Of a stretch of 45,603 nucleotides of DNA, positions 1-45,603 are shown one piece after another. Under the pieces are notes generated by a model that did not search any database, was not told the origin of the DNA, and saw only the letters and a program-made list of their open reading frames with translations. The position numbers and the translations under genes are program-made. Numbering within the stretch: the first letter of the stretch is position 1; each line of letters opens with the position of its first letter. The stretch comes from Bacillota bacterium (GTDB lineage: Bacteria > Bacillota > Sulfobacillia > JAJYWN01 > JAJZPE01). Where the stretch lies: positions 1 through 45,603 of the forward strand of contig JAJYMC010000035.1 of the NCBI GenBank assembly GCA_021787335.1. The letters run 5' to 3'.

Positions 1-4
1 GCCA

Positions 5-91
<87 letters not shown>

Positions 92-178
92 TGACCCGGA
101 GGGTCCTGGCCGCGTCTTCTTGAGTTAGGCCGAGCAGCGCGCGGAGATCCCCCAGCCGGCTGCCGATTGCCTCTGCAT
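92..178 (-). pseudogene. Possible N-terminus of an XRE-type HTH regulator, truncated by the poly-G run
   Basis: Read on the minus strand from about 177 down to 92, one frame gives IGSRLGDLRALLGLTQEDAA followed by RTLRVTP, which looks like the first helices of a Cro/C1 (XRE) DNA-binding domain. That frame has no start codon. An ATG at 178 with GAGGAG just upstream is one base out of frame with it. A single missing base after the ATG would join start and domain. The rest of the gene is lost in the poly-G run. What I see is the HTH-like peptide; that it is a gene with an error near the contig end is inference. Confidence 0.3.
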
Positions 179-262
179 TTCTCCTCGGCCCTAATATTCA
201 ACAGGTCGTTGGGCTAACCTGCCTTCCCCAACGATTTGGATTCGCCGCGGATTGGCGGCCCC

Positions 263-1249
263 CTACCCCTTCCTCTTCCTGACCTCCTCGGTCACCGCCG
301 GGACGACCTCGAAGAGGTCACCGACGATGCCGTAGTCGCAGACCTTGAAGATGGGGGCGTCGGGGTCTTTGTTGATGGCCACGATGACCTTCGACGAGGA
401 CATCCCGACGAGGTGCTGGATGGCGCCGGAGATGCCGCAGGCGACATAGAGGTTCGGGCCGACGACCTTGCCGGTCTGGCCGACCTGGTCGCTGTATGGG
501 CGCCAACCGGCGTCGACGGCCGCGCGGGAGGCCCCGACGGCCGCGCCGAGCTGATCGGCGAGCTTCTCGATGATGGCGTAGTTCTCGGGGGCCTTCATCC
601 CTCGGCCGCCCGAGACGATGATATCGGCCTCGAGGACGTCGACGCGCTCCTTCTTCGGGATGATGGTCTCCTTGACCTGAACCCGGAAGTCCTTGTCCTC
701 GAACTTCGGGCTGACCTTGACCACCTCGGCGGTCTTGCCGTCGGGGGTCGCGGCCGGGAAGACGTTCGGGCGGATGGTCAGGAAGACCGGCTCGCCCTTG
801 AACCCCACCTTGGTCTGGGCCTTGCCGGCATACACCGGGCGGGTGGCGACCAGTTCGCCGTCGCCCTCGAGGCCGACGACGTCCCCGGCGAGGCTGGCGC
901 CGAGCCGCGCCGCCAAGCGGGCGGCGAGGTCTTTGGCCAGGATGGAGACGCCGAAGACGACGACCGCCGGGCTGTGCTCCTTGACCAGGTCGCCCAGGAC
1001 GCGGGCGTAGGGTTCGGTGCTGTAATCCTTGAGCTTGGCGTCCTCGGCGGCATAGACGACGTCGGGTCCATACTTGGCGACCTCGGCGGCGGCCGCGCCG
1101 GCGTCGGCCCCGATGACCACGGCGCCGAGCTTCACGCCTCGCGCCCCGGCCAGCTCCTTGGCTTTGCCGATGGCTTCGAGGGAGATCTTGCGGGGCTTGC
1201 CGTCACGCGCTTCGATGAACGCCCAGATGTCTTTGGCCATGTCTTTCAT
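263..1249 (-). CDS. etfA: Electron transfer flavoprotein subunit alpha
   Basis: Alpha subunit (328 aa) of the soluble ETF heterodimer, which takes electrons from acyl-CoA dehydrogenases and passes them on. The N-terminal half is the ETF alpha/beta fold. The C-terminal FAD domain (about residues 205-320) has the family signatures intact: [27 protein letters not shown] and [13 protein letters not shown]. The length is normal for the family. It follows etfB by 7 bases, so the two are surely co-transcribed from the promoter region near 2088-2116. Unlike the second EtfA at 2965-4077 it has no ferredoxin domain and a canonical FAD site, so this pair is the conventional ETF of the window. Confidence 0.95.
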
Positions 1250-1256
1250 CCCCCTC

Positions 1257-2051
1257 TCAGAGCACCTTGGCTTCTTCGGCCAGGAGCTTCACGAGTTCCG
1301 GTGCGGTCTCGGCGGGCGCGCCGGTCAGGACCTTGTTCTTGCGGGCCTTGCTCGGCACGAACATCTCCTTGACCTCGACCTTGGCGCCCTCCGCCCCGAG
1401 TTCGTTCGGGGCCAGCCCGAGGGCCTGAGCGTTAAGGGTCCTGATCTCCTTCTTCTTGGCCTTCATGATCCCCATGAGGGCCGGCAGCCGCGGGTTGTTC
1501 AGACCCTTCTGGGCCGTGAACACCGCCGGCAGCTTGACCTCGATGACCTGGCTGTAACCGTCGAGGTCGCGGGCCGCGACGGCCGTCCCGGCCGCCTTGT
1601 TGACCTCGAGCTTGGTCACCAGGTTGATCACCGGCAGGTCGAGGAATTCGGCCACGGCGGTCCCGACGTAGGCGGCGTCATCGTCGACCGCCTGCTTGCC
1701 GGCGAGGATGAGGTCGTAGTTCCCGCCCTTGAGGGCGGCGGCGAGGGCCTTGGCCGTCACGTACGCGTCGGCGCCCTCGAAGGCCGGGTCGCTGACCAGG
1801 ATGGCGTCGTCCGCCCCCAGGGCCAGGCAGGTCCGGAGAGCCTCGGTGGCCTTCTGGGGCCCCAGGGCGACCGCCGTTATCTGCACGTCGCCGAGGCGCT
1901 CCCGGAGGAGCAGGGCCTCTTCCATGGCGAACTCGTCGAACGGGCTGATGATGTAGGTCACGCCTTCTTCGTTGATCTTCTTGTCGCCCGGCTTGACCTG
2001 GATCCTGGTCTCGGTGTCCGGGACGTGTTTCACCAGGACGGCTACTTTCAT
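1257..2051 (-). CDS. etfB: Electron transfer flavoprotein subunit beta
   Basis: Beta subunit (264 aa), partner of the EtfA just downstream. The N-terminus MKVAVLVKHVPDTETRIQVK is the classic EtfB start, and the AMP/FAD-binding region (VALGPQKATEALRTCLALGADDAIL, spread over about residues 60-85) and DGYSQVIEVKLPAVFTAQKG-type segment are present. The start ATG is preceded by AAGGAGGA. It is the first gene of a two-gene operon divergent from a MarR regulator at 2322, which suggests that the regulator controls it. Electron donor is probably an acyl-CoA dehydrogenase such as the one at 4965-6113; this pairing is inference because that operon carries its own ETF pair. Confidence 0.95.
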   Translation of the reverse strand: MKVAVLVKHVPDTETRIQVKPGDKKINEEGVTYIISPFDEFAMEEALLLRERLGDVQITAVALGPQKATEALRTCLALGADDAILVSDPAFEGADAYVTAKALAAALKGGNYDLILAGKQAVDDDAAYVGTAVAEFLDLPVINLVTKLEVNKAAGTAVAARDLDGYSQVIEVKLPAVFTAQKGLNNPRLPALMGIMKAKKKEIRTLNAQALGLAPNELGAEGAKVEVKEMFVPSKARKNKVLTGAPAETAPELVKLLAEEAKVL

Positions 2052-2087
2052 GGTCGGACTCCTCCTTGGACCGGCGGGTAGATGCCG

Positions 2088-2116
2088 TTTGTACCATTTG
2101 TGCCGTAAGGTGCAAA
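2088..2116. promoter_or_regulatory. Candidate operator/promoter of etfBA
   Basis: Imperfect palindrome TTTGTACC-N13-GGTGCAAA (arms match at 7 of 8 positions), with a further similar half-site TTTGTGCC inside. Read on the minus strand it overlaps a weak promoter, TTGCAC-16-TACAAA, directed toward etfB. A repressor bound here would block etfBA. The MarR protein encoded divergently is the obvious candidate. Seen: palindrome and position. Inferred: operator role. Confidence 0.4.
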
Positions 2117-2214
2117 ACCGTGCTTACTTTCGTCCCCCGGCGGCGGATTTCCTGCCACCCCCGGCGGCACGCTCGGCCGAGCCCGGGCCGCTCACAGAGC
2201 CGGGGGCCGTTCGC

Positions 2215-2244
2215 TTGCCTCGCTTCCGGCCTGGGTGTTATAAT
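2215..2244 (+). promoter_or_regulatory. Promoter of the MarR gene
   Basis: TTGCCT at 2215-2220, an 18-base spacer and a perfect TATAAT at 2239-2244, about 80 bases upstream of the MarR start codon. The match suggests a housekeeping sigma-A promoter. Confidence 0.65.
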
Positions 2245-2250
2245 CTGGAC

Positions 2251-2294
2251 GACTCCGGACGCACTCCCGACGGACTTCGGACGAACTCCGGACG
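2251..2294 (+). repeat. Four tandem 11-bp repeats between promoter and MarR gene
   Basis: Four head-to-tail units: GACTCCGGACG, CACTCCCGACG, GACTTCGGACG, AACTCCGGACG. They begin 6 bases after the -10 box, so they cover the transcription start and early leader. A period of 11 puts each copy on nearly the same face of the helix, as expected for an iteron-like protein-binding array. The function is unknown. Confidence 0.7.
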
Positions 2295-2321
2295 GCAAAC
2301 TCGGCTCCCTGAGGTGACGTC

Positions 2322-2849
2322 ATGGACCAGCAGCCCTTCGTCTTGGCCATCCAGGAACTCTTTCCGCGGGTCATGCGTTACCTCGAGGCCGAGGAGATCC
2401 GCGAACTGACCGGTCTGGGCGTGACGCCCGGGCAGATCAACGCCCTCTTGGTCCTTTACTTCAGCGACAACCTGACCATGGGCGAGCTGGCCACCGAGAT
2501 GTACCTGACCGAGAGCGCCTGCACCCGCCTGGTCGACCGGCTGGTCAAGATCTACCTTGTGCGCCGGCGCGACGACGAGAAGGACCGGCGCGTCGTCCGC
2601 GTCGCCCTGACGTCCTACGGCCGGCAGCTCGCCGAGCTGGTCAACGCGCGGCGGCAGCGCCGCTTCTCGGAACTGGCCAAGGGCCTTTCCGGGGACGAGC
2701 AGGATAACCTGATCGATTCGCTGCGGTCCATCCTCCGCGTCTTCAAGCAGCAGGAGGCCGAACGGAACCGCCACGAGGCCGAGCGGGCCGCGGAGGCCGG
2801 CGCCGTCTTGCAGAAGCCGAAGCGACGCGCCAACCACGTCAAAGAATAG
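2322..2849 (+). CDS. MarR-family transcriptional regulator
   Basis: Winged helix-turn-helix regulator (175 aa). The DNA-binding core spans about residues 45-100: the segment LTMGELATEMYLTESACTRL is the HTH and DEKDRRVVRVALT (about residues 86-98) is the wing with the family's DxRxxxxxLT signature. Flanking helices form the dimer interface. A Lys/Arg/Glu-rich tail follows after about residue 140. The start ATG has GAGGTGA five bases upstream. The gene is monocistronic, with its own promoter and a terminator at 2873-2909. Its divergent placement to etfBA and next to a beta-oxidation operon suggests control of acyl-CoA metabolism, with an acyl-CoA or aromatic acid as possible effector. That assignment is inference. 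Confidence 0.9.
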   Translation: MDQQPFVLAIQELFPRVMRYLEAEEIRELTGLGVTPGQINALLVLYFSDNLTMGELATEMYLTESACTRLVDRLVKIYLVRRRDDEKDRRVVRVALTSYGRQLAELVNARRQRRFSELAKGLSGDEQDNLIDSLRSILRVFKQQEAERNRHEAERAAEAGAVLQKPKRRANHVKE

Positions 2850-2872
2850 GGACCAAGGCTTGGAGTCATCCA

Positions 2873-2909
2873 CCGGCGACCGCCACGAACGCGGCCGCCG
2901 GTTTTCTTT
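2873..2909 (+). terminator. Rho-independent terminator after the MarR gene
   Basis: Stem CCGGCGACCGC / GCGGCCGCCGG (one mismatch), loop CACGAAC, followed by TTTTCTTT. It lies 24 bases after the MarR stop codon. Confidence 0.85.
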
Positions 2910-2925
2910 ATCGGAGAAGCGACGA

Positions 2926-2975
2926 GCGGGCCGACCGTCCCACCGGGCGAGCGGGCCGACCGCCCTACCGGGCGA
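2926..2975. repeat. 25-bp tandem duplication across the 3' end of the ferredoxin-EtfA gene
   Basis: Two adjacent 25-base copies starting GCGGGCCGACCG and ending ACCGGGCGA, at 2926-2950 and 2951-2975, with two base differences. The second copy contains the stop codon and last codons of the minus-strand EtfA gene. The core GGGCCGACCG also occurs twice in the direct repeat at 8167-8208 of the same operon. Confidence 0.75.
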
Positions 2976-4077
2976 GCATCGCCTCGAGCACGGCGGCCGG
3001 GTCCTGGGCGATGACGAAGTCGGCTACCCCCAGGATGCCCACGTCGGGCTTATCGTTGACGGCCACGGCCACCCGGGCCTTGGCGATGGCGGCGTTGTGG
3101 GTGGTCGACCCGTCGATGCCGAAGGCGAGGTACAGGTTCGGGTAGATGACCCCGACCGAGGAGTCGACCAGTTGGGCCGGCTTGGCCCAGCCCAGGTCGA
3201 CCGCTTCCTTGCTGGCCCCGACCACCCCGCCCAGCTTCGCGGCGAGGGCGGCCAGCTTGGCGAAGTTCTCGGCCGACCCGAGGCCGGGGCCGCCGGCCAC
3301 GACCACGCGGGCCTGAGCCAGCGGGACCTCGCGGGCGACCTTCTCGACGGAGACCGGGTCCGGGTCACGCCGCACGGCGTCGGGCAACTCCAGTGAACGG
3401 ACCTGGCCGCGGCGCCCGGCGTCGCGACCGACGGCGGCGAAGGCCACGGGGTCGAGGGTGAAGACGGCCGTCTTCCCGGACGGGGTGACCCTGGTCCGGA
3501 AGCGGCCCGAGTAATACGGGCGATTGGCGTCGACGGTCTTCTCGCCGTAGGCCGGCATCAACTCGTCGGCCAGGGCCACGTAGGACGAGCCGAGGGCGGC
3601 GGCGACGCGCGGGAGGACCCGCCGGGCGGTGGCCAGGCCCAGGCCGAAGACGGCCGACGGGCCTTCCTTCCTGGCCGCCTCGATGAGCAGACCGGCGGCG
3701 TCGGCCGGGCCCTTGAGGACGAGCACCTCGTCGGCTCCGGCGGCGTAGTAGCGGGACGGGTCGGTGGGTTCAGCGGCCACGACGGCGGAGACGGTCGTCC
3801 CCTGTTCATCGGCGACGGCGCGGGCGGCGGTGATCGCCGCGAGCGGCGTCCCTTCGGGGACGAAGACCCAGATGCCGCCGGCCTTGGCGCCGGCCCCCTC
3901 GCCGGCCATCTCCAGGGCGCCGGTCGGGCAGGCGGGCACGCAGGCCCCGCACTCGACGCAGCTCTCGGCCAGGACGGCCTTGCCCTCGACAACGTCGACG
4001 GCGAAGAAGGCGCAGGCCTGCAGGCACTGGCCGCAACCGTCGCACTTCTCGGAGAGGACCTTTATCTTCTCTGGCAT
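2965..4077 (-). CDS. etfA: EtfA-like protein with N-terminal 2x[4Fe-4S] ferredoxin domain
   Basis: 370 aa. Residues 1-60 are a bacterial ferredoxin module with two CX2CX2CX3C motifs (Cys 12, 15, 18, 22 and Cys 40, 43, 46, 50). The remainder is an ETF-alpha fold. Ferredoxin-fused EtfA is known from the caffeyl-CoA reductase (CarE) and lactate dehydrogenase (LctC) complexes of acetogens, where electrons are bifurcated. Here the C-terminal FAD domain is degenerate: SKEAVDLGW is kept, but the usual QxGQTGK and GISGAIQH become LVDSSVGV and GIDGSTTH. Flavin binding or electron routing may therefore differ. It is the last gene of the thiolase operon; its ATG directly abuts the stop codon of the EtfB-like gene. 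Likely role: electron transfer from the acyl-CoA dehydrogenase to an Fe-S partner, possibly ferredoxin or a membrane quinone reductase. Confidence 0.85.
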   Translation of the reverse strand: MPEKIKVLSEKCDGCGQCLQACAFFAVDVVEGKAVLAESCVECGACVPACPTGALEMAGEGAGAKAGGIWVFVPEGTPLAAITAARAVADEQGTTVSAVVAAEPTDPSRYYAAGADEVLVLKGPADAAGLLIEAARKEGPSAVFGLGLATARRVLPRVAAALGSSYVALADELMPAYGEKTVDANRPYYSGRFRTRVTPSGKTAVFTLDPVAFAAVGRDAGRRGQVRSLELPDAVRRDPDPVSVEKVAREVPLAQARVVVAGGPGLGSAENFAKLAALAAKLGGVVGASKEAVDLGWAKPAQLVDSSVGVIYPNLYLAFGIDGSTTHNAAIAKARVAVAVNDKPDVGILGVADFVIAQDPAAVLEAMLAR

Positions 4078-4896
4078 CTAGACCACCTTCCTTTCGCGCA
4101 GGCGGCCGAAGAGGACCTGGACGGTCTCGGCCAGATTCGACCCGGCGACCGGTTCCTTGCCCCGGCGCCGCTGTTCGTTGGAGGTCACCCCGCGGGGACG
4201 CAGCGAGGCGGGCCGCGGTTCAATATCGATGGTCTCGATGGGCGCGCGCATAGCCTTGGCCGCGGCCATCATGTTGGGCTTGCCCGGGGCGGGCGCGTCG
4301 GCACCGACGGTGACCACGGCGGGGCCGTCGAGCTTGAACGTCGCCACCCCATCGTCCTCCCAGGCCTGAACGGTCAGGACACCGCCGGCGGCCTCGAGGG
4401 CCCGGGCGCTCGTCACGACCGGGATACCGAGCAGCTCGGCCAGCATCGGCCCGACGGCTCCGCGGCCGAACTCGGCCGACGCCTCGCCGCAGAAGACGAG
4501 GACCTTGGCGGGCTCAGCCTTGGCGGGCTCAGCTTTGGCGGGCTCGCCGGCCGCGCCTGGGGGCGCGCTATCGGCCCCGGCCAGCTTCCGGATGGCCTCG
4601 GCCAGCCCGGAGGCGACCACCAGCGGGTCGGTCGCGGCGGCCTCGTCCAGGGGTTGGGCGATCCGCACCGCCCGGTTGGCCCCGAAGGCCAGGCCCTGGC
4701 GGAAGACGGACTCATCAGTGGCCTGGACCCAGCCGAGGGCGATTATCTCCTCGGCCCCGGCCTGCTTGGCCATGGCGAGGGCCGACCGGTCCATGACCGG
4801 CAGTTCCCTCTGGGCCTCGGAGGTGTCCAAGGCCCCCATCGACCAGAGGATGTTCCAGGTGGAGAAGGACACAGAAAGACAGACGAAGGCCTTCAC
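4078..4896 (-). CDS. etfB: Divergent EtfB-like electron transfer flavoprotein subunit
   Basis: 272 aa from a GTG start at 4896, preceded by AGGAGGT. The open frame continues upstream into the acyl-CoA dehydrogenase gene, but only in its shadow frame. The N-terminus MKAFVCLSVSFSTWN is an altered version of the EtfB start (normally VKQVPDT). The segment EEIIALGWVQATDESVFRQG (about residues 48-67) and the GANRAVRI strand show the ETF beta fold. A linker of three PAKAE-type repeats (15-bp DNA repeats near 4504-4548) separates the halves. The last 100 residues resemble the EtfB C-terminal arm. It pairs with the ferredoxin-fused EtfA that starts at the next base. The pair clearly differs from the canonical EtfAB at 263-2051 and probably serves the acyl-CoA dehydrogenase of this operon. 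Confidence 0.8.
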   Translation of the reverse strand: MKAFVCLSVSFSTWNILWSMGALDTSEAQRELPVMDRSALAMAKQAGAEEIIALGWVQATDESVFRQGLAFGANRAVRIAQPLDEAAATDPLVVASGLAEAIRKLAGADSAPPGAAGEPAKAEPAKAEPAKVLVFCGEASAEFGRGAVGPMLAELLGIPVVTSARALEAAGGVLTVQAWEDDGVATFKLDGPAVVTVGADAPAPGKPNMMAAAKAMRAPIETIDIEPRPASLRPRGVTSNEQRRRGKEPVAGSNLAETVQVLFGRLRERKVV

Positions 4897-4964
4897 CGGG
4901 CTTCGTACCTCCTCGTCATTGGGCGGGCGGCCCGCGCGAGGCGGACCGCCGCGCCCCTCACTCG

Positions 4965-6113
4965 TTACTTTCCAGCCTTCAGCAGTTCGCGGGCGATGAC
5001 GAGCTTCTGGATCTCGTTGGTGCCCTCGTAGATCTTGAGGATGCGGGTGTCGCGGTAAGCCCGCTCGATGCGGTACTCCTTCATGTAACCGATGCCGCCG
5101 TGGATCTGGACCGCCATGTCCGCCACCTCGCAGGCCATCTCGCTGGCGTAGAGCTTGACCATGGCGGCCTCGCGGGTGCACTTCTGGCCCTGGTCCATCT
5201 TCCAGGCGGCGTTGTAGGTCATCAGGCGGGCGGCGTGGATCTTGGTCGCCATGTCGACCAGCATCCACTGGATGGCCTGGTTGTTGGCGATCGGCTGGCC
5301 GAACTGGACCCGCTGCTGGGCCCACTGGATGGACATCTCGAGCAGCTTCTGCGCCCCGCCGACGGCGCCGCCGGCGAGCCCGATGCGGCCGACGTCAAGG
5401 GCCTTCATGGCGGTCACGAAGCCGGCCCCGAACTCGCCGAGGACGTTCTCGGCCGGGACCTCCATGTCCTCGAAGATGAGCTCGGCCGTATGCGAGCCGC
5501 GGAGGCCCATCTTCTGGTCGATCTTGCCGACCTTGAAGCCGGGGAAGGTCTTCTCGACGATGAAGGCGGTGACGCCGCCGCGGGCCCCGAGGGCCTTGTC
5601 GGTGACGGCGTAGACGATGATGACGTCGGCGATGTTGCCGTTGGTGATCCACTGCTTGCTGCCGTTGATGATGAACTTGTCGCCCTTGCGGACGGCCGTC
5701 GTCTGAAGGTTGGCAGCGTCCGAACCGGCGCTGGGCTCGGTCAGACCGAAGGCGGCGATCTTCTTGCCGGCGCAGAGGTCCGGCAGGTACTTCATCTTCT
5801 GCTCCTCGGTGCCGCCGAGGTAGATGGACATGGCGCCGATGCCGGTGTGGGCCCCGATGAGGTTGCCGAACGGCGCCGCCGCGCCCAACTCTTCGAGGAC
5901 GAGGCAGTAGCCGAGCTCGCCGATGCCCACGCCGCCGTACTTCTCGGGGAACGGCAGGCCGAAGAAGCCCATCTCGGCCAGTTCCTTGATGAGCTCGGGC
6001 GGGATCTCATCCTCTTCCTCGATCTTGTCGACGACCGGAAGGATGCGATCGTTGAAGTAATCACGCGCCGTCCGGCGCACCATTTCCAGGTCTTCCGGGA
6101 TGGTGAAGTCCAT
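4965..6113 (-). CDS. Acyl-CoA dehydrogenase (butyryl-CoA dehydrogenase type)
   Basis: FAD enzyme (382 aa, normal length) that oxidises acyl-CoA to trans-2-enoyl-CoA and hands electrons to ETF; in fermenters the reverse reaction makes butyryl-CoA. Domains in order: N-terminal helical (1-115), middle beta (116-225, with FGLTEPSAGSD and WITNG signatures), C-terminal helical (226-382). The catalytic base is the Glu of IYEGTNEIQ (about residue 363), as in short- and medium-chain enzymes. RVQFGQPI and QIHGGIGYM are also family signatures. It is flanked by crotonase upstream (15-base gap) and the divergent ETF pair downstream, which defines its electron carrier. Confidence 0.95.
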   Translation of the reverse strand: MDFTIPEDLEMVRRTARDYFNDRILPVVDKIEEEDEIPPELIKELAEMGFFGLPFPEKYGGVGIGELGYCLVLEELGAAAPFGNLIGAHTGIGAMSIYLGGTEEQKMKYLPDLCAGKKIAAFGLTEPSAGSDAANLQTTAVRKGDKFIINGSKQWITNGNIADVIIVYAVTDKALGARGGVTAFIVEKTFPGFKVGKIDQKMGLRGSHTAELIFEDMEVPAENVLGEFGAGFVTAMKALDVGRIGLAGGAVGGAQKLLEMSIQWAQQRVQFGQPIANNQAIQWMLVDMATKIHAARLMTYNAAWKMDQGQKCTREAAMVKLYASEMACEVADMAVQIHGGIGYMKEYRIERAYRDTRILKIYEGTNEIQKLVIARELLKAGK

Positions 6114-6128
6114 TACGGTTCCCCCCTG

Positions 6129-6917
6129 TTATTTCCCCTTGAACTGGGGCTTGCGCTTGGAGAGGAAAGCGGAGATGCCTTCGATGGCATCCTCGGTCTG
6201 GAAGCACTCGACGGCGGCCCGGTACTCGACGTCCAAGCCCTCTTCGATGGAGGTGTCGAGGCCTTGGAAGACGGCCTTCTTGATGTTGGCCATGGCGATG
6301 GGCGCCTTGGTGGCCAGCATCCGGCCGACGTTCTTGGCCGTGGTCAACAGCTCGCTGTCGGGGACGACCTTGTTGACCAGGCCGACGCGCAGGGCGTCCG
6401 GGGCCTTCAGCATGTCGCCCGAGAGGAGCAGTTCCATCGCCTTGGTCTTGCCGATGAGCCGCGGGAGCCGCTGCGTGCCGCCCCAGCCGGGGATGATCCC
6501 GAGGTTGATCTCGGGCTGGCCGAAGCGGGCGCTCTCGGCGGCCACGCGGACGTCGCAGGCCATCGCCAGCTCGTTGCCGCCGCCGAGGCAGACGCCGTTG
6601 ATGGCGGCGATGACCGGCTTCGGGTAGGTCTCGATATCGGTGAAGAACTTCTGCCCGATCTTGATCATGGCGAACTGGGCCTCGCCCGGGTCGCCCTGGC
6701 CGGCGCCGAAGGACGTGATGTCCGCGCCGGCGACGAAGGTGTACTGGCCCGCGCCGGTGATGATGATGACGCGGACGCTGGCGTCGTCCCGGAGTTCCTT
6801 GAAGGCCTGGGTCAACTCATTGATGGCCTCGGGGTTCAGGGCGTTGACCGGGGGCCGGTTGATGGTGATGATCGCCAGCGGGGCCTCTTTCTCCAGGATG
6901 ATGGTGTTGTAAGCCAT
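6129..6917 (-). CDS. Enoyl-CoA hydratase / crotonase
   Basis: Crotonase-fold enzyme (262 aa) that adds water to crotonyl- or enoyl-CoA to give 3-hydroxyacyl-CoA. Both catalytic glutamates are present: Glu116 in GGGNELAMACD and Glu136 in FGQPEINLG (equivalents of Glu144 and Glu164 of the rat enzyme). The oxyanion-hole segments AGADI (63-67) and LGGG (111-114) are also intact. I chose the ATG at 6917 (MAYNTIILEK), preceded by AGGAGGGG; a longer open frame upstream only overlaps the neighbouring gene. It sits between the dehydrogenase C-terminal domain protein and the acyl-CoA dehydrogenase, as expected for a beta-oxidation operon. Confidence 0.95.
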   Translation of the reverse strand: MAYNTIILEKEAPLAIITINRPPVNALNPEAINELTQAFKELRDDASVRVIIITGAGQYTFVAGADITSFGAGQGDPGEAQFAMIKIGQKFFTDIETYPKPVIAAINGVCLGGGNELAMACDVRVAAESARFGQPEINLGIIPGWGGTQRLPRLIGKTKAMELLLSGDMLKAPDALRVGLVNKVVPDSELLTTAKNVGRMLATKAPIAMANIKKAVFQGLDTSIEEGLDVEYRAAVECFQTEDAIEGISAFLSKRKPQFKGK

Positions 6918-6933
6918 AGGTGCTCCCCTCCTG

Positions 6934-7263
6934 TTATTGCGGCTGACCGCCGGAGTATTCGTAGAAACCCTTCCCCGTCTTGACTCCGAGGTGGCCGCGG
7001 GCCACCAGGTCGCGCAGGCGCGGGGAGATATAGTAGCGACTCTCACCGTGGGCCTTCTGGAGGGCCTCCATCTTCTGCAGGACCACATCCAGGCCCGTCT
7101 GGTCGGCCGCGGCGAAGGGGCCCGCCGGGTAGCCGGCGCCGGCCCGCATGGCCAGGTCGATGTCCTTCATGCTCGAGATGCCCTCGTCGAGAAGGCGTGA
7201 CGCTTCGGCGAACGCCGAGAGCTGGGACCGGTCGAGCAACTGCTGTTCGAGTTTGGGGTCCAT
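6934..7263 (-). CDS. Stand-alone 3-hydroxyacyl-CoA dehydrogenase C-terminal domain protein
   Basis: 109 aa, consisting only of a 3HCDH C-terminal helical domain, ending LGVKTGKGFYEYSG exactly as this domain usually does. Large 3-hydroxyacyl-CoA dehydrogenases (FadB-like) carry this domain twice in tandem after the Rossmann fold. Here the first copy is part of the enzyme encoded immediately upstream (7275-8126) and the second is a separate gene with its own ATG and ribosome binding site (GGAGGG). It has no NAD-binding domain of its own. It most likely associates with the upstream enzyme as a dimerisation or CoA-substrate-binding half. A split or duplicated gene is the simplest history. Confidence 0.85.
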   Translation of the reverse strand: MDPKLEQQLLDRSQLSAFAEASRLLDEGISSMKDIDLAMRAGAGYPAGPFAAADQTGLDVVLQKMEALQKAHGESRYYISPRLRDLVARGHLGVKTGKGFYEYSGGQPQ

Positions 7264-7274
7264 CCGTATCCCTC

Positions 7275-8126
7275 CTAGCCCGTGTAATCGTAGAAGCCCT
7301 TGCCGGCCTTGGCCCCGACGCGGCCGGCCTTGACCAGCTCGACCAGGCTTTTGGGCGGCGTGAAGCGATCGCCGTAGGCCTTCACCAGGGTCTCCGAGAC
7401 GTCCAGGGTGATGTCCAGCCCGAGGGCGTCCATCAGAGTGAAGACCCCCATCGGCAGGCCGCCCTTGGCCTTCATCACTTCGTCGATCTCGTTATAGGGG
7501 GTCTGGGTCTCCTCCTGGAAGCTGAGGATCTCCGAGGTGCCGGCCATCAGGACCCGGTTGACCAGGAAGCCGACGCACTCCTTGACCCGCACCGGCAGCT
7601 TCCGCAGGCTCTCGGTGAACTCGACGGCCGTGTCCATGGTCTCCTCGCTGGTCTCCTTGCCGGCGATGACCTCGACGAGCTTCATCGAGCTGGCCGGGAA
7701 GAAGAAGTGCAGGCCGACCACGCGGGACGCGCGCTTGGTCACCGCGGCCATCTCCGAGATGGGCAGGGCCGAGGTGTTCGAGGCCAAGATGGTCGTGGAC
7801 GGGCAGACCTGGTCGAGCTCGGCGAAGACCTTCTTCTTCAGCTCGAGCTTCTCCGGGACGGCCTCGATGACGATGTCGACGTCCTTGAACTCCTTGTAGT
7901 CCGTGGCTGGGATGACCAAGGCCACCTTGGAGTCGGCCTCGCCCTGGCTCATCTTGCCGGACTTGACCCGGCGGCCGTAGATCGACTTGATGTGCTCCAG
8001 GCCCCGGTCGACGTACTTCTGGTCGACATCCTTGAGGACGACCGGCAGGCCGCTCCACGAGATGACCTGCGCGATCTCGGAGCCCATCGTCCCGGCCCCG
8101 ATGACCGCCGCTTTAAAGATGTACAT
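7275..8126 (-). CDS. hbd: 3-hydroxyacyl-CoA (3-hydroxybutyryl-CoA) dehydrogenase
   Basis: NAD(P)-dependent enzyme (283 aa) converting 3-hydroxyacyl-CoA to 3-ketoacyl-CoA or the reverse. The Rossmann fold has GAGTMG at residues 10-15. The catalytic His lies in VVGLHFFFPA (about residue 140), followed by the conserved NRVLMAGTSE helix. A C-terminal 3HCDH domain ends with GKGFYDYTG. Length is that of Hbd/PaaH enzymes. It lies between thiolase (99-base gap holding a direct repeat) and the stand-alone second C-terminal domain (11-base gap). Substrate chain length cannot be read from sequence; the acyl-CoA dehydrogenase type suggests C4. Confidence 0.95.
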   Translation of the reverse strand: MYIFKAAVIGAGTMGSEIAQVISWSGLPVVLKDVDQKYVDRGLEHIKSIYGRRVKSGKMSQGEADSKVALVIPATDYKEFKDVDIVIEAVPEKLELKKKVFAELDQVCPSTTILASNTSALPISEMAAVTKRASRVVGLHFFFPASSMKLVEVIAGKETSEETMDTAVEFTESLRKLPVRVKECVGFLVNRVLMAGTSEILSFQEETQTPYNEIDEVMKAKGGLPMGVFTLMDALGLDITLDVSETLVKAYGDRFTPPKSLVELVKAGRVGAKAGKGFYDYTG

Positions 8127-8166
8127 CGCAAACCTCCCTTTCCTCCGGATTCCGCTTCTCTATGCG

Positions 8167-8208
8167 CCCGTTTCGGGCCGACCGCATTGACCCGTTTCGG
8201 GCCGACCG
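8167..8208. repeat. 18-bp direct repeat in the thiolase-hbd gap
   Basis: CCCGTTTCGGGCCGACCG occurs at 8167-8184 and again at 8191-8208, a 24-base period. Each copy contains the small inverted repeat CCCG-TTT-CGGG. It lies in the only sizeable gap inside the operon. It could shape mRNA processing or bind a regulator. The shared GGGCCGACCG core with the repeat at 2926-2975 is noteworthy. Confidence 0.7.
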
Positions 8209-8225
8209 TTCAGCCCGAACGCAGT

Positions 8226-9413
8226 TCAGTTCTCGGGCAGCTCGTAGATGACCGTCCCGCCCTGGCCGCCGCCGATGCACATGGTCGCCGCGCCGTACTT
8301 GACGCCGCGCCGCCGCATCTCGTAGATCAGGGTGTTGGTCAGCCGGAGCCCGGTCGCCCCGATGGGGTGGCCGAGGGCGAGCCCGCCGCCGTTGACGTTG
8401 GTGATGTCGTTGGAGAAGCCCAGTTCACGCTGGCACGCCAGGTACTGAGCGGCGAAGGCCTCGTTCAGTTCGATGAGCCCGATGTCCTTCATCTCGAGGC
8501 CGGCGTTCTTGAGGGCCTTGCGGGTCGAATAGACCGGGCCGATGCCCATGATCGTCGGGTCTACGCCGGCGAAGCCGTACGACTTGATGTAGGCCAGCGG
8601 CTTCTTCCCGAGTTCCTTGGCCTTCTCCTCGCTCATGATGATGACGGCGCCGGCGGCGTCGTTCATCGGGCAGGCGTTGCCCGGGGTGACCGTGCCGTTC
8701 TTGTCGCGGAAGACGGTCGGGTAGAGGGCCAGACGCTCCAGGGACAGACCGGCCTGCGGGCCCTCGTCGTTGACGACGAGTTCCGGCTCGCCGCGCTTCT
8801 TGGGCACGCTGACCGGGATGATCTCTTCCTTGAACTTCCCCATCCGCTGAGCCATGAACGCTTTCTTGTGCGAAAGCACGGCCAGCTCGTCCTGCTCCTG
8901 GCGGGAGATGTTGTACTTGTCCGCCAGACGCTCGGCGGTCTCGCCCATGATCATCCCGGCGAACGGGTCGATGAGGCCGGCCCAGATGGAGTCCTCGAAG
9001 ACCCCGTTCCTCAGGCGGAGGCCCCAGCGGGCGCCGTAGACCATGTACGGTGCGGCGGACATCTGCTCCACGCCGCCGGCCAAATAAATATCACCAGCCC
9101 CGGCCTGAATGGCCTGAACGGCGCTGGTGATGGACTGCAGACCGCTGGCGCAATTGCGCTGTACGCTGAAGGCCGGCACCTCGTAGGGAATGCCGGCGAA
9201 GAGGGCTATCTGGCGGGACACGTTCGCTTCCTTCATGGGCATCCCGCCGCAACCGAAGATGACCTCATCGATCTGGGAAGGTTCGATCTCGGCCCGCTTG
9301 ATGACTTCTTTCACGACCACCGTGCCCAGTTGCGTGGCGGTCATATCACGGAAGGCCCCGCCGAAATTGCCCACTGGGGTCCGGCAGGCCGCGGTGATGA
9401 CGCATCTTCTCAT
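8226..9413 (-). CDS. Acetyl-CoA acetyltransferase (thiolase)
   Basis: 395 aa, first gene of the acyl-CoA operon. It condenses two acetyl-CoA or cleaves 3-ketoacyl-CoA. The catalytic triad is complete: nucleophile Cys88 in QRNCASG, His349 in ALGHPIGATG and Cys379 in MCIGGGQG. NEAFAAQ is also conserved. The start ATG is preceded by GGAGGAG. Two sigma-A-like promoters lie about 115-175 bases upstream. Whether the physiological direction is biosynthetic (butyrate type) or degradative (fatty acid oxidation) is not decided by the sequence; the electron carriers at the operon end fit either. Confidence 0.95.
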   Translation of the reverse strand: MRRCVITAACRTPVGNFGGAFRDMTATQLGTVVVKEVIKRAEIEPSQIDEVIFGCGGMPMKEANVSRQIALFAGIPYEVPAFSVQRNCASGLQSITSAVQAIQAGAGDIYLAGGVEQMSAAPYMVYGARWGLRLRNGVFEDSIWAGLIDPFAGMIMGETAERLADKYNISRQEQDELAVLSHKKAFMAQRMGKFKEEIIPVSVPKKRGEPELVVNDEGPQAGLSLERLALYPTVFRDKNGTVTPGNACPMNDAAGAVIIMSEEKAKELGKKPLAYIKSYGFAGVDPTIMGIGPVYSTRKALKNAGLEMKDIGLIELNEAFAAQYLACQRELGFSNDITNVNGGGLALGHPIGATGLRLTNTLIYEMRRRGVKYGAATMCIGGGQGGTVIYELPEN

Positions 9414-9526
9414 TGTTCTCGCTGCTCCTCCTCTCGGTTGGTCTGGCGAGACACGGGTTTAGCCTGCTACCACCCCCCATGGTTCGGTGGAAAAGCTGTA
9501 GTTTTGGCGGACCTGAAGACGCAAAA

Positions 9527-9557
9527 ATCGTAAGGAAAGTCAGTCTAATCTTGTCAA
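9527..9557 (-). promoter_or_regulatory. Second candidate promoter of the thiolase operon
   Basis: Minus strand: TTGACA at 9557-9552, a 19-base spacer and TACGAT at 9532-9527. It shares its -10 hexamer and flanking T-run with the upstream promoter at 9559-9588, so the two look duplicated. The 19-base spacer makes it the weaker candidate. Confidence 0.4.
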
Positions 9558-9558
9558 A

Positions 9559-9588
9559 ATCGTATCACCCAGGGGCAACAGTTGTCAA
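9559..9588 (-). promoter_or_regulatory. Promoter of the thiolase operon
   Basis: Minus strand: perfect TTGACA at 9588-9583, an 18-base spacer and TACGAT at 9564-9559. It lies in the AT-richer part of the 350-base gap 9414-9763 between thiolase and the divergent acetyltransferase. Apart from the two promoters I see no gene in that gap. Confidence 0.55.
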
Positions 9589-9763
9589 CGAAAGAGTTTG
9601 CATCCGGAAAATAACCTGTAGAACAACTATATTCGCCTGGAAGAAGCCGCAGAAGTGTGGAAAAGGACAGGCGGGGATGGATATTCCCCCCACCCCGGTG
9701 GCAGGAGGCGCGGTCCGCGGTGGCGTAATCAGACTGTCCACCAATCTTTGGAGGGTGACCGCC

Positions 9764-10654
9764 ATGCCCGCCCGCCTGACCCTGAGACCCTTCGGACCGC
9801 GACAGCTCAGCTTGTTCAAAGAGCTTGGGCGCCGCGACCCCGTGCGGTTCAACATCCCGGCCTCGATCCTCGCCCGGCAGGGCCTGCCGCCGGAAGGTTG
9901 GTGGGGTATGTGGCTTCGTTCGCGCGAGACGGGCGAACGGCTGGTGGCCGTCCTCACCCATGACGCCCAGGGTCACACTGGGGTCTGGGGCCCGGCCGGC
10001 GACGACCCTGAGGCCTCGGCGGCCCTCCCCCGTTCCGCCGCCCCGGTGATGGTCGCCCTGGGCGACGCCCCGCTGACCTTCATTGACGCCCGGGCCGACC
10101 TGGGCGAGAGGCTAGCCGTACTGAAGCCGCCCGCGACGACCGAGCGGCTATCCATCGAGACCTTGTCCGCGGCGGATTTTCGCCCCCGGTCCGGGGCTTC
10201 ATCCGGTGACGGCCGGACCGCGAGGCGGGCCACCCCCGACGACGCCCCGGCCCTGACCGAATTCTACAACTCCTCACCGCTGTTCGGCGGGCGCACCGTC
10301 GATGGCATGCGGGACATCCTGCAGCGTTTCATGCTGTGGTTTGTGCCAGCCACCGAGGCCGAATGTGAGGCGGGGCTGGCGCCCGGGGGCATCGCCGCCT
10401 CCGCCTGGGCTTCGATGAACCTGCCCGGCGCGGCGCGCCTGGCCGGGATCTACACGCCTGACGGCCTGACCGGTCGGGGGCTGGCCTCGATGGCCACGTC
10501 GGCGGTGTGCGCCGAGGTCTTGGGGCGCGGGTTGGTCCCTTGCCTTTGGGTCTCACACGACAACCCGGCGGCCATGAAAGTCTACGACCGGCTGGGTTTC
10601 CGGCCGGTCGAGGAAGTGACGAAGCTGCGGTATGTGGAGGGGCACGCGTACTGA
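9764..10654 (+). CDS. GNAT-family N-acetyltransferase
   Basis: 296 aa from the ATG at 9764, preceded by GGAGGGTGA; an open frame extends much further upstream but without a ribosome binding site and across the promoter region. The C-terminal GNAT fold (about residues 150-296) is recognisable from the acetyl-CoA-binding segment TGRGLASMATSAVCAEVLGR and the terminal motif HDNPAAMKVYDRLGFRPVEE. The N-terminal 145 residues probably form a second, degenerate GNAT-like domain, as in two-domain acetyltransferases. The substrate is unknown. The gene is divergent from the thiolase operon and stands alone. Confidence 0.8.
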   Translation: MPARLTLRPFGPRQLSLFKELGRRDPVRFNIPASILARQGLPPEGWWGMWLRSRETGERLVAVLTHDAQGHTGVWGPAGDDPEASAALPRSAAPVMVALGDAPLTFIDARADLGERLAVLKPPATTERLSIETLSAADFRPRSGASSGDGRTARRATPDDAPALTEFYNSSPLFGGRTVDGMRDILQRFMLWFVPATEAECEAGLAPGGIAASAWASMNLPGAARLAGIYTPDGLTGRGLASMATSAVCAEVLGRGLVPCLWVSHDNPAAMKVYDRLGFRPVEEVTKLRYVEGHAY

Positions 10655-10691
10655 GAGAATTGTGGGGTGTTTTTCCCAGAATGGTCACCCA

Positions 10692-11561
10692 TTAGGTCTG
10701 CTTTTTGGCCTCAGCTAAGTCGATTCGTGCCCTATGCCCGTGTTTGTCAAGCAATTGTAGGAGGTTAGACCCATTCAATAGTGTTAGCGGTTTGCCTCGA
10801 GCGAACTCATAGGCATCAGGCCCGTAGTCGGACGTTGTCACCAAGATGCCCTTTGTCGCCCCTTCGTTCAAGACCGTTCCATACAGGTCCCTGACGGCAG
10901 ACACTCCTACCACGTTAGTGTAGCGTTTGGCCTGAATCGCTATTTTGCCGCCTCGGATGGGGTCTGGGTCGAAAGCGATCGCGTCGACTCCACCATCTCT
11001 AGAAGCTTGCGTAACCTTCACTTCCCCGCCAGCGGCGGAAAACTCCTCCTCAAAGAGCTCTCTAATGAGGTGTTCAAAATCCTCCCAATCCATTGCCGCA
11101 AGGTTTGAAGCCTCATCTACACCTTGAATGACCTCGCGTCCATCGACGAAACGTTTGTCCTCTCTGCTAATAGTTAGGATAGGCGGTATTGGTGCGAGCC
11201 CGGATAACTTCGAGCTGCCCACGCCCTTCAGAGACTTGAAACAAGCCTTGGGATCCACGCGGCCCAAATCGACGCCCTGGAAAACCTGTTTATTGGCTTG
11301 GACAGAGATGATACAGGCATTGACCTCTCGGCCATTCCTGGGGTCTATCGACCTAACCCAGCCATTAAATACTATAGATTGGAGACCGTCTACGGCATCC
11401 GCCTCATAGAGCTCATGTATGGTTCTCAGAGCTACCTGGTAGATCATTGAATCGTAGCGCCGGTTCGCCTCGGTGTCGGTGACCCGGACTTCGGACATCT
11501 GGTTACGTGACTGAACATACCGGACCTCTTTGACTGTGGGCATCAAAGCTGGCGACGGCAA
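10692..11561 (-). CDS. Mrr-type restriction endonuclease, C-terminal fragment (frameshifted gene)
   Basis: 289 aa. The last 140 residues are an Mrr_cat nuclease domain: DWEDFEHLIRELFEEEF, then DGGVDAIAFDPDP and GKIAIQAKRYTNVVG give the D...QxK active site of PD-(D/E)XK enzymes, and VTTSDYGPDAYEFA is the typical distal segment. The N-terminal 130 residues are a conserved linker domain. The apparent TTG start lies inside the reading of the upstream fragment (11543-12325). One added base near 11565 restores a single protein of about 540 residues running ...MIV-x-YSLPSPALMPTVKEV. The gene and its flanks are AT-richer than everything around them, which suggests horizontal acquisition. It may act on modified DNA, but specificity is unknown. 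Confidence 0.75.
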   Translation of the reverse strand: MPSPALMPTVKEVRYVQSRNQMSEVRVTDTEANRRYDSMIYQVALRTIHELYEADAVDGLQSIVFNGWVRSIDPRNGREVNACIISVQANKQVFQGVDLGRVDPKACFKSLKGVGSSKLSGLAPIPPILTISREDKRFVDGREVIQGVDEASNLAAMDWEDFEHLIRELFEEEFSAAGGEVKVTQASRDGGVDAIAFDPDPIRGGKIAIQAKRYTNVVGVSAVRDLYGTVLNEGATKGILVTTSDYGPDAYEFARGKPLTLLNGSNLLQLLDKHGHRARIDLAEAKKQT

Positions 11562-12325
11562 GGAGTAACCACTATCATCAGACCGTTCTCTGGGTTGAAG
11601 TCCAATTCGATGTCCTGGGGGAAGAAGTCCGGATATTTGGACTTTGAAAGCACCAAGTCGCAGTAGTCACTTATGGCCCCAGTATCTTTGGCTTCATACT
11701 GAGCGCGCCGGTGATCCACCAAATCGTTACGCTTCTCCCGCGCCAATTCGAACTCTCCACGTTCGGCCTCCCAATCGTCAACCGCCTTCTGACACGAGAC
11801 CTGAGCGCGTTGGTGGAGCTCTTTCAACTGTTTCACTCTGTCTTCCCATTGATGGTAAGCTTCCGCAAACCGAGCTTGTGCTTCGGTAATGCGTTGTTCC
11901 CTTAGCTTCCTGACCAGGGTGTCCATTAATCCTAACCGCGGTTGGAACTCAGCATCTTCGGCCCGGGGTGCTGGCGGGATTAGGGGTTCCGATGGAGGTA
12001 AGGGTCTGGCTTTCGCAAATGCAGTATGATCCTTCAAGTCATCCCAATCGACTTGGTCATTCACAGATAGCGTGGCAGCAAGCAGTGAATCTATCTCGGC
12101 CAGAAGCTCTTGGGCTTCCCTGGTTTGCATGGCGGCCAGAGCCTTCTTCTCTTCTTTTTCTCTGGCGGCTTCTGCTCTCGCTTGTTGGGCAAGTTTTCTA
12201 CTCCATTGGTCTTCCCATTGTGCCATCTGGGCTCGGGCCTTCTGCTCCACAACATACGGATCGCTCCCTGAGACTCTTCGGAACTTCTTGAGGCCCTCAT
12301 GCTGAATGTCGAGGTAATACGACAT
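11543..12325 (-). CDS. Coiled-coil N-terminal part of the same frameshifted endonuclease
   Basis: 260 aa. It begins MSYYLDIQHEGLKKFRRVSG, followed by long Glu/Lys/Arg/Gln-rich coiled-coil helices (about residues 25-85 and 130-200). It ends LDFNPENGLMIV and then an out-of-place tail VTPCRRQL. The break lies at the point where the downstream nuclease fragment takes over in another frame, so this is the front half of one gene with a one-base deletion. ATG 12325 has GGGGGTGGG upstream. A second ATG at about 12372, with a good AGGAGG site, opens a competing frame that overlaps it. Coiled coils fused to Mrr nucleases often sense or bridge DNA; that role here is inference. Confidence 0.7.
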   Translation of the reverse strand: MSYYLDIQHEGLKKFRRVSGSDPYVVEQKARAQMAQWEDQWSRKLAQQARAEAAREKEEKKALAAMQTREAQELLAEIDSLLAATLSVNDQVDWDDLKDHTAFAKARPLPPSEPLIPPAPRAEDAEFQPRLGLMDTLVRKLREQRITEAQARFAEAYHQWEDRVKQLKELHQRAQVSCQKAVDDWEAERGEFELAREKRNDLVDHRRAQYEAKDTGAISDYCDLVLSKSKYPDFFPQDIELDFNPENGLMIVVTPCRRQL

Positions 12326-12484
12326 GAACCCACCCCCTGCTCACTCTGATAGGTTTCTCGTATTTCCGACATCTTCCTCCTCCGTCTCAACTGGGCGAAG
12401 GCCGGACGAATGCCATGCGTCTCCGATAGAATCCGAAAGCCTTGTCTTGGATGGCCCATCCAGTCAGGCCGCGAGACCCAGAAG

Positions 12485-13750
12485 TCAGTTCTGCGCCTCG
12501 ATCTCTTTGGCCCGTTGGTAATCGTCTTCAGAGTTGATGTTCAGGAAGAGGGTCTTCGGGTCACCGAAGGTCTTCACTTCTTGTTCGGCCAGGACGGCCA
12601 GGCGGACGCCCGAGTAGAAGGAAACGACACGGCGGCGGCCGAGGAGCATCGCCGTCTCGACCGCCGGAAGGCAGGAGCGGGCGTAGGCGGCGACCAGGGG
12701 CTCGTACTCGCCGCCCGCGAAGGGGACGGCCGCGTCGGCCTCCCCCAATTCGCGTCCGAGCCGCTCGTAGAGGGCGGCCGTGACGAATGGGAGGTCGCAG
12801 CCGGCGAAAAGGGCGGCCCGACCGCGGACGGCGAGGAAGCCGGCGTAGATGCCGCCCAGCGGCCCGAGGCCGGGGACGACGTCGGGGACGACCCGGTCGG
12901 CGAAAGGCAGATACGGCTCGGACTCGTTGGCGACGATGACCAGCTCGCTCACCAGGGGACGGAGAAGGTCGGCGACCCGGGCGATCAACGGTCGGCCGGC
13001 GAACTCGATGAAGGCCTTGTTGCGGCCCAGGCGGGAGCTACGCCCGCCGGCCAGGATCACCCCGCTAAGCGCGGCGGGGCGCCGCAGGGCCAACCCGCCC
13101 AGAAGATCGGCCCAGGCCTGCCCGTCAAGGACCGACAGGCGGGGCATTGCGGCGGGGATACCGTCTGCGGCGAACACGTCGGCACCGGTCGCGGAGGTGG
13201 CGTCGACAGGCGAGGCCCCGATGCCCTGGGCCACCGCCAGGACGCCGGCCGGGTAACGGTCAGGCGCGTAGATCGCTCCGGCAAAGGGCTTGGCCCGGCC
13301 GCCGATCACGAAGACCTTGGGCAGAGCGCTGCCGCCGAAGCCTTCGACGATGACGAGGTCGGGGCGGCCGAAGACGGCGACCGCCCGGTCAATGGCATGG
13401 TCAAGGGTCACGGTGGGCCCCGCCCCTCCGGCCCCCTCGTCCCCCTCGGCCACGCCGGATGAGGCCAGCCCGCCCTCCGCCGGGAGCCGCTCCTCGACCG
13501 GCGTTGCGCCCCCCGCAGGAATCAGGGCCAGACGGTCCGGGCCGACCAGGACCACCCCGGCCGCCCCAGCGTCCAGGAAGCGCGCGCTGTCCTTCCCCGC
13601 CCCGCCCAGGTCGTAGCCGTGCGCGGTGTGCTTTACGACGACAAACCGGCCCCCCGTCCTCGAAAGGTGAGGCAGGGCGCCGGAGATGAGGCTGGTCTTA
13701 CCGCTTCCCGAGCCGCCGACGACGGCGACCGCCGCAACGTAAGGCTTCAT
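12485..13750 (-). CDS. mobBA: Bifunctional MobB-MobA molybdenum cofactor protein
   Basis: 421 aa with two domains. Residues 1-170 are MobB, a GTP-binding partner: Walker A GGSGSGKTS (12-20), then FVVVKHTAHGYDLGGAGKDS and the DLVIVEGFGGSALPKVFV strand. Residues 228-421 are MobA, molybdenum cofactor guanylyltransferase: VILAGGRSSRLGRNKAF is the GTP/Mg site, followed by PDVVPGLGPLGGIYAG and AGCDLPFV. MobA attaches GMP to molybdopterin to make the MGD form. The two proteins are usually separate; here they are joined by an Ala/Gly-rich linker of some 50 residues. It is the only Moco biosynthesis gene in the window; the Mo enzyme at 18343-18951 is of the sulfite oxidase type, which normally does not need MGD. 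Confidence 0.9.
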   Translation of the reverse strand: MKPYVAAVAVVGGSGSGKTSLISGALPHLSRTGGRFVVVKHTAHGYDLGGAGKDSARFLDAGAAGVVLVGPDRLALIPAGGATPVEERLPAEGGLASSGVAEGDEGAGGAGPTVTLDHAIDRAVAVFGRPDLVIVEGFGGSALPKVFVIGGRAKPFAGAIYAPDRYPAGVLAVAQGIGASPVDATSATGADVFAADGIPAAMPRLSVLDGQAWADLLGGLALRRPAALSGVILAGGRSSRLGRNKAFIEFAGRPLIARVADLLRPLVSELVIVANESEPYLPFADRVVPDVVPGLGPLGGIYAGFLAVRGRAALFAGCDLPFVTAALYERLGRELGEADAAVPFAGGEYEPLVAAYARSCLPAVETAMLLGRRRVVSFYSGVRLAVLAEQEVKTFGDPKTLFLNINSEDDYQRAKEIEAQN

Positions 13751-13820
13751 CGACTTCCTCCAAGCGCTGCATGGGCGACCGCGGCGCTAGTATCCCCCGC
13801 TGGGACGAACCCTCTCAGGA

Positions 13821-15002
13821 TCAGCGCGGACGGTAGATGCTCCGGTGGACGTAGGTCCGGCCGCCATGCGTGACGCGTCTGGGAACCGCCGGACGCCGGC
13901 TCATGACGAACCGCCCTCGGCGGCGTGCCCGCGGTCGGCGCACGGCCCAGACGCTCAGACCGAACAGGGCGGCCAGGGGCAGGCCGGCCTTGATGACTCC
14001 GCGCCAGACCGACCCGCCATCGGGCTGCGGATTGGCCGCCGGAGTGGACGGCGTGGGATTGACCGCCGGGGTCGACGACGAGGCCACCTGCAGCCCCAGT
14101 TCCTTGGCCGCAGCCACGGCCAGCCCGTCACCGGGTGACACGGCCTTGACGGTCTTGGGGGCGACGGCGAAGCCGTAATCCATGAGCCGCTCCGCGTCGG
14201 TCCAGATGCCGCCGCCGTTGGCCCGCATGATGACGGCCACGAGGTCGATCCCATCCTTGGAGGCCGAGGCCACCAGGGTGTCCTTGGCCTGGGTGGTGTA
14301 GCCGGGCTTGACCCCGGTGGCGTATTCGTAGCGGGACAGGAAGTGGTTCTGGTTGATCAGGTGACGCTCATCGTCCTTCTCCGGCCAGGGCATGTCGTGG
14401 GTTCGCGTGCTGACCATGGCTGCGAAGGTCGGGTTGTGCATGGCGTACCGGGCGATGAGGGCCAGGTCGCGGGCGGTCGTGTAATGGTTCTTATCGACCA
14501 GCCCGTTGGGGTTGACGAAGTTGGATTTGGTCGCTCCCGCCTTGGCCGCCACCGCGTTCATCAGGCGGGCGAAGTCCGTCGTGTTGCCGGCGACGTAATC
14601 GGCCACGGCCACCGCGGCGTCGTTGGCCGAGTTCAGGAACATCGCGTAAAGCAGGTCGCGAAGGGTCTCCTGTTCGCCCGGCTCGAGGTAGATGCTGGTC
14701 CCATCGGCCTTCAGGACGTCGCTCTTGACCGTCACCAGGTCATCCAGGCGGCCGAGTTCGAGGGCGATGAGCCCGGTCAGGATCTTGGTGGTGCTGGCCG
14801 GGTACTCGCGGGCGTCGGGCCGCATGGAATAGAGGACCTGACCCGTCCGGAGGTCCATCAGGATGGCGGCGTCGGCCCGTACGCTTGGCGGCGACGGAGC
14901 CGCGGCCGCCGCTGAGGGCCAAAAGCCCGTCGCGGTCAGTCCGATGACGATAGCTAGGACTATCTTAAAGGCCACCCAACGGGCCCTGGCAATCATGGAC
15001 AT
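13821..15002 (-). CDS. D-alanyl-D-alanine carboxypeptidase (penicillin-binding protein, DacB/DacF type)
   Basis: 393 aa secreted and membrane-anchored peptidase that trims the terminal D-Ala from peptidoglycan stem peptides. Signal peptide at residues 1-36 ending in an AAAAA run. The S11 serine peptidase domain follows: SxxK is S70-T-T-K73, SxN is S125-A-N127, and the third motif reads K232-P-G rather than KTG, a variant seen in this family. After an Ala/Pro/Thr linker comes a C-terminal transmembrane helix (about 338-357) followed by a very basic tail (RRPRARRRGR). It is divergent to the CBS-PAS-HD gene, with a 220-base gap in which I find two small GC hairpins (15113-15150) but no recognisable riboswitch. 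Confidence 0.92.
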   Translation of the reverse strand: MSMIARARWVAFKIVLAIVIGLTATGFWPSAAAAAPSPPSVRADAAILMDLRTGQVLYSMRPDAREYPASTTKILTGLIALELGRLDDLVTVKSDVLKADGTSIYLEPGEQETLRDLLYAMFLNSANDAAVAVADYVAGNTTDFARLMNAVAAKAGATKSNFVNPNGLVDKNHYTTARDLALIARYAMHNPTFAAMVSTRTHDMPWPEKDDERHLINQNHFLSRYEYATGVKPGYTTQAKDTLVASASKDGIDLVAVIMRANGGGIWTDAERLMDYGFAVAPKTVKAVSPGDGLAVAAAKELGLQVASSSTPAVNPTPSTPAANPQPDGGSVWRGVIKAGLPLAALFGLSVWAVRRPRARRRGRFVMSRRPAVPRRVTHGGRTYVHRSIYRPR

Positions 15003-15222
15003 ACCTGCGCTTCACCCGAAAACTTGGGTTCGACGACCAGCCTGTCCATTCCTTTACGGTTGGCGAAAGAATTCGGCTGGAAACCGGCCCCATTATCCTG
15101 GGAAGCCCGAAGACGGGCGTCGCCCGACACCGCGGGCGAAAGAAGTAAAGTCCGGACGGCATTCTTCCGATACCCATAGTGTAGGACTGCGCTTTCAGAA
15201 GCCCGTGAGGGGAGTCGAACCA

Positions 15223-16668
15223 ATGCAGGTAAAAGACCTTGCAGCAACAAACATCCCGGTCGTCGCCCCGGACACGCCGGCGGCGGCGGTGGCCGAAAGG
15301 CTAACCGAGGCCAAGTCGCAGTGCGCCCTGGTGATGTCGGGCAACCGTCTGGCCGGTCTGGTCTCCGACCAGGAACTCCGCACCCTCATCACCCGCAAGA
15401 ACCTGGATGCCAAGGTCCCCGTCAGTGAATTGATGTTGCCGGCGAGCCGGCTGGCCATCCTCGCGGCCGACGCCTCGATCGAACGGGCGACCGAGATCCT
15501 CGCCGAACACAAGGTGGTCGGCCTGCCCGTCACCGAGGGCGAGACCGTCATCGGCGTCCTCACCAGGGACACCGTCCTGACCTACTTCTCCTGGCAGGAT
15601 GTCGCGCGGCGGGAGCGCGAGGCCTGGGAGCGGCGGGCCGGGACCATCCTCAAATCGCTTCATGAAGGGCTCATCGTCGTCGACCGCGACCTGGTCATCC
15701 GCGAGTTCAACGCCGCCGCCGAGCGCCTGACCGGCAACAAAGCCGCCGAACGCCTCGGGCAGAAGGCCAAGGTCCTGAGCGTCAAGGAATCGCCGGTCTT
15801 CAAAGTCCTCTCGACCGGCCAGCCCATCTTCGGCGAGCAATCGCAACTCAAGGACGGCCGCTGGTTCCTGGCCAACTACGTCCCCCTGGTCGAGGAGGGC
15901 GAGGTGACCGGGGTCATCCAGACCTTCAGTGACATCAGTGAGCAGAAGGAACTCCAGAAGCAGCTCCAAGGGGCCCGTGACGAACTGGACAAGGCCTTCG
16001 CCCTGACCCTTCCGAACTCGAAGGTCGAACACAAGCTCAAGCACTCACCCGAGTATCGCGATATCTATCTACTTCACAGCAAGAAGATAAGAATCACCGA
16101 AGTCATCCCTGATGGCTGCTACCAGCACGTCGTCAACTCGATGCGGGTCGCCGCCGACCTGAACGAAAAGGGCGTCATGAACCTGGTCGGCATCAACAAA
16201 GACACCATCGTTCAGTCCATCGTCTTCCACGACATCGGCAAGAGCCAACCGCAGCTGTCCGTGGGCGACATCGTCGACCCGAAGAAGACCTTTGAAGAGG
16301 GTCATCTGCATGCCGCCCGGAGCGCCGACATCGCCGGCAACTTCTACGACAAGAACGCCGACATCGTCAACCTGATCCGCTACCATCACCACGAGGAGAA
16401 CGTCCTCCCGGCGGATTTCCCGAGCTACCTCCTCCCCATGCACCGGTTGCTCAAGGTCATCGACGGCCTGTCCGCCTGCCTGACCCGGCGTAAGGGGGCC
16501 TACACGGCGGTCGCCGACGGGTCCCGGCTCCTGATCTCAGAGCGCAACGGCCACCCGCAGTTCAACAACGAGTGGAGCATCGACCTCTTCACCGGCGAGC
16601 GTCACATCCTCCAGACCTTCCCGGTCTCGGAGGAGGCCCCGCAGGTCGCCAACGGCAGCGCGGGTTGA
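15223..16668 (+). CDS. CBS-PAS-HD domain signalling protein
   Basis: 481 aa from ATG 15223, preceded by GAGGGGAG; the open frame upstream overlaps the divergent carboxypeptidase. Domains: a CBS pair (1-125, ligand-binding Bateman module), a PAS domain (about 140-255, KSLHEGLIVVDRDLVIREFN to the VIQTFSDISEQKELQ linker), then a helical HD-type phosphohydrolase region (about 285-430) with IVFHDIGKSQ, EGHLHAARSADIAGNF and NLIRYHHHEEN as metal-ligand segments. There is no GYP motif of c-di-GMP phosphodiesterases. It is soluble, with no membrane segment. Probably a cytosolic nucleotide or redox sensor with a phosphohydrolase output. I cannot name the substrate. A GC-rich hairpin follows at 16721-16752. 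Confidence 0.8.
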   Translation: MQVKDLAATNIPVVAPDTPAAAVAERLTEAKSQCALVMSGNRLAGLVSDQELRTLITRKNLDAKVPVSELMLPASRLAILAADASIERATEILAEHKVVGLPVTEGETVIGVLTRDTVLTYFSWQDVARREREAWERRAGTILKSLHEGLIVVDRDLVIREFNAAAERLTGNKAAERLGQKAKVLSVKESPVFKVLSTGQPIFGEQSQLKDGRWFLANYVPLVEEGEVTGVIQTFSDISEQKELQKQLQGARDELDKAFALTLPNSKVEHKLKHSPEYRDIYLLHSKKIRITEVIPDGCYQHVVNSMRVAADLNEKGVMNLVGINKDTIVQSIVFHDIGKSQPQLSVGDIVDPKKTFEEGHLHAARSADIAGNFYDKNADIVNLIRYHHHEENVLPADFPSYLLPMHRLLKVIDGLSACLTRRKGAYTAVADGSRLLISERNGHPQFNNEWSIDLFTGERHILQTFPVSEEAPQVANGSAG

Positions 16669-16720
16669 GGCTCTGAGCCCGCTCCACGCGTCAGTATTTG
16701 CCGCCGCCCAGCAAGCGCGA

Positions 16721-16752
16721 GAAGGCCCCGGCCGATGGTGGTCGGGGCCTTC
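16721..16752 (+). terminator. GC-rich hairpin after the CBS-PAS-HD gene
   Basis: 13-bp stem GAAGGCCCCGGCC / GGTCGGGGCCTTC (one G-T pair), loop GATGGT, no U-tract. Such U-poor hairpins after genes recur in this window, with a GATGG-type loop also at 17307 and 20685. Confidence 0.5.
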
Positions 16753-16823
16753 GACTATTCCCATCGGCTCTCCGCGCGGTTAGCCCGTCGCGGTGGGCGA
16801 CACAATACGCGAGGGGTGGGAGT

Positions 16824-17162
16824 GTGGGCGCTATCGCCGAGACGTCCATCAGAGCCGTCGTCTTCTTTGTCTGGCTGGTCATCCTGGTCCGCTTGATGGG
16901 TAAGCGACAGATCCGCGAACTCACCCTGTTCGACTACGTCGGCGGGATCGCCCTCGGGAATATCGCCGGCTCCACCATCGTCCACCTGACGGCCTCGACA
17001 TGGGCCGGCCTAGCCGCCGTCGGCATCTGGGCCGGGCTGACCCTGGCCCTGGCCTGGGGCACCCGGACCAGCCGCTCCTTCGGGCGGTTGGTCAACGGCG
17101 AGCCGATGACCGCATCAATCGCGGTGAAGTGGTCAAGGACCATCTCCGCAAGGTCGGGATGA
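16824..17162 (+). CDS. DUF421 (YetF-like) membrane protein, N-terminal part of a frameshifted gene
   Basis: 112 codons from a GTG at 16824 with GAGGGG seven bases upstream. Three transmembrane segments: SIRAVVFFVWLVILVRLMGK, then LFDYVGGIALGNIAGSTIVH and AGLAAVGIWAGLTLALAW. LVRLMGKRQIRELTLFDYV is the DUF421 signature. After RLVNGEPM the frame runs into a short nonsense tail and a stop at 17160-17162. The cytosolic C-terminal domain continues in another frame (next entry). A one-base deletion around 17110-17118 explains both. DUF421 proteins are spore- or membrane-associated in Bacillus; function is not established. Confidence 0.7.
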   Translation: MGAIAETSIRAVVFFVWLVILVRLMGKRQIRELTLFDYVGGIALGNIAGSTIVHLTASTWAGLAAVGIWAGLTLALAWGTRTSRSFGRLVNGEPMTASIAVKWSRTISARSG

Positions 17163-17344
17163 CCACGTCCGAGCTGGCCTCGCTGCTGCGGCAGGCGGAG
17201 GCCTTCAGCTTGTCGGACGTCGAGTTCGCCATCCTCGAACCCACCGGGAAACTGAGCGTCAAGAAGAAGAGCGCGGGCGACTCGGGGGCGTCGGGGGAAA
17301 CGAAAACCCCCGGCGATGGCGCCGGGGGAATCCCTCCACATTAG
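17115..17344 (+). pseudogene. C-terminal part of the frameshifted DUF421 gene
   Basis: In a frame shifted by one base relative to the preceding fragment, the sequence reads INRGEVVKDHLRKVGMTTSE and then LLRQAEAFSLSDVEFAILEP, TGKLSVKKK. This is the conserved C-terminal domain of DUF421 proteins, so the two pieces together give a normal-length protein of about 173 residues. Whether the shift is a mutation or an assembly error cannot be told from sequence alone. The last codons overlap a terminator-like hairpin at 17307-17328. Confidence 0.65.
17307..17328. terminator. Hairpin between the convergent DUF421 and membrane-protein genes
   Basis: Stem CCCCCGGC / GCCGGGGG with loop GATGGC. It lies at the end of the DUF421 gene, 19 bases before the convergent stop codon at 17347. 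It has no clear U-tract in either direction, though AAAA precedes it for minus-strand transcripts. Confidence 0.45.
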
Positions 17345-17346
17345 GA

Positions 17347-17892
17347 TCAGACGCTGCGGTGGCTGACCGGGTTCTCCTTCGGGTCAGGCTTAGCCGGAGG
17401 CGTGGTGGCCTGCGCGATGACCGGGTGACGGGCCGCGACGCCCTGGCCGCCGACCGAGACGTCGGCCATGACGGCCTCCCGGTGCGACCATTGCCGCAGG
17501 CTCTGCCCGGCCCGCAGTGCCGCCACGAGTTCAAGGGCCGTGTCGGGGGCCATCCGGCTGAGAACGGTGATGGCCGTGCCGGCCGCGACCATCGTGACCA
17601 TGAAGACCAGCGCGTAGAAGAAATCGCTCGCCTGGATGGCCAGTGTGCCGAAGAACTGCGTGACCACGAAGACAAGGGAGATGACCAGGGACAACGCGGC
17701 GCCGCGGATGGCCGCGTTGCGGGACGAGAGCCTGGACCTCCAGGCCGCCAGCCCCTCCGCCAGTTGTCCGACGATGAAGGTGAACGGGAAGGTCAGAAGG
17801 GTCGCGGTCGGCCAGGAGAAATGCGGTACACTCAGGGTGATCAGAACCCAGGCGGCGATATTGGTGGCGAGAAAGGCGGCGGCGCCGGTCAA
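17347..17892 (-). CDS. Small four-helix membrane protein of unknown function
   Basis: 181 aa if it starts at the TTG at 17892, which has a strong GAGGGAGGT seven bases upstream; a longer frame would start at an ATG at 18036 but lacks a ribosome binding site. Four hydrophobic segments: FLATNIAAWVLITLSV, ATLLTFPFTFIVGQLAEGLA, LSLVISLVFVVTQFFGTLAI and FFYALVFMVTMVAAGTAITV. A soluble C-terminal tail of about 70 residues follows. I recognise no family. A mini-ORF of 18 codons (MVQDRQSPRKHRLIRSIT, start near 17960) with its own GGGAG site ends in a TGA that overlaps this gene's ribosome binding site, which suggests translational coupling. Confidence 0.6.
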   Translation of the reverse strand: MTGAAAFLATNIAAWVLITLSVPHFSWPTATLLTFPFTFIVGQLAEGLAAWRSRLSSRNAAIRGAALSLVISLVFVVTQFFGTLAIQASDFFYALVFMVTMVAAGTAITVLSRMAPDTALELVAALRAGQSLRQWSHREAVMADVSVGGQGVAARHPVIAQATTPPAKPDPKENPVSHRSV

Positions 17893-18136
17893 GGATGGTA
17901 CCTCCCTCAGGTGATCGAGCGAATGAGGCGGTGTTTTCGCGGCGATTGCCGGTCTTGGACCATGATTTATCTCCCTGCTATATATGACGTCGGAGAAATG
18001 ACGTTGTTCCTTTAGTGGGCTTGGGAAGTTTTTCATCGCCGGCGACGCGTCGGCATCATTTCGAAAAACGCTTCTTGAAAAAGAACTTCGAGCGCCGGAA
18101 GGTTCTTTACGGCCGGCCCGCGGCGCTAATAAATAG

Positions 18137-18167
18137 AAAAGCCGCGCGGCCTTGAACCACGCGGCTT
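18137..18167 (-). terminator. Terminator of the tRNA-Arg gene
   Basis: Minus strand: AAGCCGCGTGG / CCGCGCGGCTT stem with one mismatch, loop TTCAAGG, then TTCTATTTATT. It begins 3 bases after the tRNA 3' end. The remaining bases between 17960 and 18130 hold nothing else that I can identify. Confidence 0.8.
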
Positions 18168-18170
18168 CTG

Positions 18171-18243
18171 TGCGCCCAGCAGGACTCGAACCTGCGCTCC
18201 CGGCTCCGGAGGCCGGTGCTCTAATCCACTGAGCTATGGGCGC
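18171..18243 (-). tRNA. tRNA-Arg (anticodon CCG)
   Basis: 73 nt cloverleaf: acceptor GCGCCCA/TGGGCGC with discriminator A, D-arm GCTC...GAGC, anticodon stem CCGGC/GCCGG with loop CTCCGGA (anticodon CCG, reading CGG), T-arm GCAGG-TTCGAGT-CCTGC. The CCA tail is not encoded. CGG is a heavily used Arg codon in this GC-rich sequence. It is flanked by its own promoter and terminator, so it is a single-gene unit. Confidence 0.97.
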
Positions 18244-18262
18244 ATCGCTGAATCGCTTTTAT

Positions 18263-18291
18263 ATTATACAACAGAAAGTCGTGACACGCAA
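18263..18291 (-). promoter_or_regulatory. Promoter of tRNA-Arg
   Basis: Minus strand: TTGCGT at 18291-18286, exactly 17 bases, then a perfect TATAAT at 18268-18263, about 20 bases upstream of the tRNA 5' end. Confidence 0.75.
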
Positions 18292-18342
18292 ACGTCTTAC
18301 GGCGGCCGCGCGCCATGTCGATGAGGTCGTGAACGGGGGTGT

Positions 18343-18951
18343 GTGGGCTTGCCTGATTCCTGGTTGTCCCGGAGCCGGCCGCAGGGCGATCGCCTGCCTC
18401 CCGGCCAACGGCTGACGGCGAAGTTCCCCGTCCTGCACGCGGGCGAGGTGCCGGACGTCGACCCGGCCGACTGGCGATTCGTCGGGCGAGGATTGGTCGA
18501 GGAGCCGCTGGAGCTGACCCTCGACGAGTTCAAGGCCCTTCCGGTGCGGGACATGACGGCCGACATCCATTGCGTGACCGGCTGGAGCAAGTTCGAAACG
18601 TCCTGGCGCGGGGTCACCGGCCGCGAGGTCGTCCGCCGCTGCCGGCCCAAGACTGAGGCCCGCTACGTCCTGGTCGACGCGCCGGACGGGTGGAGCACCA
18701 ATCTGCCCCTGTCCGACCTCGACCGCGACGACGTCCTCTTTGCCTGGGAGTATGACGGACGGCCCCTGGAGGCCGTCCATGGCGGACCGCTCCGGCTGGT
18801 CGTCCCCCACCTCTACTTCTGGAAGAGCGCCAAGTGGGTCACCGGCCTTGAGTTCCTGGCCGAGGACCGCCCGGGTTACTGGGAGCGCGGCGGCTACCAT
18901 ATGCGTGGGGACCCATGGAAGGAGCAGCGTTACCGCGATGGCCTGGATTAG
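18343..18951 (+). CDS. Sulfite oxidase-like molybdopterin-dependent oxidoreductase (YuiH-like)
   Basis: 202 aa from a GTG start; upstream GGGGG is a weak ribosome binding site. It is the stand-alone Mo-cofactor domain of the sulfite oxidase fold. The Mo-ligating Cys lies in DIHCVTGWSKFETSWRGV (about residue 82). LVDAPDGWSTNLPL, DDVLFAWEYDG, GGPLRLVVPHLYFWKSAKWV and the terminal GYWERGGYHMRGDPW are hallmarks of this small family. There is no signal peptide or Tat motif, so it is cytosolic. The physiological substrate of the family is not established. It is the only Mo enzyme in the window, and the MobBA fusion at 12485 points to active Moco handling in the cell. Confidence 0.85.
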   Translation: MGLPDSWLSRSRPQGDRLPPGQRLTAKFPVLHAGEVPDVDPADWRFVGRGLVEEPLELTLDEFKALPVRDMTADIHCVTGWSKFETSWRGVTGREVVRRCRPKTEARYVLVDAPDGWSTNLPLSDLDRDDVLFAWEYDGRPLEAVHGGPLRLVVPHLYFWKSAKWVTGLEFLAEDRPGYWERGGYHMRGDPWKEQRYRDGLD

Positions 18952-19046
18952 CCAGCCGACGGTTTCGGCGCGGCGGCGTGCTAGCCTGTCTAGCTGGGCT
19001 GATTGCGCGCCGACGCAGCACCGACGCAGTGCCGGCGCGGTCTGAT

Positions 19047-19075
19047 TTGCCAACGCCTTACAGGCATGATATAAT
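19047..19075 (+). promoter_or_regulatory. Promoter of the DEAD-box helicase gene
   Basis: TTGCCA, 17-base spacer, perfect TATAAT at 19070-19075. Transcription would start near 19082, giving a leader of about 90 bases before the ATG at 19173, with a terminator-like hairpin inside it. Confidence 0.8.
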
Positions 19076-19110
19076 AACACGCAGAACCTGTCGCTGCAAC
19101 TTGAAACAAG

Positions 19111-19138
19111 GTGTCAGCCGTCCGGCTGACACTTTTAT
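19111..19138 (+). terminator. Terminator-like hairpin inside the helicase leader (candidate attenuator)
   Basis: Perfect stem GTGTCAGCC / GGCTGACAC with loop GTCC, followed directly by TTTTAT. It lies between the promoter and the start codon of the helicase gene. An alternative pairing exists: GCCGTC (19117-19122) in the hairpin can pair with GACGGC (about 19142-19147) downstream. This has the look of conditional termination. Confidence 0.7.
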
Positions 19139-19172
19139 GTTGACGGCAAGACAGAAGAAATCAGAGGTGCAC

Positions 19173-20669
19173 ATGTTCACACAGTTCAAGTTCGACCAGA
19201 TCCTTCTTGACAACGTCAAAAGGCAAGGATATGAGAAGCCGACGCCGATCCAGACGGCCAGCATGCCGCCGGCCCTCGAGGGCCGCGACCTGGTGGCCAC
19301 GGCCGAGACGGGCAGCGGTAAGACCGCGGCCTTCCTCCTCCCCATCATGCAGAAGCTGATGGCCGAGCCGCGCGGCCGGACCCGCGCGCTCATCCTTTGC
19401 CCGACCCGCGAGATCGCCCTGCAGACCAACGAAGAGGCGGGCAAACTCGGTCGCGGGACCGGACTCCGAAGCGTCTCCGTATACGGCGGCGTCGGGTTCG
19501 AGCCCCAGACCAAGGCCCTGCGGACCGGCGCCGAGATCGTCGTCGCCACCCCCGGCCGCCTGCTCGACCACATGGGTCGCGGCAACGTCAACTTCAGGGA
19601 CCTCAGCGTCCTGATCCTCGACGAGGCCGACCGGATGCTCGACATGGGGTTCATGCCCGACATCAAGCGCATCCTGTCCAGCTTGCCGCAGAACCGCCAG
19701 ACGATGCTCTTCTCGGCGACCATGCCGTCCGAGATCCTGTCGCTGAGCAACCGCTTCATGAAGAACCCGACGCGGGTGTCCGTCGGACGTCCGTCGACCC
19801 CGCCGAAGACCATCGATCAGGCCGTCTACGCGGCCGAGCAGCACGAGAAGACGTCGCTGCTCCTGGAGCTCATCCGGACGGAAGACATGGACAGCATCCT
19901 CGTCTTCACCCGGACCAAGCACCGGGCTGACCGGCTGGCCAAGCAGCTCTCCCACGCCGGCCTGCGGGCCGCCTGCATCCACGGCGACCGCTCCCAGAAC
20001 CAGCGGGAGGAGGCCCTTGACGGCTTCAAGCGGGGCCGGTACCGCATCCTCGTGGCGACGGACATCGCCGCCCGCGGCCTGGACATCCAGGGCGTGACCC
20101 ACGTCATCAATTACGACCTGCCCGCGGTGCCGGAGGACTACATCCACCGCATCGGCCGGACCGCCCGGGCCGGCGCTTCCGGCAAGGCCATCAGCCTGGC
20201 AACCCGGGAAGACGGCGAAGCTCTGAGGGACATCGAGATGACCCTCGGGTGCGACCTGCCCCTGTCGAACGCGGCGAGGCCGCGGACGGCTGCGCGGGCT
20301 GAGTCGCGGACTGCGCGGCCGGAGTCATACGCGCGCCCGGCGGCTGTGTCGGCGCAGCGGACGCCGCAGCAGCGCGGGCCGCAGCAGAGGGTACCGCAGC
20401 AGCGGGCGCAGCAGCAGCGGGCGGCCATTTGGCCGGACCCGAAGCCCGCTTCTCGGCCGGAGCCGAGGTCTACTTCGCGGCCTGAGCCCGTTCGGGCTTC
20501 CCGGCCCGAACCGCGGAGGGCTTCCCGGCCCGAGCCCGTTCGGGCTTCCCGGCCCCAACCGCGGAGGGCTTCCCGGCCCGAGCCTCGGAGAGATTCCCGG
20601 CCGGCGCCGCGGTCGCCGTCGCGCGACGACCTCCCCGAGTACAGCAACGTGGGAATCCAGATTCATTAA
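19173..20669 (+). CDS. DEAD-box ATP-dependent RNA helicase
   Basis: 498 aa from ATG 19173 (AGAGGTG upstream). ATP-driven RNA unwinding in ribosome assembly or mRNA turnover. All core motifs are present: Q motif PTPIQ (23-27), Walker A AETGSGKT (44-51), PTRE, ATPGRL, DEAD (150-153), SAT, the ARGLDIQGV segment and HRIGRTARAG. The core ends near residue 368. The tail of about 130 residues is low-complexity: PQQR repeats and then SRPEP(R/V)RA octads, highly basic, encoded by 48-bp DNA repeats at 20484-20579. Such basic tails bind RNA non-specifically. Expression is probably attenuated through the leader hairpin, and a bidirectional terminator closes the gene. Confidence 0.95.
   Translation: MFTQFKFDQILLDNVKRQGYEKPTPIQTASMPPALEGRDLVATAETGSGKTAAFLLPIMQKLMAEPRGRTRALILCPTREIALQTNEEAGKLGRGTGLRSVSVYGGVGFEPQTKALRTGAEIVVATPGRLLDHMGRGNVNFRDLSVLILDEADRMLDMGFMPDIKRILSSLPQNRQTMLFSATMPSEILSLSNRFMKNPTRVSVGRPSTPPKTIDQAVYAAEQHEKTSLLLELIRTEDMDSILVFTRTKHRADRLAKQLSHAGLRAACIHGDRSQNQREEALDGFKRGRYRILVATDIAARGLDIQGVTHVINYDLPAVPEDYIHRIGRTARAGASGKAISLATREDGEALRDIEMTLGCDLPLSNAARPRTAARAESRTARPESYARPAAVSAQRTPQQRGPQQRVPQQRAQQQRAAIWPDPKPASRPEPRSTSRPEPVRASRPEPRRASRPEPVRASRPQPRRASRPEPRRDSRPAPRSPSRDDLPEYSNVGIQIH
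20484..20579 (+). repeat. Two 48-bp direct repeats in the helicase tail
   Basis: Adjacent 48-base units starting GAGCCCGTTCGGGCTTCCCG at 20484 and 20532, nearly identical, with a partial third copy after. They encode two rounds of the 16-residue PVRASRPEPRRASRPE-type motif. Expected to be length-variable between strains by slippage or recombination. Confidence 0.8.
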
Positions 20670-20684
20670 GGCTCAAGCATGACG

Positions 20685-20719
20685 ACGCCCCTTCCGGCGA
20701 TGGCCGGGAGGGGCGTTTA
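20685..20719. terminator. Bidirectional terminator between helicase and TraB-like gene
   Basis: 14-bp stem ACGCCCCTTCCGGC / GCCGGGAGGGGCGT, loop GATG, then TTTATG on the plus strand. It serves the helicase and probably also the convergent minus-strand gene that ends at 20725. Confidence 0.75.
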
Positions 20720-20724
20720 TGCGT

Positions 20725-21837
20725 CTAGGCTGTTGATGCCTTCCCGGGCCGGGTGAAGGGCTTCTCGATGAGCTGTTGGGCACGCCGCGCAAAGCGGCCA
20801 TCCGCAGTCAGGAGAAGCCCGTACTGCTCGATGGCCTCGTGACGGCGACCCAGGAGGTCGTACATCTGGCCGAGCCTGAGCGGGATGATCTGGGCGAGGG
20901 GAAGCATGCCGAGGACGAGCCTCTCCCGGCCCGCGGCGGCCCCCTCGAAGTCGGCCAGGGCCTTATCGTAATCTCGTGTCATGTAGTGGTAGAGGCCGCG
21001 GTAGTAGAGCAGTTCGGCGTCCCCCGGGGCGCGGCTAAGGCCTTGCTCGATCTTTTCGGCCACCCCGGTGAGGTCGACGCTGTCCGGATCAGTGTTGGCC
21101 TGAGGGCTTTCAACCTTTTGGAAGATGAAGAGCCGCTCGGAGTCCAGCTGCTCTTCCGGGTCGAGGGTCAATTCCCCGGTCAGGAAGTCCTCGAGCTGGA
21201 CGAGGTGAACCCAGGGCAGGTCGGCCAGCCGCTCCTCGATGGCATACTTGTGCTCACAACCCGTGACGACTATGGCCCGATGGGCGTCGTGGGCAATGAG
21301 GGCTTCGGTGACCAGCCTTGCCATGTGGTCGTTGCGCTTGGCCCAGTGCTTGGTAAGGAGGCCCTCTCTCAGGACCTGCGCCTCCAATTGATGCTCACTG
21401 CGAAACCGAGCCTGCACTTCAGGGCTGTTGGCCCCGCGGTATGTGCCGCAGAGTCGCTCGAACGGTTCCCCGTAGATGTCCCGCTCGGCCTTCTCCATCC
21501 GTTCCAGGACCGCTCGCCCTTCATCCGTGGCGCGTATCCGCCGCACGGCTTCCTCATAAGCGGAGGTCGAGTCCTCCCACCAGTCGATGCCGGCCACAGA
21601 AACGCCGCATCCTTCGGCCCACGGCAAGACGACCTGGGTCATCTCCGGTGGAGAGTAGCCGAACTGCGCCGCGGCCAAGTCATGGGGCCGGATCTCTAGG
21701 CAGACCAGGTCCGGGCCATAGGCCTCAAGAAGCTTACGAACATGGGCAAACGTGTAGCCCTCACAAGAGGCGTGTAAGTGGTGGATGGTACCGAGGACGA
21801 AGACATCTCTCCGCAAAGGGACCGCCTCCGACTTCAT
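20725..21837 (-). CDS. TraB/GumN (TIKI-like) family protein with C-terminal TPR repeats
   Basis: 370 aa. The N-terminal half begins RDVFVLGTIHHLHASCEGYT, the GTxH start of the TraB/TIKI/erythromycin-esterase-like metallo-hydrolase fold. DLVCLEIRP, WAKRNDHMA and GCEHKYAIEERL further match this fold, whose members use His/Glu residues to hold metal. Residues 270-350 form TPR-like helices (DAELLYYRGLYHYMTRDYDKALADF). There is no signal peptide. The ATG overlaps the stop of the upstream methyltransferase by four bases, so the pair is translationally coupled. Substrate unknown; a protease- or esterase-like activity is possible but unproven. Confidence 0.7.
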   Translation of the reverse strand: MKSEAVPLRRDVFVLGTIHHLHASCEGYTFAHVRKLLEAYGPDLVCLEIRPHDLAAAQFGYSPPEMTQVVLPWAEGCGVSVAGIDWWEDSTSAYEEAVRRIRATDEGRAVLERMEKAERDIYGEPFERLCGTYRGANSPEVQARFRSEHQLEAQVLREGLLTKHWAKRNDHMARLVTEALIAHDAHRAIVVTGCEHKYAIEERLADLPWVHLVQLEDFLTGELTLDPEEQLDSERLFIFQKVESPQANTDPDSVDLTGVAEKIEQGLSRAPGDAELLYYRGLYHYMTRDYDKALADFEGAAAGRERLVLGMLPLAQIIPLRLGQMYDLLGRRHEAIEQYGLLLTADGRFARRAQQLIEKPFTRPGKASTA

Positions 21838-22688
21838 GGCCGTCCGGGTTTGGTGGCCAAGACTTCAACGATGTTCACATGAAGGGTGACGCCGGACCGG
21901 TGAGCCATGGCCGGTATGAAACCCTCCTTCGGTTCCAGCTCGCGCGTCGACCTCACGGCATAATGCTGGACGGTCAGGCCGTGCCGCTCGAACAGCCGCC
22001 GAAACCCCAGGGGAATGACCGGGTATACGGCCTCCAAGAGAAGGCGCTTGGGTCTTGGAATCCTGGCCCATTCGGCCGCGTCGAACTCCAGGTCCACCGA
22101 ATACACTTGGCCGCCTGGCTTCAGGACCCGGACGATTTCATTCACCAGCCGGTGATGAAACAGGACGTTGCTGATCCCGCCGCAAGTTGAGACCGCGTCC
22201 ACCGACTCTGCCGGCAGCGGCATCCTCCGAGCGTTAAAGGCGGCGAAGCTGACCCTCTGCCTTAGACCGTCCTGATTCAGCACCCCTGCCCAATCTTCGA
22301 GGATCATGCGGCTAATGTCGTTGACGAGAACCGTGCCCCGGGGCCCGGCCAACAGGATCTTGGGCAGGTTGCCGCCGCCGGGGCCGGCCGCCACCTCCAA
22401 GACCAGGCCGTCGGTGGCCGCGAGCTGCGGACCCGGCCATTGAGGCTCAGTGTCGGCCTGATGCCGCTTCCTCTCCTTGCGCCAGTTGGCTTCGACCCAT
22501 TTGCCAGCCCGGATCTGCTCGCCAAAACGGTCTGGGCGCCGCCGGCGGGTGAAGTCCGGGATGCCGTTGATCACCGGCCAGGATTCGCTGTCACCGATGG
22601 CCACCAGCCTTGCCCCGGTGGTGTCCATCGACAGTGGGCGCTTCGTCTTCGGAGACACGAAAATGCCGGGTAGACCCGTTTCCGCCAA
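21834..22688 (-). CDS. SAM-dependent methyltransferase with Trm112-like N-terminus
   Basis: 284 aa. Residues 5-45 (FVSPKTKRPLSMDTTGARLV followed by SWPVINGIPDF) resemble the small Trm112/UPF0434 domain without its zinc cysteines. Residues 85-190 are a class I methyltransferase: motif I VLEVAAGPGGGNLPK, acidic loop VNDIS, then RRMPLPAESVDAVSTCGGIS and VRVLKPGGQVYSVDLEF. It fits the Methyltransf_11 group, which acts on small molecules or quinones. It is the first gene of a pair with the TraB-like protein (4-base ATGA overlap). The target is not predictable. Confidence 0.75.
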   Translation of the reverse strand: MAETGLPGIFVSPKTKRPLSMDTTGARLVAIGDSESWPVINGIPDFTRRRRPDRFGEQIRAGKWVEANWRKERKRHQADTEPQWPGPQLAATDGLVLEVAAGPGGGNLPKILLAGPRGTVLVNDISRMILEDWAGVLNQDGLRQRVSFAAFNARRMPLPAESVDAVSTCGGISNVLFHHRLVNEIVRVLKPGGQVYSVDLEFDAAEWARIPRPKRLLLEAVYPVIPLGFRRLFERHGLTVQHYAVRSTRELEPKEGFIPAMAHRSGVTLHVNIVEVLATKPGRP

Positions 22689-22722
22689 CGTTTTTCCCTC
22701 CTTGACCGCTCAGGGCCGTGGT

Positions 22723-22739
22723 TTCCCGAAGCTCGGGAA
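22723..22739. repeat. Perfect inverted repeat in the methyltransferase / sigma factor gap
   Basis: TTCCCGA-AGC-TCGGGAA, 7-bp arms, in the 200-base region between divergent genes, about 35 bases upstream of the methyltransferase start. It could be a regulator binding site or an mRNA hairpin. Confidence 0.5.
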
Positions 22740-22835
22740 GGATTCGCGTTCTCCTGTGGGTAATCCTCCCAGGGGAGGAATCCGCTGCTATACGTCTGTG
22801 GGCCGCCTCCCGTCCGGGGGGCGACTCTTTCTTCT

Positions 22836-22860
22836 TGAACAAAGGGGCGGCTTCCACGTT
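22836..22860 (+). promoter_or_regulatory. Candidate ECF-type promoter of the sigma factor gene
   Basis: TGAAC at 22836-22840, 16 bases, CGTT at 22857-22860. This matches the AAC...CGT layout of ECF sigma promoters. It lies directly upstream of an ECF-type sigma gene, as autoregulated sigma factors require. Start of transcription would fall near 22868, giving a short leader with AAGGAGG. Confidence 0.5.
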
Positions 22861-22888
22861 CTAGATGGATGGGAAGGAGGTTCAGACG

Positions 22889-23515
22889 GTGGCGGAGACG
22901 GACGAGGCCGAACTGCTGGGCCGAGCCAGACTGGGCGAGCGCTCCGCCTTCGACCGCCTGCAGGAGCGGCTCGAGCCCGGGGTCAGGCGGTTCATTCGCC
23001 GCCTCATCGGCAAGGCCGACGCTGAAGACGAAATCGCCCAGGATGCCTTCCTCGCCCTCTATCTGAATCTGGGTCGCGTCTCCCCCGCAACCAACCTTCG
23101 CCCTTTCCTGTTCCGGGTCGTCCGCAACCTCTGCTACGACGAACTTCGCCGCAGAGGGCGGTTCAAGTGGGTCCCGCTGGACGACTCCGACCGCGCGGCG
23201 GAGTCCGGGTCCGGCATGGACCCCCCGGGGCCCTCCCCGCCGACCTCCGTTCCCGCGCCGGACGATCAAGTCGCGTGGATTGTCCTCTTTGGACAGATCC
23301 GCAAGGCCATGGACAAGCTCCCCGAACCGCAAAGGCAGGCCCTCATCCTGTACGCCCTCGAGGACCTGTCGTACGCGGAGGTGGCCGAGGCTCTGGAGAC
23401 GGACATCGGCACGGTGAAGTCGCGAATCCACTACGCCCGGCTGAGCCTCGAGAGGTTGCTGGGCCCGCACATCCGGGAGGCCCTTGGGCTCTCCCAGAAG
23501 GAGGAATCACGATGA
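22889..23515 (+). CDS. ECF-type RNA polymerase sigma factor
   Basis: 208 aa from a GTG at 22889, with GGAAGGAGG six to eight bases upstream; an in-frame ATG at 22865 lacks such a site and is less likely. Sigma region 2 spans about residues 10-85 (ADAEDEIAQDAFLALYLNLG, FRVVRNLCYDELRRR). A Pro/Ser/Asp-rich linker of about 40 residues follows. Sigma region 4 covers about 135-195 (MDKLPEPQRQALILYALEDL, SYAEVAEALETDIGTVKSR). No cysteine-type or membrane anti-sigma is encoded nearby. The next gene overlaps it (ATGA), so that unknown protein is its likely partner. Confidence 0.9.
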   Translation: MAETDEAELLGRARLGERSAFDRLQERLEPGVRRFIRRLIGKADAEDEIAQDAFLALYLNLGRVSPATNLRPFLFRVVRNLCYDELRRRGRFKWVPLDDSDRAAESGSGMDPPGPSPPTSVPAPDDQVAWIVLFGQIRKAMDKLPEPQRQALILYALEDLSYAEVAEALETDIGTVKSRIHYARLSLERLLGPHIREALGLSQKEESR

Positions 23516-23958
23516 ATGAAGACGGAGTCCTGCGTTCGCTGATTCGGCTCATTCCCCCCGCCCGGTCGCTGCAGGAGGAGACCGAGAAGAGCCTCCACCT
23601 GGAGTTGTATAACGGGGTCGGGGACATGGCCGTCAGGAGCTACCAGGGGCTTCACGCCAGCGTGTCCAAGCTCGCCGCCGATGACCCGTACGTGCAGGGG
23701 CTGGCCGTGAAAGCCCCCGATGGGGCTTCCGACAAGGAGAAGGTCTCCCTCGTCCTGCTGGCGGCCAGCCAGCTCCTGGCCTACCTTGAGGGGCAGACCG
23801 GCCTGCCCGCGGCGGGAGTTGGGGGGCGCAGCACCTACCAGATCCAAACGGCCCCAAGGATCGAATTCACCGACGTCGAGGGCGTCACCTCGGAAACCCT
23901 CGAAAAACTCATTGGGGCGGCCTCGAAGCAGGTCGAGGGGTTCAAGGGAAAGAGCTGA
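23512..23958 (+). CDS. Unknown protein coupled to the ECF sigma factor
   Basis: 148 aa with start ATG overlapping the sigma gene stop (ATGA) and AAGGAGGAA upstream. It is soluble: no signal peptide or membrane helix. It is largely helical in the first 110 residues (PARSLQEETEKSLHLELYNG, LVLLAASQLLAYLEGQTGLP), with a C-terminal segment QIQTAPRIEFTDVEGVTSET. No zinc-binding His/Cys motif of typical anti-sigma factors is visible. Position suggests an anti-sigma factor, co-regulator or target. I do not recognise the family. A strong terminator follows. Confidence 0.75.
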   Translation: MNEDGVLRSLIRLIPPARSLQEETEKSLHLELYNGVGDMAVRSYQGLHASVSKLAADDPYVQGLAVKAPDGASDKEKVSLVLLAASQLLAYLEGQTGLPAAGVGGRSTYQIQTAPRIEFTDVEGVTSETLEKLIGAASKQVEGFKGKS

Positions 23959-23971
23959 TTCCGGACGGTGC

Positions 23972-24006
23972 GGCCGGCCTCACGTTAGCGCGGGGCCGGC
24001 CTTTTT
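23972..24006 (+). terminator. Terminator of the sigma factor operon
   Basis: GGCCGGCC / GGCCGGCC stem (23972-23979 with 23994-24001), 14-base loop, followed by TTTTT. Clear Rho-independent form. Confidence 0.85.
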
Positions 24007-24108
24007 GTCAATGAAGGAAGGCGTCCGGGCGGCGGCGAATGCCGGGAGCATCATCGAGACCGCCGGCTCGCGCCGGCCTGCGCATCGCCGCTTGGGGAGG
24101 TTGTCGTC

Positions 24109-25026
24109 TTGTTGAACGGGGCACCGGTGATCGACTCCCACGTTCACTTCCTGACGGGGGACTTCCTCGCCCATCCCGAGCCGTATTTCTCCTCCGCAGA
24201 GGCGGCCCGGTTTCTGACGGGCCAGGTTCTGAGGAACGTGGCGAACATGAATGGCGGGAGGGTCCCGTTGACCGCGGAGTACCTTGACGGCATGGGCGAC
24301 CGCGGCATTGACGGGGCCGTGGTCTTTGGCTTGGCCGACACAGCCGGCGGCTGCCGTCGCCTGAACGAGGAGCTGGCCGCCCTTTGCGCGACCCATAAAG
24401 GGCGGCTTCACGGTCTGGCCTCAGTGCCCCTGCCGGACTCCGGGGCGGCGGTGGTCGAACTGAGGCACGCGGTAAGGGATCTGGGCCTGAAGGGGACCAA
24501 GATCTACCCGAGCCTGTCCGGGCTCCCCATGGCAGCCCCCCAGGTCCGCGCCGTCCTGGAGGAGGCCTCGGCGCTGGGGGTGCCCGTGGTCACCGATTGC
24601 TCATTCATCTGCTGGCCCGGGAGCGGGAACGGCCCGGGCGGCGGCAACCTCTTGGTGGAACTGTTGAACGCCCCCTGGTTCAGGACCCTCGATGTCCGGG
24701 TCGTCGCCGCCCACCTGGGAGGCGGGCTCGTCTTCTTCCGCGACCTCCTCCTCATGTTCGACCCGGGGATGGCCGCCGCTCTCGACCACGTCTGGTTCGA
24801 CCTGAGCCCCGTGTTCCCTGAGTCCATGTTGCGAGCGGCCCTGGAAGTGGTGCCTCCTCAGCGGCTCCTCTTCGGCTCGGATTTCCCCTTCACTGACGGG
24901 CGGGCTAACCTAAGGAACATCGCCGCTCTGGACCTTCCGGCCGATGACAGGGCGGCCATCCTTGGCGGCAACGCCCTGCGGTTGCTCGGTTCGGAAACGG
25001 CTGGGCCAAAGGGAGTTCGGCCATGA
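24109..25026 (+). CDS. Amidohydrolase-family metal-dependent hydrolase
   Basis: 305 aa from a TTG at 24109 with GGGGAGG eight bases upstream. It is a TIM-barrel member of the amidohydrolase-2 (ACMSD-like) family: metal ligands HxH in DSHVHFLTG (about residues 10-12), then [15 protein letters not shown], the third ligand His in VVAAHLGGG, and the catalytic Asp in [19 protein letters not shown]. Members decarboxylate or hydrolyse small organic acids. The substrate is not evident from the context. The stop codon overlaps the ATG of the YbaK gene by four bases. Confidence 0.85.
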
Positions 25027-25490
25027 AGACAAACGCCGCCCGCATCCTCGACGAACTGAAGATCCCTTATGACATCCGCGGATACGAGTGGTCCGAGGAC
25101 GAACTCGACGCGGTCACCGTGGCCGGGAAGATCGGCCTGCCGCCGGAGCAGGTCTTCAAGACGTTGGTGGCACGGGGCGACCGGACCGGCGTCGTGGTTG
25201 CCTCCATTCCGGGGGACACCGAGCTGGACCTGAAGGTTCTGGCCGCGGTCAGCGGTAACAAGAACGTCGAGATGGTGTCGGTCAAGGAACTGCAGGGGTT
25301 GACGGGCTACGTCCGGGGCGGGGTCTCACCTCTCGGGATGAAGCGGGCCTTCCCCACCTTCCTCGACGAGACGGCGGAGATCATCGACGTGCTGGCGGTG
25401 AGCGCCGGACAGCGCGGGACGCAGCTTGTGCTGGCGGGCTCGGACCTGATTCGGGCGACCGGAGCGACCCTGGCGGCGCTGGGGCGTTGA
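25023..25490 (+). CDS. ybaK: YbaK/EbsC-type Cys-tRNA(Pro) deacylase
   Basis: 155 aa, single-domain editing protein that hydrolyses mischarged Cys-tRNA(Pro). The family pattern is clear: N-terminal [32 protein letters not shown] with the catalytic-site Lys, the [10 protein letters not shown] and [20 protein letters not shown] blocks, and the C-terminal [14 protein letters not shown]. Length is normal. It is coupled to the amidohydrolase gene by an ATGA overlap, and followed 71 bases later by the SDR gene. Confidence 0.93.
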
Positions 25491-25507
25491 CGGGATAAAT
25501 GGGCTGT

Positions 25508-25560
25508 GGTAACCTTGGTAGGCGCCCGGAAGCTGGGGCGACAGCATCAAGGAGGTTACC
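25508..25560 (+). promoter_or_regulatory. Candidate SD-sequestering hairpin upstream of the SDR gene
   Basis: GGTAACC at 25508-25514 is the exact complement of GGTTACC at 25554-25560, which contains the last two G of the AAGGAGG ribosome binding site, just before the ATG at 25562. Pairing would hide the site. The loop is 39 bases and itself GC-rich. Confidence 0.4.
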
Positions 25561-25561
25561 T

Positions 25562-26302
25562 ATGCTTCGTAAAGGAACGGTGGCCTGGGTAACGGGCTCG
25601 AGCCGCGGAATCGGCCGGGCCATCGCCCTGGAACTTGCCCGTCAGGGCGCGGACGTTGCGGTGAACTGCAAATCGTCGGTGGCCGAGGGCGAAGCCGTGG
25701 TCCGCGAGATAGGCCAGATGGGGCGACGGGCCGTCCTCGCCGTGGGCGACACGCGCGTGCCGGCCGACGTGGAACGGATGGCCGGCGAGATCCGGCGGTC
25801 CCTCGGCCCGGTCGCCCTATTGGTCAACAACGCCGTCTTCGCCCTCCAGAAGCAGTTCCTGGACTTCACCGTGGACGAATGGCGATCCCAGTTGGACTAC
25901 AAGGCCTTTGGCTATTTCCTGACCGCCCGGGCCGTCATTCCCGGGATGTTGGAGCGGGGCTCCGGTGTCATCATCAACGTCCTCTCCACCGTCGGGGAGC
26001 GGGGCGGCATCGGGGAGATCGGCTATGCCGTAACGAATGGCGGGGCCATGGCCCTGACGCGGGGGCTGGCCTCCGAATTCGGGACAAGGGGCATCCGCAT
26101 CAACGGGGTCATGGCCAACTGGGCGGAGAACGCGTTTCACGCGGATAGGCCAGATGAAGCCCGATGGCTCCCCCGCTTCGCCCTCGGCCGTGTGACCCGC
26201 CTGGAGGAGATGGCGAAGACGGTCGCCTTTCTCGCTTCGGACGACGCGTCAGGGATCACCGGAGCCATCATCCCGGTGGATGCGGGGTTCCTGTTGACCT
26301 GA
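25562..26302 (+). CDS. Short-chain dehydrogenase/reductase with altered active site
   Basis: 246 aa Rossmann-fold SDR resembling FabG-type 3-oxoacyl-ACP reductases. The cofactor motif TGSSRGIG (11-18) and VNNAVFA are intact. The catalytic Ser lies in NVLSTVGERGG and the Tyr twelve residues later in GYAVTNGGAMALT. The usual YxxxK lysine is replaced by Asn (codon AAT, one base from AAG or AAA). The C-terminal GITGAIIPVDAGFLL is the normal ending. Loss of the lysine normally cripples SDR catalysis, so this may be a non-classical member or a mutated or miscalled base. AAGGAGG precedes the ATG. Confidence 0.88.
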   Translation: MLRKGTVAWVTGSSRGIGRAIALELARQGADVAVNCKSSVAEGEAVVREIGQMGRRAVLAVGDTRVPADVERMAGEIRRSLGPVALLVNNAVFALQKQFLDFTVDEWRSQLDYKAFGYFLTARAVIPGMLERGSGVIINVLSTVGERGGIGEIGYAVTNGGAMALTRGLASEFGTRGIRINGVMANWAENAFHADRPDEARWLPRFALGRVTRLEEMAKTVAFLASDDASGITGAIIPVDAGFLLT

Positions 26303-26343
26303 GCCTTGCCGCGTGCTGCGTCAGGGATCGTGTGCAATCAAAA

Positions 26344-26376
26344 GAGGCGCCGGCGACGGACAACCGCGGGCGCCTC
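26344..26376 (-). terminator. Terminator between the SDR and ABC exporter genes
   Basis: GAGGCGCC / GGCGCCTC arms around a GC-rich loop. On the minus strand it is followed by TTTTGATT, so it mainly ends the ABC exporter transcript; on the plus strand it may also stop the SDR transcript. The stretch 26377-26452 holds only another small GC hairpin. Confidence 0.65.
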
Positions 26377-26452
26377 ATCGTTTATCCGAGGGTCCTCGAC
26401 ACCGCCACTTCGGCGGCCTTCTCCGCCGCCCCCTTATCCCTCTCCCCCGCCC

Positions 26453-28219
26453 CTACCCCTTCCCGCCCTGGAGGGCGGTCGGGTCGCCGGCGGCCTGGGC
26501 CCGGCTTAAGCGGGCGTACAAACCGCCCTTGGCCAACAGCTCGCGGTGCGTCCCCATCTCGATGATCCGGCCGTCCTCGAGGACGATGATCTTGTCGGCG
26601 TTCTGCACGGTCGATAGGCGGTGGGCGATGACGACCGTGGTCCGATCCTTGATCAGCCGCTCGAGGGCCTCCTGGATGAGGGCCTCGGTCTCGGTGTCCA
26701 CCGATGACGTGGCCTCGTCGAGGATGAGGATGGGCGAGTCCTTGAGGACCGCGCGGGCGATGGACAGGCGCTGCTTCTGGCCGCCCGAGAGCTTCAGGCC
26801 GCGCTCGCCGATCTGGGTGTCGTAGCCGTCGGGCAGGTCCTTTATGAACTCGTCGGCGTTGGCCGTGCGGGCCGCCGCCAGGACCTCCTCGTCGCTGGCC
26901 CCGGGCCGCCCGTAGAGGATGTTCTCCCGGACCGTCCCGTTGAAGAGGAAGACGTCTTGGAGGACCATGCCGATGTGGGAGCGCAACGACTGAAGCGTCA
27001 GCCGGCGGACGTCGTGCCCGTCGACGAGGACGGCGCCCCGTTGCGGGTCGTAGAAGCGCGGGATGAGGCTGGCGATGGTCGTCTTGCCGACGCCGGTCGG
27101 GCCGACCAGGGCGATCATCTCGCCCGGCTTGGCTTCGAAAGAGATGCCTTCGAGGACCGGCTGCCCGTCGACGTAGTGGAAATAGACGTCGCGGAACTCG
27201 ATATGGCCGCCGCAGCGCTTGAGGGCGACGGCGTCCGGGGCCTCCTGGACCTCGGACTCGGTGTCGAGGACCTCGAAGACACGCTCGGCCCCGGCGACGG
27301 CCTGCTGCAAGCTCTCGTTGAGCCGGCTGAGGGTGCTTACGGGTTGGTAGAAGAGGCTCAGGTAGAGGACGAAGGCGACCAGGTCGGCGATGGGGATGCG
27401 GTTGTCGAGGATGAAGCGGCCGCCCAGCCAGACGACCATGACCGTGCCCAGGCCGGCCAGGAAGTCGGCCATCGGGTTGAAGATCGAGCTGAGCTTGATG
27501 GCGTGGGTGATCACCCGCGAGTAGACCCTGGCCTGCTCAGCCACCCGGCCGGACTCGCGCTCCTCCTGGGTGAAGGCCTGGATCTCCTTCATCCCGGAGA
27601 GGTTGTCCTGGACAACGGCGTTCAGCGAGGCCAGGGTCTGCTGAGCCTGGCGGAAGGCGGGGCGGACGCGGCGGGTGTACTCGGCGACGACCCAGACCAG
27701 GAAGGGCATGGGGATGAGGGTCAGGGCGGCCAGCCGCCAATTGATGGCGAAGAGGATGATGGCCACGCCGATGAGCATGAAGAGGTTGACCGTCATGTCC
27801 GGCAGGACGTGGGCGATGAGGGCCTCGAAGGTAGCCGTATCATTGATGGTCCGGGACATCAGTTGCCCGGTCTGCTTGTCCTGGTAGTACTTGAGCGAGA
27901 GCTTCTGCAGGTGGTTGTAGACGCGGGAGCGGAAGTCGGCGACGACGCCCCAGCCGGCGATGTGGGTCATCCAGTTGCTCATGAACTGCAGCAGGCCGCG
28001 GGCGGCGAAGGTCAGAACGACGGCCAGGGCCAGCCAGTTGATGGTGCGGATGCGGGCCGCGTGGTCCTCCGTGCCGGTCGTCACGACCGCGATGAGCTGG
28101 CGGATGATCCACGGGCTGACCAGGTTGAAGCTGATCACCCCAGCCGTGCTCAGGGCGGCGATGATGACGTACTTGCGGTATGGTTTGGCGTGACGGATGA
28201 GGCGAAAGGCTTCTCTCAA
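26453..28219 (-). CDS. ABC exporter, fused permease and ATPase (MsbA/BmrA-like half transporter)
   Basis: 588 aa if started at the TTG at 28219, where the usual exporter N-terminus (REAFRLIRHAKPYRKYVIIA) begins; a GTG at 28369 would add 50 residues rich in Pro and Ser, without a clear ribosome binding site. Six transmembrane helices lie in residues 1-310. The nucleotide-binding domain follows: Walker A GPTGVGKTT, signature LSGGQKQR, Walker B PILILDEATSS, and the H-loop VIAHRLSTV. It works as a homodimer exporting lipids, drugs or peptides. Cargo is unknown. It is divergent to the transglutaminase-like gene. Confidence 0.9.
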   Translation of the reverse strand: MREAFRLIRHAKPYRKYVIIAALSTAGVISFNLVSPWIIRQLIAVVTTGTEDHAARIRTINWLALAVVLTFAARGLLQFMSNWMTHIAGWGVVADFRSRVYNHLQKLSLKYYQDKQTGQLMSRTINDTATFEALIAHVLPDMTVNLFMLIGVAIILFAINWRLAALTLIPMPFLVWVVAEYTRRVRPAFRQAQQTLASLNAVVQDNLSGMKEIQAFTQEERESGRVAEQARVYSRVITHAIKLSSIFNPMADFLAGLGTVMVVWLGGRFILDNRIPIADLVAFVLYLSLFYQPVSTLSRLNESLQQAVAGAERVFEVLDTESEVQEAPDAVALKRCGGHIEFRDVYFHYVDGQPVLEGISFEAKPGEMIALVGPTGVGKTTIASLIPRFYDPQRGAVLVDGHDVRRLTLQSLRSHIGMVLQDVFLFNGTVRENILYGRPGASDEEVLAAARTANADEFIKDLPDGYDTQIGERGLKLSGGQKQRLSIARAVLKDSPILILDEATSSVDTETEALIQEALERLIKDRTTVVIAHRLSTVQNADKIIVLEDGRIIEMGTHRELLAKGGLYARLSRAQAAGDPTALQGGKG

Positions 28220-28399
28220 GGACGGCGTGACCCCCGTTCGGTTTTTTCTGTAGGCGAACCATCTACGGGGCTTCGACGCCGCCGGGGACGCCTCCTGCTT
28301 TGGTAGCGGGCGCGGTCCGGGCAGGTATGGGTAGCTGGGCGTCGAAGAGACAATGGATGCGGCCACCACGGTGCATACAGCGGACGGGGAGGCGTTCAG

Positions 28400-29362
28400 T
28401 TGGGGAATCTCGTTGAGCCGACCGGGAAAAAAGCCGCCGCTACCACGGGCCGGCGATTCCTGCTCATCGGTGGGATCGTCCTGGCCGGCATTCTTGTGGC
28501 TTTGCTCGCTTGGTGGTGGTCGGGCAGCCGTTGGGTCCATATCGGGCCCCTGCAATGGGGCGCTGACAGCGCGCCGATCTCATACCAGTTGGTCTTCAAT
28601 CGGCCCGACGAGCCGGGGCCGACGGAACTGAGGACCAAGTACGACCTGGAGCAGTTGGTGGCCTCGGCCTCGGACGATACCGCGAAGCTGGTCGCCCTGA
28701 CCGGGTGGGCCCACACGCGCTGGAAGCACAATGGTTCGAACCAGCCGAGCAACCCCGACCCGCTGACCATCCTGAAGGAAGCCAGCCAGGGCAAGCGCTT
28801 CCGCTGCGTCGAATATGGCGAGGTGATCACCGGGGCGGCCCAGGCCCTGGGGATGCCGGCCAGGGTGCTCGGTATCAAGACCAGCGACGCGGCCACCCGG
28901 AGGGTCGGGGCCGGCCACGTGGTCTCCGAGGTCTGGCTGGCCGACCGCGGCAAGTGGGCCTTCGCCGACGGGCAGTTCGGCTACGTGCCCATGCTGAACG
29001 GCGTACCGCTGAACGCGGTCGAGTTCCAGTGGGCCATCGCCACCGCGGATCCGGGCCTGACCCTGGCCTCGGCGGAGGGACCGGTCGTCGATAAGGCCCG
29101 TCTGTACTATCTCAAATGGGTCTCCCCCTACCTCTACTACTTCGACTTTGTCTATGACCAGCGGCAGTTCAAGGATGGTGCCGCGGGGACGTCCACCGGA
29201 AGCACGGCCCCCGGGACCACGGGTAGTAACGTGACCGCCAACCGGCTCGAACTCGTCCCCAAGGGTGCCCCGAACCTGACCGTGTTCCAACGGACCATGA
29301 CCTTCTCGGCGACCTACACGTCGGACCCGGCGGTGTTCTACAGGCCGCCGGAGGGACACTGA
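28400..29362 (+). CDS. Membrane-anchored transglutaminase-like protein
   Basis: 320 aa from a TTG at 28400 with GGGGAGG eight bases upstream. One N-terminal transmembrane anchor (FLLIGGIVLAGILVALLAWW, about 20-40), with the rest presumably outside. The middle shows a transglutaminase-like papain-fold triad: Cys in KRFRCVEYGEVITGAAQALG, His in GAGHVVSEVWL and Asp in WAFADGQFGYVP. A Gly/Ser/Thr linker precedes a C-terminal beta-rich segment. Members are peptidases or amidases acting on surface proteins or peptidoglycan. Substrate unknown. Confidence 0.8.
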   Translation: MGNLVEPTGKKAAATTGRRFLLIGGIVLAGILVALLAWWWSGSRWVHIGPLQWGADSAPISYQLVFNRPDEPGPTELRTKYDLEQLVASASDDTAKLVALTGWAHTRWKHNGSNQPSNPDPLTILKEASQGKRFRCVEYGEVITGAAQALGMPARVLGIKTSDAATRRVGAGHVVSEVWLADRGKWAFADGQFGYVPMLNGVPLNAVEFQWAIATADPGLTLASAEGPVVDKARLYYLKWVSPYLYYFDFVYDQRQFKDGAAGTSTGSTAPGTTGSNVTANRLELVPKGAPNLTVFQRTMTFSATYTSDPAVFYRPPEGH

Positions 29363-29371
29363 GCTGAATAC

Positions 29372-29400
29372 TTGGATTGCCTCGTCCAAGGTGTTATACT
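29372..29400 (+). promoter_or_regulatory. Promoter of the toxin-antitoxin operon
   Basis: TTGGAT, 17-base spacer, TATACT at 29395-29400. The -10 box lies inside the operator palindrome described next. Confidence 0.75.
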
Positions 29401-29413
29401 GTGCGTAGAACAC
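29391..29413. promoter_or_regulatory. Operator palindrome of the toxin-antitoxin operon
   Basis: GTGTTATAC-TGTGC-GTAGAACAC, arms complementary at 8 of 9 positions. It overlaps the -10 box and the likely transcription start, the place where ribbon-helix-helix antitoxins bind to repress their own operon. Confidence 0.7.
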
Positions 29414-29432
29414 GCGAGAGGGGGCAGTCCGG

Positions 29433-29723
29433 TTGGCTGCCAAGAAACTAACCGCACTGCGGCTGCCCGAAAAGCTCCTGGCCGAAATCGATGCCTTCGT
29501 CGGCCCCGGCAAACGCAGCGAATTCATAGCTCGGGCCGCGGAGCGGGCTCTACTTCAGCTCAAGCAGGAAAAGGCCCTGAAGACTTACGCAGGCATCTGG
29601 TCCGAGGCTGATTACCCTGAATTCGCCACACCCGGCGATACGGAAAGATGGGTTAGGCAAGTGCGGGAGGGCAGCGAGGAAAGGGTGCGGCGACCGAATG
29701 GGGGTCGCCAGGATGAGAAGTGA
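29433..29723 (+). CDS. Ribbon-helix-helix antitoxin (VapB/CopG-like)
   Basis: 96 aa from a TTG at 29433 with GAGGGGG upstream. Residues 1-45 are a ribbon-helix-helix DNA-binding fold (KKLTALRLPEKLLAEIDAFV, then KRSEFIARAAERALL). The C-terminal half (TYAGIWSEADYPEFATPGDT onward, to a basic tail) should wrap the toxin. It overlaps the toxin gene by 11 bases. It is expected to neutralise the PIN toxin and, with it, repress the operator at 29391-29413. Confidence 0.85.
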   Translation: MAAKKLTALRLPEKLLAEIDAFVGPGKRSEFIARAAERALLQLKQEKALKTYAGIWSEADYPEFATPGDTERWVRQVREGSEERVRRPNGGRQDEK

Positions 29724-30111
29724 AGGTGTGCCCAAGGGATTCCTCTTGGACACCACAGCTCTTGTGGACTTCCTCCGCGGGCAGGTGGAGACCCGTGTTC
29801 TGCTCGACCGCCTGAGGGAGAAGGCTCCACTCGCCGCCTGTCCCATCACGGCCGCCGAAGTCTATGCCGGCGTGCGGGAGGAAGAGCTTCAAGAGGTCGA
29901 TTCCCTTCTCGCCGTGCTTGCCTTCTACCCGATCACTGGCGAAGCTTCGAGAATGGCAGGCCGCTGGCGGCGGTTCTATGCCCGGAAGGGCATCACCCTG
30001 AACCTATCGGACGCCCTCATCGCCGCGGTCGCCGTGGAGAACGGGCTGACCCTCGTGACAAGGAACCGCCGGCACTACCCGATGGATGAGCTTCGCATCA
30101 TCGTTCACTAG
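29713..30111 (+). CDS. vapC: PIN-domain toxin (VapC-like ribonuclease)
   Basis: 132 aa from ATG 29713; an ATG at 29698 and a GTG at 29728 are alternatives. The PIN nuclease acidic residues are present: Asp in FLLDTTALVDFLRG, Glu in ITAAEVYAGV, Asp in LNLSDALIAAVAVENG and the terminal TRNRRHYPMDELRI. VapC toxins cleave tRNA or rRNA when the antitoxin decays. The operon has its own promoter and operator and ends in a GC hairpin at 30129-30157. It lies in a slightly lower-GC stretch, typical of mobile toxin-antitoxin modules. Confidence 0.9.
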   Translation: MRSEGVPKGFLLDTTALVDFLRGQVETRVLLDRLREKAPLAACPITAAEVYAGVREEELQEVDSLLAVLAFYPITGEASRMAGRWRRFYARKGITLNLSDALIAAVAVENGLTLVTRNRRHYPMDELRIIVH

Positions 30112-30128
30112 ATAGACGTCCGAATGGC

Positions 30129-30157
30129 CGAACGCCCTCCCCAGGGGAGGGCGTTCG
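30129..30157. terminator. Bidirectional hairpin after the toxin gene
   Basis: 12-bp perfect stem CGAACGCCCTCC / GGAGGGCGTTCG with loop CCAGG. It has no U-tract. It separates the toxin gene from the convergent permease gene that ends at 30170. Confidence 0.6.
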
Positions 30158-30169
30158 ACGTTAGCCGGG

Positions 30170-31228
30170 CTAGGTTATCCTTTTCCTCAGCAGGTTGCGG
30201 GGCGTCCTGCCCTGCCAGATTGCTACGAGGAGAAGACTGCTGAGGGTGCCAACCGCGAGCGCGGGCCCGGCCCCCCTGGCCACCGCGCCGGGGAGAGCCT
30301 GAGCCACTTGCTCAGGCAACAGGTAAGAGCCGGCGGATGAAGCGAGGAAAGCGATGACGATACCGGCGGTAGTCAGGGCGAGAGCTTCGGCCAGGTAGGC
30401 AGCCCCGACAACCCAGCCCGGGAGCCCCAGCGCCCGCAACAACCCGGATTGCCCTTCCCTCTCGATCATGGAAAGCCCCACCGAGTTCGCGATGCCAAGG
30501 CCGGCGATGACCAGAATCAGCGTGACCAGATTCGCTTCGAGTTGCTCGGTCGTGCTCTTTGCAGCTACGGAGGAGGATTGCATGGATTCCAGAGGTGAGA
30601 CCGCGGCGCCTGTCTGTCTGGCGAACCGCGCGGTCCAGTCAATCACCGACGTTCCCGGTTTCAGCCCTACCAGGAACCTCACTTCGGCGTCTTTCGGAAA
30701 GGCGGTCGGGGCCATGGGAATTAGGATCATCGGCCATAGGTCGTCATCCGATATCGCCGATACGGTCAGGTCAAGGGCGGTGGAGCCGGTCGCACTGGGT
30801 TCGAAGGGCGAAAAGCGCGAGCCGGCGACCAGGCCGGCCGAATCCGATAGGGAGCGCGGCACTATGGCACCGCCATCGGGACGTTCGCTCCCCGGCTCAA
30901 GGGCAGGAGCCACCAGCCTCGAGCTGGCGGAATACCGCAGGAGCTTGACCGCGGTTGTGCCGACGAATCCATCAGAAATGACGACCCTCTCCGCGGCCAG
31001 GACGGAAGCCGATGGCGACAGCGCGCCTTCGGTTTTGGCCACGTCGCCCTTCGGGGCGACGATGACCAGTCTGGGCTGCCCGGGCAGGTAGAGGCTCTCT
31101 GAAACGATGCTCCGGCCGTAAGCCATAAAGAGGCCATTGATCACCAGGGCCGCCGCGACAGTCAGGATCGTGAATGCGCTCCTCCCACGGCTTATGAGGC
31201 AGTTCCGCAGGACCAGCCTAGCCCACAT
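30170..31228 (-). CDS. FtsX-like ABC transporter permease (second permease)
   Basis: 352 aa from ATG 31228 (MWARLVLRNCLISRGR), which overlaps the ATPase stop by 11 bases. It follows the MacB/LolCE layout: one N-terminal transmembrane helix (FTILTVAAALVINGLFMA), a large extracytoplasmic domain of about 200 residues, then three C-terminal helices (LVTLILVIAGLGIANSVGLS, AAYLAEALALTTAGIVIAFL and ALAVGTLSSLLLVAIW). The IEREGQSGLLRALGLPG coupling segment contacts the ATPase. It works with the neighbouring ATPase and permease, probably as a mechanotransmission or lipoprotein/peptide export system. Confidence 0.85.
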   Translation of the reverse strand: MWARLVLRNCLISRGRSAFTILTVAAALVINGLFMAYGRSIVSESLYLPGQPRLVIVAPKGDVAKTEGALSPSASVLAAERVVISDGFVGTTAVKLLRYSASSRLVAPALEPGSERPDGGAIVPRSLSDSAGLVAGSRFSPFEPSATGSTALDLTVSAISDDDLWPMILIPMAPTAFPKDAEVRFLVGLKPGTSVIDWTARFARQTGAAVSPLESMQSSSVAAKSTTEQLEANLVTLILVIAGLGIANSVGLSMIEREGQSGLLRALGLPGWVVGAAYLAEALALTTAGIVIAFLASSAGSYLLPEQVAQALPGAVARGAGPALAVGTLSSLLLVAIWQGRTPRNLLRKRIT

Positions 31229-31919
31229 GACTGAGCCCTCCGTCGAGCAGGGCACCGTCCTTCAAGGCCAGATTCACGTCGGCCCGCCCGGCGAGTTCAA
31301 GGTTGTGAGTGGCGACCACGCAGGAACTGCCATTGGTGCGGCACAGTTCAAGGAGAAGGTCGGTGACCACCGCTCCGTTGGCGCTGTCCAGATCGCCCGT
31401 GGGCTCATCGGCCAGCAACAGCGAGGGACGGGAAACGAGGGCCCGGGCAATGGCCACCCGCTGTTCCTCGCCGCCTGAGAGCTGAGCGGGGCGATGGCTC
31501 CGCCGCTCAGACATCCCGACGCGTTCCAATAACTCGTCTGTCCTTAGGCGCGCCTGGCGCCAAGGCAATCCGGAGATGCGGGCGGATAACAGAACGTTCT
31601 CAAAGGCGCTGAGGGCCGGCAGGAGGTTAAAGGATTGGAAGATGAAGGCGATCTCTTTTCGCCGGAGCACCCCCAGTTGCGTTTCGGTCATGGCGCCATA
31701 GGCCTTCCCCGCGAAGGTGATCTCCCCGGAGGTCGGCCGGTCGAGTCCGCCGAGCACGCCCAGAAGGGTCGACTTGCCTGAGCCGGAGTAGCCCGTGACC
31801 GCGATGACCTGACCGGGAAGGACCGACAGCGAAACGTCCCGGAGGGCGTCAATCGTCCGGCCGCCAAGCCGGTAGACCTTCGCCAGGTGACTTGCTTCCA
31901 ACAGGGCGCCCTCAGTCAT
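31218..31919 (-). CDS. ABC transporter ATPase (MacB/LolD family)
   Basis: 233 aa soluble ATPase. Walker A GYSGSGKSTLLGVLGGLDRP, Q-loop IFQSFNLLPALSAFENVLL, signature LSGGEEQRVAIARAL, Walker B LLLADEPTGDLDS and H-loop VVATHNLELA. The LGGLDRPTSG and DEPTGDLD wording is typical of the LolD/MacB branch that pairs with FtsX-type permeases. It overlaps both flanking permease genes by 8 and 11 bases, so all three are translated as a unit. Confidence 0.92.
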   Translation of the reverse strand: MTEGALLEASHLAKVYRLGGRTIDALRDVSLSVLPGQVIAVTGYSGSGKSTLLGVLGGLDRPTSGEITFAGKAYGAMTETQLGVLRRKEIAFIFQSFNLLPALSAFENVLLSARISGLPWRQARLRTDELLERVGMSERRSHRPAQLSGGEEQRVAIARALVSRPSLLLADEPTGDLDSANGAVVTDLLLELCRTNGSSCVVATHNLELAGRADVNLALKDGALLDGGLSHVG

Positions 31920-33084
31920 TCCTCATCACCTCCAGCACCGAGTATCGGGTGGCCCAGACCGTTGGCAGAGCGATGGACAGCAACGTCACTGCCATGGCCA
32001 GGGCCACCACATAGAGGAAAGTGTTCAGGGAGAACACCATCCCGAACTGTCCAAAGGCCGATCCCAGGAAAGAGCCGAGAAGGTATCCGCCCAAAGTGCC
32101 GAGGCCCGTGGCCGAGAGGGCTTCGACCATGAAGACAGCGACGATAGCCTTTGGCCCGATGCCGATGGCCTTCATCAGGGCCACTTCCCGCCGTCTCAGC
32201 CTGATGACCGTCAGCAGCGTGTTGACGACGGCCAGGCAGCCGACGACCAAAGCCAGGCTGATGATGGTCACCGCGGCCCTCTGGAGCTTGGCGCTTTCCA
32301 CGTCGATGGTCTCGAGAATCTGAGCGGTGGTCAGTACGGTGAACTCCGGAGCCGCCCTCCTGACCCGTTCGGCAACCCGGTCGACGGCGGCTGGGTCATC
32401 CACTTTGACGCCGAGCCAGAGAACCTCATCCGTGCCGACCGCTTTCTGAAGGAAACTCAGCGGGACGTAGGGCAGGTCGTTGCCGATTCGCTCGGCGGTT
32501 GTCCCGATGATTTCAAGTTCATAATCCGTTCCTCGCGCAAGGTCGGTGGTGAATTCCCGGCCGTCGATGGCAGCCGGAATGCGCATCCGAACGGCAGATA
32601 GACCCGAGAAGAACTGTTCGCCTCGGGGGACCACGACCCTGGGCAAGCCCTCATCGTCTTCGCTCAACAAGCGGCCGGTATAGAGCGTGGGAAGGAATCG
32701 ATTGTCGATTGGGGACCGCCCCAGGAGGGTGACCATCGCCCCTTGTTTCTGGCCGTAGGGGTAGGCGTAGGTCGTGATGAGAAGGTTCCGCGTCACCCTC
32801 AGGTCCGGAAGTTCCCTCAGGAGTTCCTGGGGGTCGAAGACCTTGAGCGCGGGAAGGTCGGCGAACACTCCTCCTGGCCTGGCGGACAGGTCCAACGCCC
32901 CCGACATCACCATGATGTCGCCGCCCGCGAACTGCGTGATCGGTCTGGCCCCGACCCTCCTGAGCATGGAGACGCCGGTCAGGGTGGTCGATACGAGCAG
33001 GACCGCCAAGCCGACGCCGCCGATCGCGAGCAGGTACCTCGCGGCGTTCAAGCGGATGTTCCGCCTCCAGAGAAGGAAAAGCAA
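31912..33084 (-). CDS. FtsX-like ABC transporter permease (first permease)
   Basis: 390 aa from a TTG at 33084 with AAGGGCGG upstream; an ATG at 33132 lies inside the terminator of the preceding operon and is unlikely. N-terminal helix AARYLLAIGGVGLAVLLVST, an outer domain of about 220 residues, and three C-terminal helices (AAVTIISLALVVGCLAVVNT, AIVAVFMVEALSATGLGTLG and TFLYVVALAMAVTLLSIALP). The RLRRREVALMKAIGIGPKAI coupling segment is MacB/FtsX-like. It is the first gene of the three-gene export operon. Confidence 0.87.
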   Translation of the reverse strand: MLFLLWRRNIRLNAARYLLAIGGVGLAVLLVSTTLTGVSMLRRVGARPITQFAGGDIMVMSGALDLSARPGGVFADLPALKVFDPQELLRELPDLRVTRNLLITTYAYPYGQKQGAMVTLLGRSPIDNRFLPTLYTGRLLSEDDEGLPRVVVPRGEQFFSGLSAVRMRIPAAIDGREFTTDLARGTDYELEIIGTTAERIGNDLPYVPLSFLQKAVGTDEVLWLGVKVDDPAAVDRVAERVRRAAPEFTVLTTAQILETIDVESAKLQRAAVTIISLALVVGCLAVVNTLLTVIRLRRREVALMKAIGIGPKAIVAVFMVEALSATGLGTLGGYLLGSFLGSAFGQFGMVFSLNTFLYVVALAMAVTLLSIALPTVWATRYSVLEVMRND

Positions 33085-33118
33085 AGCATCACCGCCCTTC
33101 TGCCAAGCCGTGAAGACA

Positions 33119-33143
33119 AAAACCCGCCACAAGAGCGGGTTTT
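33119..33143 (-). terminator. Terminator of the aromatic/HAAT transporter operon
   Basis: Minus strand: AAAACCCGC / GCGGGTTTT stem with loop TCTTGTG, then TTGTC. It begins 35 bases after the stop codon of the fused transporter gene and just before the FtsX operon. Confidence 0.85.
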
Positions 33144-33177
33144 CTGGTATTTACCACCTTTTGGCTTACGTATTCTC

Positions 33178-35931
<2,754 letters not shown>

Positions 35932-35943
35932 CAGCTCTCCCCC

Positions 35944-36933
35944 CTACGCCCTGGTCGTGGCCACCCGACCGAACAGGCCGGCCGGCTTGACCAGGAGCAC
36001 CAGGATGAGGACGCCGAAGGTGATGACATCGCGGTAGACCGGGGAGATGTAGGTCACGCCCAGGCTCTCGACGACGCCCAGGACGAGGCCGCCGATGGCC
36101 GCCCCGCGAAGGTCGCCGATGCCGCCGAGGACGGCCGCGGTGAAGGCCTTCATCCCGGCCCCGAAGCCCATGAAGAAGTCCACCTGAGTATAGTAGACGC
36201 CGACGAGCACGCCGCCCGCGCCGGCCAGGGCGGACCCGAGGAAGAAGACGGTGGCCACGACGCGGTCGGGGTCGAGGCCGCAGAAGGCCGCCGCTTCGCG
36301 ATCCTCGGCCGTGGCCCGCATCGCCCGGCCCATCGGGGTCTTGCGGACGAGCCACTCGAGCCCGACCATCAGGACCAGCGAGGCCACGAGCATCAGCAGG
36401 CGCGGCCCGGACAGGACCACCCCGCCGAGGGATAGGGACCAGGACAGGTTGAGGGCGGCCCCGGCCGGGTAGACCTTCGGCCGCGTGCCGAAGACGAGCA
36501 TGGCCGCGTTCTCGAGGATGATGGAGACGCCGAGGGCGCTGATCAGCGGGGCCAGGCGCGAAGCCCGCCGCAGCGGCCGGTAGGCGAAGCGCTCGATGGC
36601 CAGGCCGAGGAAGCCCGACCCGACGGCGGCGGCCACGAGCATCAGGGCCAGGAGGGCGGGCCCGGTGAACAGCCCGAGCCCGAGCCCGCCCGCGCCCGTC
36701 CCCGCGCCACCGGCGGCGGCCCCGGCGGCCAGGAGCGCCGCCAGGCCCCAACCGATGTAGGCCCCGACCATGAACACGTCGCCGTGAGCGAAGTTGAGCA
36801 TCCCGAGGACGCCGTAGACCATCGAGTAGCCGAGGGCGATGAGGGAGTATAGGCTGCCGACGGTCAGCCCGTTGAGGACGGCCTGCAGGAAGGTCGTCAG
36901 CGCGGAGGTCGCGGCCCCGGAAGAAGCGCCCAT
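35944..36933 (-). CDS. livH: HAAT-family ABC transporter permease LivH
   Basis: 329 aa membrane protein with about eight helices. LNGLTVGSLYSLIALGYSMV followed by YGVLGMLNFAHGDVFMVGAY is the LivH signature, as is RAMRATAEDREAAAFCGLDP, the cytosolic coupling helix that touches the ATPase. A Gly/Ala-rich loop (about 65-90) is longer than usual. It is the heterodimer partner of the LivM half in the fused protein encoded 12 bases downstream. The binding-protein gene ends one base before its ATG. Confidence 0.93.
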   Translation of the reverse strand: MGASSGAATSALTTFLQAVLNGLTVGSLYSLIALGYSMVYGVLGMLNFAHGDVFMVGAYIGWGLAALLAAGAAAGGAGTGAGGLGLGLFTGPALLALMLVAAAVGSGFLGLAIERFAYRPLRRASRLAPLISALGVSIILENAAMLVFGTRPKVYPAGAALNLSWSLSLGGVVLSGPRLLMLVASLVLMVGLEWLVRKTPMGRAMRATAEDREAAAFCGLDPDRVVATVFFLGSALAGAGGVLVGVYYTQVDFFMGFGAGMKAFTAAVLGGIGDLRGAAIGGLVLGVVESLGVTYISPVYRDVITFGVLILVLLVKPAGLFGRVATTRA

Positions 36934-36934
36934 C

Positions 36935-38104
36935 TTACTCCCCCGCCCTCCCGACGAGGACGAAGTCCCCGCTCTTGACCTGGAAGATGAAGATGCTCCC
37001 GCCAGTCATGTCGCCGTGGTCGTCGAAGCCGATGGGCGCGCCGAGGATGCCGACGTAGCCCTTGGTCCCGTGGACGCCCGCCAGGACGTCGGCCCGGGTC
37101 ACCTTGCCGTCATGGGCCGCCGCCGCGTCGGCGATGCCCTTGAGGAGGATGTTGGTGGCCTCGTAGCTCTGCCCGGCGAAGATGCTCATCCCGCCGTACT
37201 TGGCCTCGAAGCGGGCCACGAAGTCCTTGGCCGCGGGGACGTCCTTGAGGGACGGCGTGATGCTGGTGACGTAGGCCCCTTCGAGGGCCGGCCCGCCCGC
37301 CTTGGCGAACTGGTCGCGCTCGTAAAGCCCGTCGCCGCCCATGATTCCGGCGGTGATGCCGGCCGCCCGCATCTGCTTGGCGATCATCGCCCCCTGGGCC
37401 GGGTCGGGGAGAGCCAGGAAGACGAGGTCGGCGCCGGAGGCCTTGACCCGGCCGAGGATGGGCGAGAATTCCTTGTCGTCGGACGTCACCTGGCCGCGGG
37501 TCACGCTGGACAGGCCGAGCTTCGGCAGGGTCGCCGCGACCTGGTCGGCCAGGCCCTGACCATAGGTACTCTTATCGTCGATGATGAAGACCTTCTTGGC
37601 CTTGATCTGCTCGGCGATGAAGCGGGCCGCCGCCGGCCCCTGCTGGTCGTCGCGCGGGCAGACCCGGTGCATGACCTTGTAGCCGCTCTCGGTCAGGGCC
37701 GTGTTGGTCGCCGACTGGGAGATGATGACCAGACCGGCCTTTTCGTAGATGGGTAGAGCGGCGTTGACGGTGCCGCTGTTCATCGGGCCGATGACCCCGA
37801 CCAAGGACTTGTCGGCGGCCAGCTTCTCCGCGGCCACCGTGGCCTTGGCCGGCTCGGCGCCGTCATCGGCGACGACCACCTTGACCTTGACCCCCTTGAG
37901 CTTGCCGGAGGCGTTGAACTCGTCGACGGCCATCTTAATGGCGTTCAGCGAGTCGAGGCCGATCTTGGACAGCGACCCGGTGAACGGGCCGGCCGCCCCG
38001 ATCTTGATCGTCCCCTGGCCGCTCGAGCAGCCAGCCAGAGCGGCCGGGACGGCCAGGGCCAGAGCGGTGATGAGGATGAGCGACAGCGCTTTCTTGACGG
38101 ACAT
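36935..38104 (-). CDS. livK: HAAT-family ABC transporter substrate-binding lipoprotein
   Basis: 389 aa. Lipoprotein signal peptide with lipobox LAGC (Cys about residue 26), then a type I periplasmic-binding fold with two lobes: IKIGAAGPFTGSLSKIG, VIGPMNSGTVNAALPIYEKA, VIISQSATNTALTESGYKVM, KKVFIIDDKSTYGQGLADQV and GDGLYERDQFAKAGGPALEG are typical of LivJ/LivK. The ligand cannot be read from sequence. The Trp-type T-box immediately upstream (38213-38531) argues for tryptophan or another aromatic amino acid rather than Leu/Ile/Val. The ATG is preceded by GGGAGGGG. Confidence 0.93.
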   Translation of the reverse strand: MSVKKALSLILITALALAVPAALAGCSSGQGTIKIGAAGPFTGSLSKIGLDSLNAIKMAVDEFNASGKLKGVKVKVVVADDGAEPAKATVAAEKLAADKSLVGVIGPMNSGTVNAALPIYEKAGLVIISQSATNTALTESGYKVMHRVCPRDDQQGPAAARFIAEQIKAKKVFIIDDKSTYGQGLADQVAATLPKLGLSSVTRGQVTSDDKEFSPILGRVKASGADLVFLALPDPAQGAMIAKQMRAAGITAGIMGGDGLYERDQFAKAGGPALEGAYVTSITPSLKDVPAAKDFVARFEAKYGGMSIFAGQSYEATNILLKGIADAAAAHDGKVTRADVLAGVHGTKGYVGILGAPIGFDDHGDMTGGSIFIFQVKSGDFVLVGRAGE

Positions 38105-38212
38105 TGGAACCCCTCCCTGTTTGGCCCGCGCGTCGCGGATCGCGCCCGCGGGCTACTTGTGGACCTGTTGGTCCGAGAGGAGCGGGGGCTGCGGGCCGGA
38201 AGCCCATCGGCG

Positions 38213-38254
38213 GAAAACAAAAAGCCTCCGTCCCTAAAAAGGGGACGGAGGCTT
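38213..38254 (-). terminator. T-box regulated terminator
   Basis: Minus strand: AAGCCTCCGTCCC-loop-GGGACGGAGGCTT stem of 13 bp, then TTTTTGTTTT. Its 5' arm (CCGTCCC) also serves as the 3' arm of the antiterminator, so it forms when the T-box tRNA is charged. Confidence 0.95.
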
Positions 38255-38531
38255 GCTTCCGCGGTGCCACCCCGATTGGCGTCCAAAGAACAGACGCCCT
38301 CTCGTCACGGGTACCAACATACCCGCTCCCGGTTAACGGCCGGAGCTCCGGCTACCCCTGATGGCTCGGCGACGCGTTCCGCGGACGCGGTCTCGGCGCG
38401 AGGTCCATTCGGGTTGCGGCTCACGGGCCCATTCGACTCGCTCGCTCGGACCGGTCTCCCACTGTCACCGGCTCGCTTGGCGGAGCTACCGCGGGTCTAC
38501 TCTCCCCGTTCATCGCTCTTGTCTGCTGTTG
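38213..38531 (-). ncRNA. T-box leader with tryptophan (UGG) specifier
   Basis: tRNA-sensing leader on the minus strand. The T-box sequence GGGGTGGCACCGCGG lies at 38259-38273. Stem I has base helix CGGG (38505-38508) with CCCG (38424-38427), the AGAGTA S-turn strand (38498-38503), and opposite it GAA-TGG-G, with specifier TGG at 38429-38431 and closing pairs GAC/GTC. The distal loop CCGGTGACAGTGGGAGACCGG has the expected AG-bulge neighbour AAGCGAG. The antiterminator bulge UGGC pairs with tRNA 3' end GCCA, matching the G73 of bacterial tRNA-Trp (Leu, Ile and Val tRNAs carry A73). Uncharged tRNA-Trp should allow transcription of the downstream transporter genes. Confidence 0.9.
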
Positions 38532-38537
38532 GCAGTA

Positions 38538-38567
38538 ATAATACCCCAGAGCCCGGACGGCTGTCAA
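38538..38567 (-). promoter_or_regulatory. Promoter of the T-box / transporter operon
   Basis: Minus strand: perfect TTGACA at 38567-38562, 18-base spacer, TATTAT at 38543-38538. The -35 box overlaps the stop codon of aroQ. Transcription would start near 38531, right at the T-box leader. Read-through from the aro operon would pass the same T-box. Confidence 0.8.
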
Positions 38568-39061
38568 GCGTGAGTCGTAGATTTGTCGTGAGTCGTAGAT
38601 TTGTGAGTCGTAGATTCTTCCGAGAGCAGCCTGGCGATGGCCTGGACGGCCAGCTCATAGGCGTTTGCGCCGAGCCCGGCGATGAATCCGGTCGCCGCCT
38701 TGGCGGTCACCGACCGGCGCCTGAACGGCTCGCGGGCGAAGATGTTCGACAGGTGGACCTCGATGACCGGCGCGGCGCAGGCGGCCACGGCGTCCAGCAG
38801 GGCGATGGAGTAGTGGGTGTAGGCCCCCGGGTTGAAGATGATCCCGACGAAGCCCTCCTCGTCGGCGTGGTTCAGGGCGGCGACGAGTTCCCCTTCCCCG
38901 TCGTGCTGGCGGAAGTCGCAATCGAACCCCAGGAGGTCGGCCTGAGCCTCGACGCGGGCGTTGAGTTCGGACAGGGTCAGGCGCCCGTAGACGCCCGGCT
39001 CGCGGCGCCCGAGGATGCCCAGGTTCGGTCCGTTGAGGACGAGCAGTTTCGGTCTTGGCAC
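38564..39061 (-). CDS. aroQ: 3-dehydroquinate dehydratase, type II
   Basis: 165 aa. Third step of the shikimate pathway: 3-dehydroquinate to 3-dehydroshikimate. The active-site Arg20 and Tyr25 lie in LGRREPGVYG, followed by IIFNPGAYTHYSIAL and the His103 segment EVHLSNIFAREPFRRRS. The normal enzyme ends at about residue 147. The last 16 residues are three STTH repeats (STTHKSTTHDKSTTHA) encoded by 16-base direct repeats at 38570-38617, an unusual tail. It follows aroKB by 3 bases and its stop overlaps the next promoter. Confidence 0.95.
   Translation of the reverse strand: MPRPKLLVLNGPNLGILGRREPGVYGRLTLSELNARVEAQADLLGFDCDFRQHDGEGELVAALNHADEEGFVGIIFNPGAYTHYSIALLDAVAACAAPVIEVHLSNIFAREPFRRRSVTAKAATGFIAGLGANAYELAVQAIARLLSEESTTHKSTTHDKSTTHA
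38570..38617 (-). repeat. Three 15-16-bp direct repeats at the 3' end of aroQ
   Basis: GTGAGTCGTAGATTTG at 38570-38585 and 38588-38603, and GTGAGTCGTAGATTC at 38603-38617. They encode the STTH repeats of the AroQ tail. Probable slippage product; copy number may vary between strains. Confidence 0.8.
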
Positions 39062-39064
39062 GGA

Positions 39065-40732
39065 TCACTGCACCTCGATTCGGTTGGCTTCTTCACAGGC
39101 GCTGAGGACTTCCTCCGGGTCGACCGCGCGCCCGAGTTCGACGACGCCGGGCTCGCGCGGCAGGACCATGCGGACGATCCCCGCGCGGTTCTTCTTGTCG
39201 GCGGTGAGGCGGCGGATGAACTCGGCCCGATTCATGCGGGCGAAGGCCGCGCGCCCGGGGGCGAGGGTCAGGTCGAGGGCGCGGTAGAGCCTCAGGAGAC
39301 GGTCGAGGGCCGCGGGGCGGGCGAGCCCGGTCCGGACGGCGAGGACCGCTGAGACAGCGAGCCCGAAGGCCACGGCGTCCCCGTGGTTGGGGCGCGCGCC
39401 ATCGTAGGCCTCGATGGCGTGGCCGGCGGTGTGCCCGAGATTAAGCCGGGCGCGGTCGCCGGCCTCGCGGGGGTCGCCGGCGACGACCGCGACCTTGGCC
39501 CGCGCGCAGGCGGCGGCCAGGCGGGCCAGCGGGGCGGGCTCCCGGCGGAGCAGCGCGGCGGCTTCGTCCTCGAGGAGGCCGAGGATCGCCGGGTCGCAGG
39601 CCAGACCGGTCTTGACCGCTTCGACGAGCCCCTGGCGGAACTCCTCGTCGGGCAGGCACAGCAGCGGCTCGACGGCGGCGAAGACGCCGATGGGCTCATG
39701 GAAAGCGCCGGCCAGGTTCTTGACCCCGCCGACGTTGACGGCGGTCTTCCCGCCGATGGCGCTGTCAACCTGGGCCAGAAGCGTGGTCGGGACCTGGAGC
39801 ACGGGCACGCCGCGCATGTAGGTCGCGGCCGCAAAGCCGGCCAGGTCGCCGACGACCCCGCCGCCCAGGGCCACGACCAGCCCATCGCGGCCGAGGCCGG
39901 CTTCAGCCATGGCCGCGTGGATCGCCTCGACCTGGGCGAAGGACTTGGCGGCCTCGCCCGGCGGGAGCATGACGTCGACGGCTGCCCGGTGGCCGAAGAG
40001 GGCGGCCGTATGGGCGTCGGCGACGGTGAAGGTGGCCTGGCGACCGCACCCGGCGATGAAGGGGGGCAGGTCGTTGAGGTCGCCGCCGACGACCACGTCG
40101 TAGGTCGGGGCGTTGACGACGGAGCGCGGGGCGCCGTCGCGGGAGGCGGCGTTGAGGCCGGCTCCCGTGGCCCAGTCGACGAGGCGGTCCGCTACTTCAT
40201 CCAACGAAAGCGACGTGGTGTCGAGGGTCCAGTCGCCGGCGGCATAGACCGCCTGACGTTCGGTCATGAGGGCCTTGATCCGGTCCAGGGGCGCTTGGCC
40301 GGACAAGAGCGGCCGTCCGGCCCCTGGGTCGGAATCCGCCGAACTCGCCGCCAGGCGGCCGGCGACGCGTTCCGCGGTCGCCGTCAGCGTGACCACGAGG
40401 GAACGCTCGGCCAGGGCCCGGCGGTTGGCCGGGTCGAGGAAGGTGCCGCCGCCGGTGGCGATGACGACCCTCCGCAGGCCGGCCGCCCAACGCACGGCCT
40501 CGCGCTCGACGGCCCGGAAGCCCGCCTCCCCGACCTCCGCGAAGATGGCGGCCACGGACTTGCCGTGGGTCGTCTCGATGAGCCGGTCCAGATCGAGGAA
40601 GGGCAGGCTGAGACGCCTGGCGACGATGGCCCCAGCGCGGGTCTTGCCGGTGCCCATGAAGCCGGTGATGACCAGGCGTTCGGGGGCCGCGTGGCCGGCG
40701 ACACGGCCGTCCGCGGGCGGTGCTGCGCTCAT
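39065..40732 (-). CDS. aroKB: Shikimate kinase - 3-dehydroquinate synthase fusion (AroK-AroB)
   Basis: 555 aa bifunctional enzyme. Residues 18-190 are shikimate kinase: Walker A GFMGTGKT (24-31), shikimate-binding DLDRLIE, and ATGGGTFLDPANRRAL. Residues 205-555 are 3-dehydroquinate synthase: GGGVVGDLAGFAAATYMRG, PTTLLAQVDSAIGGKTAVNV, then EAVKTGL, NLGHTAGHAIEAYDGARPNH with zinc ligands, and LTADKKNRAGIVRMVLP. The enzymes catalyse steps 5 and 2 of the pathway. Fusions in this order exist in some bacteria. The ATG overlaps the aroC stop by 4 bases. The length and both active sites are intact. Confidence 0.95.
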   Translation of the reverse strand: MSAAPPADGRVAGHAAPERLVITGFMGTGKTRAGAIVARRLSLPFLDLDRLIETTHGKSVAAIFAEVGEAGFRAVEREAVRWAAGLRRVVIATGGGTFLDPANRRALAERSLVVTLTATAERVAGRLAASSADSDPGAGRPLLSGQAPLDRIKALMTERQAVYAAGDWTLDTTSLSLDEVADRLVDWATGAGLNAASRDGAPRSVVNAPTYDVVVGGDLNDLPPFIAGCGRQATFTVADAHTAALFGHRAAVDVMLPPGEAAKSFAQVEAIHAAMAEAGLGRDGLVVALGGGVVGDLAGFAAATYMRGVPVLQVPTTLLAQVDSAIGGKTAVNVGGVKNLAGAFHEPIGVFAAVEPLLCLPDEEFRQGLVEAVKTGLACDPAILGLLEDEAAALLRREPAPLARLAAACARAKVAVVAGDPREAGDRARLNLGHTAGHAIEAYDGARPNHGDAVAFGLAVSAVLAVRTGLARPAALDRLLRLYRALDLTLAPGRAAFARMNRAEFIRRLTADKKNRAGIVRMVLPREPGVVELGRAVDPEEVLSACEEANRIEVQ

Positions 40733-41895
40733 CGGCGGCCGTCCTCCTTTCCGCTCCCGCGGGCTCCGTACCCGCGGGCGGCGATCTCCCGGAGGTAGGC
40801 TTCGTAGGCCCCGGTGGTCTGGGCCAGGCTGTCCCCGCCGAACTTCTCGAGCCAGGCCCGGGCGAGTTCGAAGGCCACGGCGGCCCGCCCGACCACGGAG
40901 GCCGCCGGGACGGCGCAGGCGTCGCCCCGTTCCTTGAGGGCCGGAGCGGGTTCCATGGTCGAGAGGTCCACCGAACGAAGGGGCCGACTGAGGGTCGGGA
41001 TGGGCTTCATGGCCGCGCTGACGATGAGTGGCTCACCGTTGGTCATCCCGCCCTCGAGGCCCCCGGCGTGGTTGGAGGATCGCCGCAGGTCGGGCTCGAT
41101 CTCATCGTGGACGGCCGAACCGGGCCGGTCGGCGAGGGCGAACCCGTCGCCGATCTCGACCCCCTTGATGGCGGGGATGCTCATCAGGGCGGCGGCGAGG
41201 CGTCCGTCAAGGCGCCGGTCGGCCTGGACGTGGCTGCCGAGCCCCGGCGGCAGGCCGAGAGCCGTGACGCGGAAGGTCCCACCGAGGGTGTCCCCGCGCC
41301 GCGCCGCTTCTTCGATGGCTTCGATCATGGCCCGTCCCGTCGCCGGGTCCGGGCAGCCGACCTCGCCAGCCTCGGCCGCCGACCAGGCCTCGGCTTCGTC
41401 GACCGGCGCGGTCTCCAGCCTGACCCCACCGATGGCCGTCACGTAGGCCCCGACGCGGACGCCGAAGGCCGACAGCAGGGCCTCGGCCAGGGCGCCGGCG
41501 GCCACTCGGGCGGCCGTCTCCCGGGCGCTGGCCCGCTCGATCACATCGCGCAGGTCCTGATGGTCGTATTTGAGGGCGCCCGCGAGGTCGGCGTGGCCCG
41601 GGCGAGGCGTGGTCACCGGCGGGCGGGCATCGAGGTCGGCCCAGTTCGGCGCGTCCAGGTTGGCGACGCTGATGGCCACCGGGCCGCCGGTGGTCCGGTC
41701 GCGGCGCATCCCGCCCAGGACGGTGGCCCGGTCGTGCTCGATGCGCATCCGCCCGCCCCGGCCGTGGCCGGCCTGGCGGCGCGCCAGTAGTCGATCGACC
41801 CGGTCGAGATCGACGGGGACCCCGGCCGGCAGGCCGTCGACGATGACCGTCAGCGCGGGGCCATGCGATTCCCCAGCGGTCAGGTAACGCAGCAT
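40729..41895 (-). CDS. aroC: Chorismate synthase
   Basis: 388 aa FMN-dependent enzyme making chorismate from EPSP, last step of the common pathway. Start ATG 41895 (MLRYLTAGESHGPALTVIVD), preceded by AAAGGGG; a longer frame upstream overlaps the gap. Signatures: GESHG, RRQAGHGRGGRMRIEHD, GGMRRDRTTGGPVAI, RPGHADLAGALKYDHQDLRD, RASARETAARVAAGA, GIDG-equivalent NHAGGLEGGMTNGEPLI and RGDACAVPAASVVGRA. It follows aroE after 41 bases, the only gap of any size in the aro series. Confidence 0.96.
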   Translation of the reverse strand: MLRYLTAGESHGPALTVIVDGLPAGVPVDLDRVDRLLARRQAGHGRGGRMRIEHDRATVLGGMRRDRTTGGPVAISVANLDAPNWADLDARPPVTTPRPGHADLAGALKYDHQDLRDVIERASARETAARVAAGALAEALLSAFGVRVGAYVTAIGGVRLETAPVDEAEAWSAAEAGEVGCPDPATGRAMIEAIEEAARRGDTLGGTFRVTALGLPPGLGSHVQADRRLDGRLAAALMSIPAIKGVEIGDGFALADRPGSAVHDEIEPDLRRSSNHAGGLEGGMTNGEPLIVSAAMKPIPTLSRPLRSVDLSTMEPAPALKERGDACAVPAASVVGRAAVAFELARAWLEKFGGDSLAQTTGAYEAYLREIAARGYGARGSGKEDGRR

Positions 41896-41936
41896 CGGCG
41901 AACCCCTTTCAGCGACGGGACTTAAGTCGAGGGACT

Positions 41937-42839
41937 TCAGCGGGAGGGCTGGACGGCCGCCCGCATCACTTCCACTGGGGCGTCGAGACCGGTCCACAGC
42001 CTGAAGGCGGCGGCTCCCTGGGCGATCAGCATCTCGCGGCCATCGATGGTCCGGCACCCGGCGCGGGCGGCGGCCACCGTAAAGAACGTGGGCCGGTCCC
42101 TGTAGGCCAGGTCGAGGGCGACGGGAAGTCGGGCCTTGGTGGTGTGGGCCGCGGCCCCGGGCACCGCCGACCCCCAGGCCTCACGGAGCCCCAGGGGGCG
42201 CCACTCCTCCTCATCCTTCAGGGGCGTGGCGTTGATGGCCACGGCCAGCGTTGGGTCTGCCAGGAACCGGGCCAGGGACGGGCGGTCGAGCGCGCCGGCC
42301 TCGGCCGCAAGGCCCAGACCTCGGGACATCTCAGCCAGCTGGGTCGCGGCCGCTTCGGAACGGTTGAGGACCAAGAGGAGTTCGAGTCCCATCCCCGCAA
42401 GGGCGACAACGACTCCCGACGCCGCCCCACCGGCCCCGATGAGCAGAGCGGTGCCGGGTCTGGCGGACAGGTGGCGCCTCAACAGCGAGCGCACCGCGGT
42501 GACGTCGGTATTGTGGCCGATGATGCGGGGCTGCCCAGGGCGTCCGGCGGACTCGCGGACGAGGGTGTTGACGGCCACGGCGGCGGACGCGTCGGGCGAC
42601 AGAACGGCGCAGAGACCCATCGCCGCTCGTTTGTGGGGGATGGTCACGTTGGCCCCGCCGAAGTCGTCGGCCGAGAGACGCTCGCGGGCCGCCCGGACGA
42701 ATTCGTCGGGGCCCACGTCCACCGCTTCATAGCGGGCGGTCAGCCCGATGGTCCGGAAGGCCGCGTTGTGCATGGCCGGGGAAAGGCTGGCGGTCACCGG
42801 ATGGCCGAACAGGTAGTAGCGCGTCAACGGCTCACTCAT
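41937..42839 (-). CDS. aroE: Shikimate dehydrogenase
   Basis: 300 aa NADP-dependent reductase, 3-dehydroshikimate to shikimate. N-terminal substrate domain: YYLFGHPVTASLSPAMHNAA, and GGANVTIPHKRA with catalytic Lys70; catalytic Asp112 in GHNTDVTAV. Rossmann fold with GAGGAASGVVVAL. The C-terminal LIAQGAAAFRLWTG is typical. Its ATG overlaps the aroA stop by 8 bases. All key residues are present. Confidence 0.95.
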   Translation of the reverse strand: MSEPLTRYYLFGHPVTASLSPAMHNAAFRTIGLTARYEAVDVGPDEFVRAARERLSADDFGGANVTIPHKRAAMGLCAVLSPDASAAVAVNTLVRESAGRPGQPRIIGHNTDVTAVRSLLRRHLSARPGTALLIGAGGAASGVVVALAGMGLELLLVLNRSEAAATQLAEMSRGLGLAAEAGALDRPSLARFLADPTLAVAINATPLKDEEEWRPLGLREAWGSAVPGAAAHTTKARLPVALDLAYRDRPTFFTVAAARAGCRTIDGREMLIAQGAAAFRLWTGLDAPVEVMRAAVQPSR

Positions 42840-44187
42840 CGGCCTGCAGGGTGGCCCCCTCGACGACCTGGGCCCCGAGGGCCGCCAGGTCGCGCCAGAA
42901 GCCCGGGTAAGAGATGGCCACGCAGTCCGCCCCGGCGATGTTGAGTGACCGGCCGGTGACGCAGGCGGCGATGGCCGCGGCCATGGCCAGCCGGTGGTCG
43001 GCGCGGCTGTCGAAGACGACCTCGGCGGCCGGGCCCTCGGTCACGGCCGCAAGGCCATCGATGGTCAGCCTGTCGCCGTCCACCTCGACCCCCGCCCCCA
43101 TCAGGCGCAGCAGGTCGGCCGTGCCGGCCAAGCGGTCGCTCTCCTTGTGGCGGAGCTCGCCCGCCCCGTCGATGACGGTCCGGCCGCGGGCCATCCCCGC
43201 CGCCACGGCCAGGACGGGCAACTCATCGATCAGAGAAGGGACTTTCTCCGCGCCGATGGTCACCCCCTTCAAGCCGTCGCGGCCGGGCCTGACCCGGACG
43301 TCGCCGCGCGGCTCATAGCCTTTCCCGGCCGCCCGGACCTCGACGTCGGCCCCCATCGCCGAGAGGACGTCGAGGAAGGCCACCCGGCCGGGGTTCAGCC
43401 CGACCCCCTCGACGGTCACCTCGGCTCCCGGCGCGGCGGCCGCGGCGACGAGGAAGAAGGCCGCCGATGAAGGGTCCCCGGGCACGTCGACCTCGGCCGA
43501 CCGGAGGGTCTGGCCCCCGGGCACGACCAGCGTCGAGGCGGTCGCCCCGCGGCCCAGTTCCCCGCCGAAGACGGGCAACAGCCGTTCGGTGTGGTCCCGG
43601 GTCGGCGCCGGCTCGGTGATCCGCGTGGATCCGTCCGCGCCCAGCGCGGCCAGCACCAACGACGTCTTGACCTGGGCCGAGGCCACCGGAAGGGCCCAGT
43701 CGATGGCCGTCAGACGGCCGCCCTCGATGGCCAGAGGCAACAAACGCCCGCCGTGGCGGCCAGTGATCCGGGCCCCCATGGCCGTCAAGGGTTCGGTCAC
43801 GCGGCCCATCGGCCGCTCACGCAGCGAGGCGTCCCCGGTGATGAGCGTGGTGAAGGGCAGGCCGGCCACGAGGCCGGCGAAGAGGCGTGAGGTCGTGCCG
43901 GAGTTGCCGGCGTCGATGACATCGGCCGCTTCAGACAGGCCGGCCCGCCCGGGTGACTCGACGGTCACGAGCGGGCGCGGCCAGGCGGCGACGGTCGTCA
44001 CCCTGACCCCCAGTCGGCCGACGGCGGCCATGGTCGAGCGGACATCCGCCCCGTCGCTGAGGCCGCGGATGACTGATCGCCCCTCCGCCAGAGACGCCAG
44101 GAGTAAGGCCCGATGACTGATGGACTTGTCGCCCGGAACGCGGACCGTGCCGGCCAGCGGTCGATGGGCGGAAACGCGGACCATCAT
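42832..44187 (-). CDS. aroA: EPSP synthase (3-phosphoshikimate 1-carboxyvinyltransferase)
   Basis: 451 aa. Sixth step of the pathway and glyphosate target. Catalytic Lys21 in VPGDKSISHRALLLASLAEG; DAGNSGTTSRLFAGLVAG is the phosphoenolpyruvate/shikimate loop; further DGSTRITEPAPTRDHTERLL, ELPVLAVAA and HRLAMAAAIA with the C-terminal catalytic residues. The loop carries Gly-Thr and no Ala substitution as in class II enzymes; sensitivity cannot be judged by eye. The ATG overlaps the tyrA stop by 4 bases. Confidence 0.96.
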   Translation of the reverse strand: MMVRVSAHRPLAGTVRVPGDKSISHRALLLASLAEGRSVIRGLSDGADVRSTMAAVGRLGVRVTTVAAWPRPLVTVESPGRAGLSEAADVIDAGNSGTTSRLFAGLVAGLPFTTLITGDASLRERPMGRVTEPLTAMGARITGRHGGRLLPLAIEGGRLTAIDWALPVASAQVKTSLVLAALGADGSTRITEPAPTRDHTERLLPVFGGELGRGATASTLVVPGGQTLRSAEVDVPGDPSSAAFFLVAAAAAPGAEVTVEGVGLNPGRVAFLDVLSAMGADVEVRAAGKGYEPRGDVRVRPGRDGLKGVTIGAEKVPSLIDELPVLAVAAGMARGRTVIDGAGELRHKESDRLAGTADLLRLMGAGVEVDGDRLTIDGLAAVTEGPAAEVVFDSRADHRLAMAAAIAACVTGRSLNIAGADCVAISYPGFWRDLAALGAQVVEGATLQADE

Positions 44188-45056
44188 CGGTCGTCCCTCC
44201 CCTTCCTAACCGGGCCGCCAAGGCCGTTGCGGAAGGCCCGGGCCCGCTCGTACCGGTCATCGTCGCCCGAGGCCAGGTCCGCGCCTGGCCTTGTCAGGTC
44301 GGCCACGAGGCCGTCGATAATCGTCCGCAGTTCGGTCCAGGCCCGGCCAGCTTCGGCCGCGTTGGCGAGGCACATCCCGCGCCCGACCTCCGGCGGACCG
44401 GCGGCCACCCGGGTGGCGTCGCGGAACGCGCCGGCGGCCAGCTCCTCGGCCGCGGGGCCCGCGGCTTCGGCCGCCAGGCAGAGACCGACGGCCAGGAGAT
44501 ACGGCAGGTGGCTGACGGTGGCCACGGCCCGGTCGTGGACGGCCGGGTCGATGTAGAGCGGGCGCGCGCCGACGTTCCTCGCCAGGTCGGCGACGGCTTC
44601 GGCGGCGGGGGCCCCGGCCCGCCCGGCCACGGCGTAGACAGCCCCGGCGAAGAGCGCGGGGTCGGCCGCCGACAGCCCTGAGCGTTCGGAGCCAGCCATG
44701 GGATGGCCCCCGACGTAAGCGACCCCATCGGGTAGCCTGCCCGCGATGGCCTCGGACAGACCGCCCTTGAAGCCGGCGACGTCGGTGAGGACCGCGCCGG
44801 GACGGGCCCCCGCGGCGGCCTCCATCAGGACGGCCGCGACGGTCAGCGGCGGCGAGGCCACGACGACCAGGTCCGCCAGGCCCGCCGCCTCGGCCGGCGA
44901 AGCCGCGGCCATGCCGATGGCCCCCATGGCGACGGCCCGCTCGGCGACGCCGGCGGTCAGGTCGTACCCGACGACCTCGCGATAGGCCCCGGAGCGGCGG
45001 GCCGCCCAGGCCAGCGAGCCGCCGATGAGACCGAGGCCGATGACGGCCAGGCGCAT
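44184..45056 (-). CDS. tyrA: Prephenate dehydrogenase
   Basis: 290 aa from ATG 45056; NAD-dependent, prephenate to 4-hydroxyphenylpyruvate, leading to tyrosine. Rossmann motif GLGLIGGSLA (7-16), then TDVAGFKGGL, GGHPMAGSERSGLSAADPAL and HDRAVATVSHLPYLLAVGL with the catalytic His. There is no C-terminal ACT domain, so feedback control by tyrosine through ACT is absent. The start overlaps the aroF stop by one base. It is the only branch-specific gene in the aro cluster of this window. Confidence 0.93.
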   Translation of the reverse strand: MRLAVIGLGLIGGSLAWAARRSGAYREVVGYDLTAGVAERAVAMGAIGMAAASPAEAAGLADLVVVASPPLTVAAVLMEAAAGARPGAVLTDVAGFKGGLSEAIAGRLPDGVAYVGGHPMAGSERSGLSAADPALFAGAVYAVAGRAGAPAAEAVADLARNVGARPLYIDPAVHDRAVATVSHLPYLLAVGLCLAAEAAGPAAEELAAGAFRDATRVAAGPPEVGRGMCLANAAEAGRAWTELRTIIDGLVADLTRPGADLASGDDDRYERARAFRNGLGGPVRKGRDDR

Positions 45057-45603
45057 CAGAGTGACCTCGATACGGCCCTGGCCACCGGCTCGAGCGAGCC
45101 GACCAGTTCGGCGAAGGCCGTCGGGACCATCGATTGCGGCCCGTCGGAGAGGGCTTCGGCCGGGTTGGGATGGACCTCGATCATGACCCCGTCGGCCCCG
45201 GCGGCCACGGCCGCCCGGCACATCCTCGGCACCAGGTCGACCCGCCCCGTGCCGTGGCTCGGATCGGCGATGACCGGCAGATGGGTCAGGGTCTTGGCCA
45301 GGGCCACGGCGCTGAGGTCGAGGGTGTTGCGGGTGGATGTCTCGAAGGTCCGGATGCCGCGTTCGCAGAGGACCACCTTGGGGTTGCCGTTGGCCAGGAC
45401 ATACTCCGCGGCCATCAACCACTCCTCGATTGAAGCCGACATGCCCCGCTTGACCATCACCGGCTTGCCACACTTGCCCAGCTCGGCCAGGAGGGCGAAG
45501 TTCTGCATGTTCCTGGCCCCGACCTGAAGCACGTCGGCGGCCTCGGCCACGGCCGGGATGTCCTCCGGGCTCATCACCTCGGTGACCACCGGCAGGCCGG
45601 TCT
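45056..45603 (-). CDS. aroF: DAHP synthase (3-deoxy-7-phosphoheptulonate synthase), partial
   Basis: The last 182 residues of a type I-beta (AroA-Q/KdsA-like) DAHP synthase; the 5' part lies beyond the window edge. First step of the pathway. Signatures: [79 protein letters not shown], and [21 protein letters not shown] with the metal ligands. Downstream genes follow with overlaps, so this is near the start of the supraoperon. Confidence 0.95.

Follow-up and report, generated by a model that had tools for sequence, protein, structure and literature searches.

A LIV-type importer operon preceded by a tryptophan T-box in a Bacillota bacterium, and its most likely substrate

The livK-livH-livMGF operon in the window, i.e. 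the whole stretch of 45,603 nucleotides analysed here, appears to encode a LIV-type importer (LivK, LivH and a fused LivMGF protein) governed by a transcription-terminating tryptophan T-box, and the main substrate of this importer is most likely L-tryptophan. LIV-type transporters are numerous, and homology nearly always labels them as branched-chain amino-acid importers. In the present case, the RNA switch, the apparent lack of biosynthesis and a binding pocket peculiar to the clade jointly point away from a branched-chain substrate, and the operon may be considered a clean, testable example of wrong substrate annotation. A tryptophan importer would also fill an apparent metabolic gap, as the organism seems to make chorismate and probably makes tyrosine through tyrA, but seems to lack the tryptophan branch.

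The operon and its leader RNA

All elements lie on the reverse strand, in the order aroQ, promoter, T-box leader, terminator, livK, livH and a 917-residue frame. The livK gene (38104-36935) encodes a HAAT-type substrate-binding lipoprotein of 389 aa with the lipobox LAGC and a Peripla_BP_6 domain (PF13458), and livH (36933-35944) encodes a PF02653 permease. In the third gene (35931-33178), livM, livG and livF are fused into a single 917-aa open frame, which combines a permease (PF02653 at residues 42-315) with two ATPase domains (two ABC_tran stretches, and BCA_ABC_TP_C at 612-635). The operon therefore has the full HAAT composition, namely a PF13458 binding protein, two PF02653 permeases and two ATPase domains with BCA_ABC_TP_C. 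The curated NCBIfam cut-offs for Liv proteins are not reached by any of the components (LivK, 204.2 versus 477 bits; LivH, 239.9 versus 379; LivG, 331 versus 362; LivF, 316 versus 441). Seven HAAT binding-protein matches were found in the genome to which the window belongs, and this livK is the only one preceded by a T-box.

The covariance model RF00230 matches the leader at 38522-38238 over its full length (model positions 1-219; 87.2 bits, E 1.3e-19), covering Stem I, linker, Stem III and antiterminator. This match was obtained in E-value mode; the Rfam gathering score being 93, a default scan overlooks the leader. Indeed, the window genome yielded 19 T-boxes, every one of them under 93 bits, so that default annotation would overlook them all. 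Upstream of the leader lies a sigma-70-type promoter, TTGACA-N18-TATTAT (38567-38538), with 11 of 12 consensus matches, as compared with a mean of 0.0 such matches in shuffled sequences. The possession of a separate promoter indicates that the liv operon probably starts independently of the aro operon. Downstream, the antiterminator carries a UGGC bulge (38269-38266) able to pair with the GCCA-3′ end of tRNA-Trp, and its 3′ half is shared with an intrinsic terminator (38254-38222; -24.3 kcal/mol, z -7.1). The antiterminator, with its UGGN bulge, and the terminator are thus mutually alternative structures, which is the arrangement of a transcriptional T-box.

Antitermination by uncharged tRNA is the established mode of action of T-boxes, and the present switch would presumably act in the same manner as its characterised counterparts. 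Upon tryptophan shortage, uncharged tRNA-Trp(CCA) would accumulate and its anticodon would read the UGG codon of Stem I, while its GCCA end would pair with the UGGC bulge and stabilise the antiterminator; with the antiterminator formed, transcription would pass the terminator and the importer would be made. Tryptophan would be scavenged in this way because the cell makes chorismate but apparently has no tryptophan branch.

Specifier codon and discriminator base

In the Rfam alignment of the liv leader, UGGG is flanked by the conserved GAA and the closing helix, which places the tryptophan codon UGG at 38431-38429, on the 3′ strand of the specifier loop. The two strands of this loop are GAGAGUA (38504-38498) and GAA-UGG-G (38434-38428), and the loop is closed by the helix ACGGG/CCCGU, formed by 38509-38505 with 38427-38423. 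The rule implicit in this assignment, by which the codon is followed by a single base and then by the helix, was extended to the other T-boxes of the window genome, where codons were read by eye and compared with the downstream genes. Codon and gene agreed in every T-box for which both could be read: leuS (CUC, two T-boxes), ileS (AUC), hisD (CAC), pheS (UUC), glyQ (GGC), valS (GUC), metG (AUG), thrS (ACC), aspartate-tRNA(Asn) ligase (GAC), cysS and cysE (UGC), tyrS (UAC), proS (CCC/CCA) and trpS (UGG). The last of these, as the second UGG T-box of the genome, serves as an internal control. Three T-boxes fall outside the calibration, namely L018, whose tested frame has no NCBIfam match, L011, whose contig ends before the gene, and L019, whose specifier is unreadable.

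The same codon was recovered in the leaders of orthologous operons. All 20 leaders, that of the window included, carry UGG as the specifier, in the context GA(A/G)-UGG-(G/A), and they come from eight families; for five of them (L109, L113, L114, L115 and L120) the reading relied on pattern instead of the covariance model. Taken by itself, Stem I folds no more stably than shuffled sequences (z -0.52), and covariation among the orthologous leaders was used in place of folding energy. In the helix adjoining the codon, 93.7% of the cells are paired across 19 leaders, and 16 cells are doubly changed, as compared with 6.2 in shuffles (none of 500 as high); sliding the partner strand by one base destroys this covariation. 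The tryptophan T-box that the sequence-only reading had placed before livK is therefore upheld by the covariance model, by the in-genome calibration and by the survey of orthologous leaders, the structure-aware alignment giving UGG and no other codon.

A variant of the specifier loop occurs in families f63 and f109, in which GAG replaces GAA before the codon and the 5′ strand reads AAGAU in place of AGAGUA. It is found in leaders L111, L113, L115, L116, L118, L119 and L120, of which L113 is truncated and does not include the 5′ strand.

The antiterminator bulge had been put forward as a second, independent signal for tryptophan, on the grounds that UGGC demands a G73 tRNA. The fit itself is confirmed: the single tRNA-Trp of the window genome has the anticodon CCA and G73, the tRNAs for Leu and Val carry A73, and the bulge reads UGGC in 19 of the 20 leaders, with UGGU in L110 as the exception. 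However, UGGC is not specific to tryptophan, since G73 is also present in the Asn, Asp, Gln, Ser and some of the Arg tRNAs of this genome. The bulge is accordingly in agreement with tryptophan but is weaker than had been claimed and does not constitute independent proof. The discriminator base taken alone was rejected as a criterion, in view of the several tRNAs with G73, the UGGU of L110 and an exception at proS described at the end of this article.

Distribution of the transporter and tryptophan biosynthesis

The search for orthologs covered two sets of genomes, one for the class (154) and one for the phylum (398). LivK proteins approximately 51-91% identical to that of the window were found in nine families (f1, f4, f15, f24, f28, f63, f96, f109 and f119), and T-box leaders were obtained from all of these but f119. 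In all contexts read, livK is followed by livH and livM/G/F homologs, the latter mostly fused in a single frame some 830-1020 residues long. In the tree, the orthologs group in one clade (support 100/99) that leaves out the next HAAT binding protein encoded in the same genome. No Leu, Ile or Val T-box precedes any ortholog found. The T-box is absent from the orthologs of genera g136, g162 and g189, as well as from those in Spirochaetaceae and Thermoleophilia MAGs (assigned to other phyla), and its presence on the tree requires 5 changes, which fits either one gain followed by losses or repeated gains.

Searches for TrpA and TrpC found neither in the window genome, which is 96.9% complete, nor in that of its congener, whereas they were positive in 14 of 14 control genomes. 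Among the 398 phylum genomes, TrpC exceeded the cut-off in none of the 21 carriers of the transporter, as opposed to 252 of the 377 non-carriers (Fisher p 2.7e-10). As carriers cluster in few families, such p-values overstate independence; counted by genus, the association has p 4e-5 under strict scoring and 9e-4 when a single weak match is admitted. For the class taken by itself, the relationship between the transporter and loss of TrpA is not significant (p 0.21); the statistical weight lies with the phylum sample. Most owners of the transporter thus seem, from their gene content, unable to make tryptophan. TrpA and TrpC are kept in four carriers, implying that the importer is more than a mere substitute for biosynthesis.

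These data bear on the proposal, made in the sequence-only reading, that the transporter imports tryptophan or a precursor. Import of tryptophan itself is supported by the lack of detectable TrpA and TrpC and by the link between the transporter and the absence of TrpC. Import of indole, anthranilate, shikimate or chorismate appears, on the contrary, very improbable, because precursors, salvage of indole through TrpB aside, could not be converted to tryptophan without TrpC and TrpA, neither of which was detected in the window genome. The adjacency of the aro genes, which might be taken to favour a precursor, does exist: aroQ (38564-39061) is the last gene of an upstream aro/tyrA cluster that extends to 45473. 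Among the contexts read, however, this neighbourhood is limited to the window and the congener G003, and other families have no aro neighbours, so that it carries little weight; as general evidence, the chorismate neighbourhood was rejected, being limited to one genus. Some HAAT-like binding proteins (4evs, 4evq and 4dqd) do bind aromatic acids, but LivK retains T102 and acidic residue 226, two presumed amino-acid contacts.

One may also ask whether the operon encodes an ordinary Leu/Ile/Val importer whose T-box, acquired by chance or borrowed, is irrelevant to the substrate. Homology names and structural neighbours are indeed all LIV-type, in agreement with the expectation that homology would name this system a branched-chain transporter, and T-boxes can move between genes (PMC2494555). 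Nevertheless, the 20 leaders, drawn from eight families, have all retained UGG despite the divergence of much else, carriers are strongly associated with the absence of TrpC, and LivK and LivH score far under their curated cut-offs. Taken together, these observations leave such a coincidence with hardly any likelihood.

In the three genomes examined from genera without a T-box (G201, G264 and G229; loci L139, L144 and L145, one each from g136, g162 and g189), livK-livH-livMGF follows a gene for aldehyde:ferredoxin oxidoreductase. 4Fe-4S domains are also encoded upstream in all three loci, and TIGR04076 in two of them. Aldehyde:ferredoxin oxidoreductases oxidise aldehydes derived from amino-acid fermentation, and this neighbourhood suggests a catabolic use of the importer in these relatives, with amino-acid uptake coupled to fermentation.

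Binding pocket and specificity of the importer

The AlphaFold2 model of LivK (pLDDT 89.2) has as its nearest folds LivK, LivJ and related amino-acid receptors, several of them with Leu or Ile bound. In alignment with E. coli LivJ, S79, T102, Y150 and the acidic residue 226 are kept, which we take, from the LivJ and LBP structures, to be the contacts with the amino-acid backbone. At other pocket positions, all the aligned Bacillota orthologs depart from LivJ, with Y replaced by I at 18, L by M at 77, P by Q at 99, Y by P/A/S at 202 and W by G at 278. The resulting loss of bulky residues would leave room for a large ligand; since other HAAT proteins also vary at these positions, the changes serve as supporting evidence only.

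A T-box reports the amino acid that is sensed and not every amino acid that is carried, and HAAT binding proteins can be broad in ligand range; the importer may have a wider hydrophobic or aromatic specificity. In its fullest form, this explanation would have the importer carry aromatic and branched-chain amino acids alike and be controlled by tryptophan because the latter runs out first in organisms that do not make it. The nearest solved folds and the conserved backbone contacts are compatible with such a transporter, and the E. coli LIV-I/LS system also carries Phe. Furthermore, Wels et al. argue that a single T-box can control LIVCS carriers of more than one specificity (PMC2494555). On the other hand, the side-chain pocket shows a constant pattern of departures from LivJ across the Bacillota clade, and the orthologs found are devoid of Leu, Ile or Val T-boxes. 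We consider such breadth rather unlikely and retain L-tryptophan as the probable main substrate. It is tempting to extend this conclusion to the whole HAAT clade, which spans at least nine Bacillota families and MAGs of two other phyla, and we incline, by a small degree, to regard it as a dedicated high-affinity tryptophan importer. If so, the clade would represent a further structural class of tryptophan transporter, replacing biosynthesis where trp genes have been lost.

Tryptophan T-boxes, and transporters under their control, are already known. Streptococcus suis, a tryptophan auxotroph, uses the tryptophan ABC importer TrpXYZ, for which control by uncharged tRNA-Trp through a tryptophan T-box has been shown (PMC9382623). 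In the Bacillus cereus group, NSS-family carriers homologous to TnaT have tryptophan T-boxes, their function being predicted from the specifier (PMC2494555). The latter resemble the present system in being transporters under a tryptophan T-box, but they are sodium symporters, unrelated to ABC importers. The likeness to streptococcal TrpXYZ is closer, as in both cases a tryptophan T-box precedes an operon for binding protein, permease and ATPase in organisms that lack, or seem to lack, tryptophan biosynthesis. TrpX, however, belongs to the PF04392 (ABC_sub_bind) family, whereas the binding protein of the window is a PF13458 protein that PF04392 does not match, and its partners are LivH and the LivMGF fusion, not TrpY and TrpZ. 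Membership of TrpXYZ was rejected on this basis, PF04392 having no match in the window genome at all; a TrpX-like PF04392 protein is present in most carriers of families f96 and f63. With E. coli LIV-I/LS (LivJ or LivK with LivHMGF), the system shares HAAT architecture, fold and the conserved backbone-contact residues, and it differs in its changed pocket, LivMGF fusion, tryptophan T-box and sub-cut-off Liv scores. No report of a HAAT transporter under a tryptophan T-box was found in the literature searched, which did not extend to the main T-box survey (doi 10.1261/rna.819308), so that an earlier mention is possible.

Some further features of the window and its genome deserve mention. At its 3′ end, immediately before the liv promoter, aroQ contains three tandem copies of the 18-nt unit CGTGAGTCGTAGATTTGT (38569-38619), which was found nowhere else among the fetched loci; the repeats are in frame and would lengthen the C-terminus of AroQ. 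The proS T-box (L016:1501-1749, contig C50) has a UGGC bulge even though all tRNA-Pro found have A73, which breaks the usual rule. The window genome has two leuS genes (L001 on contig C8 and L010 on contig C7), each with its own Leu (CUC) T-box. In the former (L001:1501-1796, contig C8:22640-22935), a complete tRNA-Ala(GGC) gene, the only one of this specificity found in the window genome, lies inside the Stem III loop. Both leader and nested tRNA are kept in three genomes of the family (L153 in G003 and L154 in G002 being the others), and the tRNA sequence is near letter-for-letter identical in all three. Excision of the nested tRNA by RNase P could sever the leuS leader.
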